From Nitrospiria bacterium (lineage in GTDB: Bacteria > Nitrospirota > Nitrospiria > DASWJH01): DNA of 49,021 bases. The position numbers were made by a program, and so were the translations under genes. Of this stretch, positions 1-49,021 are shown piece after piece (position 1 is the first letter of the stretch; each line of letters begins with the position of its first letter). The stretch lies in assembly GCA_036397255.1 (NCBI GenBank), contig DASWJH010000066.1, positions 1 through 49,021 of the forward strand, in the 5' to 3' direction. The notes under the pieces are model-generated. The model was given only the letters and a program-made list of their open reading frames with translations, had not been told where the DNA came from and did no database searches.

Positions 1-140
1 ATCAATCCTGGGGCATTTAGGAGAGCCGATTTTGACTCCAAAAGGACCAAAAGCTCTCAAACCTAAAAACCTGAGGGATGTGCCGGACTGGTACACTTTT
101 CCATGACCAGAATTGGTACACTTTTAAATGACCATTGACA
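1..140. mobile_element. Remnant of an insertion-sequence end
   Basis: Two copies of TGGTACACTTTT lie 25 bases apart (89-100 and 114-125), each followed by a similar ATGACC block. The second copy runs to CCATTGACA at 140. Spaced repeats of this kind, ending in TGACA, are typical of the terminal repeats of some insertion sequences such as the IS21 group. An open frame from base 2 to 106 reads through a tail containing ILGHLGEP, which recalls the C-terminal tails of some transposases. It is too short to assign. The element would enter from the left of the window and end where the reverse transcriptase frame begins. The family is unresolved. Confidence 0.35.
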
Positions 141-1278
141 AGGGAATGATGGGATAGGGGTTGACCAGATAGAGGCGTATGGAGAGGTTCGGTACCTGCA
201 GGAATTACAGCAGGAGCTGCGGGAGAAGCGATACGGAGCAAAGAGTATCCGAAGGGTCTACATCCCAAAACCCAATGGTCAGAAGAGACCGCTTGGGATT
301 CCCTGTATTCGGGACAGGATCGTACAGAGAGCAGTCAAAATGGTGCTGGAACCGATAGCGGAGGCAAAATTTCTTGACTGCTCTTATGGATTTCGTCCAA
401 AGCGCTCTACACGAGGAGCATCCAAACAGGTGTGGAAGTATTTAAACTTTGGATGTACTCAAGTGATTCAGGTGGACCTTCAGGCTTACTTCGACACGAT
501 CCCCCATGATCGTCTGATGGATCTTATCCGCCGATATGTAGCGGACAAGAACATCCTGAAGATGCTGAAGGCTTGGTTAAAAGCCAAGGTGGTAGATCGG
601 GGGGAAATAATCCAACCAGAGGAAGGCTCTCCCCAAGGTGGGGTGGTTTCCCCGCTTCTGTCCAACTGGTACTTACACCAGTTTGATGAGGAGTGGCATA
701 AAAGGAACAACCACCGAAAGTGGCGCTATGATGCGGTGCTTACTCGGTACTGTGATGACATCCTCATCCAAGTGCCGCGGGAGGACCCTAGAATCTGGAA
801 GGAAGCGAAGGAGATCCTTGAAGGCTTAGGACTGGGAATCAACCTGGATAAGACACAGTTTCGGGATGCCAGAGAGGGGTTTGATTATCTTGGATATCAC
901 TTCGTGAGGGATTACTCGAGCAGACATCATAAAGATGTCACCCACGTGATCCCCACGCAGGAATCCAAGAAGCGTGTATGGGACAAGATTAGGTGGTATA
1001 CGGATAAGCGCAGGTACCAGAACTTACCTGCAGCCTGGATTGTGAAACACATCAATCCAATCCTGATGGGGTGGACGAATTACTACAGTCACACCCACAG
1101 CCATCGAGTCTTTAGGCAGCTACAAACCTATACGAATGATCGATTGAGGAAGACACTGCGCTACAGAAGCAAGAAGGGTGGGGTTGGGAAGTATCGGGCA
1201 CTGCCCAATAAGGTTCTCTACGGAAGGTATGGACTTGCCTGCATAGAGATGAACCGCATCCATTATTGCTGGTCGTAA
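139..1278 (+). pseudogene. ltrA: Group II intron reverse transcriptase/maturase, N-terminally truncated
   Basis: The frame is open from 139, just after an in-frame TGA at 136, and reads as reverse transcriptase from its first codons (GVDQIEAYG, then IPKPNGQKRPLGIP, then SYGFRPKRST). The polymerase motifs are present: DLQAYFDTIPHDRL with its catalytic Asp, SPQGGVVSPLLSN, and RYCDD as the YxDD box with Cys at the variable position. The maturase (GIIM) domain follows (WIVKHINPILMGWTNYYSH). No HNH endonuclease domain follows. The first usable start is ATG 340, which lies inside the fingers region, and no ATG, GTG or TTG occurs between 139 and 340 in frame. The first roughly 60 residues and the start are missing, apparently replaced by the IS-like end at 1-140. 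Catalytic residues survive, but an expressed complete protein is unlikely. Confidence 0.85.
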
Positions 1279-1301
1279 TGCTGCCGGAAGAAGGCATAAG
1301 G

Positions 1302-1335
1302 AAAGCGGTATGCTCGAAAAGGGCACGTACCGTTT
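1302..1335 (+). ncRNA. Group II intron domain V-like hairpin
   Basis: Just after the maturase stop, the RNA can fold like intron domain V. The AGC triad lies at 1304-1306. The lower helix pairs 1303-1310 with 1328-1335 and contains a G-U pair at the triad. A two-base AC bulge sits at 1325-1326. The upper stem 1312-1315/1321-1324 is closed by a GAAAA loop. This is the expected place for domain V in an intron whose reverse transcriptase sits in domain IV. The exact 3' end of the intron is not clear. Confidence 0.6.
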
Positions 1336-1455
1336 GATGTGGCAGGTGGTGGAGACAGGCTAGGGTAATCCCTAAACGGGCACCGAACCCGAAAGGGTGG
1401 CAACGGCCAAGGGAGAGCCTATGGCGATGCGCCACTGCTTGACCCTACACCGCCT

Positions 1456-1500
1456 GTCCGGTTCGGAGGAAGGGGAGGCAATCGCCTTCCCTACCCCTAT
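1456..1500 (+). other. Second intron 3'-end-like segment
   Basis: GTCCGGTTC at 1456-1464 resembles the 3' strand of a domain V. It is followed by a hairpin with stem 1472-1479/1484-1491 and then CCCTACCCCTAT, which resembles a domain VI and intron 3' end. I could not find a good 5' partner strand for this second copy. The segment may be the true intron end of a mosaic element or a decayed second intron. Confidence 0.3.
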
Positions 1501-1541
1501 CGGGAAGGGCCTGGATTTCCGCTTTCCCCTGCCTGCAAGTG

Positions 1542-1558
1542 CCCGCCGGACAGGCGGG
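1542..1558. repeat. Short GC-rich palindrome
   Basis: CCCGCC and GGCGGG flank a GGACA loop, giving a 6-bp perfect stem in an otherwise AT-leaning region, 12 bases before the repeat at 1570. It could be part of the same dispersed repeat unit. There is no T-run, so it is not a standard terminator. Confidence 0.5.
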
Positions 1559-1569
1559 TAATGGCAAAA

Positions 1570-1597
1570 TTTACCCACTCGATTACACGAAGACCCA
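1570..1597 (+). repeat. 28-bp dispersed repeat, copy 1
   Basis: This stretch is the exact reverse complement of 48881-48908, which lies 47 kb away at the other end of the window. The 9-base motif TTACCCACT (1571-1579) also has its reverse complement AGTGGGTAA at 1623-1631, so the copy sits at the left arm of a local inverted repeat of about 60 bases. It lies next to the intron and IS debris. The repeat's identity is unknown. Confidence 0.75.
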
Positions 1598-1814
1598 AAT
1601 TTGATAAGGTTTTCCTGAAAGAAGTGGGTAAGGGGAAAAGGGGGTATTTTTATAATTGCTCCCAAAGGGGAATCAGTAATATAATCTTCAGGTTTTCTTT
1701 TTCATAAGTAAAACTAAATTGTAATGGGTGCAACCCCTGAAAGATCTCCTTTTGGATGCCCATTTTTTATAGATAAAGAAATTCAAATCAAATTTTTTGA
1801 AGGAGGCCACTCAT

Positions 1815-2170
1815 ATGAAAATGGTAATTTCAGTAAGTCGTGGAACAGATGATCCCACCCAAGCGACACTTCCTTTTTCGCTGCGAAAGCCGCCAAAGCT
1901 CAAGGCCATGAGGTGACCGTTTGGCTCCAAAACGAAGCAGTCGTGATGGGAAGAGAAGGGATTGCTGATTCTGTGGTTGGAATTGGAATTCCTCCTCTGA
2001 AGGATGTATTATCGGTTTTGGTTGAGGGCAATGTTCCATTTTGGGTGTGCCAGGCCTGTGCGGTTGCAAGGAAAATCACCAAAGAGGGTTTAATTTAAGG
2101 CGGGCTAATTCAGGGAATGGATGCTTATGTTGACTTGGTGGTTGCGTCGGACAAGAATATTGAATTTTAA
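1815..2170 (+). pseudogene. DsrE-family protein, disrupted by a frameshift and a stop
   Basis: The start ATG 1815 follows GAAGGAGG at 1799-1806, an excellent ribosome binding site. The product begins MKMVISVSRGTDDPTQAT, then a one-base loss near 1870 moves the frame. The family sequence resumes as FFAAKAAKAQGHEVTVWLQ and continues through VPFWVCQACAVARKI. A TAA at 2096 then interrupts the same frame, which carries on as GLIQGMDAYVDLVVASDKNIEF to 2170. DsrE-like proteins are small sulfur-relay or peroxiredoxin-like proteins, and the conserved Cys pair is visible in CQAC. Two independent lesions suggest a pseudogene, though sequencing error could explain either one. The coding order and total length (about 118 codons) fit an intact family member. 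Confidence 0.75.
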
Positions 2171-2439
2171 TGTTTGAGACTGACAAACCTAAAATGAATA
2201 GGGTTGGAGAAATGGACATGGGAATCTGGGAATCCCAAAAAAAAATTCATTTTTGGGTCGGAGTAGGGGTAATGTTTTTATCCCTTATGATTGGTGTGGT
2301 TTTTTATTGGTCCAAAGGGATTGTTTTGGGAGTGGGTGGATTTTTGGGGTTATTTCACGCCGCCATGGGGGTGGGTTTATTTTTTGGGATAGGAGTATAT
2401 TTGGTTTCAAGCAATAGAACAAAAAAAAATGGCTCATGA
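2170..2439 (+). CDS. Small membrane protein, two predicted helices
   Basis: The ATG at 2170 overlaps the DsrE stop (TAATG), so translation would be coupled to the upstream gene. The 89-residue product has a polar N-terminus of about 27 residues and then two hydrophobic segments, roughly residues 28-47 (FWVGVGVMFLSLMIGVVFYW) and 52-80 (glycine-rich, ending FFGIGVYLV), with a short basic tail. I do not recognise a family. The coupling suggests it once worked with the DsrE protein. With that gene broken its expression may be reduced. Confidence 0.6.
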   Translation: MFETDKPKMNRVGEMDMGIWESQKKIHFWVGVGVMFLSLMIGVVFYWSKGIVLGVGGFLGLFHAAMGVGLFFGIGVYLVSSNRTKKNGS

Positions 2440-2472
2440 TTGATGGGAAATGGCTTTTTTGAAAATCCCTCC

Positions 2473-3549
2473 TTACCTTCCCAGCGATATTCCCAAAGCC
2501 TCAGCAGAATTAACCAGACCTCCATGTGGGGGGACTGTTTTTAATTCTTTAACCGCTTCCTGAAGAGGAACGGAGGTTATATGGGGTGTTTTAAGACAGA
2601 CCATTTTCCCGAAACCACCTTCCTTAATGAGTTCAATTGCTGCCGTTCCAAAACGGGTTCCTAAAATTCTGTCAAAAGAACAGGGTGAGCCCCCTCTTTG
2701 AAGGTGTCCAAGGACCGTTACCCGAACATCCTTTCCCGTTTTTCGGCTAATTTCTTCTCCTACTTTTTTTCCAACTCCTTCCAAACGGAGCACATAACCA
2801 CTTTCTGATTTTTTTAAAACGGACATCCCTCCCCCTAAGGGTTTTGATCCTTCTGCAACAACGATGAGACAGCATTTTCTGCCTTTTTCAAATTGGCTTT
2901 GGATTTTTTCCTGTATTTTTTCCATTTCAAAGGGTATTTCCGGGATAAGAATAATGTCTGCGCCCCCGGCCATCCCGGCCTCCAAGGCAATCCATCCCCC
3001 ATAACGTCCCATGACCTCAACCACAAATATTCGGTGATGGCTTTCCGCTGTCGAATGCAGTCTGTCTAGGGCCTGGGTAACCGTCTCTACTGCCGTTCTA
3101 AAACCCAAGGTTACATCAGTGCCTGGAATATCATTATCAATTGTCTTTGGAATACCTATTAACGGACCCCCCATTTGGAACAGGCCCTGTGAAATGGTTA
3201 GGGTCCCATCCCCCCCAATTGCAATGACCGCATTTAGGCCAAGTTCCTGGATATTTTTTAACATGTTGGTTGGTTTTTCCACTGATGACCTAAGGGTTGG
3301 ATCATTTAGGGATTGCTCGAACGGGTCGGGCATGTTGGATGTTCCCAATATTGTTCCACCCAAGGGTAAAATTCCGTGGATTTTTTCAGGAGATAAGAAA
3401 ACAGATTTGGTTGGATCTAATAATCCTTCAAATCCATCCTCAATTCCGATAACATCCCAACCATTATTAAAGGAGGTTTTAAAAACCGCGCGAATTACTG
3501 CATTTAGGCCAGGACAGTCTCCCCCACCCGTTAAGACTCCTATCCTCAT
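2473..3549 (-). CDS. pfkA: 6-phosphofructokinase
   Basis: This 358-residue protein phosphorylates fructose 6-phosphate to the 1,6-bisphosphate in glycolysis. The nucleotide loop GGGDCPG is at residues 8-14. GGDGT at 112-116 has Gly at the position where pyrophosphate enzymes have Asp. IPKTIDNDIPGTD carries the catalytic Asp and has Lys (about 135) where E. coli PfkA has Gly. GRYGGWIALEAGMAGGAD follows and forms part of the sugar phosphate site. The Gly/Lys combination is known from ATP-dependent actinobacterial enzymes, so ATP is the likely donor, although Lys is shared with pyrophosphate types. The start is preceded by GAAAGGAAA. The gene is divergent from lpxC. Confidence 0.93.
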   Translation of the reverse strand: MRIGVLTGGGDCPGLNAVIRAVFKTSFNNGWDVIGIEDGFEGLLDPTKSVFLSPEKIHGILPLGGTILGTSNMPDPFEQSLNDPTLRSSVEKPTNMLKNIQELGLNAVIAIGGDGTLTISQGLFQMGGPLIGIPKTIDNDIPGTDVTLGFRTAVETVTQALDRLHSTAESHHRIFVVEVMGRYGGWIALEAGMAGGADIILIPEIPFEMEKIQEKIQSQFEKGRKCCLIVVAEGSKPLGGGMSVLKKSESGYVLRLEGVGKKVGEEISRKTGKDVRVTVLGHLQRGGSPCSFDRILGTRFGTAAIELIKEGGFGKMVCLKTPHITSVPLQEAVKELKTVPPHGGLVNSAEALGISLGR

Positions 3550-3733
3550 ATGAGAATTTCCTTTCTATTTTAAATCCTGATGTGATTTTAAGGAAAATTT
3601 GTCAAAAGAAAGGAGGATATGGCAAAAACGCAACTTTCCCTTTAGGATTTGTGTTGTTTATGCAACATAAATTTATTTGAATGGTTTACTTTTTAATTTA
3701 GAAAATTAATCTTTAAAGTGTTATTTTCCTTTA

Positions 3734-3784
3734 ATAACATGTTGTTATATGTTAATTGTTTTTTATTTTAAATTATGGAATAAT
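3734..3784 (+). promoter_or_regulatory. Putative lpxC promoter with upstream palindrome
   Basis: TTGTTT (3756-3761) and AATAAT (3779-3784) are 17 bases apart, a sigma70-like arrangement 47 bases before lpxC. Immediately upstream lies the perfect inverted repeat ATAACA-TGT-TGTTAT (3734-3748), placed where an activator or repressor could bind. The regulator is unknown. Confidence 0.45.
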
Positions 3785-3830
3785 ATTTGCATAAGTTGTA
3801 GTTTTGTCTTTCTTAAAGAAGGAGTTATAA

Positions 3831-4751
3831 ATGAGGCAACAGAGATCTATAGCTAAGTTAGTAACATGTTCAGGAATTGGACTTCATTCCGGACAGGTTG
3901 TTAATATAAATTTTTTACCCGCTCCAGTCAATACGGGTGTCGTTTTTATTAGAAGGGATCTCAATCCCCCTGTCTTTATTAAAGGGGTGGCTCAAAATGT
4001 AATAGCAACCGATCTTTCTACTACATTAGGCCGCCAGGGTTGTGTGATTCAAACCGTGGAACATTTACTCTCGGCTGTCATGGGTCTAGGAATTGATAAC
4101 CTATATGTTGAGGTGGATGGCCCCGAAATCCCTATTTTGGATGGTAGTGCAAGTCCCTTTGTTTCTGTTTTAAAGGAAGCCAGAATTGTTTCTCAGGGAA
4201 TTGGACAGTTCTATATGAAGATATTAAAAACCATTGAAGTGAAGGAAGGAAACAAGCGGATTTGGATTGAACCTTACCCTCATTTTAAAGTCCAATGTTC
4301 TATTGAATACCCTCACTCAGTGATTGGGCGGCAGTCTTTTATTTTTCGAAACAAAGAAAACGAGTTTGAGCAGGAGATTGCAGGGGCTAGGACTTTTTGC
4401 TTTCTTCACGAAATTGAAGCCCTTTGGAATAGGGGTGTTGCCCGAGGGGGCTCCCTAGAAAATGCCATTGTGGTGGGGGAGAAAGGGATCTTAAATGAAA
4501 ATGGATTGCGATTTGAGGATGAATTTGCCCGACATAAGGTTTTAGATCTTCTTGGGGACCTGTTCCTAATTGGAATGCCCGTTATTGGGAAGGTTGTTGC
4601 CGAACGAGGCGGGCATGCCCTACACACCTGCTTAGTTTCTAAGATTTTATCCAATGAAAAATGCTGGAAAATAATTAATCCTTCCGAACAAGAGGTTCCT
4701 GTTATCCTGCCTGGGGTTGAAAGCCTGACCCCGCAACGCCTATCTCTATAA
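3831..4751 (+). CDS. lpxC: UDP-3-O-acyl-N-acetylglucosamine deacetylase
   Basis: LpxC removes the acetyl group from UDP-3-O-acyl-GlcNAc, the committed step of lipid A synthesis in the cytoplasm. The 306 residues match the usual length. IGLHSG (about 16-21) opens the fold. TVEHLLSAV supplies catalytic Glu77 and zinc ligand His78. RHKVLDLLGDL gives zinc ligands His235 and Asp239. GHALHTCL holds the general acid His262. ATG 3831 follows GAAGGAG at 3817-3823. Its presence shows that the cell makes lipopolysaccharide. It is not surrounded by the fts/mur cluster found in proteobacteria, and it has its own promoter-like region. Confidence 0.96.
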   Translation: MRQQRSIAKLVTCSGIGLHSGQVVNINFLPAPVNTGVVFIRRDLNPPVFIKGVAQNVIATDLSTTLGRQGCVIQTVEHLLSAVMGLGIDNLYVEVDGPEIPILDGSASPFVSVLKEARIVSQGIGQFYMKILKTIEVKEGNKRIWIEPYPHFKVQCSIEYPHSVIGRQSFIFRNKENEFEQEIAGARTFCFLHEIEALWNRGVARGGSLENAIVVGEKGILNENGLRFEDEFARHKVLDLLGDLFLIGMPVIGKVVAERGGHALHTCLVSKILSNEKCWKIINPSEQEVPVILPGVESLTPQRLSL

Positions 4752-4781
4752 CGCTTGCTCTTCAAAAGGTTTTTATTCATT

Positions 4782-4804
4782 AAAACCGGAAATGGTTTTC
4801 TCTT
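4782..4804 (+). terminator. Weak terminator-like hairpin after lpxC
   Basis: AAAACC (4782-4787) pairs with GGTTTT (4794-4799) around a 6-base loop and is followed by CTCTT. The stem has only two GC pairs, so the terminator would be weak. Confidence 0.3.
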
Positions 4805-5190
4805 AAAATAAAAGAGGGATCTTGCTTTATGCGTGTTTTGAATGAAATGAAAACCTGGAATTTATCACCGAATCGGAGGCAATTTCGGTTACAGTGCTCA
4901 TATCCAAGCATTCTGTTTAGATGGGTTGGATTTCTACGGCGATTTAAAAAGTAAAAAGAGGGCAGGCAAAAGATCTTTTTTTTTCCGTTATCACATGGGG
5001 TAATCTGCAGCTTCAGTCTCTGGCGGCATGTTTAGACCTGTTATGATGCAGTCGAGGTCCGCTATGGTAAATGGTGCCTTAAATGTTTTTTGCAACTGGG
5101 GAGAGTGGGAAGGGGGAAAGTTTTAGGGAACCGTCCAAAAAAACCTTGTTTTTGTTGTTATTATTAAAAAATTTAATAAAAACAGTAACT
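4805..5190. other. Intergenic stretch with no recognisable gene
   Basis: Short open frames on both strands (for example a 41-codon frame at 4829-4954) have no ribosome binding site and no family resemblance. The sequence could hold gene remnants, but nothing can be supported. Confidence 0.5.
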
Positions 5191-5329
5191 TATAATTTCG
5201 TTATGAGGTAACGAAAAAATAATGTTAATTTTGGCTTGAAAATATAAAAAAGGGTATTAAACTGGGGAAGGTTACTGTATAATGAAAGTCAAATTAGAAG
5301 TGGGGTCCCCAAGAGGACCCCACCTTTTT
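5191..5329 (+). ncRNA. Candidate small RNA with operator-like palindrome
   Basis: TATAAT at 5191-5196 is followed directly by a perfect 8-bp inverted repeat, TTTCGTTA-TGAGG-TAACGAAA (5196-5216). About 100 bases further on is a strong hairpin ending in CTTTTTG (5300-5329). A second TATAAT lies at 5278-5283. Together they could define a plus-strand transcript of roughly 125 bases that carries no gene. The -35 region is poor, so the promoter call is weak. Alternatively the hairpin ends read-through from lpxC. Confidence 0.3.
5300..5328 (+). terminator. Strong intrinsic terminator hairpin
   Basis: GTGGGGTCC (5300-5308) pairs perfectly with GGACCCCAC (5315-5323) around a 6-base loop. On the plus strand it is followed by CTTTTT. 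On the minus strand the downstream sequence is TTCTAATTTG, a poorer U-tract, so the hairpin favours plus-strand transcripts. It could also close the minus-strand operon ending at 5345. Confidence 0.7.
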
Positions 5330-5344
5330 GATGCTTCAAGAACC

Positions 5345-5407
5345 CTACTTCTTTTTCTTTGCTTTTGCACTGCTCTTTTTTTTCGCGGGTTTTTTCTTAG
5401 TTGCCAA
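5345..5407 (-). CDS. Lys/Ala-rich micro-ORF, 20 residues
   Basis: A TTG start at 5407 preceded by GAAAGGG gives a 20-residue peptide made almost only of Lys, Ala, Ser and Pro (ATKKKPAKKKSSAKAKKKK after the first residue). It resembles the basic tails of histone H1-like and other nucleic-acid-binding proteins. It lies 80 bases after the HARE-HTH gene on the same strand, and the strong hairpin at 5300-5323 follows its stop. The near-perfect composition in one frame argues against chance. The TTG start and short length leave real doubt. The longer frame at 5272-5469 on the same strand has no such bias. Confidence 0.4.
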   Translation of the reverse strand: MATKKKPAKKKSSAKAKKKK

Positions 5408-5486
5408 GTCCCTTTCACCCCCTTTCCTCTTTCTCTATGGTGGTTATCCTCCATATGCCCTTGGGCCATGGAAGCTCTTGAAAACT

Positions 5487-6014
5487 TTAAGAAGCGGACT
5501 GAAGGAGCCGCTCTTCAACAATCTCAAAGGTATTCGGAGCAACCTTCCTAAAACGTTTATCCCTATTCAAAGAAATGGCAATTGATGTGACCGGGGTTTT
5601 TCCCCTAATTCGGATTCCACCTTCAGTTAAGCTGTGGTAGATATCCTTAGCATGCATGGCTTTTCCTGCTTCCTTAAGTAAGAGGAAGGCGGCCTGGGGA
5701 ACACTTAAACCCACATATTTTGTTTTTCCTAAAAGGATTTCTCTGGATTGGTCTGTTACGTCCGGGACAGAGGTAAATTGGGGTCTTGCAGCCCTTTCTT
5801 TATCGTTTTCTGCGATGATCTGATGTGAAAGGTTAGCAAGTTTTGCTTTATCAACTTCAACACGGTAGAGAGTTTCGGCTAACTCTAAGTACTTCTTAAC
5901 TGTTTTAACTTCATCATCGACCTTTTCCCGCTTTTTTTGAAGTTCCTGCAGCTTGTTTTTATAAACGCACACCCGCTGCTCTAAACCATCGATGATGTCT
6001 TTTAGCTCTTCCAT
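5487..6014 (-). CDS. HARE-HTH domain protein with N-terminal coiled coil
   Basis: The first 80 or so of the 175 residues form a Leu/Lys/Glu-rich coiled coil (LKDIIDGLEQRV onward). The C-terminal part (about 100-168) reads as a HARE-HTH winged helix: SVPQAAFLLLKEAGKAMHAK, then the TPVTSIAISLNRDKRF helix and KVAPNTFEI wing. HARE-HTH domains occur in eukaryotic chromatin proteins, RNA polymerase delta subunits and restriction-linked proteins, and have been proposed to link DNA recognition to modification. No enzyme domain is fused here and no methylase or nuclease lies nearby. The gene has a clear promoter at 6074-6102 and a Lys-rich micro-ORF downstream. A transcription or nucleoid role is an inference. 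Confidence 0.75.
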   Translation of the reverse strand: MEELKDIIDGLEQRVCVYKNKLQELQKKREKVDDEVKTVKKYLELAETLYRVEVDKAKLANLSHQIIAENDKERAARPQFTSVPDVTDQSREILLGKTKYVGLSVPQAAFLLLKEAGKAMHAKDIYHSLTEGGIRIRGKTPVTSIAISLNRDKRFRKVAPNTFEIVEERLLQSAS

Positions 6015-6073
6015 TTCCTTCTAACCCTACAAAAACAATTGAAAATTTGATTAAACTCACAAAATGCGTCTAA

Positions 6074-6102
6074 ATCCTAGCATAGCATTTTATATCTGTC
6101 AA
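6074..6102 (-). promoter_or_regulatory. Sigma70 promoter of the HARE-HTH gene
   Basis: On the minus strand, TTGACA (6102-6097) and TAGGAT (6079-6074) are separated by exactly 17 bases. The -10 box lies about 60 bases upstream of the start at 6014. This is one of the best sigma70 matches in the window. Confidence 0.75.
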
Positions 6103-6431
6103 GAAAATTTTTTATAAAATCTTTTGCTATGATGCTAACATCCTTTTCTTGAATACAAATGCATGCAAAGAGGGTTGCTTTAATCTTATATCTCCTATTA
6201 ATTGGAAGGGTTTTTTGATTATAGCAGATAAATACACTAGTGAAGAGAGAAAGTGGTTTTTTGAAATATTTATCAAATATTTAATTTATCTAATAAAAAC
6301 AAATTAGGTTGTTAAAAATTTAAAATTATTTTTTGGAAATCAAATGGATTCACCTAATCCTAAATTTTATTAATTTAAAATTTCCCAAAAAATGAATCCG
6401 AGACAACATCCTCTTTTTAGAAGGGGTTAAA
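6103..6431. other. AT-rich intergenic region
   Basis: This very AT-rich stretch lies between the HARE-HTH promoter and the end of murJ. I see no gene, convincing hairpin or RNA in it. Confidence 0.5.
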
Positions 6432-8027
6432 TTAAAGTTTTTTGTTCTTTAGAGAGGTTCCTTTTTTACGAAACTTTTCGGATACAAAATCTTGAAGAAA
6501 GAAAAACTCTTCGCTTCCCATCAATCGCTGGGTCAGTAAGTAAGCGGCAGTACTAAAAAGAAGTGCCATTCCAATAAGAACGATTTTTTCAAACCAGTCA
6601 CCCTGAACATTCCAGATTTCAAGGCCACTGACTAACCCGCATATAATGGCAATAAGAAAACAAGAGCTGATATTTCTCAGAAGTGATGTAAAAAGCCGTC
6701 CGAGCTCAATATTTCCCAGCCTCCTTTTTAAGAGCAGGAGAAGGATGAAGAAATGGACTATTGCGGATAGTGAGGTTGCTAAGGCCAAACCGCCGTGAGC
6801 CAAAGGACCCATAAGCAGCAGGTTGAGGAGGATATTGATGATCATGCTGAGGACGGCGACCTTTACTGGAGTGGTGGTGTCTTGTAAAGAATAAAATGTA
6901 GGAATGGTGATACGGACCCCCGCAAAGGCCCAAAGTCCGACTGAATAAAAAAGAACAGCCGTAGCGGTGTTTAAGGTGGCCTCTGAGGTGAATTGGCCAT
7001 GTTCAAAAAGGAGATGAACAATAGGAATCCTTAAGAAAATAAGTCCCACCATTGCAGGGAGTGTGACAAAGAAGACAAGCCGAAGGCCAAATGAGAGTGT
7101 TACCTTAAGGTCATTAATTGCACCCGCTGCCGCTTGGGAAGCCATGGTGGGCAGTAGGGCGGTAGCAAATGCCACTCCAAATAGACCCAAAGGGAAATGA
7201 ATTAGTCTCATTCCATAGAACAGATAGGTAACACTTCCCTCACTCAAAAAAGAGGCCAAAAGGGTGTTCACCAAAATATTGATTTGAGTTACGGAAAGCC
7301 CAATCATGGTGGGTAAAATGAGTCGCCCTATTTTAAGTACTCCAGGATGGGTGGGATTAAATTTAAATAACAATGAAAAACCCAGTCGATGGAGGCTGGG
7401 GAGTTGAAAAAGAAACTGGCTCAGCCCCCCAATGAGGACCCCGAGAGCAATACCCAGGATAGGTTTTGAAAATAAAGGAGATAATAAGAAAGCTGCCAAA
7501 ATAATGGACAAATTAAACATGACCGGGGAGAGGGCTGGGGCCGCAAAGGAACGAAATGAGTTTAGGATTCCCATCACGAGGGCAGATAAGGAAATAAACA
7601 GGAGGTAGGGGAACATGATTTGGTTGAGTAATATTGTTAACGCTGTTTTTTCGGGATACTGGGTAAAACCGGGGGCCAGTCCTTTTACTATCCAAGGTGA
7701 GAAAAGAATCCCTAGAAGGGTAATTGCAGTAAGAATAGTTAGTAGTGTGGTAAAAACCGCCCCTGCCAGTTCCCAGGCATCCCGACGAGATTTTTGGGTT
7801 AGATATTCCGTAAAAACTGGAATAAAAGCCGCCGACATAGAACCTTCAGCAAAAAGTTCCCTGAGCATATTGGGTATACGAAAAGCGACAAAGAAAGCGT
7901 CGGCGGCTAAACCCGCTCCGAAAAGACGAGCTAAGACCATGTCTCGGAGAAATCCCATTATTCGGCTCAGGAAAGTACCCAGACTAATGATCCCTGCTGC
8001 TTTGGTAATTTTTTTTTGTTCCGTCAT
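6432..8027 (-). CDS. murJ: Lipid II flippase MurJ
   Basis: MurJ flips lipid II across the inner membrane for peptidoglycan assembly. The 531 residues form a polytopic MOP-superfamily protein with about 14 hydrophobic segments. The N-terminus (GIISLGTFLSRIMGFLRDMV) and the LAADAFFVAFRIPNMLRELF stretch are hallmarks of the family, as are GSMSAAFIPVF and the central TNLLA-type helices. The C-terminus is a short basic tail after the last helix. It is transcribed divergently from rpsT. Length and motifs indicate an intact gene. The ribosome binding site is weak. Confidence 0.95.
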   Translation of the reverse strand: MTEQKKITKAAGIISLGTFLSRIMGFLRDMVLARLFGAGLAADAFFVAFRIPNMLRELFAEGSMSAAFIPVFTEYLTQKSRRDAWELAGAVFTTLLTILTAITLLGILFSPWIVKGLAPGFTQYPEKTALTILLNQIMFPYLLFISLSALVMGILNSFRSFAAPALSPVMFNLSIILAAFLLSPLFSKPILGIALGVLIGGLSQFLFQLPSLHRLGFSLLFKFNPTHPGVLKIGRLILPTMIGLSVTQINILVNTLLASFLSEGSVTYLFYGMRLIHFPLGLFGVAFATALLPTMASQAAAGAINDLKVTLSFGLRLVFFVTLPAMVGLIFLRIPIVHLLFEHGQFTSEATLNTATAVLFYSVGLWAFAGVRITIPTFYSLQDTTTPVKVAVLSMIINILLNLLLMGPLAHGGLALATSLSAIVHFFILLLLLKRRLGNIELGRLFTSLLRNISSCFLIAIICGLVSGLEIWNVQGDWFEKIVLIGMALLFSTAAYLLTQRLMGSEEFFFLQDFVSEKFRKKGTSLKNKKL

Positions 8028-8072
8028 TATGATTTAGAGGCAAGAAATATTTTTTTGGTTTCCTGAACCTTA

Positions 8073-8101
8073 TTGACTACAATCTTCTTTTATGGTACAA
8101 A
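8073..8101 (+). promoter_or_regulatory. Putative rpsT promoter
   Basis: TTGACT (8073-8078) and TACAAA (8096-8101) are 17 bases apart. This implies a transcript start near 8108 and a leader of about 140 bases before rpsT. Confidence 0.55.
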
Positions 8102-8195
8102 GTAGGGATTTTAAATCATTATTTTCATTTTTTTCATGCTTATATTTAAAGTTTTTGATAAGAAATGGGAGGCTGAAACATTTACTGGTTCTTTC

Positions 8196-8223
8196 TCCCC
8201 GCCCCATGGGGGGATTTTTTTTT
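8196..8223 (+). terminator. Terminator-like hairpin in the rpsT leader
   Basis: TCCCC (8196-8200) can pair with GGGGA (8210-8214), followed directly by nine T residues (8215-8223). It sits between the putative promoter and the rpsT start, and no plus-strand gene lies upstream. Its likely role is attenuation of rpsT rather than ending another transcript. Confidence 0.5.
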
Positions 8224-8248
8224 AGTTTAAAAACCAAAGGAGGAAATT

Positions 8249-8566
8249 GTGGCAATTCATCGATCAGCTTTAAAACGTGAGCGGCAAATAAATACAAGGC
8301 GGGAGCGGAATCGGTCTGTACTTTCGACCTTAAAAACATTAATTAAAAAGGTCCATTCTGCCATTGACCAGAAAAAAGTAGACGACGCCCAGCTTTGTCT
8401 TGTCACTGTTTCTTCCGCTCTGGGTAAAGCGGTGTCTAAAGGGTATGTTCATCGAAACACAGCAGCTCGAAAGGTTTCACGGTTAACGCTCAAGGTCAAT
8501 TCCCTCAAAGGGATTGAAAAAAAAGGAACCGGTTCATCTGGGAAAAACAAAAAGAAGGAAGCCTAA
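8249..8566 (+). CDS. rpsT: 30S ribosomal protein S20
   Basis: S20 binds 16S rRNA at the base of the small subunit. The GTG start at 8249 is chosen because AAAGGAGG (8238-8245) lies at the right distance and because the product then begins in family fashion, AIHRSALKRERQINTRRERN. The helical TLKTLIKKVHSAI stretch and KAVSKGYVHRNTAARKVSRL complete the signature. At 105 residues it is slightly long owing to a Lys/Gly/Ser-rich tail. Its own promoter and a terminator-like leader hairpin suggest control separate from the flanking minus-strand operons. Confidence 0.95.
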   Translation: MAIHRSALKRERQINTRRERNRSVLSTLKTLIKKVHSAIDQKKVDDAQLCLVTVSSALGKAVSKGYVHRNTAARKVSRLTLKVNSLKGIEKKGTGSSGKNKKKEA

Positions 8567-8585
8567 CCTGGTTTGTTTTTTCTCC

Positions 8586-9638
8586 CTATGTTTTCCCCCC
8601 TCTGGTGGAAAAGTTTTTTGTCGGCTGACACAGAAAAAAAATGAGCCGTTCAAGGAAGAAACGGGGGTTATGAAAACTTTCCTTTAATGCCGCGTCTGCC
8701 TCTTTAAACATCATAAAACTTTCCTGAAGTTTCTCTTCCGAATAAAGTCGGGCTTGATTTTGCAAGGTCTGCCCATAAAAGGGATGAACGCCAAGTTTTT
8801 TGGAAATTTCCTCTTTTGGGACTCCGTTAGAAAACAAATCTTTGGTTTTCCAAATTAACCGGAATTGCCTGATCAAAAAGGTTAAGACCATCAATGGATG
8901 GTCCCCATTTTCCAAAACCCTTTTTAAGGTTTTCATTGCTGTTTCAAAATCTTTTTGTCCAATGGCACGGGTGAGATCAAAAATGGAATGTTCTTTTTCC
9001 CCTACTAAAACAACCGTAATATCATCCCTGTTCAATGTTTCTTTTTTCCCCAGGTGATAGAGAGAAATTTTTTCTAACTCCGTTTGGATTTTTAAGAGAT
9101 CATTTCCCAGTTGTTCCTTCAGTTCGATTATAGCCTCGTCTGATAAACCCAGGTTAATCGATTCCGCCATTTTTTTAATCCAAAAAGGGATTTGGGATTC
9201 ATAAGGAGGAGTGCAGGAAACAATGGCTCCATGAGCTTGAATGGCCTGGCAGATTTTTTTTCTAAGATCAATTTTTTCAGCGGTGATAAGAAGGAAAGTT
9301 GAGGGTGAGGGGTTTTGAAGATAGGAAACCAGTTTTTCCTGTTCCCCCGATGGCATTTTGTCTAAACCCTTTAAAATCACGATTCTTTTTTCTGAAAGGA
9401 AAGGGAATGTTTGGCAGGCGTTCACCAGGTCGTTGGCTGAAACCTCGTGTCCAAAAAAAGTTTGAAAATTCAATTGATCTGAAGGTGAGCCTGCAAACTT
9501 TTTCTTTAAAAGGTTGAGTCCTTTTTGGATAAAAAAAGGCCCCTCACCGTTAAAAAAATAAATGGGAAGAGGAGGAGAATGATCGACGGATTTAAAGAAA
9601 TCAGTGAATTTTAATAAAGGGTTCTTTAATTTAGTCAT
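8586..9638 (-). CDS. holA: DNA polymerase III delta subunit
   Basis: HolA is the clamp-loader subunit that opens the sliding clamp. The 350 residues show the family pattern: an N-terminal AAA+-like domain with YFFNGEGPFFIQKGLNLL and RIVILKGLDKMPSGEQEKLVSYL, a central FLLITAEKIDLRKKICQAI, and a helical C-terminal domain (DLTRAIGQKDFETAMKTLKRVL, HPFYGQTLQNQARLYSEEKL). Like other delta subunits it lacks a functional Walker A site. It is last in the leuS-lptE-holA operon, 30 bases after lptE. Confidence 0.93.
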   Translation of the reverse strand: MTKLKNPLLKFTDFFKSVDHSPPLPIYFFNGEGPFFIQKGLNLLKKKFAGSPSDQLNFQTFFGHEVSANDLVNACQTFPFLSEKRIVILKGLDKMPSGEQEKLVSYLQNPSPSTFLLITAEKIDLRKKICQAIQAHGAIVSCTPPYESQIPFWIKKMAESINLGLSDEAIIELKEQLGNDLLKIQTELEKISLYHLGKKETLNRDDITVVLVGEKEHSIFDLTRAIGQKDFETAMKTLKRVLENGDHPLMVLTFLIRQFRLIWKTKDLFSNGVPKEEISKKLGVHPFYGQTLQNQARLYSEEKLQESFMMFKEADAALKESFHNPRFFLERLIFFLCQPTKNFSTRGGKT

Positions 9639-9668
9639 AAATTTTTTATTTTCCTTGAGAAGGCGGTT

Positions 9669-10205
9669 TCAAAAAATTTGAAAAATTATGGTTTGGGCGA
9701 TATTTTTCCCAATCTCCCGAAGGGCCCGGTCTTTGGCTACCCGAGTGGCTGCCGTGTCGTTGGTGGTTATGTATTCTGCTGAAGTTTGAAATCCTTGGGT
9801 TTCCCAGGAAATTTCCTCATCCTGTAACGATTCCAATGATAAATTAAAGTTTACAGAAACACGAACCTCCAAAGAATTTTGGAAAGGATCGAAAGAGAGG
9901 GTCGTTTCCCCGAATGAGGTAATTTCCCCTTTTAGGATGGTATCGGCTTCTTGGGACCCGTTAACCAACCGAATGCGGTGGTCCGTTAAAAGTTCTTGGG
10001 AAATCAATTGAGAGAGGCGTTCCTCAATAAGGGGTTCGGAAGTGGCATTAGACAAAATGGGAAAGTGAATGGTCCTCTTAGACAGGAAATTTTGGGAAGG
10101 GTTTATTCCTACAACGGTATAACTGCAACCTGAAACCCAAAAAGAAAAACCCAAGGCGATTAAAAAAGAAAGAAAACAGCCATTCTCAAAAGAGAGGGTT
10201 CGCAA
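9669..10205 (-). CDS. lptE: LPS-assembly lipoprotein LptE
   Basis: LptE is the outer-membrane lipoprotein that plugs LptD during lipopolysaccharide insertion. The 178 residues start with a hydrophobic signal ending in a lipobox (WVSGC, Cys at about 27). YTVVGINPSQ, ILSNATSEPLIEERLSQLISQELL and the C-terminal ATRVAKDRALREIGKNIAQ stretch match the LptE/RlpB pattern. The TTG start at 10205 is preceded by AAGGA at a 5-base spacing. The position between leuS and holA is the common one for lptE in many Gram-negative bacteria. Confidence 0.88.
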   Translation of the reverse strand: MRTLSFENGCFLSFLIALGFSFWVSGCSYTVVGINPSQNFLSKRTIHFPILSNATSEPLIEERLSQLISQELLTDHRIRLVNGSQEADTILKGEITSFGETTLSFDPFQNSLEVRVSVNFNLSLESLQDEEISWETQGFQTSAEYITTNDTAATRVAKDRALREIGKNIAQTIIFQIF

Positions 10206-10231
10206 ATTAAATCCTTGGGTGGTGAAAACGT

Positions 10232-12835
10232 TTAAATAACAATATTAACCAGACGTTTTGGAACATAAATAAGTTTTTTGATTGACTTTCCCTCAACAAA
10301 ATCTTTGACTTTGGTGTTTTGGAGCACCCTTTTTTTAACCTCATCTTCATGGGTGTCAGGGGGGAGGTCGATTTTAACTCTCAGCTTTCCGTTGATCTGA
10401 ATCACAATGGTTATTAAATCCTCTTGTAAGGCCTCCTTTTGAAAAGTTGGCCAGGAAACCTGGTTGACACTGGGTGGGTTTCCAAGTAACTGCCACATTT
10501 CTTCGGATAGATGGGGAGCGAAAGGGTTTAAAAGGATCACCAAAGTTTTTATTGCGAGAGATAACACACCTAAATCCGTTTCTTCATCTTTTTCTTTTTT
10601 TTGTGAGAGGTACTGGGATATCGCATTTGAAAATTCCATTAAAGCGGCAACCGCTGTATTAAAATGGAAATCCCGTTCAATATCCTCGGTGACTTTTTTT
10701 ATGGTTTGGTGCGTTTTCCTGTATAGGCCTCTCTCCATATCTGAAGAAGGAAGGGTTTGGGTCGGTTTTTCTCCCACTTCTTCCTTTTGAGTTTTTAATT
10801 CCTGAAATTGATTTACCATGCGGTGAATTTTCTGTAGAAAACGGAAAGCTCCTTCCACCCCCTGGTCATTCCATTCTAAATCTTTCTCTGGAGGGGCTGC
10901 GAAAAGAGAAAAAAGGCGAGAGGTATCGGCCCCATATTTTTTTATCAGGTCATCGGGTTCAATGACGTTTTTTTTCGATTTGGACATTTTTTCGATTCGA
11001 CCGATTTCTATCGGTTGTTGGCACTTAGAACATTTATTTCCCTGGGACACCTCTTTCGGGAAAAGGTACCCATGCTGGGGACAAAAATAACTTTCTTTAA
11101 CCACCATTCCCTGGGTCAGGAGATTTGAGAAAGGTTCGCCCTCCCTCAGAAGGCCGAAATCCCGGGTCACCCGCGTGAAAAAACGAGCATATAAAAGATG
11201 TAAAACTGCGTGTTCTATTCCACCAATGTATTGATGAACCGGCATCCAACGGTTTGCCTTGTTGGCATCAAACGGGCCATGATCCATTTTTGGGGAAAGG
11301 TACCGAAGAAAATACCAGGAGGAGTCCACAAAGGTGTCCATGGTATCGGTTTCCCGTGTTGCACCCTGATGGCACTTTGGGCATTGGGCTCTCAAAAAAT
11401 CTTTGTCCTCTGATAGAGGGGATTTTCCTGTTCCTGTTAATAGAGGGTTGAGGGGAAGCTTCACGGGAAGTTGGTCGTAGGGAACAGGAACCACCCCACA
11501 GTTATCGCAATAAAGGATGGGAATGGGGGTTCCCCAATACCGTTGACGGGAAATTCCCCAGTCTCTGAGGCGGTAGTTGATGGTCTGTTTTCCCAGGTTT
11601 TGATCATCTAAAAATAGGGCGATTTTTTCTTGAGCCTGGCTTGGTGATAATCCCGTGAACGATTCTGATTCAATTAATTCACCCGTTTCTTCGGTATAAG
11701 CCTTATCCATCTGATCGGCCCGGAGGAGTTTTTTAGGATCTTGAATGACAACACGAATGGGAAGTTTGTACTTTCGTGCAAATTCAAAGTCCCTTTGATC
11801 ATGGGCTGGGACGGCCATGATCGCCCCGGTTCCATACTCCATTAAAACAAAATTGGCTACCCAAATGGGAATGGGTTTTTGAGTTAGGGGATTAAGGGCG
11901 TAACTTCCTGTGAAAACCCCTTCCTTTTCCAATTCATCAGCGGTTCTTAATTTTTTATCCTGATTTTTCACTCTTTTTACAAAGCCTTCGACCCGTTGGG
12001 CTTCGGGTTTTCCTTGAATGATTTTTTCAACCATCGGATGATCAGGGGCAAGGCTAATAAAGGTGGCTCCATATAACGTATCCGGTCGTGTGGTGAAAAC
12101 TCGGATGGCGTCATCGAATTCAACCAGAGGAAAATTCACCTCCACCCCAACACTTTTTCCAATCCAATTTCTCTGCATGGTTAAAACCCGTTCTGGCCAA
12201 CCTTTCAGTTCATTACACCCTTGCAAGAGTTCCTCGGCGAAGGCGGTTATTTTAAAAAACCATTGCTCAAGCTCTTTTTGTTCTACGGCTTGATCGCACC
12301 GCCAGCATGCCCCTTCAATGACCTGTTCGTTGGCCAGCACGGTCTCACAAGAAGGGCACCAATTGACTGGAGACCGTTTTTTATAGGCAAGCCCTTTATC
12401 GTACATCTTGAGAAAAAACCATTGGTTCCAACGGTAAAAGTCAGGACTCGAGGTGTTAATTTCCCGTTCCCAGTCGTAGGATAAACCGATCCGTTTCAGC
12501 TGAATGCGCATGTGATCGATGTTTTCTTTTGTCCAATAGGAGGGGTGAACCTTCCGTTCAATCGCGGCATTTTCTGCAGGAAGCCCAAAGGCATCCCAAC
12601 CGATGGGATGAAGGACTTCAAATCCCTGCATTTTTTTATAGCGGGCGATCACATCCCCAAGGGTATAGTTTCGGACATGGCCCATATGAATCTTGCCGGA
12701 TGGGTAGGGAAACATTTCTAAGCAATAAAAAACCGGTTTAGGGGATTTTTCATTAACCTGAAAAATTTTCTGGTCAAACCAATACCCCTGCCATTTTTCT
12801 TCTATGGTTTTGTGATTGTAGTGAGAGACTGTCAC
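10232..12835 (-). CDS. leuS: Leucyl-tRNA synthetase
   Basis: LeuS charges tRNA-Leu. The class I signature is [10 protein letters not shown] near the N-terminus, with KMSKSKKN about residue 630. A zinc-type insert ([12 protein letters not shown], then CWRC) and the editing domain ([20 protein letters not shown], with [20 protein letters not shown]) are complete. I choose GTG 12835, because GGAGG lies just upstream and the protein then begins [13 protein letters not shown] like other family members. An upstream GTG at 12859 would add eight residues (MGTIFGGC) with a poorer site. The product is about 867 residues, the normal size. It leads the leuS-lptE-holA operon. Confidence 0.96.
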
Positions 12836-13010
12836 ACATCCTCCAAAAATTGTTCCCACGTTATCATAGGGTTACCCTTTTTTCAAGGGAGTGGAGTTTC
12901 ACGATGTCTTGTTTTCCCTTCAGGTAGTTATGACCTTTTTTCAAAAGTTACCACCTCATTGCATATCATCCCTGGGTTTGGGGGAAATATGGACAAGAGG
13001 AAAAAAGGTT

Positions 13011-14570
13011 TCAAAAAAGAAACCGGTTTGAATCTTGTGATTGTTGAATCATATTTTTTCTAAGAGATTGTCGGGTCTCTGCGTCTAAATGTTCGATCGG
13101 GTTGAAGGCATCGGAAAGAAACGGAACACTCCTTTTGGTAATGGGAATTAAAAAGGATAAAGCATCCAAATCTCCCTGGGTTACTTTTGGATACAGGATT
13201 TCATTAAAATTTTTTATTTTCTTTAGTGAGGTGTTTGAAGAGACGACAAAAATATTGGCGGTTTTGAAACGAAGGGTGTGGGTTGAATAAAAGAGGTTTT
13301 CTTGAAATACTCTCTGATAAGTGGCCTGGATTGCCTCAACACTTTTTCTCCCGTTTTCGGTTCCAAGGGTTCCCATTAAATTGGAAAGAATGATTCCATT
13401 TTTTTTAAGTCTTTGTCCCATGGATTGGAAAGACTCCCAGGTCACTAAATGAGATGGAAAAGAATCTCCGATAAACGCATTTAAAATTATTAAATCATAT
13501 TTGGTGTTTATTTTTCGGATCGCCGCTCGACCATCATCAATGGTAATGGTTCTCACCAAAGAGGGTTGAAAACCAAAATATTTTTTTGCCAGAGGTAACA
13601 TTGCGGGATTGATTTCAATGATGTCTACTTGTCCTCCCCGATTAGAGAAATACATAGGTAAAACTCCCGCAGCGGAACCGATGAAAAGGGATTCTCCTTC
13701 AGTTTTTCCAAATGCCTCTGCCAAAATGGCCATTCGGTTGGTGTGGAAAAGTCCGGCCATTTTTTTTTCTTTTGGAATCTGAGAAACACAGTTTTGTTGA
13801 AGTCCGTCGTTAAAAAGACAACGGAAGACTTTTTTGTTTTTTTTAATATCAATCACCGTAAGTTCTCCATATGAACTGGGTCTGGTTTGAAGGATTTTCC
13901 ACGGGGTATTTGAGGGAATATGGGTGGGCAAAAAGGAAGCCAGAAGAGGAAAAAGGATCAATAGAAGCGGAATAGGTGTTTTTAATATTAATAAGGGAAA
14001 AAGGCTGCATAACCCCATTAAAGCAGCCAAACCCCAAAGGATGTGGTGAGTGGGATGAATCCCCAAACCGAAAAAACCGAGGTATAAGGCTCCGGCCACG
14101 CTTCCAAATGTGGATATTCCGAATACCCTGCCCGCAATTTTACCCGATTCATGAACCTTTTCAACAAGGGCTTTTATGATAATGGGTCCGGTTCCCCCCA
14201 ATAAAAGCAGGGGGAGACCAAAAAGAAAAGAAGCACCTAGGAGGACCCCTAAGCGGGAATCAAGCGTTAAAAGAGGGGAAAGCAAAAAACCCTTCAGGAA
14301 AGGAAGGGAGGCCAGCCAGGCTGTTGCTGTCGTCAGTGTAAAAGATAGCATTTGTATAGGGTCGAAGCGTTCCGTCAGTTTTCCCGCCCCGATATACCCA
14401 ACGGCTAAAGTTATCAGTGTGATGGAAATTTGGGATGTCCAAACGAAAATACTCGTTCCAAATGCGGGGGCCAGAAGCCGTGTTCCTCCAATCTGAATGG
14501 CCAGCACACAAAAACCCTCGATAAAGGAAAGGATGTAGAGAAATTTTCTAACCGTTTTGGTTGAAGGCAA
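13011..14570 (-). CDS. Membrane-fused spermidine synthase-like protein
   Basis: About seven hydrophobic helices fill residues 8-220 (starting FLYILSFIEGFCVLAIQIGG). They are followed by a soluble SpeE-like domain with a Rossmann SAM-binding pattern: LFIGSAAGVLPMYFSNRG, then VDIIEINPAMLPLAKKYFG and ITIDDGRAAI. The site where SpeE has its catalytic Asp reads LNAFIGDSFPSHLVT, with Asn where related fused proteins have Asp, so aminopropyl transfer may be lost or changed. The product (519 residues) is of normal length for the fused family, whose substrate is not settled. It precedes leuS on the same strand, 175 bases away. Confidence 0.75.
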   Translation of the reverse strand: MPSTKTVRKFLYILSFIEGFCVLAIQIGGTRLLAPAFGTSIFVWTSQISITLITLAVGYIGAGKLTERFDPIQMLSFTLTTATAWLASLPFLKGFLLSPLLTLDSRLGVLLGASFLFGLPLLLLGGTGPIIIKALVEKVHESGKIAGRVFGISTFGSVAGALYLGFFGLGIHPTHHILWGLAALMGLCSLFPLLILKTPIPLLLILFPLLASFLPTHIPSNTPWKILQTRPSSYGELTVIDIKKNKKVFRCLFNDGLQQNCVSQIPKEKKMAGLFHTNRMAILAEAFGKTEGESLFIGSAAGVLPMYFSNRGGQVDIIEINPAMLPLAKKYFGFQPSLVRTITIDDGRAAIRKINTKYDLIILNAFIGDSFPSHLVTWESFQSMGQRLKKNGIILSNLMGTLGTENGRKSVEAIQATYQRVFQENLFYSTHTLRFKTANIFVVSSNTSLKKIKNFNEILYPKVTQGDLDALSFLIPITKRSVPFLSDAFNPIEHLDAETRQSLRKNMIQQSQDSNRFLF

Positions 14571-15122
14571 GGTGACACCTATGGGTTGAATTTTAGGGAG
14601 CTTTTTAGGCTGGGGTTAAAAGTTTCCTTTCGGGTAAGGCTGCTCCTGGTTTTCCTAGAGGGTGAAACGGTTTTTTTTCAATGGGAAAGATTTTGAAATT
14701 ATTTGGGGATTTATGGATACAAACTCCCTTACATTATATCACATAATATCTTGGATATTCCCTTTATATAAATTTTTAAAATTCTTTTTAAATGTGGCTA
14801 ATGATTAGTTACCTGTGAGGTTTCTGAACAAAAAAAAGACCTTATTCTTTAAAACCCTTTGGGCAATTGTTAAAAAACGGGTTTAAACCCTTCAAAGCGG
14901 GAGCTTTTTTTTTCAAAACGCTTTTACAGTAAAAACTCCGACCGCCAAAAAATTCCCTTTGGAATTTATATTTATAATAACATAAAGAGAAAAAATTACA
15001 ATGGGTTAGGTAGTTAATATTCAAGGTATTATTTAAAGTTGAATTAAAATAGTAATTGGGAATATAATCCCACTCATATTAATTTAATATAAAAAACATG
15101 AAACCGCTGGGAGACATTCTCC
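14571..15122. other. Intergenic region between divergent genes
   Basis: This AT-rich region has short palindromes: GGGTTTAAACCC near 14878, AAAGC-GGGA-GCTTT followed by a T-run near 14895, and GGAGA-CAT-TCTCC (15110-15122) directly before the ATG at 15123. The last covers the GGGAG ribosome binding site and could limit translation of the lipoprotein gene. No RNA family or gene is recognised. Confidence 0.5.
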
Positions 15123-16535
15123 ATGAAAATATTTCCATTTTTGAAATCTAAATTTTCTTTAATCTTTTTGGGCCTGGGGCTCATCTTTGGAGGGTTCATG
15201 ACAGCCTGCGGGTCCGATTCCGGTAATGGCGGGGGAATTGGATCTACCGGTAAGGTTGCCATATTAATCACGGATGGGCCGGCTCCCGAATTTATTCAGG
15301 TGAATGTTACCATTAATGAAGTGACTCTTTTATCCGATGATAAACCCCCTGTTAATTTATTTGTTGGGGAGCGCCGGATTGATTTGCTTAAATTGCAGGG
15401 AGATGATGACCTTTTCGTGGTCGGATGGGTTCGTACGGGTTTTTATAATAAGATAAGGTTACGAATCAGCGATCCGGAATTAATAACACCCGAGAAGAAG
15501 ATTTCAGGTAGCGATATTCAATTGGTGGCGAATGGAAAGCTGGATCTGGTTTTGAAAAATGGTTTATATATCGGGGATGGAGAGACATCTGTTATTCATT
15601 TGGATTTGGATGCGGAAAAATCCATACATATTCATAAAACAGGATCCGGAAAATATAAATTTAGGCCAGTTGTTTTTGTTAAAGTTTTACACGGTTTTGA
15701 TACTCTTCCCCGTTTCGTTGCGGTGGAGGGAACCATTGATTCCATCCACGATCATTTCTTTACGATTCAAAGGGATTCCCCATTCTTCAAGGATTCCGAA
15801 GATGGTGTTTCTTCATCTGATGAAGATTCTTTCTCAATGGATAAGGGTTTCTTTGATGATGATTCGGGCTCCGATGATTCCGATCGGAACCATCTTATTG
15901 ATGTGGCCGTCACGGGTGACACCCAGATATTCCTTGCCGATGGGCTTCCAGGGAATTTTGGATCACTTAAAACAGGAGAAAAGGTTGTCGCTCGTGGGCT
16001 TTTAGACCGCAACGAGGAACTGGGTTTACATATCCAGGCCAAACTCATCCAAATTGGTGATGTTCTCCGTCTCTATGGTGTGATTACTGAAGAGATCCCT
16101 TCAAATGGGAGCGGAGATCAACCGGAGGAGTTTAAATTTAGTCTGGATGCTGGACAGAGAGTTTCTGGGGAGCTTTTGGTTCGGATCTACCCTGAAACCC
16201 GAATCATTGAAGTGGGAACCCATCGGTTGCTTGGCCCTGATGAATTGAAAAAAGGAAAACGGCTAATCATTGAAGGGGTAATTGATCTGGGTCAAGAACC
16301 GGATCTTTTCCAAGCAGCTCTAATTATTGTTAAACCTTCTGTAGTTGATCCAAACCAGATTAAGGGTATCATAGAGGATATTCCGGATGATCCCAGCGAT
16401 CCAGGTTATGGGAATAGGACCTTTGATTTATTGGAGGAAAAACAGCATTGTACTCCTTCTGGGTGCTCTGAGATTACGCAGATTGTCCCTGTTCATGTAA
16501 TTGAGGATGCAGTGATCCTCCCATCAACCATATGA
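15123..16535 (+). CDS. DUF4382 exported lipoprotein, probably C-terminally frameshifted
   Basis: A signal peptide ends in a lipobox (FMTAC, Cys at about 29). A DUF4382 domain follows (GKVAILITDGPAPEFIQVNVTINEVTLLS, about residues 42-190), then an acidic Asp/Ser-rich linker around residues 225-255. Two or more repeated beta modules of about 70 residues come next (VAVEGTIDSI...; LRLYGVITEE...; GIIEDIPDDP). Such proteins are exported and of unknown function. The frame stops at 16535 in the middle of a module, and the coding sequence continues in another frame at 16532. Either one base was lost or gained near 16530, or the module is truly cut. Confidence 0.75.
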   Translation: MKIFPFLKSKFSLIFLGLGLIFGGFMTACGSDSGNGGGIGSTGKVAILITDGPAPEFIQVNVTINEVTLLSDDKPPVNLFVGERRIDLLKLQGDDDLFVVGWVRTGFYNKIRLRISDPELITPEKKISGSDIQLVANGKLDLVLKNGLYIGDGETSVIHLDLDAEKSIHIHKTGSGKYKFRPVVFVKVLHGFDTLPRFVAVEGTIDSIHDHFFTIQRDSPFFKDSEDGVSSSDEDSFSMDKGFFDDDSGSDDSDRNHLIDVAVTGDTQIFLADGLPGNFGSLKTGEKVVARGLLDRNEELGLHIQAKLIQIGDVLRLYGVITEEIPSNGSGDQPEEFKFSLDAGQRVSGELLVRIYPETRIIEVGTHRLLGPDELKKGKRLIIEGVIDLGQEPDLFQAALIIVKPSVVDPNQIKGIIEDIPDDPSDPGYGNRTFDLLEEKQHCTPSGCSEITQIVPVHVIEDAVILPSTI

Positions 16536-16690
16536 AAGATATCAAAGGAAAGGTTGATCACCTTGGGGTGGATTTAATTCTTTTTGATTCCCTTAGAGGA
16601 GGGGACGATGTGTATCTATTTGGGGAATTTGACTCTTTAAATGTATTTCAGGCAAAAGTTGTCGTTGTTGATGAGGAAGATGGGACCTGA
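16532..16690 (+). pseudogene. C-terminal continuation of the DUF4382 lipoprotein in another frame
   Basis: This 52-codon frame overlaps the upstream stop by four bases (ATGA) and reads KDIKGKVDHLGVDLILFDSL, then VYLFGEFDSLNVFQAKVVVV. This is the same module type that ends the upstream protein, which begins each module with GxI/V and ends in an A-x-x-V strand. It is best read as the displaced C-terminus after a frameshift. A separate coupled peptide is possible but less likely. Confidence 0.55.
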
Positions 16691-16758
16691 AAATTAAAAA
16701 AATCTTTTCAAGATAAAACTGAAAAACTAAAAAGCAAAGAATTGTTTTTTTTAAAAGG

Positions 16759-17523
16759 TCAAATTAACCCCATTTTTTTTAAAAAAGTTTTCATATATAA
16801 AAAGAGAGTGTCTTTGTGTTGGGTCAAACGGTGGTCTCCTCCAGCAATCATTAAAAGTTCCGAAGGGCGTGCTTTTGAGGCTTGAATAAAGGAAAAACTG
16901 TCTGATATTGGGACGGACTCGTCGTTCAACCCGTGAATCATTAGGGTTGGGGTTTGATATTTCTGCAAGAGGGTTTCCACCGGATAATTTTGAGCATCCT
17001 CAACCAATTCCTTTCCGATCGTTACCTCTACCCAATCATTTTTTATGGTTATTTCTCCTTTTTCCTCTAAGCTTTTAAGACCCTGAGGGCCAAGCTCCCT
17101 TTTACGATTTTCAAGAAATCGAAAAGCAGGGGCGATAAGAAGGTTTGCGTCAATCTGGTTTGGGTGGTTTGCGGCATACCAGGCGGCGGTTTGGCCTCCC
17201 ATGGACGATCCAATCAGGACCAGGTTTTTAAAGTTTTCTCCTTGAAATTGAATGATTTGGCCGAGATCCTCTAAATTTTTTGTAACGGTTAATCCTTTCA
17301 TAGTCCCACTGGAGTTTCCATGTCCACGGTGGTCAAATGCTAGAAAAGCTGTTCCAATTTCATTAAACCGTTCTTGGAGAAAAAGAACCTTTTCTCCGCG
17401 CTGATGGGAGGCAAAACCATGGATATAAATGATCAACGTTTCCGTACCGCTCTTTCCAGAGGGAGACGTAAAAGAGTAGTCTAGGAATTGATTTGAATTT
17501 TTTGAAAAATTTAATTTTGGCAT
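16759..17523 (-). CDS. Alpha/beta hydrolase
   Basis: This 254-residue serine hydrolase has an oxyanion-region motif IIYIHGFASHQRGEK (about 29-43) and FDHRGHGNSSG. The nucleophile elbow is IGSSMGGQTA, with Ser near 106. The acid HGLNDESVPISDSF and the His in AGGDHRLTQHKD complete the catalytic triad. There is no signal peptide, so it is cytoplasmic. It resembles small esterases and acyl-peptidase-like hydrolases, but the substrate cannot be told. It is convergent with the lipoprotein gene upstream and divergent from der. Confidence 0.85.
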   Translation of the reverse strand: MPKLNFSKNSNQFLDYSFTSPSGKSGTETLIIYIHGFASHQRGEKVLFLQERFNEIGTAFLAFDHRGHGNSSGTMKGLTVTKNLEDLGQIIQFQGENFKNLVLIGSSMGGQTAAWYAANHPNQIDANLLIAPAFRFLENRKRELGPQGLKSLEEKGEITIKNDWVEVTIGKELVEDAQNYPVETLLQKYQTPTLMIHGLNDESVPISDSFSFIQASKARPSELLMIAGGDHRLTQHKDTLFLYMKTFLKKMGLI

Positions 17524-17679
17524 TTATCGGATAAAAAAGCGTTTATCGGATCTTAAACCCCCCCTCCTTATTAAGTCAATCTCAGGAAAAATTCCCTTCC
17601 TTGTGCAGATCAGAGGGGTGTGTTAAAATCACGCACCATTTTCTTTGGGTACCACTCTTTTTAAAAGGTCTTGAATAAC

Positions 17680-18984
17680 ATGAAGAAAGTTGCAATTGTC
17701 GGCCGTCCCAATGTTGGAAAATCAACTCTTTTTAACCGGTTATTAGGAAAAAGAATCGCAATTGTCCAAGATGAGCCCGGGGTTACCCGAGATCGGAATA
17801 TCCAGGGTTGTTCCTATGATGGAAAGAAGTTTTTCCTTTTGGATACCGGAGGAGTAATTTCGGAGAAAAAACGGGGAATGGAACAAGCGGTTATGCACCA
17901 GGTGAAGCTGGCTATAGGGGAGGCCGATCTTTTAATTTTTTTAATGGATGGGAAAGAGGGTTTAACCCCTTTGGATCAAGAAATCCACCGAATGCTCTGC
18001 AAAAGCGGAAAGACACTTTTTTATGGGGTGAATAAAGTAGATGTAAAAAATAGTGAGAAAAATTTTTCAGATTTCTACCGGTTGGGTAAGGTCACCTTTT
18101 TCCCTCTTTCTTCTGAGCATGGACGTGGGATTGGTGATTTGATGGAAGCCCTTTTTCCTTACTTAGGGGACAATGAAAAAATCGATTTTAATCCCAATAT
18201 AAGAGTAGCGGTATTGGGCCGACCCAATACCGGAAAATCAACCCTTATTAACACGTTGTTGGATGAAGAACGGTTGGTGACCAGTGAGGTTCCCGGGACT
18301 ACTCGGGATTCCATTGATACACAGGTGATCCACCAAACGGAAACGTTTCTTTTTATTGATACGGCTGGAATTCGAAAGCGGTCCAAGGTGAAAGGAGATG
18401 TTGAATATTATAGTGTTCAGCGGGCCCTTCAGAGTTTGAAACGATGTGACGTTGCTCTTCTCCTATTGGATGCGGTGGAGGGAATCACTGACCAGGATAC
18501 CAAAATTGCAACCGCCATTCAAACCGAAGGGAAAGGGTGTCTTCTTGTTTTAAACAAAATCGATCTTATTTCGGATTTTGGGAAATTTAAAAAGGAGAAA
18601 GCGGATTGGATCCAAAAGCACTTTCCTTTTTTAACTTTTGCCCCGGTTTTATTTATTTCAGGAAAAAAAAAGGTAGGCATACAATCCCTCTTTCAGAACA
18701 TTCAGGGGGTGATGCAAGAATACGAAAAGCGGGTTGGGACCGCAGATTTAAACCGGGTGTTTGAAAAATTAGTTTCCGAGTACCCTCATCCTCTTTACAA
18801 GGGCAGGGAGGTAAAGTTTTATTTTATGACTCAAGTGGGGATAAAGCCTCCCTCCTTTGTCGTTTTTATAAAACGAAAGGTGGGAGTCAAGGTTTCCTAT
18901 GTGCGTTATTTGGAAAATGGTATCCGAAAGGCTTTCTCCTTTAAAGGTGTTCCCTTAAGGATTTTTTTACGAGAACGGACTTAA
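17680..18984 (+). CDS. der: GTPase Der (ribosome assembly)
   Basis: Der has two tandem GTPase domains and a C-terminal KH-like domain and helps assemble the 50S subunit. The first G domain has GRPNVGKSTLFN, DTGG and NKVD; the second has GRPNTGKSTLIN, DTAGIRKRSKV and NKID. The KH-like end runs from about residue 350 (RVFEKLVSEYPHP). I choose ATG 17680, giving MKKVAIVGRPNVGKS. A TTG at 17671, three codons upstream, is closer to AAAAGG and could be used instead. The length of about 434 residues is typical. Confidence 0.95.
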   Translation: MKKVAIVGRPNVGKSTLFNRLLGKRIAIVQDEPGVTRDRNIQGCSYDGKKFFLLDTGGVISEKKRGMEQAVMHQVKLAIGEADLLIFLMDGKEGLTPLDQEIHRMLCKSGKTLFYGVNKVDVKNSEKNFSDFYRLGKVTFFPLSSEHGRGIGDLMEALFPYLGDNEKIDFNPNIRVAVLGRPNTGKSTLINTLLDEERLVTSEVPGTTRDSIDTQVIHQTETFLFIDTAGIRKRSKVKGDVEYYSVQRALQSLKRCDVALLLLDAVEGITDQDTKIATAIQTEGKGCLLVLNKIDLISDFGKFKKEKADWIQKHFPFLTFAPVLFISGKKKVGIQSLFQNIQGVMQEYEKRVGTADLNRVFEKLVSEYPHPLYKGREVKFYFMTQVGIKPPSFVVFIKRKVGVKVSYVRYLENGIRKAFSFKGVPLRIFLRERT

Positions 18985-19117
18985 ACCCTTTTTCTTTGAC
19001 CTGGATAATAAACTTTCGATAGGGTAAAATGGAGTAAAAAAGTGGAAAAAAGTGTAAAATTTTGTTTTTTTTTGTTTTTCCTGGTTATTTAAGAATCCGC
19101 GTTTATGGAGGGGAAAA

Positions 19118-19366
19118 ATGATTCCAGATATTATGACGGCCCGCCAGGTGGGGGCCTATTTACAAGTAGATGAAAGGACGATTTATAAGCTGGCACGGAA
19201 GGGAGGTGTTCCATCGATGAAAATTTCCGGGCAATGGCGTTTTAAAAAGGATTTGATCGATGCTTGGATAGAGGAAGGGTGCCTAAAAAATGGGCCACTT
19301 CCTGGAAAATCAGGAAAAGAAGGGCATTCCTTAAGATCTTCGGTTTCTTTGGTTCGAAAGAGGTAG
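19118..19366 (+). CDS. Excisionase-type helix-turn-helix DNA-binding protein
   Basis: The 82-residue product has one HTH_17/MerR-like domain: MTARQVGAYLQVDERTIYKL, then RKGGVPSMKISGQWRFKKDLIDAW. This is the form shared by phage excisionases and many small chromosomal regulators. A basic tail follows. GGAGGGG lies before ATG 19118. The stop (TAG) abuts the recJ ATG, so the two are co-transcribed and probably translationally coupled. No integrase or attachment site is nearby, so a chromosomal regulatory or DNA-architectural role is more likely than excision. Such genes often stand next to recJ or sigma54-type loci, but the target is unknown. Confidence 0.85.
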   Translation: MIPDIMTARQVGAYLQVDERTIYKLARKGGVPSMKISGQWRFKKDLIDAWIEEGCLKNGPLPGKSGKEGHSLRSSVSLVRKR

Positions 19367-21115
19367 ATGATGAGATTAGGAAAAAGTTGGAAGAAGCGAG
19401 AAGGCTCTAAAGATCTTCAGTGGATATTAAGTGACACTTTGAAAGTTAGCCCCATTATTGCCAGAATTTTAATAAACCGTGGCATAACCTCCCCGGAGGA
19501 AGCCCAGGACTTTATAAATTCCGGCCCATCTTCTCTTCACCCCCCTTTTCTGTTGCCGGACCTTTCCAAAGCCTTGGACCGGATATTAATGGCCCTCCAA
19601 AAGGGGGAAAAAGTCGTTATATATGGGGATTATGATGTAGATGGAGTCACGGCCACCTCTCTCTATTTAGAATTTTTTAAAACCCTGGGGAAAAGAGTGG
19701 ACTATTATATTCCTGACCGTATAGCTGAAGGATATGGTTTAAACCTATTCGCCATTCAAAACCTGGTCAATGAAGGAGTCCAACTACTTATAACGGCCGA
19801 TTGTGGAACGACCTCCGTTAAGGAGATTTCATGGGCGCAGGAAAATGGAATGGATGTAATTGTAACGGATCACCATCAACCTCCACCGGAAACCCCTCCC
19901 GCTTATGCCTTAATTAATCCCCACCGCGAGGATGGGGAATATCCTTTCACTGGATTATGTGCGGTGGGTATTGCTTTTAAATTGGTTCAAGGGTATTTCC
20001 TTAAAATGGAGAACTCCCGTCCCGCTTTGGATGAACGGTTAATTCCCTATTTGGACTTGGTGGCACTCGGTACGATTGCTGATGTTGCCCCCCTTCGGGG
20101 TGAAAATCGGTTCCTTGTAAAAGAAGGTTTGAAGGTGCTTTCGCAAACCCCGCGGTTGGGGTTAGATGTCCTTAAAAAAGTGTGCGGGGTGAATAACCGT
20201 CCAGTGAATGTGGGAACGGTAGGGTTTGTTTTGGGCCCCCGAATCAATGCCGGAGGGCGGATGGCCAATGCCAATGAAGGTGTTGTTCTATTAACCACCT
20301 CTTCCGCGGAGGAAGCACAAAGGGCAGCCCTTTACTTAAATCAACAAAATCAGGAGCGCCAGCGAATTGAAGCGGAAATTCTTAAGGAAGCCAATGAAAA
20401 AATTGCCGCGGAGGTTAATTTTGATAAGGAAAAAGCGTTGGTTTTGGCCTCCCCGCGATGGCATCCTGGGGTTATTGGAATCATTGCTTCACGATTGGTA
20501 GAGCGATATTACCGTCCAACGATTATTATTTCCATTAATCCAGATGGGGTGGGGAAAGGCTCCGCTCGGAGTATTCCCTCTTTCCATTTATATCAAGGGT
20601 TGCTCCAATGTTCAGAACTTATGGAGGGGTTTGGGGGCCACAAATATGCTGCAGGGCTTACCATCCGGGCCGAAAAAATTGATTCTCTTCGGGAAAAATT
20701 TTCATCCCTTGTTGAAAAAACGCTAACTCCAGAGGAATTGGAGCCTTGCCTGATGATTGATGCAGAGGTCCAACTGGATGATTTAAATCTGCAGCTTACG
20801 GATGAGCTCGAAACACTATCCCCGTACGGGGCTGCCAATCCGGAACCGGTTTTTATGACAAGGTCTCTAGAACCCTTATTCCCCAGAGTAGTCGGGAAAG
20901 ATCATTTGAAAATGCGGGTTCAAAGGGGAACCCTGAGTTGTGACGCAATCGGATTTCAAATGGGATCTGTTTTTTCCAATCTTCTGAGGCAGGAGGTTCG
21001 GATTGATATGGCTTTCTCTTTAATTCAGGATATTTGGAGGGGTGAAAAAAAACTTCAGCTCCGAATCCGGGACCTGCGAAATCCAATGGGTTCGGTGGAA
21101 GAAAAACGTATTTAG
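19367..21115 (+). CDS. recJ: Single-stranded-DNA exonuclease RecJ
   Basis: RecJ degrades single-stranded DNA 5' to 3' in recombination and mismatch repair. The DHH domain shows GDYDVDGVTATSLYLEF (about 86-102), LLITADCGTTSVKEI and VTDHHQPP, which supply the metal ligands. The substrate-binding domain has GFVLGPRINAGGRMANANEGV. The DHHA1 domain has GVIGIIASRLVERYYRP and GFGGHKYAAGLTI. An OB-like C-terminal domain completes the usual 580-residue form. It follows the HTH gene with no gap and is 24 bases upstream of rel, so the three form one operon. Confidence 0.96.
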   Translation: MMRLGKSWKKREGSKDLQWILSDTLKVSPIIARILINRGITSPEEAQDFINSGPSSLHPPFLLPDLSKALDRILMALQKGEKVVIYGDYDVDGVTATSLYLEFFKTLGKRVDYYIPDRIAEGYGLNLFAIQNLVNEGVQLLITADCGTTSVKEISWAQENGMDVIVTDHHQPPPETPPAYALINPHREDGEYPFTGLCAVGIAFKLVQGYFLKMENSRPALDERLIPYLDLVALGTIADVAPLRGENRFLVKEGLKVLSQTPRLGLDVLKKVCGVNNRPVNVGTVGFVLGPRINAGGRMANANEGVVLLTTSSAEEAQRAALYLNQQNQERQRIEAEILKEANEKIAAEVNFDKEKALVLASPRWHPGVIGIIASRLVERYYRPTIIISINPDGVGKGSARSIPSFHLYQGLLQCSELMEGFGGHKYAAGLTIRAEKIDSLREKFSSLVEKTLTPEELEPCLMIDAEVQLDDLNLQLTDELETLSPYGAANPEPVFMTRSLEPLFPRVVGKDHLKMRVQRGTLSCDAIGFQMGSVFSNLLRQEVRIDMAFSLIQDIWRGEKKLQLRIRDLRNPMGSVEEKRI

Positions 21116-21139
21116 ATGTGTCCTAAAGGGTAAAAAGAA

Positions 21140-23281
21140 ATGGAACAATCGGTTGAACAATTAATCAAAAGGGTGTTGTCCTACAATCCCCAGGCTGAAG
21201 TTGAAAATATTCGCAAGGCCTTTGAGGTATCGGCCAAAGCCCATCAGGGACAAACCCGACGCTCAGGGGAGCCTTATGTGAAACACCCCATTGAGGTGGC
21301 TTCCATTCTTACTGATTTGAAGTTGGATGTTCCTTCCATTGTGGCGGGTTTTTTGCACGATACTGTTGAAGATACTCACCTTTCCCTCGAGGAAGTGGAA
21401 AAAGAGTTTGGTTCTGAAATTTCTTTATTGGTCGAAGGGGTTACTAAAATCAGTAAAATCCGTTTTACCACCCATGAAGAACGACAAGCTGAGAATTTTA
21501 GAAAAATGCTTCTTTCTATGTCTGAGGATATTCGGGTGATTTTAATTAAATTAGCTGATCGTTTGCATAATATGAGAACCCTTCAACACCTTCCCGAACT
21601 CAAGCAAAAAAGAATTGCCCAGGAAACTTTGGATATTTATGCCCCCCTTGCCAACCGTTTAGGAATTGGTTGGATTAAAAGTGAACTGGAAGACCTTTGC
21701 TTTTCTTTTCTAAAAAACGAGGTCTATAAAAAACTGAGTAAAAAAGTAGCTAAGAAACGGGAGGAAAGGGAGCGTTATCTTCAGGAAGTGATTGAAGTGG
21801 TGAAAAAGAGTCTTAAAGAATACGGTTTGCCCGGTCAGGTGGTAGGCCGGTCAAAACATATTTACGGAATTTATCAGAAAATGGAACGTCAGGGAATTCC
21901 CTTTGACGAAGTTTATGATCTGGCCGGGGTCAGAATTATTACTGATTCAGTTGTGAACTGTTATGCCATATTTGGGATGGTTCATTCCCTTTGGCGTCCG
22001 GTCCCTGGGCGGTTTAAAGATTATATAGGGGTTCCGAAATCTAACCGGTATCAATCCCTTCATACCACCGTCCATGGACCTACAGGGGAGAGGGTAGAGT
22101 TCCAAATACGGAGCCAGGAAATGCACCACATTGCGGAAGAGGGAATTGCCGCTCATTGGAAATACAAGGAAAAGGGAAAAATTGATTCCAAAGATGATAA
22201 GGTGTTTGCGTGGCTTCGCCAAATGGTGGAGTGGCAGCATGAATTGGCGGATCAACGGCAATTTATGGATTCTTTGAAGGTTAACCTTTTTCCAGATGTT
22301 GTTTATGTGTTTACCCCGAAAGGGGAGGTTAAGGAATTGGTGAAAGGGTCTACCCCGGTTGATTTTGCGTATAGTATCCATACCGAGATCGGCCATCGCT
22401 GCGTGGGGGCAAAAATTGATGGAAAGATTGTGCCGTTGAAGTACCCTTTGAAGAGTGGGGACCGAGTGGAAATCATAACCACTCCCATCCATACCCCCAG
22501 TAAAGATTGGTTAAAATTTGTCAAAACCTCCCGGGCCAAGGCTCGGATAAAACATTGGATAAAGATAGAAGAGCGTAAGAGAAGTTTGGAAATTGGTAAA
22601 CGGCTTTTGGAACGGGAAATGAGGAAAAACCACCTGAGTCCCAGTGAGTGTTTTAAGTCCGAGAAATTATTAAATGTGGGAAAGGAAATGGGAATTGAAA
22701 ACGTGGAGGAACTGATTGTCACTCTTGGTTATGGAAGGGTTTCTCCCCACCAGGTTGTCAACCGATTGCTTTCGGATGAAAAATTAAAAGAAGGCTTAAA
22801 AGAAAAGCTGGCCCGAAAAATAGGTCTTCCCCAACAGGGGGTAAAAATAAAAGGGGTGGGGGATATTTTGATTCATTTTTCCAAGTGTTGTAATCCCGTC
22901 CCGGGAGACCAGATCATCGGGTTTATTACGCGGGGTAGGGGACTTTCCATTCATTCGGTAGATTGTCCCAACATTGATGAATTGGATTACGATAAAGACC
23001 GTCTAATGGATGTGGATTGGGATACCGAGGGAACGGTCATGCATCCCGTTAAAATTTCCGTTCTTACGGTGGATCGCCCGGGGCTTTTGGCAAGTGTTTC
23101 CTCATCCATTAGTTCCGCTAAGGCAAATATTAGTCATGCTCAAATTAATACAACCGATGACCAGCGAGCTGTTTTAAAGTTCGTGGTCAATATCCAAAAT
23201 AAAGCTCACCTGGATAAGGTTCTTAAAAAAATTGAACAGGTCGAAGGGGTTTTACAGGCCCACCGGGTTCGACAAGGGTAA
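21140..23281 (+). CDS. rel: Bifunctional (p)ppGpp synthetase/hydrolase
   Basis: Rel makes and degrades the stringent-response alarmone. The HD hydrolase domain is intact (HPIEVASILTDL, FLHDTVEDT at about 72-80). The synthetase domain has YDLAGVRIITDSV and RFKDYIGVPKSNRYQSLHTTV; the RFKD form is the one found in bifunctional enzymes rather than synthetase-only RelA. VEFQIRSQEMHHIAEEGIAAHW follows. TGS (VYVFTPKGEVKELVKGSTP), zinc-finger-type (CCNPVPGD, VDCPN) and ACT (SVLTVDRPGLLASVSSSIS) domains fill the C-terminus. At 713 residues it is full length. It appears to be the only Rel gene here and shares an operon with recJ. Confidence 0.96.
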   Translation: MEQSVEQLIKRVLSYNPQAEVENIRKAFEVSAKAHQGQTRRSGEPYVKHPIEVASILTDLKLDVPSIVAGFLHDTVEDTHLSLEEVEKEFGSEISLLVEGVTKISKIRFTTHEERQAENFRKMLLSMSEDIRVILIKLADRLHNMRTLQHLPELKQKRIAQETLDIYAPLANRLGIGWIKSELEDLCFSFLKNEVYKKLSKKVAKKREERERYLQEVIEVVKKSLKEYGLPGQVVGRSKHIYGIYQKMERQGIPFDEVYDLAGVRIITDSVVNCYAIFGMVHSLWRPVPGRFKDYIGVPKSNRYQSLHTTVHGPTGERVEFQIRSQEMHHIAEEGIAAHWKYKEKGKIDSKDDKVFAWLRQMVEWQHELADQRQFMDSLKVNLFPDVVYVFTPKGEVKELVKGSTPVDFAYSIHTEIGHRCVGAKIDGKIVPLKYPLKSGDRVEIITTPIHTPSKDWLKFVKTSRAKARIKHWIKIEERKRSLEIGKRLLEREMRKNHLSPSECFKSEKLLNVGKEMGIENVEELIVTLGYGRVSPHQVVNRLLSDEKLKEGLKEKLARKIGLPQQGVKIKGVGDILIHFSKCCNPVPGDQIIGFITRGRGLSIHSVDCPNIDELDYDKDRLMDVDWDTEGTVMHPVKISVLTVDRPGLLASVSSSISSAKANISHAQINTTDDQRAVLKFVVNIQNKAHLDKVLKKIEQVEGVLQAHRVRQG

Positions 23282-23319
23282 TCCCGGCTTCATGACGGCC
23301 GTTCTTGCAATACGGGATT
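23280..23319. repeat. 7-bp inverted repeat after rel
   Basis: AATCCCG (23280-23286) is matched by CGGGATT (23313-23319) across a 26-base gap. It lies directly after the rel stop and has no T-run, so it is at best a weak termination or stability element. Confidence 0.35.
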
Positions 23320-23423
23320 GGAAAAGCTTCTTTTAGAATCTCATCTCAATTTCAAAGATAAAACCCCTGACCGACAATAATTCCCCACTAACCAAAAGGT
23401 GTTGCTGACCATCTTTTTTTAAA

Positions 23424-24965
23424 ATGAAAACAACATTTTTTTCACTTCGTCAAAAGATTGGGCTGTGGGGGGGGATTCCCTTAACCCTAATTTTTTTCGG
23501 TTTGTTCCCCATGGAAGGGTTAAGTGCAGAAGGCAAAAAAGTACTTGCGATTGCTTTTTTAATGGCCTTTTGGTGGATGACCGAGGCTATTCCTTTGTAT
23601 GCCACAGCGCTGATTCCCTTAGCTGCCTTTCCTCTTTTGGGCATTATGAGGGCGGGGGATTTGGCCTCTTCCTATGGTCATCATTACATTTACTTTTTTA
23701 TGGGAGGTTTTTTTCTAGCCAAGGCCATTGAAAAATGGAATCTTCATGGGCGAATGGCCCTATCCATTATTTCTTTCGTCGGAACAAGTCCTCGAGGAAT
23801 TATTTTTGGAATCATGGCTGCTACGGCTTTTTTATCCATGTGGATTTCGGATACAGCTTCTACGATGGTGATGTTTCCCATCGGGTTGGCGATTTTATTC
23901 CACGTTGAAAACGCTTTAAAACTGAGCCCATCTGAAAATGATCTTGATTACAAAAATTTTGCTTCCTGTTTGATTTTAAGCATCGCTTATGCATCCTTGA
24001 TCGGAGGCATTGGCACTTTGATTGGGACTCCTCCAAATATTGTTTTTGCAAGTGCCATCAAAACGCTTTATCCGGAGGCCCCCGAGGTCACTTTTTTCAA
24101 GTGGATGATGGTCGGGTTGCCGTTGACCCTTGTTTTTCTTCCCCTGACTTGGGTTTATCTGACCCGATTTGCGCTTCCCGTCAAATTAGCGGAAATTCCA
24201 GGAGGCCAGGAGCTGATTCAAAACAAACGAAAAGAACTTGGACTGATGACAAAAGGAGAGAAATTTACCTCGGTTATTTTTATCCTAGCAATTATCGGTT
24301 GGGTTTTTCGAAAGAATATAGAGGTGGGGGCATTTACGATTCCCGGTTGGGCCCCTCTTTTTGGTTTAGAAAACCATGTCAATGATTCCACCGTGGCTAT
24401 TTTAGCCGCTTTAATCTTATTTATCCTTCCTGTGGATTTAAAAAAAAAGGAATTTGTTTTGGATTGGGAGCATGCCAAAGAGATTCCCTGGGGAATTCTA
24501 ATCCTGTTTGGAGGTGGGATTGCCTTGGCCTCTGCCATCCAGTCCAGTGGGCTTTCCCAATGGATTGGAGAGGGGTTGGCTGTTTTAGAGGGATTGCCCA
24601 TCGTTTTGGTCATTTTGGGGATTTGCTTGGTAATGACCTTTTTGACGCAAGTGACTTCTAATACAGCGATCTCCACTGTCTTTATGCCCATAATGGGTTC
24701 CATGGCCGTGGCCATGGAAGTCAATCCGATGCTGTTTATGGTTCCCACCGCGATGGCCGCCTCCTGCGCCTTTATGCTTCCCGTGGCTACCCCACCCACA
24801 GCCATTGTATTTGGGAGTGGTTACATTTCAATTACACAGATGGCCAAGGCGGGCTTAGGGCTTAATCTGATCGGGGCCTTACTCATCACGTTAGTGGTTT
24901 ATCTGATTGCTGTACCCGTCCTAGGGATTTCGTTCTCTGGTTTGCCCCATTGGGTTGGATTTTAA
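23424..24965 (+). CDS. DASS-family anion/dicarboxylate transporter
   Basis: This 513-residue inner-membrane protein belongs to the SLC13/DASS sodium-coupled family for dicarboxylates, sulfate or similar anions. It has about 11 hydrophobic segments. The two substrate/sodium motifs are present: GGIGTLIGTPPNIVFA (first) and TQVTSNTAISTVFMPIMGS, with LPVATPPTAIVFGSGY (second). The early segment FLMAFWWMTEAIPLYATALIPL is also diagnostic. The exact substrate cannot be read from these motifs. Its stop overlaps the convergent DUF192 gene by four bases. Confidence 0.92.
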   Translation: MKTTFFSLRQKIGLWGGIPLTLIFFGLFPMEGLSAEGKKVLAIAFLMAFWWMTEAIPLYATALIPLAAFPLLGIMRAGDLASSYGHHYIYFFMGGFFLAKAIEKWNLHGRMALSIISFVGTSPRGIIFGIMAATAFLSMWISDTASTMVMFPIGLAILFHVENALKLSPSENDLDYKNFASCLILSIAYASLIGGIGTLIGTPPNIVFASAIKTLYPEAPEVTFFKWMMVGLPLTLVFLPLTWVYLTRFALPVKLAEIPGGQELIQNKRKELGLMTKGEKFTSVIFILAIIGWVFRKNIEVGAFTIPGWAPLFGLENHVNDSTVAILAALILFILPVDLKKKEFVLDWEHAKEIPWGILILFGGGIALASAIQSSGLSQWIGEGLAVLEGLPIVLVILGICLVMTFLTQVTSNTAISTVFMPIMGSMAVAMEVNPMLFMVPTAMAASCAFMLPVATPPTAIVFGSGYISITQMAKAGLGLNLIGALLITLVVYLIAVPVLGISFSGLPHWVGF

Positions 24966-25483
24966 TTTTTTACTTTCCTTTCTTTAAATTGAAATCGGGT
25001 ACCTAGGACAAGATGGTGGGTTTTTATCGTTCCGGATGCAGCTTCCAGAATATACTGTGCATTATGGGTGGTTCCATAAATTGGACAGGGGTCTTTTTGA
25101 CAGGGGGGGGCATTTTCCTTCAATTCAATAATTTCTTTATTGGAATTTAACCAAAGAATATCCAGTGAAATAAAGCAGTTTTTCATCCAAATCCGATACC
25201 CACCGGGCTTTGGGTAAAAGAACAACATTCCTCTATCCGAGGGGAGGTCTTTGCGAAACATGAGGCCCTGTTTCCTTTTTGAAAAAGTGTCGGCGATTTC
25301 AGCATAAAGGATAGAACCCGAAGGTAAAACAAGAGTTTCAAGACCATGGGGTATGATCCCCTGTTTTTTTTGAGAGGGGTTGGGGGTAGAATATATTTCC
25401 CTTAGGCCCCAAAAACCGATAAAAATTAAGATCAGGGATATGATGAAGGTTGTGGTTTTTAGTTTCTGATTTTTCCTTCCCAT
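24962..25483 (-). CDS. DUF192 family exported protein
   Basis: An N-terminal membrane anchor or signal (about 11-27) precedes a DUF192 domain: LYAEIADTFSKRKQGLMFRKDL, MLFFYPKPGGYRIWMKNCFISLDILWL, and a VLEAASG-type end (YILEAASGTIKTHHLVLG). DUF192 proteins are about 120-170 residues, usually exported, and of unknown function. WMKN is their signature. Two extra Cys lie in APPCQKDPCPIYG. It is convergent with the DASS transporter and its end overlaps the transporter stop. Confidence 0.85.
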   Translation of the reverse strand: MGRKNQKLKTTTFIISLILIFIGFWGLREIYSTPNPSQKKQGIIPHGLETLVLPSGSILYAEIADTFSKRKQGLMFRKDLPSDRGMLFFYPKPGGYRIWMKNCFISLDILWLNSNKEIIELKENAPPCQKDPCPIYGTTHNAQYILEAASGTIKTHHLVLGTRFQFKERKVKN

Positions 25484-25623
25484 TCCCTCATCCTAAGGAT
25501 GGTGACCATTAATTGTCAATGGGTCTAGATCGTCTTTCGGTTTTTTTTTTTTGACTTCGAAAATTTTTTGACCAATGTGTTTTGGTTGGTATTTTCTTAG
25601 TTTTTGGTTTTTTTATAAAATTC

Positions 25624-25652
25624 TCGACAAGTTGGATTGGGTATAGTATATT
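25624..25652 (+). promoter_or_regulatory. Sigma70-like promoter
   Basis: TCGACA (25624-25629) and TATATT (25647-25652) are separated by 17 bases, 26 bases before the ATG at 25678. This supports transcription of the orphan gene and argues against the longer open frame starting upstream. Confidence 0.55.
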
Positions 25653-25677
25653 TAAAAGTAGGTTCAGGAGTAAAGAT

Positions 25678-26151
25678 ATGCAACCTTTAATGCTGTTGGT
25701 CATGCTGGGAAGTGGAAGTGTTGTCAGAATCTCCGAGAGGGAGAATGGGGGTGTGGCCATCCATGTTTCACAGGGGTTTTCCCATAAGAAATATTTTAGG
25801 ACCGCTAAAAGCTATTCCGACCTAAGGTTTCATTTATCTCCTCCTATTCCCGGAGTAGAAGGGAATGGAATATTACTTTTAAGCCGGATTTTTATGGGGT
25901 TGGAGAATGTAAGGGATTGTTTGGTTTCCGGGCCCTGTAGCAAAAAAGAGGAATTTTTTTTAATCATTGGAGAGTGTGGCATGAGCCCTGAGGGGAATTT
26001 TCAATGGGAAACAGCTCGATTTGAACCCTTAGATCTCTCAACCCTATTGACTGTTACTCCCCGCAGATGCATTTTGACTTTTCTGGAAGCCGTCTATCCT
26101 TTAAAATACCAATATCGCTATTCAGCAGGCACAAGGGAAAATTTCAGGTAA
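25678..26151 (+). CDS. Hypothetical protein, unrecognised
   Basis: ATG 25678 is chosen because AGGAG (25666-25670) sits seven bases upstream and a promoter lies just before it. A longer in-frame start at 25582 has neither. The 157-residue product begins MQPLMLLVMLGSGSVVRISE and has mixed beta-type sequence (GGVAIHVSQGFSHKKYF, FFLIIGECGMSPEGNF). It has four Cys, including a CLVSGPC stretch, and no predicted membrane helices beyond a mildly hydrophobic start. I do not recognise a family. It stands alone between the DUF192 gene and the cobalamin gene. Confidence 0.6.
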   Translation: MQPLMLLVMLGSGSVVRISERENGGVAIHVSQGFSHKKYFRTAKSYSDLRFHLSPPIPGVEGNGILLLSRIFMGLENVRDCLVSGPCSKKEEFFLIIGECGMSPEGNFQWETARFEPLDLSTLLTVTPRRCILTFLEAVYPLKYQYRYSAGTRENFR

Positions 26152-26274
26152 GGTAGGACTTGAACCTTTCCCTTAAATCTTGTTATCTTATCAAACGTTT
26201 TTAAATTCTCAAATCCTTTATCAAAATGAAACCATTTCATATGGCAATCGCCCTTTCCACTTTTAATTTTAAAA

Positions 26275-26907
26275 ATGGCTATACGTATTCGTAGGGTTTA
26301 TACCAGAACAGGCGATCAGGGAACGACCTCATTGGTTGGAGGTAAGAGGGTCCCAAAAGACGCACAAAGGATTGAGGCCTATGGGTGTGTGGATGAACTC
26401 AACGCTATTGTGGGAATGACACGGGCGTTTAATCGAAAAATAAAGAGGGTAGAAGCCAAAGAGGTTGAAATTAAATTGAGGGTCATACAAAATGAATTGT
26501 TTGATGCGGGAAGTGAATTGGCAACTCCCCAAGAAGTTTTTATTAAGGGAATGCCCCAGATAGAAAAGGAACAAATCAGAAGGTTGGAACAGGAAATGGA
26601 TCTGTATCAAAAAGAGGTTTTGCCTTTAAAATCTTTTGTCCTTCCTGGTGGGGGAATTATCAGCAGCCTTTTACACCATTGTCGAACGGTTTGCCGAAGA
26701 ACGGAACGGGAGATTTTTCGTTTGGGAAATTCAGACAAAATAAACCCTCACGTTTTTATTTATATTAATCGATTAAGTGATTGGTTTTTTGTTCTTTCCA
26801 GATGGGTTTCGAAGCGATATGGAGAAAAGGAATCCCTTTGGGAAAGGGGGCTGAGTAAAGGTCCTCCTCTATTAAAAAGAAAAAAAAAACCTATTCGAAG
26901 AAAGTAA
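26275..26907 (+). CDS. Cob(I)alamin adenosyltransferase, PduO type
   Basis: The enzyme transfers adenosyl from ATP to cob(I)alamin to form coenzyme B12. The 210 residues show the PduO-type ATP loop TRTGDQGTTSLVGGKRVPKD (about 10-29), then RIEAYGCVDELNAIVG. LPGGGIISSLLHHCRTVCRRTERE carries the conserved Arg/Glu cluster, and the FIYINRLSDWFFVLSRW helix follows. A basic C-terminal tail of about 25 residues is a lineage-specific extension. The 3' end overlaps the convergent hypothetical gene by 17 bases. No B12 riboswitch is visible upstream. Confidence 0.92.
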   Translation: MAIRIRRVYTRTGDQGTTSLVGGKRVPKDAQRIEAYGCVDELNAIVGMTRAFNRKIKRVEAKEVEIKLRVIQNELFDAGSELATPQEVFIKGMPQIEKEQIRRLEQEMDLYQKEVLPLKSFVLPGGGIISSLLHHCRTVCRRTEREIFRLGNSDKINPHVFIYINRLSDWFFVLSRWVSKRYGEKESLWERGLSKGPPLLKRKKKPIRRK

Positions 26908-27265
26908 GATCCTCCCGGTCATTTAGGATCAGATAGGCCTCGCCCCATTGTTCCGGATTTGTGAGAGACCATTCCCCCTCCTTTTCTTGGTCCCCGTCAC
27001 CTATAGGCTTTAAGCGAAGCCCCCATGCCCCCCCAAAAACGAGAAACGCCTCACCATCTCCTGAATCCTCTACTTTTTGTGAATACGCGGGGCAAACTGG
27101 ATTTTCTGGGTCATCTGACCAACCGGTAATTTGACACAAGGTCCCTTCAGGATCTTGATCATACATTTTAACCTGCTTTATGGGTCGGGGAGGCCCCACT
27201 GTTTTAAAGCGAATTCCTTCGGCGGTTTCACAATTTGGATTTTCCTCGATATTTAAGATCATCAT
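26891..27265 (-). CDS. Hypothetical acidic protein
   Basis: The 124-residue, strongly acidic product has three Cys (about 12, 44 and 58) and WSDDPENPVCPAYSQK and GDGEAFLVFGGAWGLRL patches. AGGA lies five bases before the ATG. The 3' end overlaps the convergent adenosyltransferase. No family is recognised; a small soluble beta protein is likely from the alternation of hydrophobic residues. It is divergent from the AAA ATPase gene and shares the palindromic intergenic region with it. Confidence 0.55.
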   Translation of the reverse strand: MMILNIEENPNCETAEGIRFKTVGPPRPIKQVKMYDQDPEGTLCQITGWSDDPENPVCPAYSQKVEDSGDGEAFLVFGGAWGLRLKPIGDGDQEKEGEWSLTNPEQWGEAYLILNDREDLTFFE

Positions 27266-27386
27266 AAATTCCTATTCTCAAGGTATTGTAATCTTCCTTG
27301 TTCTTTTCAGTCAAGGTAGAGTAATATGAAAATTTTCAACTCAATGTATGGGATTGTTTTTTGGGGTAAATCTCCTTAGTCCCCCC

Positions 27387-27436
27387 CCAATCGGTTCTTT
27401 ATTAACAGGCCCTTTTAAAAGCGTGAAACCGATTGG
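27387..27436. repeat. 10-bp inverted repeat in a divergent promoter region
   Basis: CCAATCGGTT (27387-27396) is perfectly matched by AACCGATTGG (27427-27436) across 30 bases. It lies between the divergent starts at 27265 and 27505. It could be a paired operator or an RNA hairpin in the leader of the ATPase gene. Confidence 0.5.
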
Positions 27437-27504
27437 AAAAAAGAATAGTAGAGAAAAACTTTGTATCCATCAAAGGTCCCAAATATGAGGGAACTTTTTA
27501 AAAA

Positions 27505-28473
27505 ATGGGAAGGGAAGAGGCACAATACTTTGGAAGGGAGGGAATAGCCCGGACCCTTTTGGTGGGAACGATGGAAGGAAAGTCTTTTCTGGTTTCCGGA
27601 GGTCCTTTTCTGGGAAAAACCGCTCTTTTGCAACAGGTCTATAGAAATTTGATCGATAAAGGACCCGCCTTCGATAAATTTCCACCTATTCCGGTTTATC
27701 TATCCCTTCGGGATAGGCCCAATTGGACCCTCACTTCGTTGTCCGATTCTTTGTGCCGATTGGTGGAACGGACCCGACCGAAAGGCCTGGGGTTTGATCA
27801 TTTAATTTTATTGTTGGATGATTGTGAATTTTTTATCGACCACCCGGGCCAAGATTTGATAAAGCGGTTGAGGGGTCCTTTAGGATTATCTTATTTGTGT
27901 GTTCCCTGGAGTATTGTGTGGGCGGGGAATATTGAATGGTATAAAAAATTTTTGGAAGAAAAAAGTCCTATTGGAGAAAAAGTGCGGCTGGTACCCCTCG
28001 CCGTTTTTACGGAGAAAGAGGCCCGTTCCATGTTGGATGGCATCATTCCTTCCAATAGGGTATCGTTTTCTCAACAGCAGGTATTTGATTTAACCGGGAA
28101 ACACCCATTTCTTCTCCATTCCATCATTGAAACTTTGTGCCAAACCGGAAAATCCTCTTTGGATATGATTTTAGAGAAATGTTCTCCTCAGTGGGAGGCA
28201 TGGTGTCAGCGCTGTTTTGACCACCTCAGGCAAGATATTGAAAAAAACACCCTGGTGGGAATTTTATACTTTCTCATTGAAAAGGGGGGGCCGGTGAATC
28301 CATCAATGGTTGGAAAAAAATTCGATTTGGAAAACCCAAAACCTTTTTTGGATAAACTGTGTATTTTGGGTCTTTTGGAACGCACGCTTCTAAATGGGGA
28401 AGCCATTGTTTGGGCCGGATGCGGTTTCTTTAATCAATGGTTTTTGCGGGTTGTCACCCAAACCAGAAAATGA
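27505..28473 (+). CDS. AAA-type ATPase with winged-helix C-terminus
   Basis: The 322-residue product starts with FGREGIARTLLVGTMEGKS, the FGRE box that precedes P-loop domains of the AAA_16/Orc1 type. Walker A is GGPFLGKTALL (about 33-43) and Walker B is LILLLDDCE (about 108). A sensor-like stretch (YLCVPWSIVWAGN) follows. The C-terminal third (KNTLVGILYFLIEKGGPVNP, then FLDKLCILGLLERTLLNGEAI) looks like a winged helix. It has no fused toxin or nuclease domain. Such standalone ATPases occur in DNA-handling, signalling and conflict systems. The ribosome binding site is weak. Confidence 0.7.
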   Translation: MGREEAQYFGREGIARTLLVGTMEGKSFLVSGGPFLGKTALLQQVYRNLIDKGPAFDKFPPIPVYLSLRDRPNWTLTSLSDSLCRLVERTRPKGLGFDHLILLLDDCEFFIDHPGQDLIKRLRGPLGLSYLCVPWSIVWAGNIEWYKKFLEEKSPIGEKVRLVPLAVFTEKEARSMLDGIIPSNRVSFSQQQVFDLTGKHPFLLHSIIETLCQTGKSSLDMILEKCSPQWEAWCQRCFDHLRQDIEKNTLVGILYFLIEKGGPVNPSMVGKKFDLENPKPFLDKLCILGLLERTLLNGEAIVWAGCGFFNQWFLRVVTQTRK

Positions 28474-28548
28474 TAAAATGTTTTTGTTTTATCCTGGTTC
28501 GGAAAGGGAAAACGGGGTGGCTTTACCAAAGCAGGAAGGAACTTTAAG

Positions 28549-28848
28549 ATGGACGGGGTTGCCAAAGACAAACAAAAAACAATTGAAACCCAAATTGGAA
28601 ATCCATTTAAAATTAGGATATGGGAAGATCGGGACAGGGGAGAAGCCTGGGCACCGATCTTCGATGAAGAGGCGTTTATCCTATTAGATGATGATTATCA
28701 GGAAACATCAACATACAATGCTGGAATGAGGGGATTAGAGTTTGAAGCCTTAAAAATTGGAGATTTTGAAATTGTTTTTGAAAAGCGTTTGGGCTGGAAG
28801 TTTACCGCTGAAAATCGAAAACGGTTTTCAATTCATGTACTGGGGTAA
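28549..28848 (+). CDS. Possible chagasin-like (I42) protease inhibitor fold
   Basis: This 99-residue product has the layout of inhibitor family I42: GNPFKIRIWEDRDRGEAW (first loop, where chagasins have NPTTGY-W), YNAGMRGLEFEALKIGDFE (second GxGG-like loop) and FEKRLGWKF (third RPW-like loop). All three loops are altered, so cysteine-protease inhibition cannot be assumed. AAGGA lies nine bases before ATG 28549. There is no signal peptide. It follows the AAA ATPase by 75 bases on the same strand and may share its transcript. Confidence 0.5.
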   Translation: MDGVAKDKQKTIETQIGNPFKIRIWEDRDRGEAWAPIFDEEAFILLDDDYQETSTYNAGMRGLEFEALKIGDFEIVFEKRLGWKFTAENRKRFSIHVLG

Positions 28849-28881
28849 ATTTTTTTTTAAAACAGGTTTCCATGCAAAAAC

Positions 28882-29631
28882 TTATTCACTTTTATAAATG
28901 AAGTTTGCTGGAAGAATGTTTATTAATTTATGAAAGGATTTATTTAATAAATTGTGGTCTTTCGACTCCAGAGTTAAGAGGACTTTATAGTTTTCTTGAT
29001 TTAGGTGAGGATAGGATCCCAGCAGAAGTTCAGGAAATTCCTCCACTAGCTGATCTAGGATATGGGCGATTTCTTCTTCGTAAGCATTAACAAAAATCCG
29101 TTTGATAGAAAAGGGCATGCTTTGAAAACGGCTCTTGATTAAGGTAAATTTTTTTTGCATAATTATAGGGACCCCGGGTAGGATGAAAATATTTTCCAGA
29201 TTGAGGACAGGGAATTTTCCGTTTTCCCCAAAAATCAGAACTGTTCCCTCAGGGACTTGAGCGAGTTTTTGTTGGGCCATGTTTAAAGAATTTCCATACC
29301 GTTCATGAAGGATTTGTAATAAGTCTGGATGAGGAAAAAGGCCCCGGGAGAGCCCTTTGGCAATTCCTTTTATGGTAACGTCATCATGTGTCGGTCCTAC
29401 CCCCCCGCAGGTAAAAACCCAGGAGAATTGTTTTGAGGCCTGTTCTATTTCCCTTGCAATTTCATCCTCAAGATCCTGGAGAATAGTGACCTTACTCACA
29501 GTGACACCCAGTTTTCGGAGTTCGAGACATAGAAACTTTGAATTTGAATCTTCCGTTTTTCCAGAAAGAATTTCGTTCCCTATAATAAGAATAGATGCGG
29601 TAGGGTGGTTTTTGAAATGAGAGGAAACCAT
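28882..29631 (-). CDS. CinA N-terminal-domain (molybdopterin-binding fold) protein
   Basis: About 249 residues. The MoaB/CinA fold is shown by ASILIIGNEILSGKTEDSNSKFLCLELRKLGV and FTCGGVGPTHDDVTIKGIAKGL. The C-terminal deamidase domain of full CinA is absent. Solo CinA-N proteins are sometimes ADP-ribose/NAD-related pyrophosphatases, but activity here is not shown. ATG 29631 is chosen; a TTG nine bases upstream would add three residues. The gene is divergent from the Cys-pair protein, with only about 30 bases between starts. Confidence 0.8.
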   Translation of the reverse strand: MVSSHFKNHPTASILIIGNEILSGKTEDSNSKFLCLELRKLGVTVSKVTILQDLEDEIAREIEQASKQFSWVFTCGGVGPTHDDVTIKGIAKGLSRGLFPHPDLLQILHERYGNSLNMAQQKLAQVPEGTVLIFGENGKFPVLNLENIFILPGVPIIMQKKFTLIKSRFQSMPFSIKRIFVNAYEEEIAHILDQLVEEFPELLLGSYPHLNQENYKVLLTLESKDHNLLNKSFHKLINILPANFIYKSE

Positions 29632-29659
29632 TTTGTTCAATTCAAGAAAGGGAGGCCCA

Positions 29660-29890
29660 GTGCGTTATTCTAAACCCAAGCGGGAAACTTTTGAATCCCT
29701 TCGAGCGGCTTCTCTGTTTTGCCAAAAATGTTCTCAGGCCGTGCCGGTTCGTGAAAAACTATTGTTGGTGCTTCCAGATGGTCAGCTGTTTGAATATCTC
29801 TGTAAGTATTGTGCTTCTTCGGTTGGAACGCGAAAGGAAAAGGTCCGTCAAGAAATAAAAATTCTTAAACCGGGAACCCCCAGTAGTTAG
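29660..29890 (+). CDS. Small protein with two Cys pairs
   Basis: GTG 29660 has GGGAGG just upstream and is preferred over the ATG at 29633, which would add nine residues. The roughly 76-residue product has CQKC and CKYC pairs 36 residues apart, which look like a small zinc ribbon, and otherwise a charged sequence. No family is recognised. The start region is shared with the divergent CinA-domain gene. Confidence 0.6.
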   Translation: MRYSKPKRETFESLRAASLFCQKCSQAVPVREKLLLVLPDGQLFEYLCKYCASSVGTRKEKVRQEIKILKPGTPSS

Positions 29891-30071
29891 CCCGTTCAAT
29901 TTTTAGGGATCATATGCTTTCCCGGGAAAGGATGTCAAGAGGGGGTTGACAAGAAAAGGTTATCCAAAAAAGATCCTAAACAGGTTCGTTTGAAGGGCCC
30001 AAAATAACTTGACTTTGGAAAGATCTCATTGTAGGGTGTTGGAAGTTTATCTTCAGGGAGAGACACAAAGA

Positions 30072-31034
30072 ATGAAACCCGAAAAATTGATTTTAGCAAA
30101 ACCCCGTGGTTTTTGTGCCGGTGTGGAAAGGGCGATTGATGTTGTGGAGATAGCTCTTCAGATCTACCCTGGCCCTATCTATGTTCGAAGGGAAATTGTA
30201 CATAACAGCCACGCGGTGAAAGAGCTTCATGCCAAAGGGGCTGTTTTTGTGGATGAGTTAGAAGAGGTTCCCGAAGGTGCCCGGGTAATTTTTTCCGCTC
30301 ATGGGGTTTCTCCTGAGGTTCGAGAATATGCCGAAGAAAAAAAGCTAAAGGTCATAGACGCCACCTGCCCTTTAGTAACCAAAGTGCATCATGAAGCAGT
30401 TCGTTATGCGAAGGAAGGCCATACCATTTTTTTGGTTGGGCACGAAGGCCATGATGAGGTCATTGGAACCATGGGTGAAGCTCCCGAGAATATCCGTTTG
30501 GTTGGAAATGCGGAAGAGGCGATGACATTGAGCGTTCCTAATCCTGATAAAGTTGCAGTGATTACCCAAACGACCTTGAGCGTTGATGATACAAAAGAAG
30601 TGGTTTCAGCCTTGAAAGAGCGTTTTCCTGCACTCAATGCACCTGCCAAAGAGGATATTTGTTATGCCACCCAAAACCGACAAACCGCTGTAAAACAGAT
30701 TGCCCATGAAGCGGAATTGGTTCTCGTCCTGGGGTCTTCAAACAGTTCCAATTCAAATCGTTTAAGAGAAGTAGCAGAAGCCGCGGGTGCAAAATCTTAC
30801 CTCATTGATGATGTCAGAGGAATCAATCCAGACTGGTTGAATGGGGTACGATGTGTTGGAATTACGGCCGGTGCGTCGGCTCCCGAACATCTGGTTGAAG
30901 AAGTGATTTCCTTTTTTAAAGAAATGGGCGTTTCGGATATCCGGGAGGTGGAGGCCATTAAGGAAGAGGTTAGTTTTGCGTTGCCCCCGGAGCTCCTAGA
31001 GGAAAAAGATCCCATCTCCTTTCACAATTCCTAA
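30072..31034 (+). CDS. ispH: 4-hydroxy-3-methylbut-2-enyl diphosphate reductase
   Basis: IspH is the last enzyme of the MEP isoprenoid pathway and carries an iron-sulfur cluster. The three ligand Cys are at about 15 (KPRGFCAGVERAID), 99 (DATCPLVTKVH) and 197 (EDICYATQNRQ). Substrate residues are seen in EIVHNSHAVKELHAKGAVF, SAHGVSPEV and LVGHEGHDEVIG. ATG 30072 (MKPEKLILAKPRGFC) is the natural start; a TTG 63 bases upstream in the same frame would add an unlikely 21 residues. The length of about 320 residues is normal. Confidence 0.96.
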   Translation: MKPEKLILAKPRGFCAGVERAIDVVEIALQIYPGPIYVRREIVHNSHAVKELHAKGAVFVDELEEVPEGARVIFSAHGVSPEVREYAEEKKLKVIDATCPLVTKVHHEAVRYAKEGHTIFLVGHEGHDEVIGTMGEAPENIRLVGNAEEAMTLSVPNPDKVAVITQTTLSVDDTKEVVSALKERFPALNAPAKEDICYATQNRQTAVKQIAHEAELVLVLGSSNSSNSNRLREVAEAAGAKSYLIDDVRGINPDWLNGVRCVGITAGASAPEHLVEEVISFFKEMGVSDIREVEAIKEEVSFALPPELLEEKDPISFHNS

Positions 31035-31110
31035 GAACCTTCTTGAAGGGGCTTGTCTCACCTCCCAGTTCCTGGTTGTCCCTTGAAATATAAATAACAG
31101 GAGCTTTCTA

Positions 31111-32388
31111 ATGAAGGTTGTATGCGTTTTTTATTTTTCCTTCCTATTTTTCTTTTTATTTTATGACAACGGTACCACCCTGGCTACCCAGGTGGATGAA
31201 AACCAAATCAAATCCGACCTTTTCGCTTACCTTCGGGAAACCGATGAAGAAAAAACCAAACATTTAAGGAGTGAACTTTTAAAAAATTCCTTTTCTGATC
31301 TAAGGGGTGCCCTGCAAACCTTAAAACCCTCTGGACCCCTCAGGACCGGCAGTTTTCCTCATGAGAAATTAAAAGTGGGGAAGATTGAACAAGATTATTC
31401 TCTTTTTATTCCTCAGGATTATTCGCATCAAACACCTCAACCCGTGGTCATCCTTCTTCATGGAACAGGTTTTACGGGGTCCGCTTATTTGGACCGATGG
31501 GTATCCCGTTTTGGATCTGAGTTTATGGTGGTGTGTCCTACTATTTCAATGGGTGAGTGGTGGACTCCTGGAGCCGAAAAATTTATCCTTGCTCTGATAA
31601 AGGAATTAATGTTGAACTATCGATTGGACATGAACCGTATTTTCTTGGGAGGTATGTCTAGTGGGGGAGTTGGGACCCTTTTAATCGGTTCCAATCATTC
31701 CGATCTTTTTGCTGGCCTTTTTCCAATGTCAGGAGCTTTTCCAAAGGTTCTTTTCCCCCTTTTGGATAATTTAAATCCCACCCCCATGTACCTTCTTCAT
31801 GGATCTAAGGACCGGGTGATGCCTCCAAAATTCAGCCAAGGGGTTAGCAAATATATGAAGGAAAAAAAGTTAAATGTCCTTTACCGGGAGCATCATTATG
31901 AACATCCCCAAGCCGGCGGCCATTTTTTTCCCGAAGAAGAGACCCAAGCTCTTTTCAAATGGTTGGCTAAACAGACCCGACCCTCCCTAAACCAAAACCT
32001 TTCCATTGTTCATGATCGTGATCATATCGGACGAAACAATTGGATCCGTGTTCGAAGAGTGGAAGATGTTGCCTCTTTTTGGGCTTCCTATACTGATCGG
32101 TCTGAAGGGGAGGCTATTAAAGCAGGACAATTTGCACGGCTCCGGGGAGAGGTGTTTGGGGAAAATCGGTTAGAGATTACGACTGAGCGGATCCGTGAAT
32201 TTGAGGTGCTGCTTTCTGACCAATTGGTCAATTTTGAAAAACCCGTTGTCATCAAGGTAAACGGATCGATCCGGTTTCAAGATATTGTTAAACCCGATCC
32301 AAGGGTTTTCTTAAAAGAAGCTTATGATTGGCCGGACCCCGCGAGAACCGTTTGGGCGGTGGTCCCCATATCTTTAGGATCCCTTTAG
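31111..32388 (+). CDS. Exported esterase/PHB-depolymerase-like hydrolase
   Basis: A signal peptide (residues 1-25) leads into an alpha/beta hydrolase domain of the esterase D/PHB depolymerase type: VVILLHGTGFTGSAYLDRW, nucleophile elbow LGGMSSGGVG, acid HGSKDRVMPP and His in HPQAGGHFFPEE. A C-terminal extension of about 110 residues (from SLNQNLSIVHDRDHIGRNNW) has no recognised family and may bind substrate. The ATG has AGGAG eight bases upstream. It begins a run of four same-strand genes that are mostly exported or membrane. The ester substrate is unknown. Confidence 0.78.
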   Translation: MKVVCVFYFSFLFFFLFYDNGTTLATQVDENQIKSDLFAYLRETDEEKTKHLRSELLKNSFSDLRGALQTLKPSGPLRTGSFPHEKLKVGKIEQDYSLFIPQDYSHQTPQPVVILLHGTGFTGSAYLDRWVSRFGSEFMVVCPTISMGEWWTPGAEKFILALIKELMLNYRLDMNRIFLGGMSSGGVGTLLIGSNHSDLFAGLFPMSGAFPKVLFPLLDNLNPTPMYLLHGSKDRVMPPKFSQGVSKYMKEKKLNVLYREHHYEHPQAGGHFFPEEETQALFKWLAKQTRPSLNQNLSIVHDRDHIGRNNWIRVRRVEDVASFWASYTDRSEGEAIKAGQFARLRGEVFGENRLEITTERIREFEVLLSDQLVNFEKPVVIKVNGSIRFQDIVKPDPRVFLKEAYDWPDPARTVWAVVPISLGSL

Positions 32389-32443
32389 GTTTTCATAAGT
32401 TTTGTTAAGGATCATAAAAAATTAGACTCAAGGAGGAATTGGC

Positions 32444-33121
32444 ATGATGAAATATGAAAATAAAAAAGAAGAGATTAAAGTTTCAGATGAACCAAAGGCA
32501 CGTGAGCTTCTTCGTCAAGCTTTTGAAAATACCTATCGGTGGACAAAAGAATTTAAAGGTTTTTCTGCTGATTTGACTGTGGTGGACAACGGAAAAAGTT
32601 TTTCCGGGAATGTTACGGTACAGACCCCGCAGGAAGTGAACCTCTCCCTTCCTGATGAAGCCCTTCAAACTTGGGCACAAGGACAAATTGGAATGATGGC
32701 TGTTCATCGGGGTCCCCGGCAATTTGAAGAGTCCGATGGCCGTTATGTTTTAACCCTGGGGGGAGATGATCATAACCCCTTGGGACAACTGCTTCTGATT
32801 CACGGGGACGGGCTCAAATCCAAATATCGAATTAGAAATGGGCAAATCACTCAGATTAATCGAAGCATGGGACCCGTCCGATTTACCATTAATGTTGAAG
32901 ATTCCTTAAAAACTCTGAACGGAAAACATTTGACCACTCGGTACACGGTATTTTATTTTAACCCACAAGATCATTCTATAAAGCAGGTTGAGAGTTATAC
33001 CGATCACCATGCCATTATCGATACCCTTTACCTCCCCGGAAAAAGACGAATCATCTTTGTAGAGGGGGGTGAGGTTAAGGTAAAAACGATGGTATTTGAG
33101 GGCCACAGGTTCTTGTCATAA
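32444..33121 (+). CDS. DUF3386 family protein
   Basis: The 225-residue protein matches DUF3386, known mainly from cyanobacteria and Nitrospira-like bacteria: KARELLRQAFENTYRWTKEF, KGFSADLTV, then FTINVEDSLKTLNGKHLTTRYTV and VESYTDHHAIIDTLYLP. The predicted fold is a beta-rich sandwich. No signal peptide is present. AAGGAGG lies seven bases before ATG 32444. The biochemical role of the family is unknown. It sits between the exported hydrolase and a small membrane protein. Confidence 0.8.
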   Translation: MMKYENKKEEIKVSDEPKARELLRQAFENTYRWTKEFKGFSADLTVVDNGKSFSGNVTVQTPQEVNLSLPDEALQTWAQGQIGMMAVHRGPRQFEESDGRYVLTLGGDDHNPLGQLLLIHGDGLKSKYRIRNGQITQINRSMGPVRFTINVEDSLKTLNGKHLTTRYTVFYFNPQDHSIKQVESYTDHHAIIDTLYLPGKRRIIFVEGGEVKVKTMVFEGHRFLS

Positions 33122-33156
33122 GGATTGTCATTTACGATTTTCGTTGAATTTGCCGG

Positions 33157-33363
33157 ATGTCTAATAATCAAATTTTTGGTTTAATATTGGCTTTTTTCGG
33201 GGTTTTTGATTTTTTCCTCTTACCAATGTTATTTCAAAGGTTGTGGAAAAAAGCCCAAGTGGACCCGACGTGGGGTAGGGCCGCAATGATCCTGGTCCGG
33301 GCCGCGGGTGTCATTCTCATATTTTTTGGGATCTCATATTATTTTTTTGGGCAACTTGAATAA
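33157..33363 (+). CDS. Small membrane protein, two predicted helices
   Basis: The 68-residue product has two hydrophobic segments, about residues 6-27 (FGLILAFFGVFDFFLLPMLF) and 44-65 (MILVRAAGVILIFFGISYYF), separated by a basic loop containing WKKAQVDPTWGR. I do not recognise a family. It fits the membrane-associated context of its neighbours. Confidence 0.6.
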   Translation: MSNNQIFGLILAFFGVFDFFLLPMLFQRLWKKAQVDPTWGRAAMILVRAAGVILIFFGISYYFFGQLE

Positions 33364-33436
33364 TTCCTTTCAATGAGTCAATGACCCACCTTTTTAGATA
33401 ATCAGGGTTTTTCCAGTTTTTTTAGGGTAAGTCAAA

Positions 33437-35440
33437 ATGAAGAGATTAAAACCCAGGGTTCGAGTTAAACGAAGGAATATTCAAATTTTCGGTTGGGTCC
33501 TTTTCCTTTGTTTGTCCACTATGGGATTTCCCCAGGGGTGCGAGGGACCTCCTCTTCAACAACTCACCCAATTTAAATATCTTGCCGACCAGGAAGGTTT
33601 TGATCAACCTCAACAAGGGGAAGTCACTTTGTATCGAACCAATGGACCCGTTGGAGGGGGCAGTGTCCAAGCACTTGCAAAAGGACCGGATGGGACTATT
33701 TATGCAAGTATTTTCGGGGATGGCATTTACAGAAGTATGGATGAGGGAGATTCCTGGAAAGCGGTAAAAAAGGGTCTCAAGGATCTTTTTATTTTGAGCC
33801 TTATGGTAGGGCCGGACCATACAGTTTACGCTGGAGGCATACGAGGTGGGGTTTTTATCAGTCATGATCAAGGGGCAAAATGGGTTTCTAGTAACGACGG
33901 ATTAACCAATACCCAGATCCCGGTTCTGGTTATGGATCAAAATCAAGATATTTATGCGGGAACAGGTAAAGGGGTTTTTATCAGTCAAGATGGGGGAAAA
34001 CGCTGGAGTCCGGCAAATAAAGGTTTAGAAATGGACCTTGTGCGGTCAATTGCTGTGTCTCAGGAAGGAACCATTTTTGCCGGAACGGCCGGCGGGGGAA
34101 TGTTTAGAAGTGGAGATAGAGGGAAAAATTGGGTAAAAATGAATCAAGGTTTAAGGGATGACGAGGGTCTCCGGGAGAATTTTATTCGGGTTCTTACCTT
34201 TGATGAAAAAAGGAAAGCCCTGTTTGCCGGGACTTTTGGTGGCGGGATTTTCCAAACCCCCACCCAAGGAGAGGTTTGGGAGGACCTGAATAGGGGACTA
34301 GGTAATTTGTCGATTCGGGGGATTATACTTTCTGGGGAACACAGTATTTATGTTGGAACAGGACAGGGGGTATATAACAGTTCAAATCGTGGGAAAGATT
34401 GGAACCTGATTAGTCAAGGAATGGAAGAGGATAGTGTTCAAAGTATGCTTTTAGGGAAAAATGAAACTCTTTTTGTTGGAACTCCCGTAGGAATGTATAG
34501 GAAAAAGGTTGGTGAAAAAGATTGGGAATATCTTCATAAGGGGCTTTTATATCAGGTAGTTCAATCAGTGGCGGTAAACGAAGAACGGGGGTATTATGCT
34601 GCCACCGGAGGGGGGGGAGTTTATCACACAAAAGATTTTGGGAATTTATGGTTCCAGATGAATCAAGGTTTAAAAACATCGGAGGTTTTTTTTCTGGCTC
34701 ATGACCGATCACGTACTCTTTATGCGGGAACCAATGCAGGAGTTTACCTGGCCAATCGGGCCAAAAGGAAATGGATTCTTTTAGATGAAGGGTTAGGGCC
34801 CCAGGCGATTAATTCGTTTATCATCACCGGGGATGACGTTTTGTTTGTGGGAACAGCCAAAGGGTTGTTTAGCCGTAGTGCTTCTGGGGTTTCCTGGAAT
34901 CCGGTGGAAATAGAGGGTGAGCAGAAAAAAATAAAAGGCCTTTCAATGGATTCTGACGGGTTTCTTTATGGTGTGGGGGAGCAGGATATTTTTAAAAGAG
35001 AAAAAGGGAATGAATGGACCAAAATTCTTTCAAACCCACTTCCAAAAGACATTGCTGGAGTTTCTGTAGTGAATGATGTTTTTTATGCCTGGAACCAGAA
35101 GGCCGTTTTCAAGGGTGAGCTGAATAATAAGGGACGCTTGGGTTGGAAAGATATCAGCCTTTCTTTCGATTCCTCCCTTTCTTTTTTGACCCTTGCCGTT
35201 AGGGAAACAACAAAAAATAGCATTCTTTATCTTGGAACGACCAAAGGATTATTTTGGAGTAAGGACGGTGGAACCGTGTGGAAGAAAGCAAAGGGGTATC
35301 TTCCTGATGCTCCGATTTATAGCATTTCGGTTCCCTCTGACGGTATCCTTCTTGTGGGAACTGGGGATCGGGGTGTAATGATTGGGGCAGATTTGGTCTC
35401 TGGGAACCTTCTGCTTGGAGGGTTTTCACAAAAGTTGTAA
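33437..35440 (+). CDS. Exported BNR/YCF48-type repeat beta-propeller protein
   Basis: A hydrophobic signal (about 18-36) precedes some dozen BNR-like repeats with the S/D-x-D-x-G-x-x-W pattern: IYRSMDEGDSWKAVKKGL, VFISHDQGAKWVSSNDGL, VFISQDGGKRWSPANKGL, MFRSGDRGKNWVKMNQGL, VYNSSNRGKDWNLISQGM and others. The 667 residues would form one or two beta-propellers. Such proteins resemble sialidase folds and the photosystem assembly factor YCF48, but no sialidase catalytic set is visible. A similar protein follows at 35598, so the pair probably arose by duplication. The role (surface or periplasmic binding) is inferred. Confidence 0.75.
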   Translation: MKRLKPRVRVKRRNIQIFGWVLFLCLSTMGFPQGCEGPPLQQLTQFKYLADQEGFDQPQQGEVTLYRTNGPVGGGSVQALAKGPDGTIYASIFGDGIYRSMDEGDSWKAVKKGLKDLFILSLMVGPDHTVYAGGIRGGVFISHDQGAKWVSSNDGLTNTQIPVLVMDQNQDIYAGTGKGVFISQDGGKRWSPANKGLEMDLVRSIAVSQEGTIFAGTAGGGMFRSGDRGKNWVKMNQGLRDDEGLRENFIRVLTFDEKRKALFAGTFGGGIFQTPTQGEVWEDLNRGLGNLSIRGIILSGEHSIYVGTGQGVYNSSNRGKDWNLISQGMEEDSVQSMLLGKNETLFVGTPVGMYRKKVGEKDWEYLHKGLLYQVVQSVAVNEERGYYAATGGGGVYHTKDFGNLWFQMNQGLKTSEVFFLAHDRSRTLYAGTNAGVYLANRAKRKWILLDEGLGPQAINSFIITGDDVLFVGTAKGLFSRSASGVSWNPVEIEGEQKKIKGLSMDSDGFLYGVGEQDIFKREKGNEWTKILSNPLPKDIAGVSVVNDVFYAWNQKAVFKGELNNKGRLGWKDISLSFDSSLSFLTLAVRETTKNSILYLGTTKGLFWSKDGGTVWKKAKGYLPDAPIYSISVPSDGILLVGTGDRGVMIGADLVSGNLLLGGFSQKL

Positions 35441-35597
35441 AAACTTTTTTTTAAATCCTTCCCAGGATTGTATTTCCTTTATTGAATCCCCAACATATAT
35501 CTTTTTTATTTTTATTTAACCCAGAAGAAATAAGAAAACGGTTTCCATTGAATTGGTTTTAGCGGTGTGGTTTAAGGGATTTTTTTGTGGAGGATGT

Positions 35598-36638
35598 GTG
35601 AGGCGGAAATCTTTTTTTCAAATTTTTTTCTCCCTATGGATCTTGCTTTTCTTTATCGGGTGTAACCGACAGCCAACCATCACCGCTATCGCCATTCATC
35701 CCAGCAAATCCAGAATCGTGTATGTAGCAATGAAACAGGGAGTTTATAAAACCCGAGATAGTGGAAAAACATGGTCTCCTATGAATGAAGGATTAGAAAC
35801 GTCTGATGTTAGATCATTGGCCATCGATCCGATTCTTTCCTCTACGGTTTATGCCGGAACATTTGCTGAAGCCATTTTCAAGAGCGTTGATGGAGGTCAG
35901 CAGTGGCATCGGGCTAACATTGGTTTAAAAGAGCATGTCTCAGTGGTTAACAGTATTGTCTTTCATCCTTTTGATCCTAACGTTTTATTTATTGGGACCA
36001 CCGTTGGTGTTTATAAAAGTACCAATGCAGGAGGAGAATGGCATGAAACTGTAAAAGGGATGGAAAGTGTTTATGTTGTACCAATTATTTTTTCACCGAA
36101 GGATTTCAATACACTTTATTGTGGAACCAGTGGTGGGATGTACAAAAGCTTGAATGCTGGAAAAACCTGGATCAAAATAAACGAAGGATTAATTGAAGGG
36201 GAGGTGGGGACCGCGATGAGGTTAGGGGTAAATTCAATTGTTTTAGATCATCAGGATCCCCAACGATTATTTATTGGAACAACCAATGGGATTTTTACCA
36301 CTTCTAACAATGGGTTAAGTTGGGAAACATCCAGTTATGGTTTGAATAGTGGTGCAAGGTTTGTTGCTTCGGTCCTAATCAATCCATTGGATAACAACCT
36401 TTTATTTGCGGGAACCGGAAAAGGGATATATAAAAGTCATGATAGGGGTCGGAATTGGACTCTTTCGAGTAGCGGGTTAACCCACATGGTTCTAAGGTCA
36501 ATGGCAATGGATCCAAAAGATCCAAAAACGATTTATGCCGGGACCCAAGGGGGTTTGTTTATGACCAGAAATGGTGGAGAACAGTGGACCCTGGTGGATG
36601 TTTTAGGAAAAAATAAGGAGCAGGAGGAACAACCTTAA
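35598..36638 (+). CDS. BNR/YCF48-type repeat lipoprotein
   Basis: GTG 35598 is preferred because GGAGG (35589-35593) precedes it. The product then begins VRRKSFFQIFFSLWILLFFIGC, a signal with lipobox Cys at about 22. Earlier in-frame starts would add a Cys-rich leader that spoils the signal. About six repeats follow (VYKTRDSGKTWSPMNEGL, IFKSVDGGQQWHRANIGL, VYKSTNAGGEWHETVKGM, MYKSLNAGKTWIKINEGL, IYKSHDRGRNWTLSSSGL). It appears to be a paralogue of the larger upstream protein. Its end overlaps the convergent small lipoprotein gene by four bases. Confidence 0.75.
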   Translation: MRRKSFFQIFFSLWILLFFIGCNRQPTITAIAIHPSKSRIVYVAMKQGVYKTRDSGKTWSPMNEGLETSDVRSLAIDPILSSTVYAGTFAEAIFKSVDGGQQWHRANIGLKEHVSVVNSIVFHPFDPNVLFIGTTVGVYKSTNAGGEWHETVKGMESVYVVPIIFSPKDFNTLYCGTSGGMYKSLNAGKTWIKINEGLIEGEVGTAMRLGVNSIVLDHQDPQRLFIGTTNGIFTTSNNGLSWETSSYGLNSGARFVASVLINPLDNNLLFAGTGKGIYKSHDRGRNWTLSSSGLTHMVLRSMAMDPKDPKTIYAGTQGGLFMTRNGGEQWTLVDVLGKNKEQEEQP

Positions 36639-37093
36639 AGTTTATCCATATGTTCCTTGGCTTTTTTGATTCGGCCCAGCGCTCTTTCCCCATGCAGGAG
36701 GCAGTCTTCCTTGTGTCCTTTTCGGCTATGCACAATAACCGATTCTATCTCGTCCAATACTACCTTTAAATGTCGAATTGAATGGTTTCCCTCGGAAAGT
36801 GTGGGGGGAATGGCTTTTTGCGTCTCTTTTGAAATATTTTTTATTCTTCTTGCCACAGAAGCCATTTCTTCCAATTTCCCCTCTTTACCCAAAACCATCA
36901 TTTTCTCTCCTTCATGGATTAACCTATCAATTTCTGCTTTGGCAAAGGTGATATTCCATGAAGGGTTGGTGGGGTCGGATTGACAAGCCGTTAAAAAAAA
37001 ACAAATCAAAAGAATTCCACCCCTCCATGTTTTCCTTCCTGGGAGGGAAAGTTTGCTTTTTTGTGTGGACATTAAATTCGAGCATTTCCGCAT
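36635..37093 (-). CDS. Small helical lipoprotein
   Basis: A signal ends in a lipobox (CFFLTAC, Cys at about 37), followed by about 115 mostly helical residues (EIDRLIHEGEKMMVLGKEGKLEEM, RHLKVVLDEIESVIVHS). It resembles small exported helical-bundle proteins; His residues (NHSIRHLK, SRKGHKED, LLHGE) are spread through it and could bind metal. No family is certain. It is downstream of ppsR, 41 bases apart, and convergent with the BNR lipoprotein. Confidence 0.6.
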   Translation of the reverse strand: MRKCSNLMSTQKSKLSLPGRKTWRGGILLICFFLTACQSDPTNPSWNITFAKAEIDRLIHEGEKMMVLGKEGKLEEMASVARRIKNISKETQKAIPPTLSEGNHSIRHLKVVLDEIESVIVHSRKGHKEDCLLHGERALGRIKKAKEHMDKL

Positions 37094-37134
37094 AAAAAAA
37101 TTCTTGTTCCTCTGAATTATAAACGTTTTTCCTT

Positions 37135-37989
37135 TTAGGATATTGACTTTGATTTTTGACTTTGAAGGGGATTGTTTCCCTTAAGGATGGATAAAATGTC
37201 CGACGCCACTTCTTCCACTGCCCGCCCGGTAACATCCAGTATATGCCATCCTCTATTTTGGTTATATAGTTCTCTGCAATAATCAAGTTCCTGGGAAACC
37301 AAGCTCAAATCCGCATACCCTGTTACGCTTTGTTTTAATTTCCTAAGGCGAGCCTGACGAACCTCCATCAAACGCTCTGGATCAATCAGTAGGCCAACAA
37401 CACGTGAGGGTTCAATCAAAAATAGATCGCGAGGGGGGGGGAGATTCAAGATAATCGGAATGTTGGCGACTTTAAAACCGTAATGGGCCAGATACATGGA
37501 AAGGGGGGTTTTTGCAGTTCTGGAAGCCCCAACCAAAATAATATCTGCTTGGTCAATGGTTGGAAGATTTTGTCCATCATCATGTTTTACCGTAAATTGA
37601 ACTGCTTCGATACGAAGAAAATATTCCGTATCGACCTTATGGAGAAGGCCGGGGAGAGATTGAGGGGAGGTTCTAAGAAAACCTGCCATGGTGGTGAGAA
37701 GAGGGCCCATCAGGTCCACTGCAGGGATTTCATGGGCAACCGTTCTTTCCCGAAGTGCTTTTCGAATATCATCAGAAACCAAGGTGTAGAGAATAAGACC
37801 ATTTTCCGCCTTGGCTTTTATGAGGATATCTTCCAGTTGTTGCTTGTTCCGGATATAACGGTGGCATGTAACCACGGTTCGAGTATGGGTAAATTGGGAA
37901 AGGGCCGCTTGGGTCATCCGTTCGGCGGTTTCACCAGTGGCATCGGAAACCACAAATATATGACGGGCTTTTTTTGGGGTTTTCTCCAT
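37135..37989 (-). CDS. ppsR: PEP synthase (or PPDK) regulatory kinase/phosphorylase
   Basis: The DUF299 family protein phosphorylates and dephosphorylates PEP synthase or pyruvate phosphate dikinase, switching gluconeogenic flux. The 284 residues contain HIFVVSDATGETAERM at the N-terminus and the P-loop-like GASRTAKTPLSMYLA at about 155, with KVANIPIILNLPPPRDLF following. Whether the target is PpsA or PPDK cannot be seen, as neither gene is in the window. It is only four bases after gltX on the same strand. Confidence 0.92.
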   Translation of the reverse strand: MEKTPKKARHIFVVSDATGETAERMTQAALSQFTHTRTVVTCHRYIRNKQQLEDILIKAKAENGLILYTLVSDDIRKALRERTVAHEIPAVDLMGPLLTTMAGFLRTSPQSLPGLLHKVDTEYFLRIEAVQFTVKHDDGQNLPTIDQADIILVGASRTAKTPLSMYLAHYGFKVANIPIILNLPPPRDLFLIEPSRVVGLLIDPERLMEVRQARLRKLKQSVTGYADLSLVSQELDYCRELYNQNRGWHILDVTGRAVEEVASDILSILKGNNPLQSQKSKSIS

Positions 37990-37993
37990 TAAC

Positions 37994-39433
37994 TTACATT
38001 GCCTTGTTCTGTTGAATTATATTTGTGGCCATTTCTAAACGATTCACCGTTTCTTTTTGCCCTATGAGGCATAATACGTCATAAATTCCGGGACTCACGG
38101 TTTTTCCGGTAAGGGCCACTCGAAGGGGTTGAGCCAATTTGGCCATTTTTACACCAAATTGAGCCATGATTTCCTTGAAAACGGGTTCTAAGGTTTCATG
38201 AGAAAAGGGGGTTACCGTTTCAAAACGTTCTTTTAAAGCTTGGATCAGGGAAAGGTTTTCGCGGGTGAGAAATTGGCCTTTTGCTTTTTCTTCCATGACA
38301 GGTTTTTTGAAAAAACAAATGGCCGAGTTTGCCATTTCGGTTAATGTCCGGGAACGCTCCTGCAGGGCTTTAATGATCTGTTCGGTTCGGGGGTCTTGCT
38401 CAATTTCATTTTGAGATATATCTCCTTCTTTTGCAAGAAAAGAAATGAAAAGCTCTTTTAATCGTTTTGGTTCTCCCGTTTTAATATAATGGGCATTCAA
38501 CCAGATAAGCTTTTCGGGGTTGAACACCGCTGCAGAAGAACCCACCTGCTCAAAAGAGAATTTTTCAATCAGTTCTCGAATGGAAAAAATTTCTTGGTCT
38601 TTGTGGGACCAGCCTAGTCTGACCAGGTAATTGATCAAGGCCTCTGGGAGAAACCCTTGGTCCCGGTACCATTGAACCGAAGTGGCCCCATGTCGTTTTG
38701 ATAAACGGTTCCGGTCAGGGCCTAAAATCATTGAAAGGTGAGCAAACTTTGGTACCGGATAACCGAAGGTCCGAAACAGTTGTATTTGTTTTGGGGTATT
38801 ATTGAGATGATCATCTCCCCGAATCACATGGGATATTTTCATGTCTCCATCGTCTACCACAACAGAAAGGTTGTAGGTGGGGGTTCCATCGGAGCGGAAC
38901 AAAATGAGATCATCCAAGGTACTGTTTTCGAAGATAACCTTTCCTTTAACCAAATCATGGATGACTGTCTGTTCGTCGGGATTATTTTTAAAGCGGATGG
39001 CGGAGGTTTGTTGTGAAGGGGGAGATTGGAGGTTTCTACACCTCCCGTCATATCGGGGCGGTTTTCCTTTTGAAATGGCCTCTTTCCTTCTTTGCTCTAA
39101 CTCCTCAGGTAGGCAATAACACCGGTAAGCTAACCCTTTGGATAAAAGCTCCTCTACTTTTGATCGATAAACGCTCAACCGATCGGTTTGCAAAACATGT
39201 TCAGAGGGCCATTCTGCCCATGGGTCCCAGTTTAAACCCAACCATAACAATCCTTGGGTGATGGCCTCAATGGCTTCGGGTGTGGAGCGGGACCGGTCCG
39301 TATCCTCTATTCTCAGGAAAAACTTTCCCCCATGATGTTTTGCAAAAAGCCAATTGAAAAGGGCTGTTCGAACACCTCCAATGTGGAGAAATCCGGTAGG
39401 GCTGGGGGCAAAGCGGACACGAACGGCTTCCAT
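37994..39433 (-). CDS. gltX: Glutamyl-tRNA synthetase
   Basis: GltX charges tRNA-Glu. The HIGH region is RFAPSPTGFLHIGGVRTALFNWL. ITQGLLWLGLNWD and the insertion around YRCYCLPEELEQRRKEAISKG follow. The KMSKS-type motif is DRNRLSKRHGAT. The C-terminal anticodon-binding helical domain is complete. I choose ATG 39433 (MEAVRVRFAPSPTG), which has AAAGG nine bases upstream; an ATG at 39454 would add seven residues. About 479 residues is the normal size. It heads the gltX-ppsR-lipoprotein operon. Confidence 0.95.
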   Translation of the reverse strand: MEAVRVRFAPSPTGFLHIGGVRTALFNWLFAKHHGGKFFLRIEDTDRSRSTPEAIEAITQGLLWLGLNWDPWAEWPSEHVLQTDRLSVYRSKVEELLSKGLAYRCYCLPEELEQRRKEAISKGKPPRYDGRCRNLQSPPSQQTSAIRFKNNPDEQTVIHDLVKGKVIFENSTLDDLILFRSDGTPTYNLSVVVDDGDMKISHVIRGDDHLNNTPKQIQLFRTFGYPVPKFAHLSMILGPDRNRLSKRHGATSVQWYRDQGFLPEALINYLVRLGWSHKDQEIFSIRELIEKFSFEQVGSSAAVFNPEKLIWLNAHYIKTGEPKRLKELFISFLAKEGDISQNEIEQDPRTEQIIKALQERSRTLTEMANSAICFFKKPVMEEKAKGQFLTRENLSLIQALKERFETVTPFSHETLEPVFKEIMAQFGVKMAKLAQPLRVALTGKTVSPGIYDVLCLIGQKETVNRLEMATNIIQQNKAM

Positions 39434-39530
39434 GGGATTATACCTTTCTTTCATTCCAAATTATGACACGGGCTATTTTGAAAGTAAAGAGACCCTTTAT
39501 TTAGAACAGGAAATTATTATCGGAAGGGTC

Positions 39531-40085
39531 TTATTCCCCATCGCAAATTTTTTTTATTTGTTTTACCTGGTGATAAAATGCGTTGTCCTCAAGAACCGGC
39601 TGAAAGTTAAGGAGGGGAATTTCTTTTCCTAAATCAACCCATGATTTACATCCCTGGAAATGAGGGAGCATTGGGATTTGTACAGGGGATGATAGTTTGT
39701 AAACACGAAGAAGCAAAACTTGAATGCCTGGAATTTTACCCCTGGAAAATCTGTTTTTTATTTCATCTATAGAAAATATGTGAAAAGGTTCCAACTTTTT
39801 TAAAAGGTTTAAATTTTTGACCCAAAAAATCCCTTTTGAATTGGCATACGTGGTAAGAGTGAGGACGTCGAATTTTGAGCCTTTTTCCAAATGTTCTCGC
39901 CCCACTGTGATTCGTTGCTGGTGAAGATGGGTGGGGAACATAAAAAATTCTTTATGCTCTAGTGAAAAAAGATTCTCCTGGTCTGAGAGGCCCCCTTTAC
40001 GCAATAAAATAATTTGCTTTCCTTGAGTTAAAGCCGATACAACCATGGCCCACTCTTTGAGTGCAAACCTGTTTTTTTCTTTCAT
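39531..40085 (-). CDS. DUF1802 family protein
   Basis: The 184-residue product matches DUF1802: ALKEWAMVVSALTQGKQIILLRKGGLSDQ, EFFMFPTHLHQQ, and KLEPFHIFSIDEIKNRF, followed by LLRVYKLSSPVQIPMLPHF. The family is found in cyanobacteria, Nitrospira-like and some Gram-positive bacteria, and is of unknown function. No signal peptide. No good ribosome binding site is visible before ATG 40085. It lies between pntB and gltX. Confidence 0.8.
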   Translation of the reverse strand: MKEKNRFALKEWAMVVSALTQGKQIILLRKGGLSDQENLFSLEHKEFFMFPTHLHQQRITVGREHLEKGSKFDVLTLTTYANSKGIFWVKNLNLLKKLEPFHIFSIDEIKNRFSRGKIPGIQVLLLRVYKLSSPVQIPMLPHFQGCKSWVDLGKEIPLLNFQPVLEDNAFYHQVKQIKKICDGE

Positions 40086-40152
40086 AGCAGGAAAAAGAAT
40101 AAAGGGGAGGGTCTAACCAGAAAAAAGTAAGAAAAAAAATTGAAAAGGTATT

Positions 40153-41550
40153 TTAAAGGTTCTTGAGGGCCCCTACGATTTCTTCAACGGTTTCCTTGGC
40201 ACTTCCAAAAACCATCATGGTATTATCCTCGTAAAAGAGTTTATTGTCTATCCCCGCAAACCCTGTATTCATGCTCCTTTTTAAAACCATAACGGTTTTT
40301 GAACGATTTACTTCTAAGATAGGCATTCCATAAATTGGGCTATCTTTATCGGTTAGAGCCCCCGGATTAACAATATCGTTTGCCCCAATGACGAAGGAAA
40401 CATCGGTAGAAGAAAAACTTGAATTGATGTCCTCCATCTCAAAAACGCGGTTGTAAGGAACATTGGCTTCGGCCAATAGGACATTCATATGTCCAGGCAT
40501 TCGGCCTGCAACCGGGTGAATACCAAAGGTGACCTTGATTCCCCTAGCTTCTAAAAGGTCAAATAGTTCCCGGACGGCATGTTGCGCGTGAGCTACCGCC
40601 ATTCCATATCCAGGGACAATGATGATCGACTTTGCTGCACTCAAAATATAGGCTACATCTTCCGGGCTGCCACTCTTTACACCTTTTTGAGCGGCTTGTG
40701 CAGCGAGAGAAACTGCCGCAGTGGCTTGATCCCCAGTTCCGAATCCTCCAAACAAAACGTTTAAAATAGAACGGTTCATTGCTTTACACATGATGTAACT
40801 GAGGATGGCTCCAGAGGATCCCACTAAGGCTCCTGTGATGATTAAAAGGTTATTGGAAAGAATAAAACCGGTTGCGGCGGCGGACCACCCTGAGTAAGAG
40901 TTCAGCATAGAAACCACTACCGGCATATCAGCCCCTCCAATGGGAATAATTAAAAGGACCCCTAAGGCAAAAGCAATTGCGGTCAAAATGAGAAAAGGGG
41001 TGGGGTCTTGAGAAAGGGAAAAGTAAATTCCAAAACCAATCATAATCATTCCAAGGAGAAGATTTATTAAGTGTTGCCCTTTGAAAACAGTGGGCTGGCC
41101 CCCCACCAGTCCTCGTAATTTAGCAAAAGCCACCAAACTACCGGTAAAGGTAATAGCCCCAATGAAGGCTCCGATAAACATTTCCGCGAGCATATCCAGG
41201 GGAATAGAGGTTCCCATTTCTTGGTGGTCATAAAAGACGGCGGCCGCAACCAGAACTGCAGCCAGCCCTACAAAGCTATGAAGTAGGGCCACCAATTCAG
41301 GCATGGAGGTCATTTGAATCTTTAGGGCCAAGGCGGTCCCGATGGTGGCTCCAATTAAAATGCCTACAATGAGGAGAGTATAACTTTCGATTTTTGGATC
41401 TAGAATAGTTGCCCCAATAGCAATGATCATTCCAATAATTCCGGAAATATTCCCTTTACGTGCCGTTGCGGGTGAACTTAGACCCTTCAAACCCGATATG
41501 AATAAAACCGATGCGATTAAATAGGCCAGTGAAAAGACGCTTTCAGACAC
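40153..41550 (-). CDS. pntB: NAD(P) transhydrogenase beta subunit
   Basis: PntB forms, with the alpha subunit, the proton-pumping enzyme that reduces NADP with NADH. The 465 residues have about nine N-terminal membrane helices and a C-terminal NADP-binding domain (SIIIVPGYGMAVAHAQHAVRELFDLLEARGIKV, then GRMPGHMNVLLAEANVPY and VIGANDIVNPGALTD). The sequence GFGTGDQATAAVSLAAQ is in the linking region. It is last in the pntA1-pntA2-pntB operon, 44 bases after pntA2. Confidence 0.95.
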   Translation of the reverse strand: MSESVFSLAYLIASVLFISGLKGLSSPATARKGNISGIIGMIIAIGATILDPKIESYTLLIVGILIGATIGTALALKIQMTSMPELVALLHSFVGLAAVLVAAAVFYDHQEMGTSIPLDMLAEMFIGAFIGAITFTGSLVAFAKLRGLVGGQPTVFKGQHLINLLLGMIMIGFGIYFSLSQDPTPFLILTAIAFALGVLLIIPIGGADMPVVVSMLNSYSGWSAAATGFILSNNLLIITGALVGSSGAILSYIMCKAMNRSILNVLFGGFGTGDQATAAVSLAAQAAQKGVKSGSPEDVAYILSAAKSIIIVPGYGMAVAHAQHAVRELFDLLEARGIKVTFGIHPVAGRMPGHMNVLLAEANVPYNRVFEMEDINSSFSSTDVSFVIGANDIVNPGALTDKDSPIYGMPILEVNRSKTVMVLKRSMNTGFAGIDNKLFYEDNTMMVFGSAKETVEEIVGALKNL

Positions 41551-41594
41551 TTTATACCCTTCCTCATTTTTTAAGATTTTAGAACCGATTTATT

Positions 41595-41873
41595 TTATTT
41601 TTTCTTAAACATTTGCAACATTCTCTGAGTGACAATAAACCCTCCAAAAACGTTGATGCTGGCCAGGACCACTGCCACAAATCCTAAAATCGTGCTCAAC
41701 CTCATTTCCTCTGCTCCTACGGTGAGGAGGGCACCCACCAGGATAATCCCGGATATGGCATTGGTCACGGACATCAGGGGGGTGTGCAAAGCGGGTGTTA
41801 CCTTCCAAATGACCTGCCAACCCACAAAGATGGCTAGAACCAAAACGGTTACTCCTTCCATGAATGTCTCCAT
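41595..41873 (-). CDS. pntA2: NAD(P) transhydrogenase alpha subunit, membrane part
   Basis: This 92-residue protein corresponds to the C-terminal membrane segment of E. coli PntA. Three hydrophobic helices are visible, with the family motif [20 protein letters not shown] (about 30-50). The split of alpha into two genes (PntAa plus PntAb) is common in bacteria and in this lineage. The gene lies between pntA1 and pntB. Confidence 0.92.
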
Positions 41874-41938
41874 TGATTAATCTCCCGTGATAAATGGTTT
41901 TGAAAACGCGACTCTTTTTTAAAAGAAATGAGGTCCTG

Positions 41939-43072
41939 TTAAGTTGGGGGGTATCTAACCTTGCCCTCGTGTGTGACTAATGAACTTGAAGTGATTTCGT
42001 CCTCTAGATTTAAGATCGCATCCTGTTTGGGAAAAAGGTGAAATAAAAGATTAGCCAGGTTTCGAGCATAAAGTTGGCTGGCATGAACGGATAAGAGGCT
42101 GGGAACATTTACCTTTCCGATGATGGTTACCCCGTATTTGGTCACCACTTTTCCAACCTCGCTAAGGGCGCAATTTCCCCCCTGCTCAACCGCAAGGTCC
42201 ACAATGACGGAGCCAGGCTTCATATCTTTGACCATCTCTTCGGTAATCAGTAGGGGGGCGGGTTTTCCCGGAATTTGGGCTGTTGTGATTATGATGTCTG
42301 AATTTTTTACATTTTTATGAATGACCTCTTTCTCTTTTTGGTAAAACTCTTTTGAAAGCTCTTTTGCATAACCCCCGGAGTCCTGGGCCTCCTCGTGGGT
42401 AACACCCATATCAATAAAATCCGCCCCCAGACTCTCAACTTGCTCTTTTACAATGGGGCGGGTGTCGAAAGCTTGCACCACGGCCCCTAGACGTTTTGCG
42501 GTTGCGATGGCTTGAAGTCCTGCAACCCCAGCACCTAAAATTAAAACCTTGGCGGGTGTTACGGTCCCGGCCGCGGTCATCAATAAAGGGAAAAATTTAC
42601 TAAAAGCATTTGCGGCTTCAATGACACTTTTGTACCCTGCAATATTGGCCATTGAGCTCAAAGCATCCATATTTTGTGCTCGGGTTATCCGGGGAATGAG
42701 CTCCATGGAAAAAGCCGAAATTTTTTTGGATGACATTTGCTGGATTAGGTCTAAATTGGTTGCGGGTTGAAGGAAGGCAATGACAACGGATCCTTCTTTT
42801 GCCATTTGAACTTCGTGTTTTCCTTCCTCCTTATTTTGTGTGGGTTTTTGAACCTTTAGAATAATATCCGCTTCAGAATATAAGGAGGCTGCATTTGTCC
42901 TAATGGTTGCTCCCGCTTTTTCATAATCATTATTTGAGATGAAGGATTCTTCCCCAGCATCCGACTGAACCAGAACTTCAAACCCTTTTTTAATCATTTT
43001 TCCAACTGTTTCTGGCGTGGCTGCGACTCTTCGCTCCTCAGCCGTGATTTCTTTGGGAATCCCCACTTTCAT
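41939..43072 (-). CDS. pntA1: NAD(P) transhydrogenase alpha subunit, NAD-binding part
   Basis: The 377-residue soluble domain binds NAD. It begins MKVGIPKEITAEERRVAATPETV and has a Rossmann fold at VLILGAGVAGLQAIATAKRLGA (about 180). The mobile-loop region is EEAQDSGGYAKELSKEFY, and IPGKPAPLLITEEMVKDMKPGSVIVDLA follows. Alanine dehydrogenase shares this fold, but the adjacent pntA2 and pntB settle the identity. It leads the operon. Confidence 0.95.
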   Translation of the reverse strand: MKVGIPKEITAEERRVAATPETVGKMIKKGFEVLVQSDAGEESFISNNDYEKAGATIRTNAASLYSEADIILKVQKPTQNKEEGKHEVQMAKEGSVVIAFLQPATNLDLIQQMSSKKISAFSMELIPRITRAQNMDALSSMANIAGYKSVIEAANAFSKFFPLLMTAAGTVTPAKVLILGAGVAGLQAIATAKRLGAVVQAFDTRPIVKEQVESLGADFIDMGVTHEEAQDSGGYAKELSKEFYQKEKEVIHKNVKNSDIIITTAQIPGKPAPLLITEEMVKDMKPGSVIVDLAVEQGGNCALSEVGKVVTKYGVTIIGKVNVPSLLSVHASQLYARNLANLLFHLFPKQDAILNLEDEITSSSLVTHEGKVRYPPT

Positions 43073-43501
43073 ATTTGGTCTACCTCATTCCGTGAAGTGT
43101 TTTAATTACCCTAAAGAACTGTTGAAAGCCTTGAGTTTTTCTCAAAATCCAATTTAAAAAGTTAAAAAACTACCAAATCCAAGTACTTCTCGTCAACACA
43201 AATATTCCGAAATATTGGAATCTTTTATAAACATAGGTCAGGTTACCGGAAACCTGGAGAGGGAATGATTTTCCACAATATGCATTTTGTGGGGGGGTGT
43301 TGGGAAGTCTTTTTCCTTATATTTTCTTAGGATTTGGAAGGGTTTTTGGGGTTAAAAACCTTTAGGCCGGGAGGAGCATTTTGAAATCAAAGGTTTATCT
43401 GCTTTCCCTTTTTTTCCTTGCTAAACAAAGAATTTGGCATGGTTGTTGCCTATTGAGATGGATTGGAGTAAAATAACTCAACAATAAGGGGGAGCGGTCC
43501 C
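43073..43501. other. Divergent promoter region between pntA1 and the lyase-like gene
   Basis: Two short inverted repeats occur: CAGGTT (43239-43244) with AACCTG (43251-43256), and ATTCC (43204-43208) with GGAAT (43217-43221). No gene or known RNA is seen. They could be operators for either flanking gene. Confidence 0.4.
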
Positions 43502-44689
43502 ATGAAAAAACAATTTATTTTCCTATCCCTAGGCCTTCTTTTTCTTGTGTTTTCATTGGGCTGTGGAAATGGGGGCGAATCCAATAGTGTCATTCAAGGG
43601 GCCGGTTCCCCAGTAAATTCCTCAACTTCAGTGTGTATGACGGGTAGTCCATTTATCAAGGAATGTTCCATTCCCGCAGATGAGAATGGTAATTTTGTTT
43701 CCCCTTATGGTTTAGCGAAGGATGAGACAAAAAACCTTCTTTGGTTTTCTGCTGATATTTCTTCACATGAGGAATCTCCTGATATGCTTGGTGTTTTTGA
43801 TCCCATCAATGAAATTTTTCCAAATTGCCAGACTGCAAAAGATGCTTGTCGAATAATATTTCCCACTGCCTCAAACCAGTCTCAAAATCAACAAATTCCA
43901 CCTGATCCCAAAAGTGTCCAGCCAAGAGGTTTGATTTTTGATCCCTTCACCAGGAAAAACTGGGTTTCTGGGTTTGGGACAGGGGTAATCGAACAAGTAG
44001 GTTTCCGAAATGCCTCGGAATTCCCAATTCCCACGCTAGATAGTGGGCCTTTAGGAATTACGTTGGACTCAAAAGGAAAGGTTTGGTTTACAGAAAGCTT
44101 AAAAGATAAAATTGGGCGACTAGATCCAGCTGTTGCCAATACCGGTGTGGGAGTGGGAATCGACGAATTCCAAATATGTCAAGGACCCTCGGGAATTGAT
44201 GTCGATAGTCAAGATAATGTTTGGTTCTCCTGTTCCACCTCCAATCAAATAGGAAAATTGGATTCATCAAATGATTTTTTCCCAACCTTTTACCTTATAC
44301 CGACAACCACCAGTTACCCCGCGGGGGTTGCAATTGATTCTCAAGACCGAATATGGTTTACCGAAGAAGATGGGAATAAAATTGGTTTATTTGATCCTTC
44401 TAAAAATATCGGGAAGCAATTTTCCGAGTTTATTCTTCCAAATGGGGGTTCCCCACGTGGAATTACCGTTGACCCCGATACAAATGTTGTTTGGTTTACG
44501 GAATATCGGGGAAATCGTATTGGAAGGTTGGACCCCCAAGCATCAAGCCCGGGGACAACTGATGGGTTTACTGAATTTCAAATTCCCACATTGAATAGTG
44601 GTCCCACCTCGATTTTGATAGATCAAGATAAGGTGGTCTGGTTTTCGGAAACCACCGCACAAAAAATCGGTAAACTGACGACCCCTTGA
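43502..44689 (+). CDS. Virginiamycin B lyase-like beta-propeller lipoprotein
   Basis: A signal ends in a lipobox (FSLGC, Cys at about 21). Five or six blades of about 45 residues follow, with the WFTE motif of the streptogramin lyase/NHL-like family: GITLDSKGKVWFTESLKDKIGRLDP, GIDVDSQDNVWFSCS, GVAIDSQDRIWFTEEDGNKIGLFDP and GITVDPDTNVVWFTEYRGNRIGRLDP. True Vgb enzymes linearise streptogramin antibiotics, but many exported homologues have no known activity. Antibiotic resistance should therefore not be assumed. GGGGGAG lies upstream. The end overlaps the next gene by four bases. Confidence 0.8.
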   Translation: MKKQFIFLSLGLLFLVFSLGCGNGGESNSVIQGAGSPVNSSTSVCMTGSPFIKECSIPADENGNFVSPYGLAKDETKNLLWFSADISSHEESPDMLGVFDPINEIFPNCQTAKDACRIIFPTASNQSQNQQIPPDPKSVQPRGLIFDPFTRKNWVSGFGTGVIEQVGFRNASEFPIPTLDSGPLGITLDSKGKVWFTESLKDKIGRLDPAVANTGVGVGIDEFQICQGPSGIDVDSQDNVWFSCSTSNQIGKLDSSNDFFPTFYLIPTTTSYPAGVAIDSQDRIWFTEEDGNKIGLFDPSKNIGKQFSEFILPNGGSPRGITVDPDTNVVWFTEYRGNRIGRLDPQASSPGTTDGFTEFQIPTLNSGPTSILIDQDKVVWFSETTAQKIGKLTTP

Positions 44690-45348
44690 ATATTCCCCAG
44701 AACAACTCTCCCCCCGAACTATGGATCAGGCAGATGCAATTGGGTCCCATGCAAAACTTTGTCTATCTGCTGGGTGACCCAGGGAGCCGGACGGCTGCGG
44801 TTGTAGATCCTGCTTGGGATATTCCTTTTGTTTTGCAGGAATCCGAAAAAGCGGGTTTAAGAATCACCACGGTTCTGGTTACCCATACCCATCATGATCA
44901 TGTGAATGGACTTGAAGAGTTGGTTGAGAAAACGGATGCGCGGGTTTTTGTGCATAGAAAAGAGGCGGGAGTATTAAAGGCGGTACTTCCTAATGTCAAA
45001 CGAATTGAAAGTGGCGAGGAAGTTTCTTTGGGTGGTTTCAAGGTTCAGTTCATCCACACTCCGGGTCATACCCCGGGTTCCCAGTGTTTTTATGTAGAGA
45101 ACCGTCTGATTGCAGGGGATACCCTTTTTATAGGGAGTTGTGGCCGTTATGACCTTCCCGGAGGCAATGCGGAAGATATGTTTTGGAGTCTTACTAACCA
45201 GTTAATGAAGCTTCCTGATCCTACAATCCTTTTTCCTGGTCACAATTACGCTGACCACCCAAGTTCGACACTGGCTTATGAAAAAACTCATAATCCTTTT
45301 CTTCAATTCCAAACCCTGGAATCATTTCTTCAGTTTGGAAATAAATAA
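44686..45348 (+). CDS. Metallo-beta-lactamase-fold hydrolase (glyoxalase II-like)
   Basis: The metal motif is THTHHDHVNG (HxHxDH), followed by HTPGHTPGSQCFYV, GDTLFIGSCGRYDLPGGN (bridging Asp) and PGHNYADHPSS (last His), all complete. The form is that of glyoxalase II-like or persulfide dioxygenase-like enzymes. The 220-residue length is typical. The TTG at 44686 overlaps the upstream stop, while an internal ATG at 44734 would give a shorter protein that still includes the whole fold. Co-translation with the lipoprotein is suggested by the overlap. The product has no signal, so it is cytoplasmic. Confidence 0.85.
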   Translation: MNIPQNNSPPELWIRQMQLGPMQNFVYLLGDPGSRTAAVVDPAWDIPFVLQESEKAGLRITTVLVTHTHHDHVNGLEELVEKTDARVFVHRKEAGVLKAVLPNVKRIESGEEVSLGGFKVQFIHTPGHTPGSQCFYVENRLIAGDTLFIGSCGRYDLPGGNAEDMFWSLTNQLMKLPDPTILFPGHNYADHPSSTLAYEKTHNPFLQFQTLESFLQFGNK

Positions 45349-45404
45349 ATAACCCCCCACCAAGTTAAAAACATCCTCTTTTTTTATATTGTGGGACCTT
45401 AAAT

Positions 45405-46172
45405 TTAGGGATAATTCCCTGAGGTTAAGAGTATGGGAAGATCAATGAATTTTTTTAAATAATAGTCCGGTTTAGGATAATCGGGAGGAAGAGGGTGATC
45501 GGCGTTTTCAATCCAGGCCACTTCCATTCCAATATTTTTGGGCCCAAGAATATCCAAATCGGGCGTATCTCCAACAAACAACGCTTCCTCGGGGGTTACG
45601 CCTAAGCGTTCCAATGCGGTGGTGAATAGAATAGGGTGGGGTTTGCACCAACCCACTTCATCTGAGAACAAGATGGTTCTAAAATAGGGCAACAGGTTAT
45701 ATTCTTCCAAGATTTGATAACCCGTTGGGGCGTGGTCAAAGTTTGAAACCAAAGCCAAAGGAAACATTTCACTTATTGATTTCAGAATTGGGAGATGGTC
45801 CATTGGAAAGGTCACACAGGTTTTAATCCAATTCATGTGTTCTTTATTAAAATGGTTTGCGATTTCCTCTGCCCCATTTCCTGAGGGTAAGGAAAGCCGA
45901 TGGGTTACCCGCCGAAAGCGCTCCAGAGAATTGACTTCCCGAAAATCTTCATCTTTTGTTTTTTTTATTTCTCTTCTGACTTCGAAAAGGTTTTGGCAAA
46001 AAAACTCCAATGGGATTTCCGGATAATATTTGGCCAGAATATTATAAAGTTCTCCCGCTGTACTGGAATATTCCAAACCATTGACACGGGTACGGGGAAG
46101 TTTCTTTTCATCGAAAAGAACCACCGTTCCAAAAAGATCAAGAAGAATCGCTTTATATTTAGATTTAGGCAT
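45405..46172 (-). CDS. HAD-family hydrolase
   Basis: The 255-residue protein has motif I ILLDLFGTVVLFDE, with the first catalytic Asp and Gly-Thr but Leu-Phe in place of the usual x-D; the second Asp is absent, which is seen in non-phosphatase or altered HADs. Motif II is ALVSNFDHAPTG. Lys of motif III lies in DEVGWCKPHPILFTTALERL, and the acidic motif IV is FVGDTPDLDILGPKNIGM. A helical cap lies between. The substrate is unknown. Confidence 0.8.
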   Translation of the reverse strand: MPKSKYKAILLDLFGTVVLFDEKKLPRTRVNGLEYSSTAGELYNILAKYYPEIPLEFFCQNLFEVRREIKKTKDEDFREVNSLERFRRVTHRLSLPSGNGAEEIANHFNKEHMNWIKTCVTFPMDHLPILKSISEMFPLALVSNFDHAPTGYQILEEYNLLPYFRTILFSDEVGWCKPHPILFTTALERLGVTPEEALFVGDTPDLDILGPKNIGMEVAWIENADHPLPPDYPKPDYYLKKFIDLPILLTSGNYP

Positions 46173-46581
46173 AAAGGAAATTTGGTTTTTTCTTTTTAGA
46201 GGTTATATATTCCGGTTTTCTAAGGTTTTAAAAACCTATGATGGCAATTAATGGTTTTTATAATACCTTCTATTTTCCTTTTTCGTCAAATCTGTATTTT
46301 AAAAACAAAGGAACCCAGGGAATCTTGGGGTCTTTTTTAACTCAAAAGTTATTTTAAAAAAATACCCCGAAGGCTTAAATAGGGCCATTGATTAGGAAAA
46401 TGGAAAGGTTGTTTTTATAGGAAATTATCGTTCTTGTTTGAAAAAAAAGTTTATGTTAGGATTGCGCACGAAATTTAAAAGGACAATCGGGAGACCTTTT
46501 TATAAAAATTCCTCTCTTTCTTTTGGGTTCGGTCTTTAATAAACGGAGTGGATGGGCCAGTAAAAGGTTGAAGGAGATTTT
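46173..46581. other. Intergenic region between divergent HAD and methyltransferase genes
   Basis: It is AT-rich. A sigma70-like pair, TTGTTT (46434-46439) and TAGGAT (46457-46462), is 17 bases apart and points to the methyltransferase gene. Nothing else is recognised. Confidence 0.45.
46434..46462 (+). promoter_or_regulatory. Putative promoter of the methyltransferase gene
   Basis: TTGTTT and TAGGAT with a 17-base spacer lie 119 bases upstream of the ATG at 46582. The -35 is a partial match, but the -10 matches the one used in front of the HARE-HTH gene. Confidence 0.45.
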
Positions 46582-47388
46582 ATGGGAGAAGGTGCAATCC
46601 AGGAGGTTGCTCACACCTATAATCAAATGGCCAAAAATCTTGATTTGATTGTTTCTAAAGTTCCTTTTCTGGTCAATTCTTATCTTCTTTATAACAAATT
46701 AATTCCTAAACTTACAAAAAATGGAAGGTTCAAACGTGTTTTAGATGCAGGGTGTGGAAGTGGTCTTCAAACCATTCAATTGGCCAAATGTGCTGAAGAG
46801 GTTATTGGGTTGGATATTGCGGCAGGCCTGATAGAGCTTGCCCGGAATCGCTGTATGGGGTATCAAAATGTCTCGTTTGTTACTGAAAGTATTACCAAAA
46901 TACCTTTTGAAAATGAGAGCTTTGATGCGGTTTTTTCATATGGGGATGTGGTTAGTCATATTCGGGAAGATTATGAGAATGCCATTGGGGAATTAGCCCG
47001 TGTGGCCAGGCCCGGAGGGTTGGTTTCTTTTGAAGTAGATAACAAATGGAACTTTAATCTGTTATATCATCCACTTGAGCTTTGGGATGCCATGACCCAT
47101 TGGAGAAGGGGGCATGATAGCCGGATATGGAACGGTATGTGTTTTAAAACGTTTACCTACCCTGAACTTCAAAAAATTCTTACAAAATATAACCTTAAAC
47201 CATTGGAATTTCACGGGCATAATATTTTTGCATCCCTGGTCCCTGACCGGTTTGCCCTTGAAGAGGGAGAGCGAAGTATATTTGGGGAATTAGCCCTTTG
47301 GCTTGGAAAACTGGATCAACCCCTATCTGGAATCTTTCCTTTTTACCGCCTTGGTTATAATATTGTGGTGGTGACTCAAAAAAGTTAG
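46582..47388 (+). CDS. Class I SAM-dependent methyltransferase
   Basis: The 268-residue enzyme has the SAM-binding motif I VLDAGCGSGLQTIQL (about 54-68) and the acidic strand end in VIGLDIAAGLIELARN. PFENESFDAVFSYGDVVSH and RPGGLVSFEVDNKWNF follow. The C-terminal half is richer in Tyr and Leu and probably holds the substrate site. AGGAG lies six bases before the ATG. The substrate cannot be inferred; small-molecule and lipid methylases share this pattern. Confidence 0.85.
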   Translation: MGEGAIQEVAHTYNQMAKNLDLIVSKVPFLVNSYLLYNKLIPKLTKNGRFKRVLDAGCGSGLQTIQLAKCAEEVIGLDIAAGLIELARNRCMGYQNVSFVTESITKIPFENESFDAVFSYGDVVSHIREDYENAIGELARVARPGGLVSFEVDNKWNFNLLYHPLELWDAMTHWRRGHDSRIWNGMCFKTFTYPELQKILTKYNLKPLEFHGHNIFASLVPDRFALEEGERSIFGELALWLGKLDQPLSGIFPFYRLGYNIVVVTQKS

Positions 47389-47435
47389 ACTTTTTTTTCC
47401 GTTTTTATTTATAACTTTCTAATTTTATTGATTTA

Positions 47436-47463
47436 TTGACAGAATAGAAGTTTACGTTAGAAT
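47436..47463 (+). promoter_or_regulatory. Promoter of the GAF-domain gene
   Basis: TTGACA (47436-47441) and TAGAAT (47458-47463) are 16 bases apart, about 40 bases before the start region of the GAF gene. This is a strong sigma70 match. Confidence 0.65.
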
Positions 47464-47506
47464 AGAAAAAGTGGATTTTCTTTAAACTGACTTGAGGAAT
47501 TTGATT

Positions 47507-48370
47507 TTGTTGAAATTTCAACAAAAAATTTTCAAGCAATCGGCTTTAAATTTGGAAAGTCTAAATCAAGAGGACCGGAACCTGTTTCTTTTTTCAATGT
47601 TTTTGGTTCTCCTTCTATCTCTTTTTATTCTTTCCATTTTTCTTCCACATTCGCTTGGAAATTTAGACGATTCCACTGTGAAACCTAATGTTCTCGTAAC
47701 CATTCTGACTCTTTTCGGGGGGATTATAATTTTTTGCTGTGCTTATCTTTTTTTTGCTAATCGAAAAATTGGAATTTTAAGACAGACCCTGATTGAAGAA
47801 AGTACACGTTTAGAAGGATTAAAGCAGCGGGTGGAAGAATTGTCGGCCTTGTTGGATGTGAGTAAAACGTTGACGAGTAGGGGGGGGGTTCGGGCCGTGA
47901 TGAACCTCTTGGTGATAAAGGTCCGTGAATGTTTGAAGGCTGATTTGGTCACCTTGATGTTGGTGGAAGGGAATTCAAACCGATTGGTCACTTACGCCGC
48001 CTCGGGTAATAACGAAAAAGAAGCCATGGGTAGGGAAATTGAAAAAGGAGGAGGATTTGAATGGGAGATCATGTGGGCCGGGGAACCCCTGAGTTTTCCC
48101 AATGATATTGGGGATGAGAATTTTTCCCATTTAGAAATTCCCGACAAAACCTGCATATTGGGTGTCCCTTTGAAATTAGATGATTCCCCCATTGGTGTAT
48201 TGATAGGGGTAAGGTACAGTGGAGAGAAATGTTTTTCAGAACCAGATCTCAAACTCCTTTCAATTTTTGGAAATGATGCAATCATGGCTATTGAGAAAGA
48301 AATTTTTCATTATAATAAACAAGGGGTCAAATCCGGAGAAAAAACGGAGTTGGAAGGTTTTCCCGATTAA
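47507..48370 (+). CDS. Membrane-anchored GAF-domain protein
   Basis: Two hydrophobic helices (about 25-50 and 60-82) are followed by a coiled coil (QRVEELSALLDVSKTL) and a GAF domain (about 125-270: GGVRAVMNLLVIKVRECLKADLVTLML, then CILGVPLKLDDSPIGVLIGV, ending LLSIFGNDAIMAIEKE). There is no kinase, cyclase or HTH output domain, so it may be a sensor or adaptor. The gene starts on TTG; 47507 fits the GAGGA at 47494-47498 best, while TTG 47492 or 47510 are alternatives. The promoter at 47436 is strong. Confidence 0.75.
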   Translation: MLKFQQKIFKQSALNLESLNQEDRNLFLFSMFLVLLLSLFILSIFLPHSLGNLDDSTVKPNVLVTILTLFGGIIIFCCAYLFFANRKIGILRQTLIEESTRLEGLKQRVEELSALLDVSKTLTSRGGVRAVMNLLVIKVRECLKADLVTLMLVEGNSNRLVTYAASGNNEKEAMGREIEKGGGFEWEIMWAGEPLSFPNDIGDENFSHLEIPDKTCILGVPLKLDDSPIGVLIGVRYSGEKCFSEPDLKLLSIFGNDAIMAIEKEIFHYNKQGVKSGEKTELEGFPD

Positions 48371-48521
48371 AAATTCTCAAACATTTTTGGATCATTTTAA
48401 TAGTTAAATTCCCTTCACTAAGGTCTAAGAAAGATTCCTCCTTATATTGGATTCATTTACATAGAAAAAATTATGGACTCGAATTTTTTGGAAGAACCCT
48501 TTTGATGGGGAGGGTTTTATT

Positions 48522-48704
48522 TCAATCTTCTGATTTTTTGACTTGGGAAATCCCCGCCATGGGTAAAGCCAAAAATTGAATGGCGGTTTGCAAATGGACC
48601 TCCTCTTCGGTAGATCCCACCAACCGGCCCTTGTAGGCAATTCCATTGCAGGTAACCTCAATGGATTGGTCTTTTAAGGATTCTAGCTCATCTCTCATGA
48701 TCAT
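48522..48704 (-). CDS. Small Sm/SH3-like beta-barrel protein
   Basis: The 60-residue product begins MIMRDELESLKDQSIEV and then has the alternating beta pattern (VTCNGIAYKGRLVGSTEEEV, LQTAIQFLALPMAGISQVK) of Sm-like or SH3-like small barrels. GGGAG lies upstream of ATG 48704. I cannot name the family; RNA binding is one possibility, but the short length leaves little to compare. It is transcribed toward the GAF gene. Confidence 0.6.
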   Translation of the reverse strand: MIMRDELESLKDQSIEVTCNGIAYKGRLVGSTEEEVHLQTAIQFLALPMAGISQVKKSED

Positions 48705-48880
48705 GGTTATTCTCCCAAGGGGTTTTTGATTTTAAATTAAATATTGGAACCCATGAATTCTCCTTCTCTGTAATGTAATTGAAGGAATGCCTTTTCTCAT
48801 TGAGAATACCAGATGGGTTTCAAGGAGGCAAGATTTTAAGGTCGGTGGTCTTTATGTTGTCTTTTTTAGCTTAAATATAA

Positions 48881-48908
48881 TGGGTCTTCGTGTAATCGAG
48901 TGGGTAAA
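48881..48908 (-). repeat. 28-bp dispersed repeat, copy 2 (inverted)
   Basis: This is the exact reverse complement of 1570-1597. The flanks differ on both sides, so only the core is shared. It lies in a gene-free end of the window, within a short open frame (48787-48990) that has no other support. Confidence 0.75.
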
Positions 48909-49021
48909 AATTGTTAAAAAGTGTTTAAGGTCCATACAGGGCAAGGGTCAAGGCAAAGTCATTCTGTGGTTGAAGCCTTTGAAGTATTAGAGGTTCCTGC
49001 AAAATCCAGTTCGTCATTCCC

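Follow-up and report, generated by a model that had tools for sequence, protein, structure and literature searches.

The short reading frame that follows the gene for a HARE-HTH protein in a contig of a Nitrospiria bacterium is a conserved gene, and its coding status is well supported by comparison. The frame, which lies in a window of 49,021 nucleotides (the whole stretch of DNA that was analysed), starts with TTG and would encode a Lys/Ala-rich mini-protein of 20 residues. Such frames lie behind two unrelated partners and also occur without the HARE gene. Thus, the mini-protein is the constant element of these loci, and the partner, which has a predicted winged helix in both cases, is interchangeable. 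The exchange of the partner, the translation and promoter signals, and the linkage all emerge from comparison between genomes.

The exchange of the putative DNA-binder beside a mini-protein that stayed points to an overlooked nucleic-acid-packing or gene-regulating module. In the reading that we prefer, and to which we give about an even chance of being right, the operon encodes a polycation resembling a histone tail, together with a winged-helix protein that would serve as its dedicated partner or as an autoregulator.

Structure of the locus

The micro-ORF MATKKKPAKKKSSAKAKKKK (positions 5345–5407, minus strand) ends in a TAG stop and begins 79 bases after the stop codon of the HARE gene. A Shine–Dalgarno (SD) sequence, AAAGGGGGTGA (5415–5425, minus strand), is placed 7 nt ahead of the TTG. 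Its predicted pairing with the end of the 16S rRNA amounts to −16.6 kcal/mol, against −13.2 kcal/mol for the best of the 22 other window genes compared, whose starts were used as given in the ORF list. Nine Lys/Ala-rich short frames occur in the window, and that of MATKKKPAKKKSSAKAKKKK is the only one with strong SD pairing, the next reaching −5.9 kcal/mol. The micro-ORF is probably expressed.

The gene murJ lies upstream of the HARE gene, which is followed by the micro-ORF, a stem-loop, and then the convergent gene lpxC (3831–4751, plus strand), a locus marker in many relatives. The stem-loop, detected by a pattern scan 3′ of the micro-ORF (5300–5323, minus strand), is a possible terminator. 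It scored as terminator-like only for the plus strand, that is, for the lpxC side, and its minus-strand T run is weaker. An Rfam scan of the window at gathering thresholds returned no match, which rules out a known RNA element at the locus at those thresholds. Elsewhere in the window, a 312-aa ORF (340–1278, plus strand) resembles by eye a group-II-intron-type reverse transcriptase (SPQGGVVSPLLSN, RYCDD), and the same scan gave no intron match in the window.

The HARE-HTH protein

The gene upstream of the micro-ORF (5487–6014, minus strand) has an ATG start and encodes 175 residues. The earlier note had described its product, from sequence alone, as a coiled coil plus a HARE-HTH domain, and both parts of that description hold. 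Residues 105–163 (5526–5702, minus strand) match PF05066 with E = 2.3e-6 and 28.4 bits, above the curated cut-off of 25.9, and no further PF05066 match turned up in this genome. An AlphaFold2 model (mean pLDDT 80.3, pTM 0.42) predicts a single helix over residues 2–71, a low-confidence linker, and a winged helix, with pLDDT of about 80–90 across the HARE-HTH domain; structure matches agree with the profile in assigning a winged-helix fold. The predicted coiled-coil helix (5802–6011, minus strand; residues 2–71) has hydrophobic residues at 85% of its heptad a/d positions, compared with 42% overall, and Y42–A46, T48, L49, R51–E53, and K56 are invariant within this part.

With this model, Foldseek gave Rok as its first match (E = 2.7e-3) and also the delta subunit 8x6g_E (E = 4.3e-3). 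A second aligner gave the globular domain of yeast Hho1 (1yqa, Z 8.2), delta (2m4k, Z 8.0), and Rok (Z 7.2). These fold matches, Z values near 8 included, are at a level common among winged helices, and no homology to the linker histone is claimed. A sequence search of solved structures with the HARE alignment reached a best E of 0.014, with coiled-coil peptides. HARE-HTH domains have been proposed to read modified DNA, according to part of one report (PMC11037411).

Conservation of the micro-ORF beside the HARE gene

A protein search across 58 genomes that were drawn as relatives (own genome counted) gave 42 HARE matches in 41 of them. A TTG-started Lys/Ala micro-ORF lies downstream in all 42 HARE loci of this first survey, for one of which (L008) the script took an inner GTG although the TTG is present. 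This conservation is far beyond chance. The earlier note had named two outcomes that would refute its reading, a frame not conserved in relatives and assignment of the protein to another fold, and both checks came out in favour of that reading.

Among named genome contigs, 186 stretches encode a HARE relative, and the best 80 of the 186 were kept. Their titles name Nitrospira, Nitrospirae, Nitrospirales, Nitrospiraceae, or Ca. Manganitrophus in 79 cases and an uncultured Nitrosospira in one. These best 80 of 186 loci span 593 kb, and exactly one SD-led Lys/Ala frame is found in 76 of them. Two such frames stand in tandem in L044 and again in L058, one locus (L064) stops at a contig end, and L070 has one unrelated extra SD-led frame, the only off-target in the 593 kb. 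Two HARE genes about 7.7 kb apart, each with a micro-ORF and an lpxC match, were seen on contig JABMDK010000011.1 (L060, L075), an apparent duplication of the whole block.

A count over 172 HARE rows, several of which represent the same genome twice, placed a micro-ORF in 162. The ten missing rows comprise four script errors in which the alignment ran through a stop (L004, L005, L006, and L046; the micro-ORFs of L004–L006 appear in separate output, and the coordinates of L046 show it to be the L005 region), two micro-ORFs interrupted by N runs (L164, L166), the contig end of L064, two rows for the decayed HARE of L159, and a partial match in genome G178 (L160).

In a draw of 198 Nitrospirota genomes across the phylum, the HARE profile matches 62, and a micro-ORF lies downstream in 61 of these: 53 by a strict script for SD-led Lys/Ala frames and eight by inspection (G030, G199, G210, G222, G157, G214, G173, and G164, with those of G199 and G164 interrupted by N). 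The sole exception, G178, has a partial, weak HARE match (E 3.2e-7) and no micro-ORF there. The linkage of micro-ORF and HARE is thus well supported by comparison, and the pairing claimed in the earlier note stands in both surveys.

Lys/Ala-rich frames are low in complexity, and their detection here uses composition, which could favour a chance or low-complexity artefact. We regard the probability of such an artefact as close to nil, because controls over 129 partner loci yielded comparable frames in 0/129 cases antisense downstream, 0/129 inside the partner gene, and 1/92 upstream (37 second-partner loci began at the gene start and had no upstream sequence), and the 593 kb of named loci held the single off-target frame given above. 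Furthermore, the micro-ORF pattern was found in 59 of the 198 genomes, against 3 of 198 for the reversed pattern, and the frames show a third-position bias (below). In several genomes, the tally script placed the start at an in-frame codon further upstream, and for G032 and G039 it listed the second copy.

Micro-ORFs without an intact HARE gene

The micro-ORF also persists where HARE does not. In G173, the HARE gene has acquired stops and frame changes, and MATKKGAKKKKR is retained with its SD and stem-loop. No HARE ortholog is present in G179, G185 and G212 (MATKKAAKKKKK), or in G218 (MAMKKAAKKKKK), and all four keep a micro-ORF beside lpxC. Similarly, HARE is absent from G216, which has a 20-residue member with an ATG start and in which no lpxC was found. 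Searched for PF05066 with E values up to 0.01, the genomes G173, G179, G185, G216, and G218 gave no match; G212 carries a different HARE-HTH protein, far from the micro-ORF.

At the lpxC loci of other Nitrospirota families, a convergent micro-ORF is present in 23 of 29, a doubtful one (L252) among them, and none was seen in the other six. In a set picked mainly for HARE absence, it occurs at lpxC in 7 of 28 loci. The 21 loci without one there belong to families f5 (seven), f8 (six), f18 (four), f14, f16, and f22 (one each), and to genome G191. Some Nitrospiria families likewise have none at the place searched. The micro-ORF is therefore dispensable or has moved in some lineages. The other three sides of lpxC in the 28- and 29-locus sets yielded six weak Lys-rich frames, with no strong SD by eye.

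Two f18 genomes (G062, G079) have no micro-ORF at lpxC and carry one behind a winged-helix gene on another contig. Pairing with a partner is thus not only a by-product of position, and pure hitch-hiking beside lpxC is weakened as an explanation. Some micro-ORFs have no winged-helix partner. The lpxC loci, together with those described next, lead us to reject a restriction of the micro-ORF to HARE. The pairing with the HARE-HTH protein described in the earlier note is upheld, but the micro-ORF is no accessory of that protein: it also follows a winged-helix protein unrelated to HARE-HTH, and it occurs in some genomes whose HARE gene is decayed or missing.

A second winged-helix partner

In most of the inspected micro-ORF loci of other classes, the gene directly upstream encodes a different protein of about 180 aa, with an ArsR-like winged helix and a C-terminal part resembling a Pol-beta-type nucleotidyltransferase. 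A model of this protein (mean pLDDT 83.6) has AntR as its first Foldseek match (E = 2.8e-4), and its HTH_5 (ArsR) Pfam scores fall just under the cut-off. It is present in 67 of the 198 drawn genomes, with a clear micro-ORF behind it in 65 (62 by the strict script and three, in G163, G208, and G135, by inspection with an inner ATG). In the remaining two, G078 has a doubtful 102-residue frame, and the contig of G112 ends. The list of 62 HARE genomes and that of 67 second-partner genomes overlap only in G178. Two or three copies of the micro-ORF occur in 18 of 62 second-partner loci.

One locus of family f19 (L250) has a winged-helix/Pol-beta gene (3319–3837, minus strand), then a HEPN gene (2877–3326, minus strand) and three micro-ORFs. 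Here the Polbeta match reaches 36.7 bits (cut-off 26.9) and the HEPN match 25.5 bits (cut-off 22). This HEPN/MNT-like pair may represent an ancestral upstream part. Among the partners searched, Pfam recognises the Pol-beta-like part in L250 alone.

These matches might suggest a toxin–antitoxin-like remnant, in which the loci descend from a winged-helix/nucleotidyltransferase and a HEPN gene, with the basic peptide as a third component. Gaps of about 490–750 nt before the micro-ORF in f15, f18, f19, and f26 would leave room for such a gene. However, the protein in the f15 gap has no Pfam match, three other second partners tested against Pfam have no nucleotidyltransferase match, and the HARE loci have neither domain, and we consider a remnant of this kind very improbable.

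Promoters and downstream stem-loops

A sigma-70-type promoter, TTGACA-17-TAGGAT with a TG ahead of the second hexamer, precedes the HARE gene (6074–6102, minus strand) and scores 10/12. Alone, it is weak evidence, because its stretch contains three promoter-like sites where 4.1 are expected from shuffles. Across loci, the best site upstream of HARE scores at least 10/12 in 38 of 39, compared with about 7% of shuffles, and the promoter proposed in the earlier note is upheld. Second-partner genes have upstream sites of at least 10/12 in 30 of 30 cases, against 9.5% of shuffles. An exact TTGACA is found in 16 of 18 printed HARE promoters and 29 of 30 second-partner promoters. For six micro-ORFs without an intact HARE gene, no good promoter was found within the 150 nt searched. 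All shuffles, for promoters and stems alike, preserve mononucleotide composition only. In the second-partner promoters of L282–L311, a T-rich stretch immediately precedes TTGACA, and leaders are very short.

In Nitrospiraceae, the −10 box of HARE promoters is followed by a palindromic element, AAGCAAGCATGCTT. In a scan of 25 genomes, the element turned up in 11, each time as a single copy at the HARE promoter. All 11 belong to the 18 genomes that have an intact HARE ortholog, and none to the 7 that lack one. This placement is a hint of autoregulation; a wider regulon is set aside, given the single match per genome where the element is present. Second-partner promoters gave no sign of a common operator of this sort: no palindrome is shared, and arms average 5.0, compared with 4.5 for shuffled sequences.

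Of 141 micro-ORFs, 127 have a stem of 9 or more pairs behind them, compared with 23 of 423 shuffles, and 60 are followed by a T run. A GCCA loop was observed in 61 of the 127 stems (Nitrospira-type loci, for example, L193 and L010). The 80 named loci hold 49 RAGGCCACTY-type sites, most of which look tied to the place downstream of the micro-ORF. Three f23 loci (L258, L259, L264) have GGGAATACCCAAAA in common after the micro-ORF.

Peptide sequence and selection

The 141 members selected by SD and Lys/Ala composition range from 11 to 113 residues, with 54% Lys and 30% Ala, and start with TTG in 131 cases, ATG in 7, and GTG in 3; since both features were required, the figures for SD, start, and composition are partly circular. 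No SD was required for the first-survey and 172-row counts. The longest member of all, in G215, has 116 residues. Repeat-expanded members of 44–113 residues, with units such as AAKKKAPAKK, occur in L036, L037, L025, and L040, and suggest repeat gain and loss. The HC2 profile PF07382, run on five peptides, gave at best 35.8 bits (the 116-aa member), below its cut-off of 40, then 23.4 bits for the 113-aa member and no match for the window peptide. A fused form is rejected, as none of 42 HARE proteins and none of 17 second-partner proteins has a Lys/Ala tail in its own frame.

Among 12-residue members (n = 55), diversity at codon positions 1, 2, and 3 is 0.035, 0.029, and 0.277, a third-position excess reached by 0 of 20,000 permutations; positions beyond the SD and after the stop have diversities of 0.46–0.73. 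The excess is reached by 0 of 20,000 permutations for 13-mers (n = 23) and 27 of 20,000 for 17-mers (n = 6), and is not significant for 18-mers (n = 11; 1608 of 20,000). Because SD and composition were used to choose the set, members that have diverged strongly would escape it. The micro-ORF varies mainly at third codon positions, which is evidence of selection on its peptide. Near-identical peptides of equal length differ by 94 synonymous and 13 other codon changes, a count that is biased and no proof. The histone-tail-like character given to the peptide in the earlier note is borne out by its Lys/Ala-rich composition.

Alternatively, the frame could be a cis-acting element, in which translation of a polybasic stretch near the mRNA end alters mRNA stability or HARE expression, with the peptide as a by-product. 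This would suit members as short as 11 residues, the position directly before the stem-loop, and the conserved weak TTG start (52 of 53 in the HARE set). We nevertheless think it unlikely: amino acids are kept while third positions vary, long repeat-expanded members exist, the micro-ORF survives without HARE, and the window has no same-strand downstream gene to attenuate.

Proposed role of the operon

In the reading that we prefer, the first gene would provide a protein that has a winged helix behind an N-terminal coiled coil and probably binds DNA as a dimer. The second would be translated on its own, from a strong initiation site, into a polycationic mini-protein similar in composition to a histone H1 tail. 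This mini-protein most likely binds polyanions by charge, because its composition is kept while its length varies tenfold, and it would neutralise or condense them, DNA first. DNA as the target is suggested by the H1-like composition, by the type of partner found in each half of the phylum, and by the DNA binding reported in vitro for AlgP KPAA peptides (PMC9239181, in part). The winged-helix protein might act as a DNA-binding head working with a separate tail, as a local autoregulator of the operon, or as both, and a role in the nucleoid or in transcription would be plausible. All 7 genomes tested have HU-family genes, so the mini-protein is no stand-in for HU, and there is no shortage of basic nucleoid proteins.

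Polycations bind RNA and polyphosphate besides DNA. Some very small basic proteins, such as THX, bL37, and eL41, belong to the ribosome, and the mini-protein could similarly be a ribosome- or RNA-associated peptide that binds rRNA or mRNA, with the winged-helix gene only as its regulator. We hold this to be rather unlikely. The very strong SD, the strong promoters, the very small size, and the high Lys content all fit such a peptide, but a ribosomal protein that occupies a fixed binding site would not be expected to have repeats of low complexity or to vary tenfold in length, and in each half of the phylum the fold of the partner is a DNA-binding one.

The long members share repeats similar to the KPAA domain of AlgP, an H1-tail-like repeat domain needed for even spacing of polyphosphate granules (PMC9239181, in part). 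An AlgP-like polycation that binds polyphosphate or organises granules is nonetheless quite improbable here, as the neighbourhoods examined consist of lpxC, murJ, and winged-helix genes and include no linked polyphosphate gene, and members of 11–12 residues are without repeats.

A stricter form of the preferred reading is a split linker-histone analogue, in which an H1-like head and tail are separate genes of one operon, the tail comes down to 11–12 residues in Nitrospira, and the head has been exchanged, in one part of the phylum, for an unrelated winged-helix protein, with the tail retained. This is possible, though we lean against it. If true, the tail would be one of the smallest conserved nucleic-acid-packing proteins.

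If translated, the micro-ORF would represent a protein family over much of the phylum, including Nitrospira nitrifiers, Ca. Manganitrophus, and others. Gene callers in common use would pass over such a mini-protein for its size, and trypsin would destroy a Lys-rich one before mass spectrometry. A search of the open-access literature found no description of a Lys-rich micro-ORF in this setting. Genome searches covered the Nitrospirota and, beyond it, plasmids, where the HARE protein matched no relatives; restriction to the phylum is not claimed. The exchange of partners around a constant basic peptide may serve as a natural experiment on the role of a minimal polycation in the bacterial cell, and the idea of a 12-residue peptide as an independently selected chromatin or RNA protein becomes testable.

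Comparison with known systems

The second partner shares an ArsR-like winged helix with ArsR-family repressors, and family f19 shares a Polbeta domain and a HEPN gene with HEPN/MNT-type operons, HEPN being found in f19 only. We know of no Lys-rich micro-ORF that forms part of either kind of operon.

Rok of Bacillus subtilis, an H-NS-like DNA-bridging protein, has an oligomerising N-terminal domain and a C-terminal winged helix (PMC6936261, in part). The HARE protein is likewise predicted to combine a coiled coil with a winged helix, but the match is weak, the fold is common, and no sequence relation is claimed; no separate polybasic gene is reported for Rok in the part consulted (PMC6936261). 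The RNA polymerase delta subunit (RpoE) of Bacillota shares the HARE-type winged helix, and has a folded domain at its N-terminus and a C-terminal region that is disordered and strongly acidic (PMC7749165, in part). In the HARE protein, by contrast, the coiled coil comes first and the domain last, with a short C-terminus and a linked peptide of basic character. With this reversed domain order and no acidic tail, it does not belong with the delta subunits.

AlgP/PhaF and Hc2-type H1-like proteins have, like the micro-ORF, Lys/Ala/Pro-rich, positively charged repeat tails with variable repeat number. Here, however, a separate gene encodes the tail, which can comprise as few as 11 residues, and no head domain was seen in its frame. 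Linker histone H1 unites a winged helix with a Lys/Ala/Pro-rich tail in one chain, whereas in these bacteria both features are brought together in one operon, as two separate polypeptides of which the partner fold is exchangeable.
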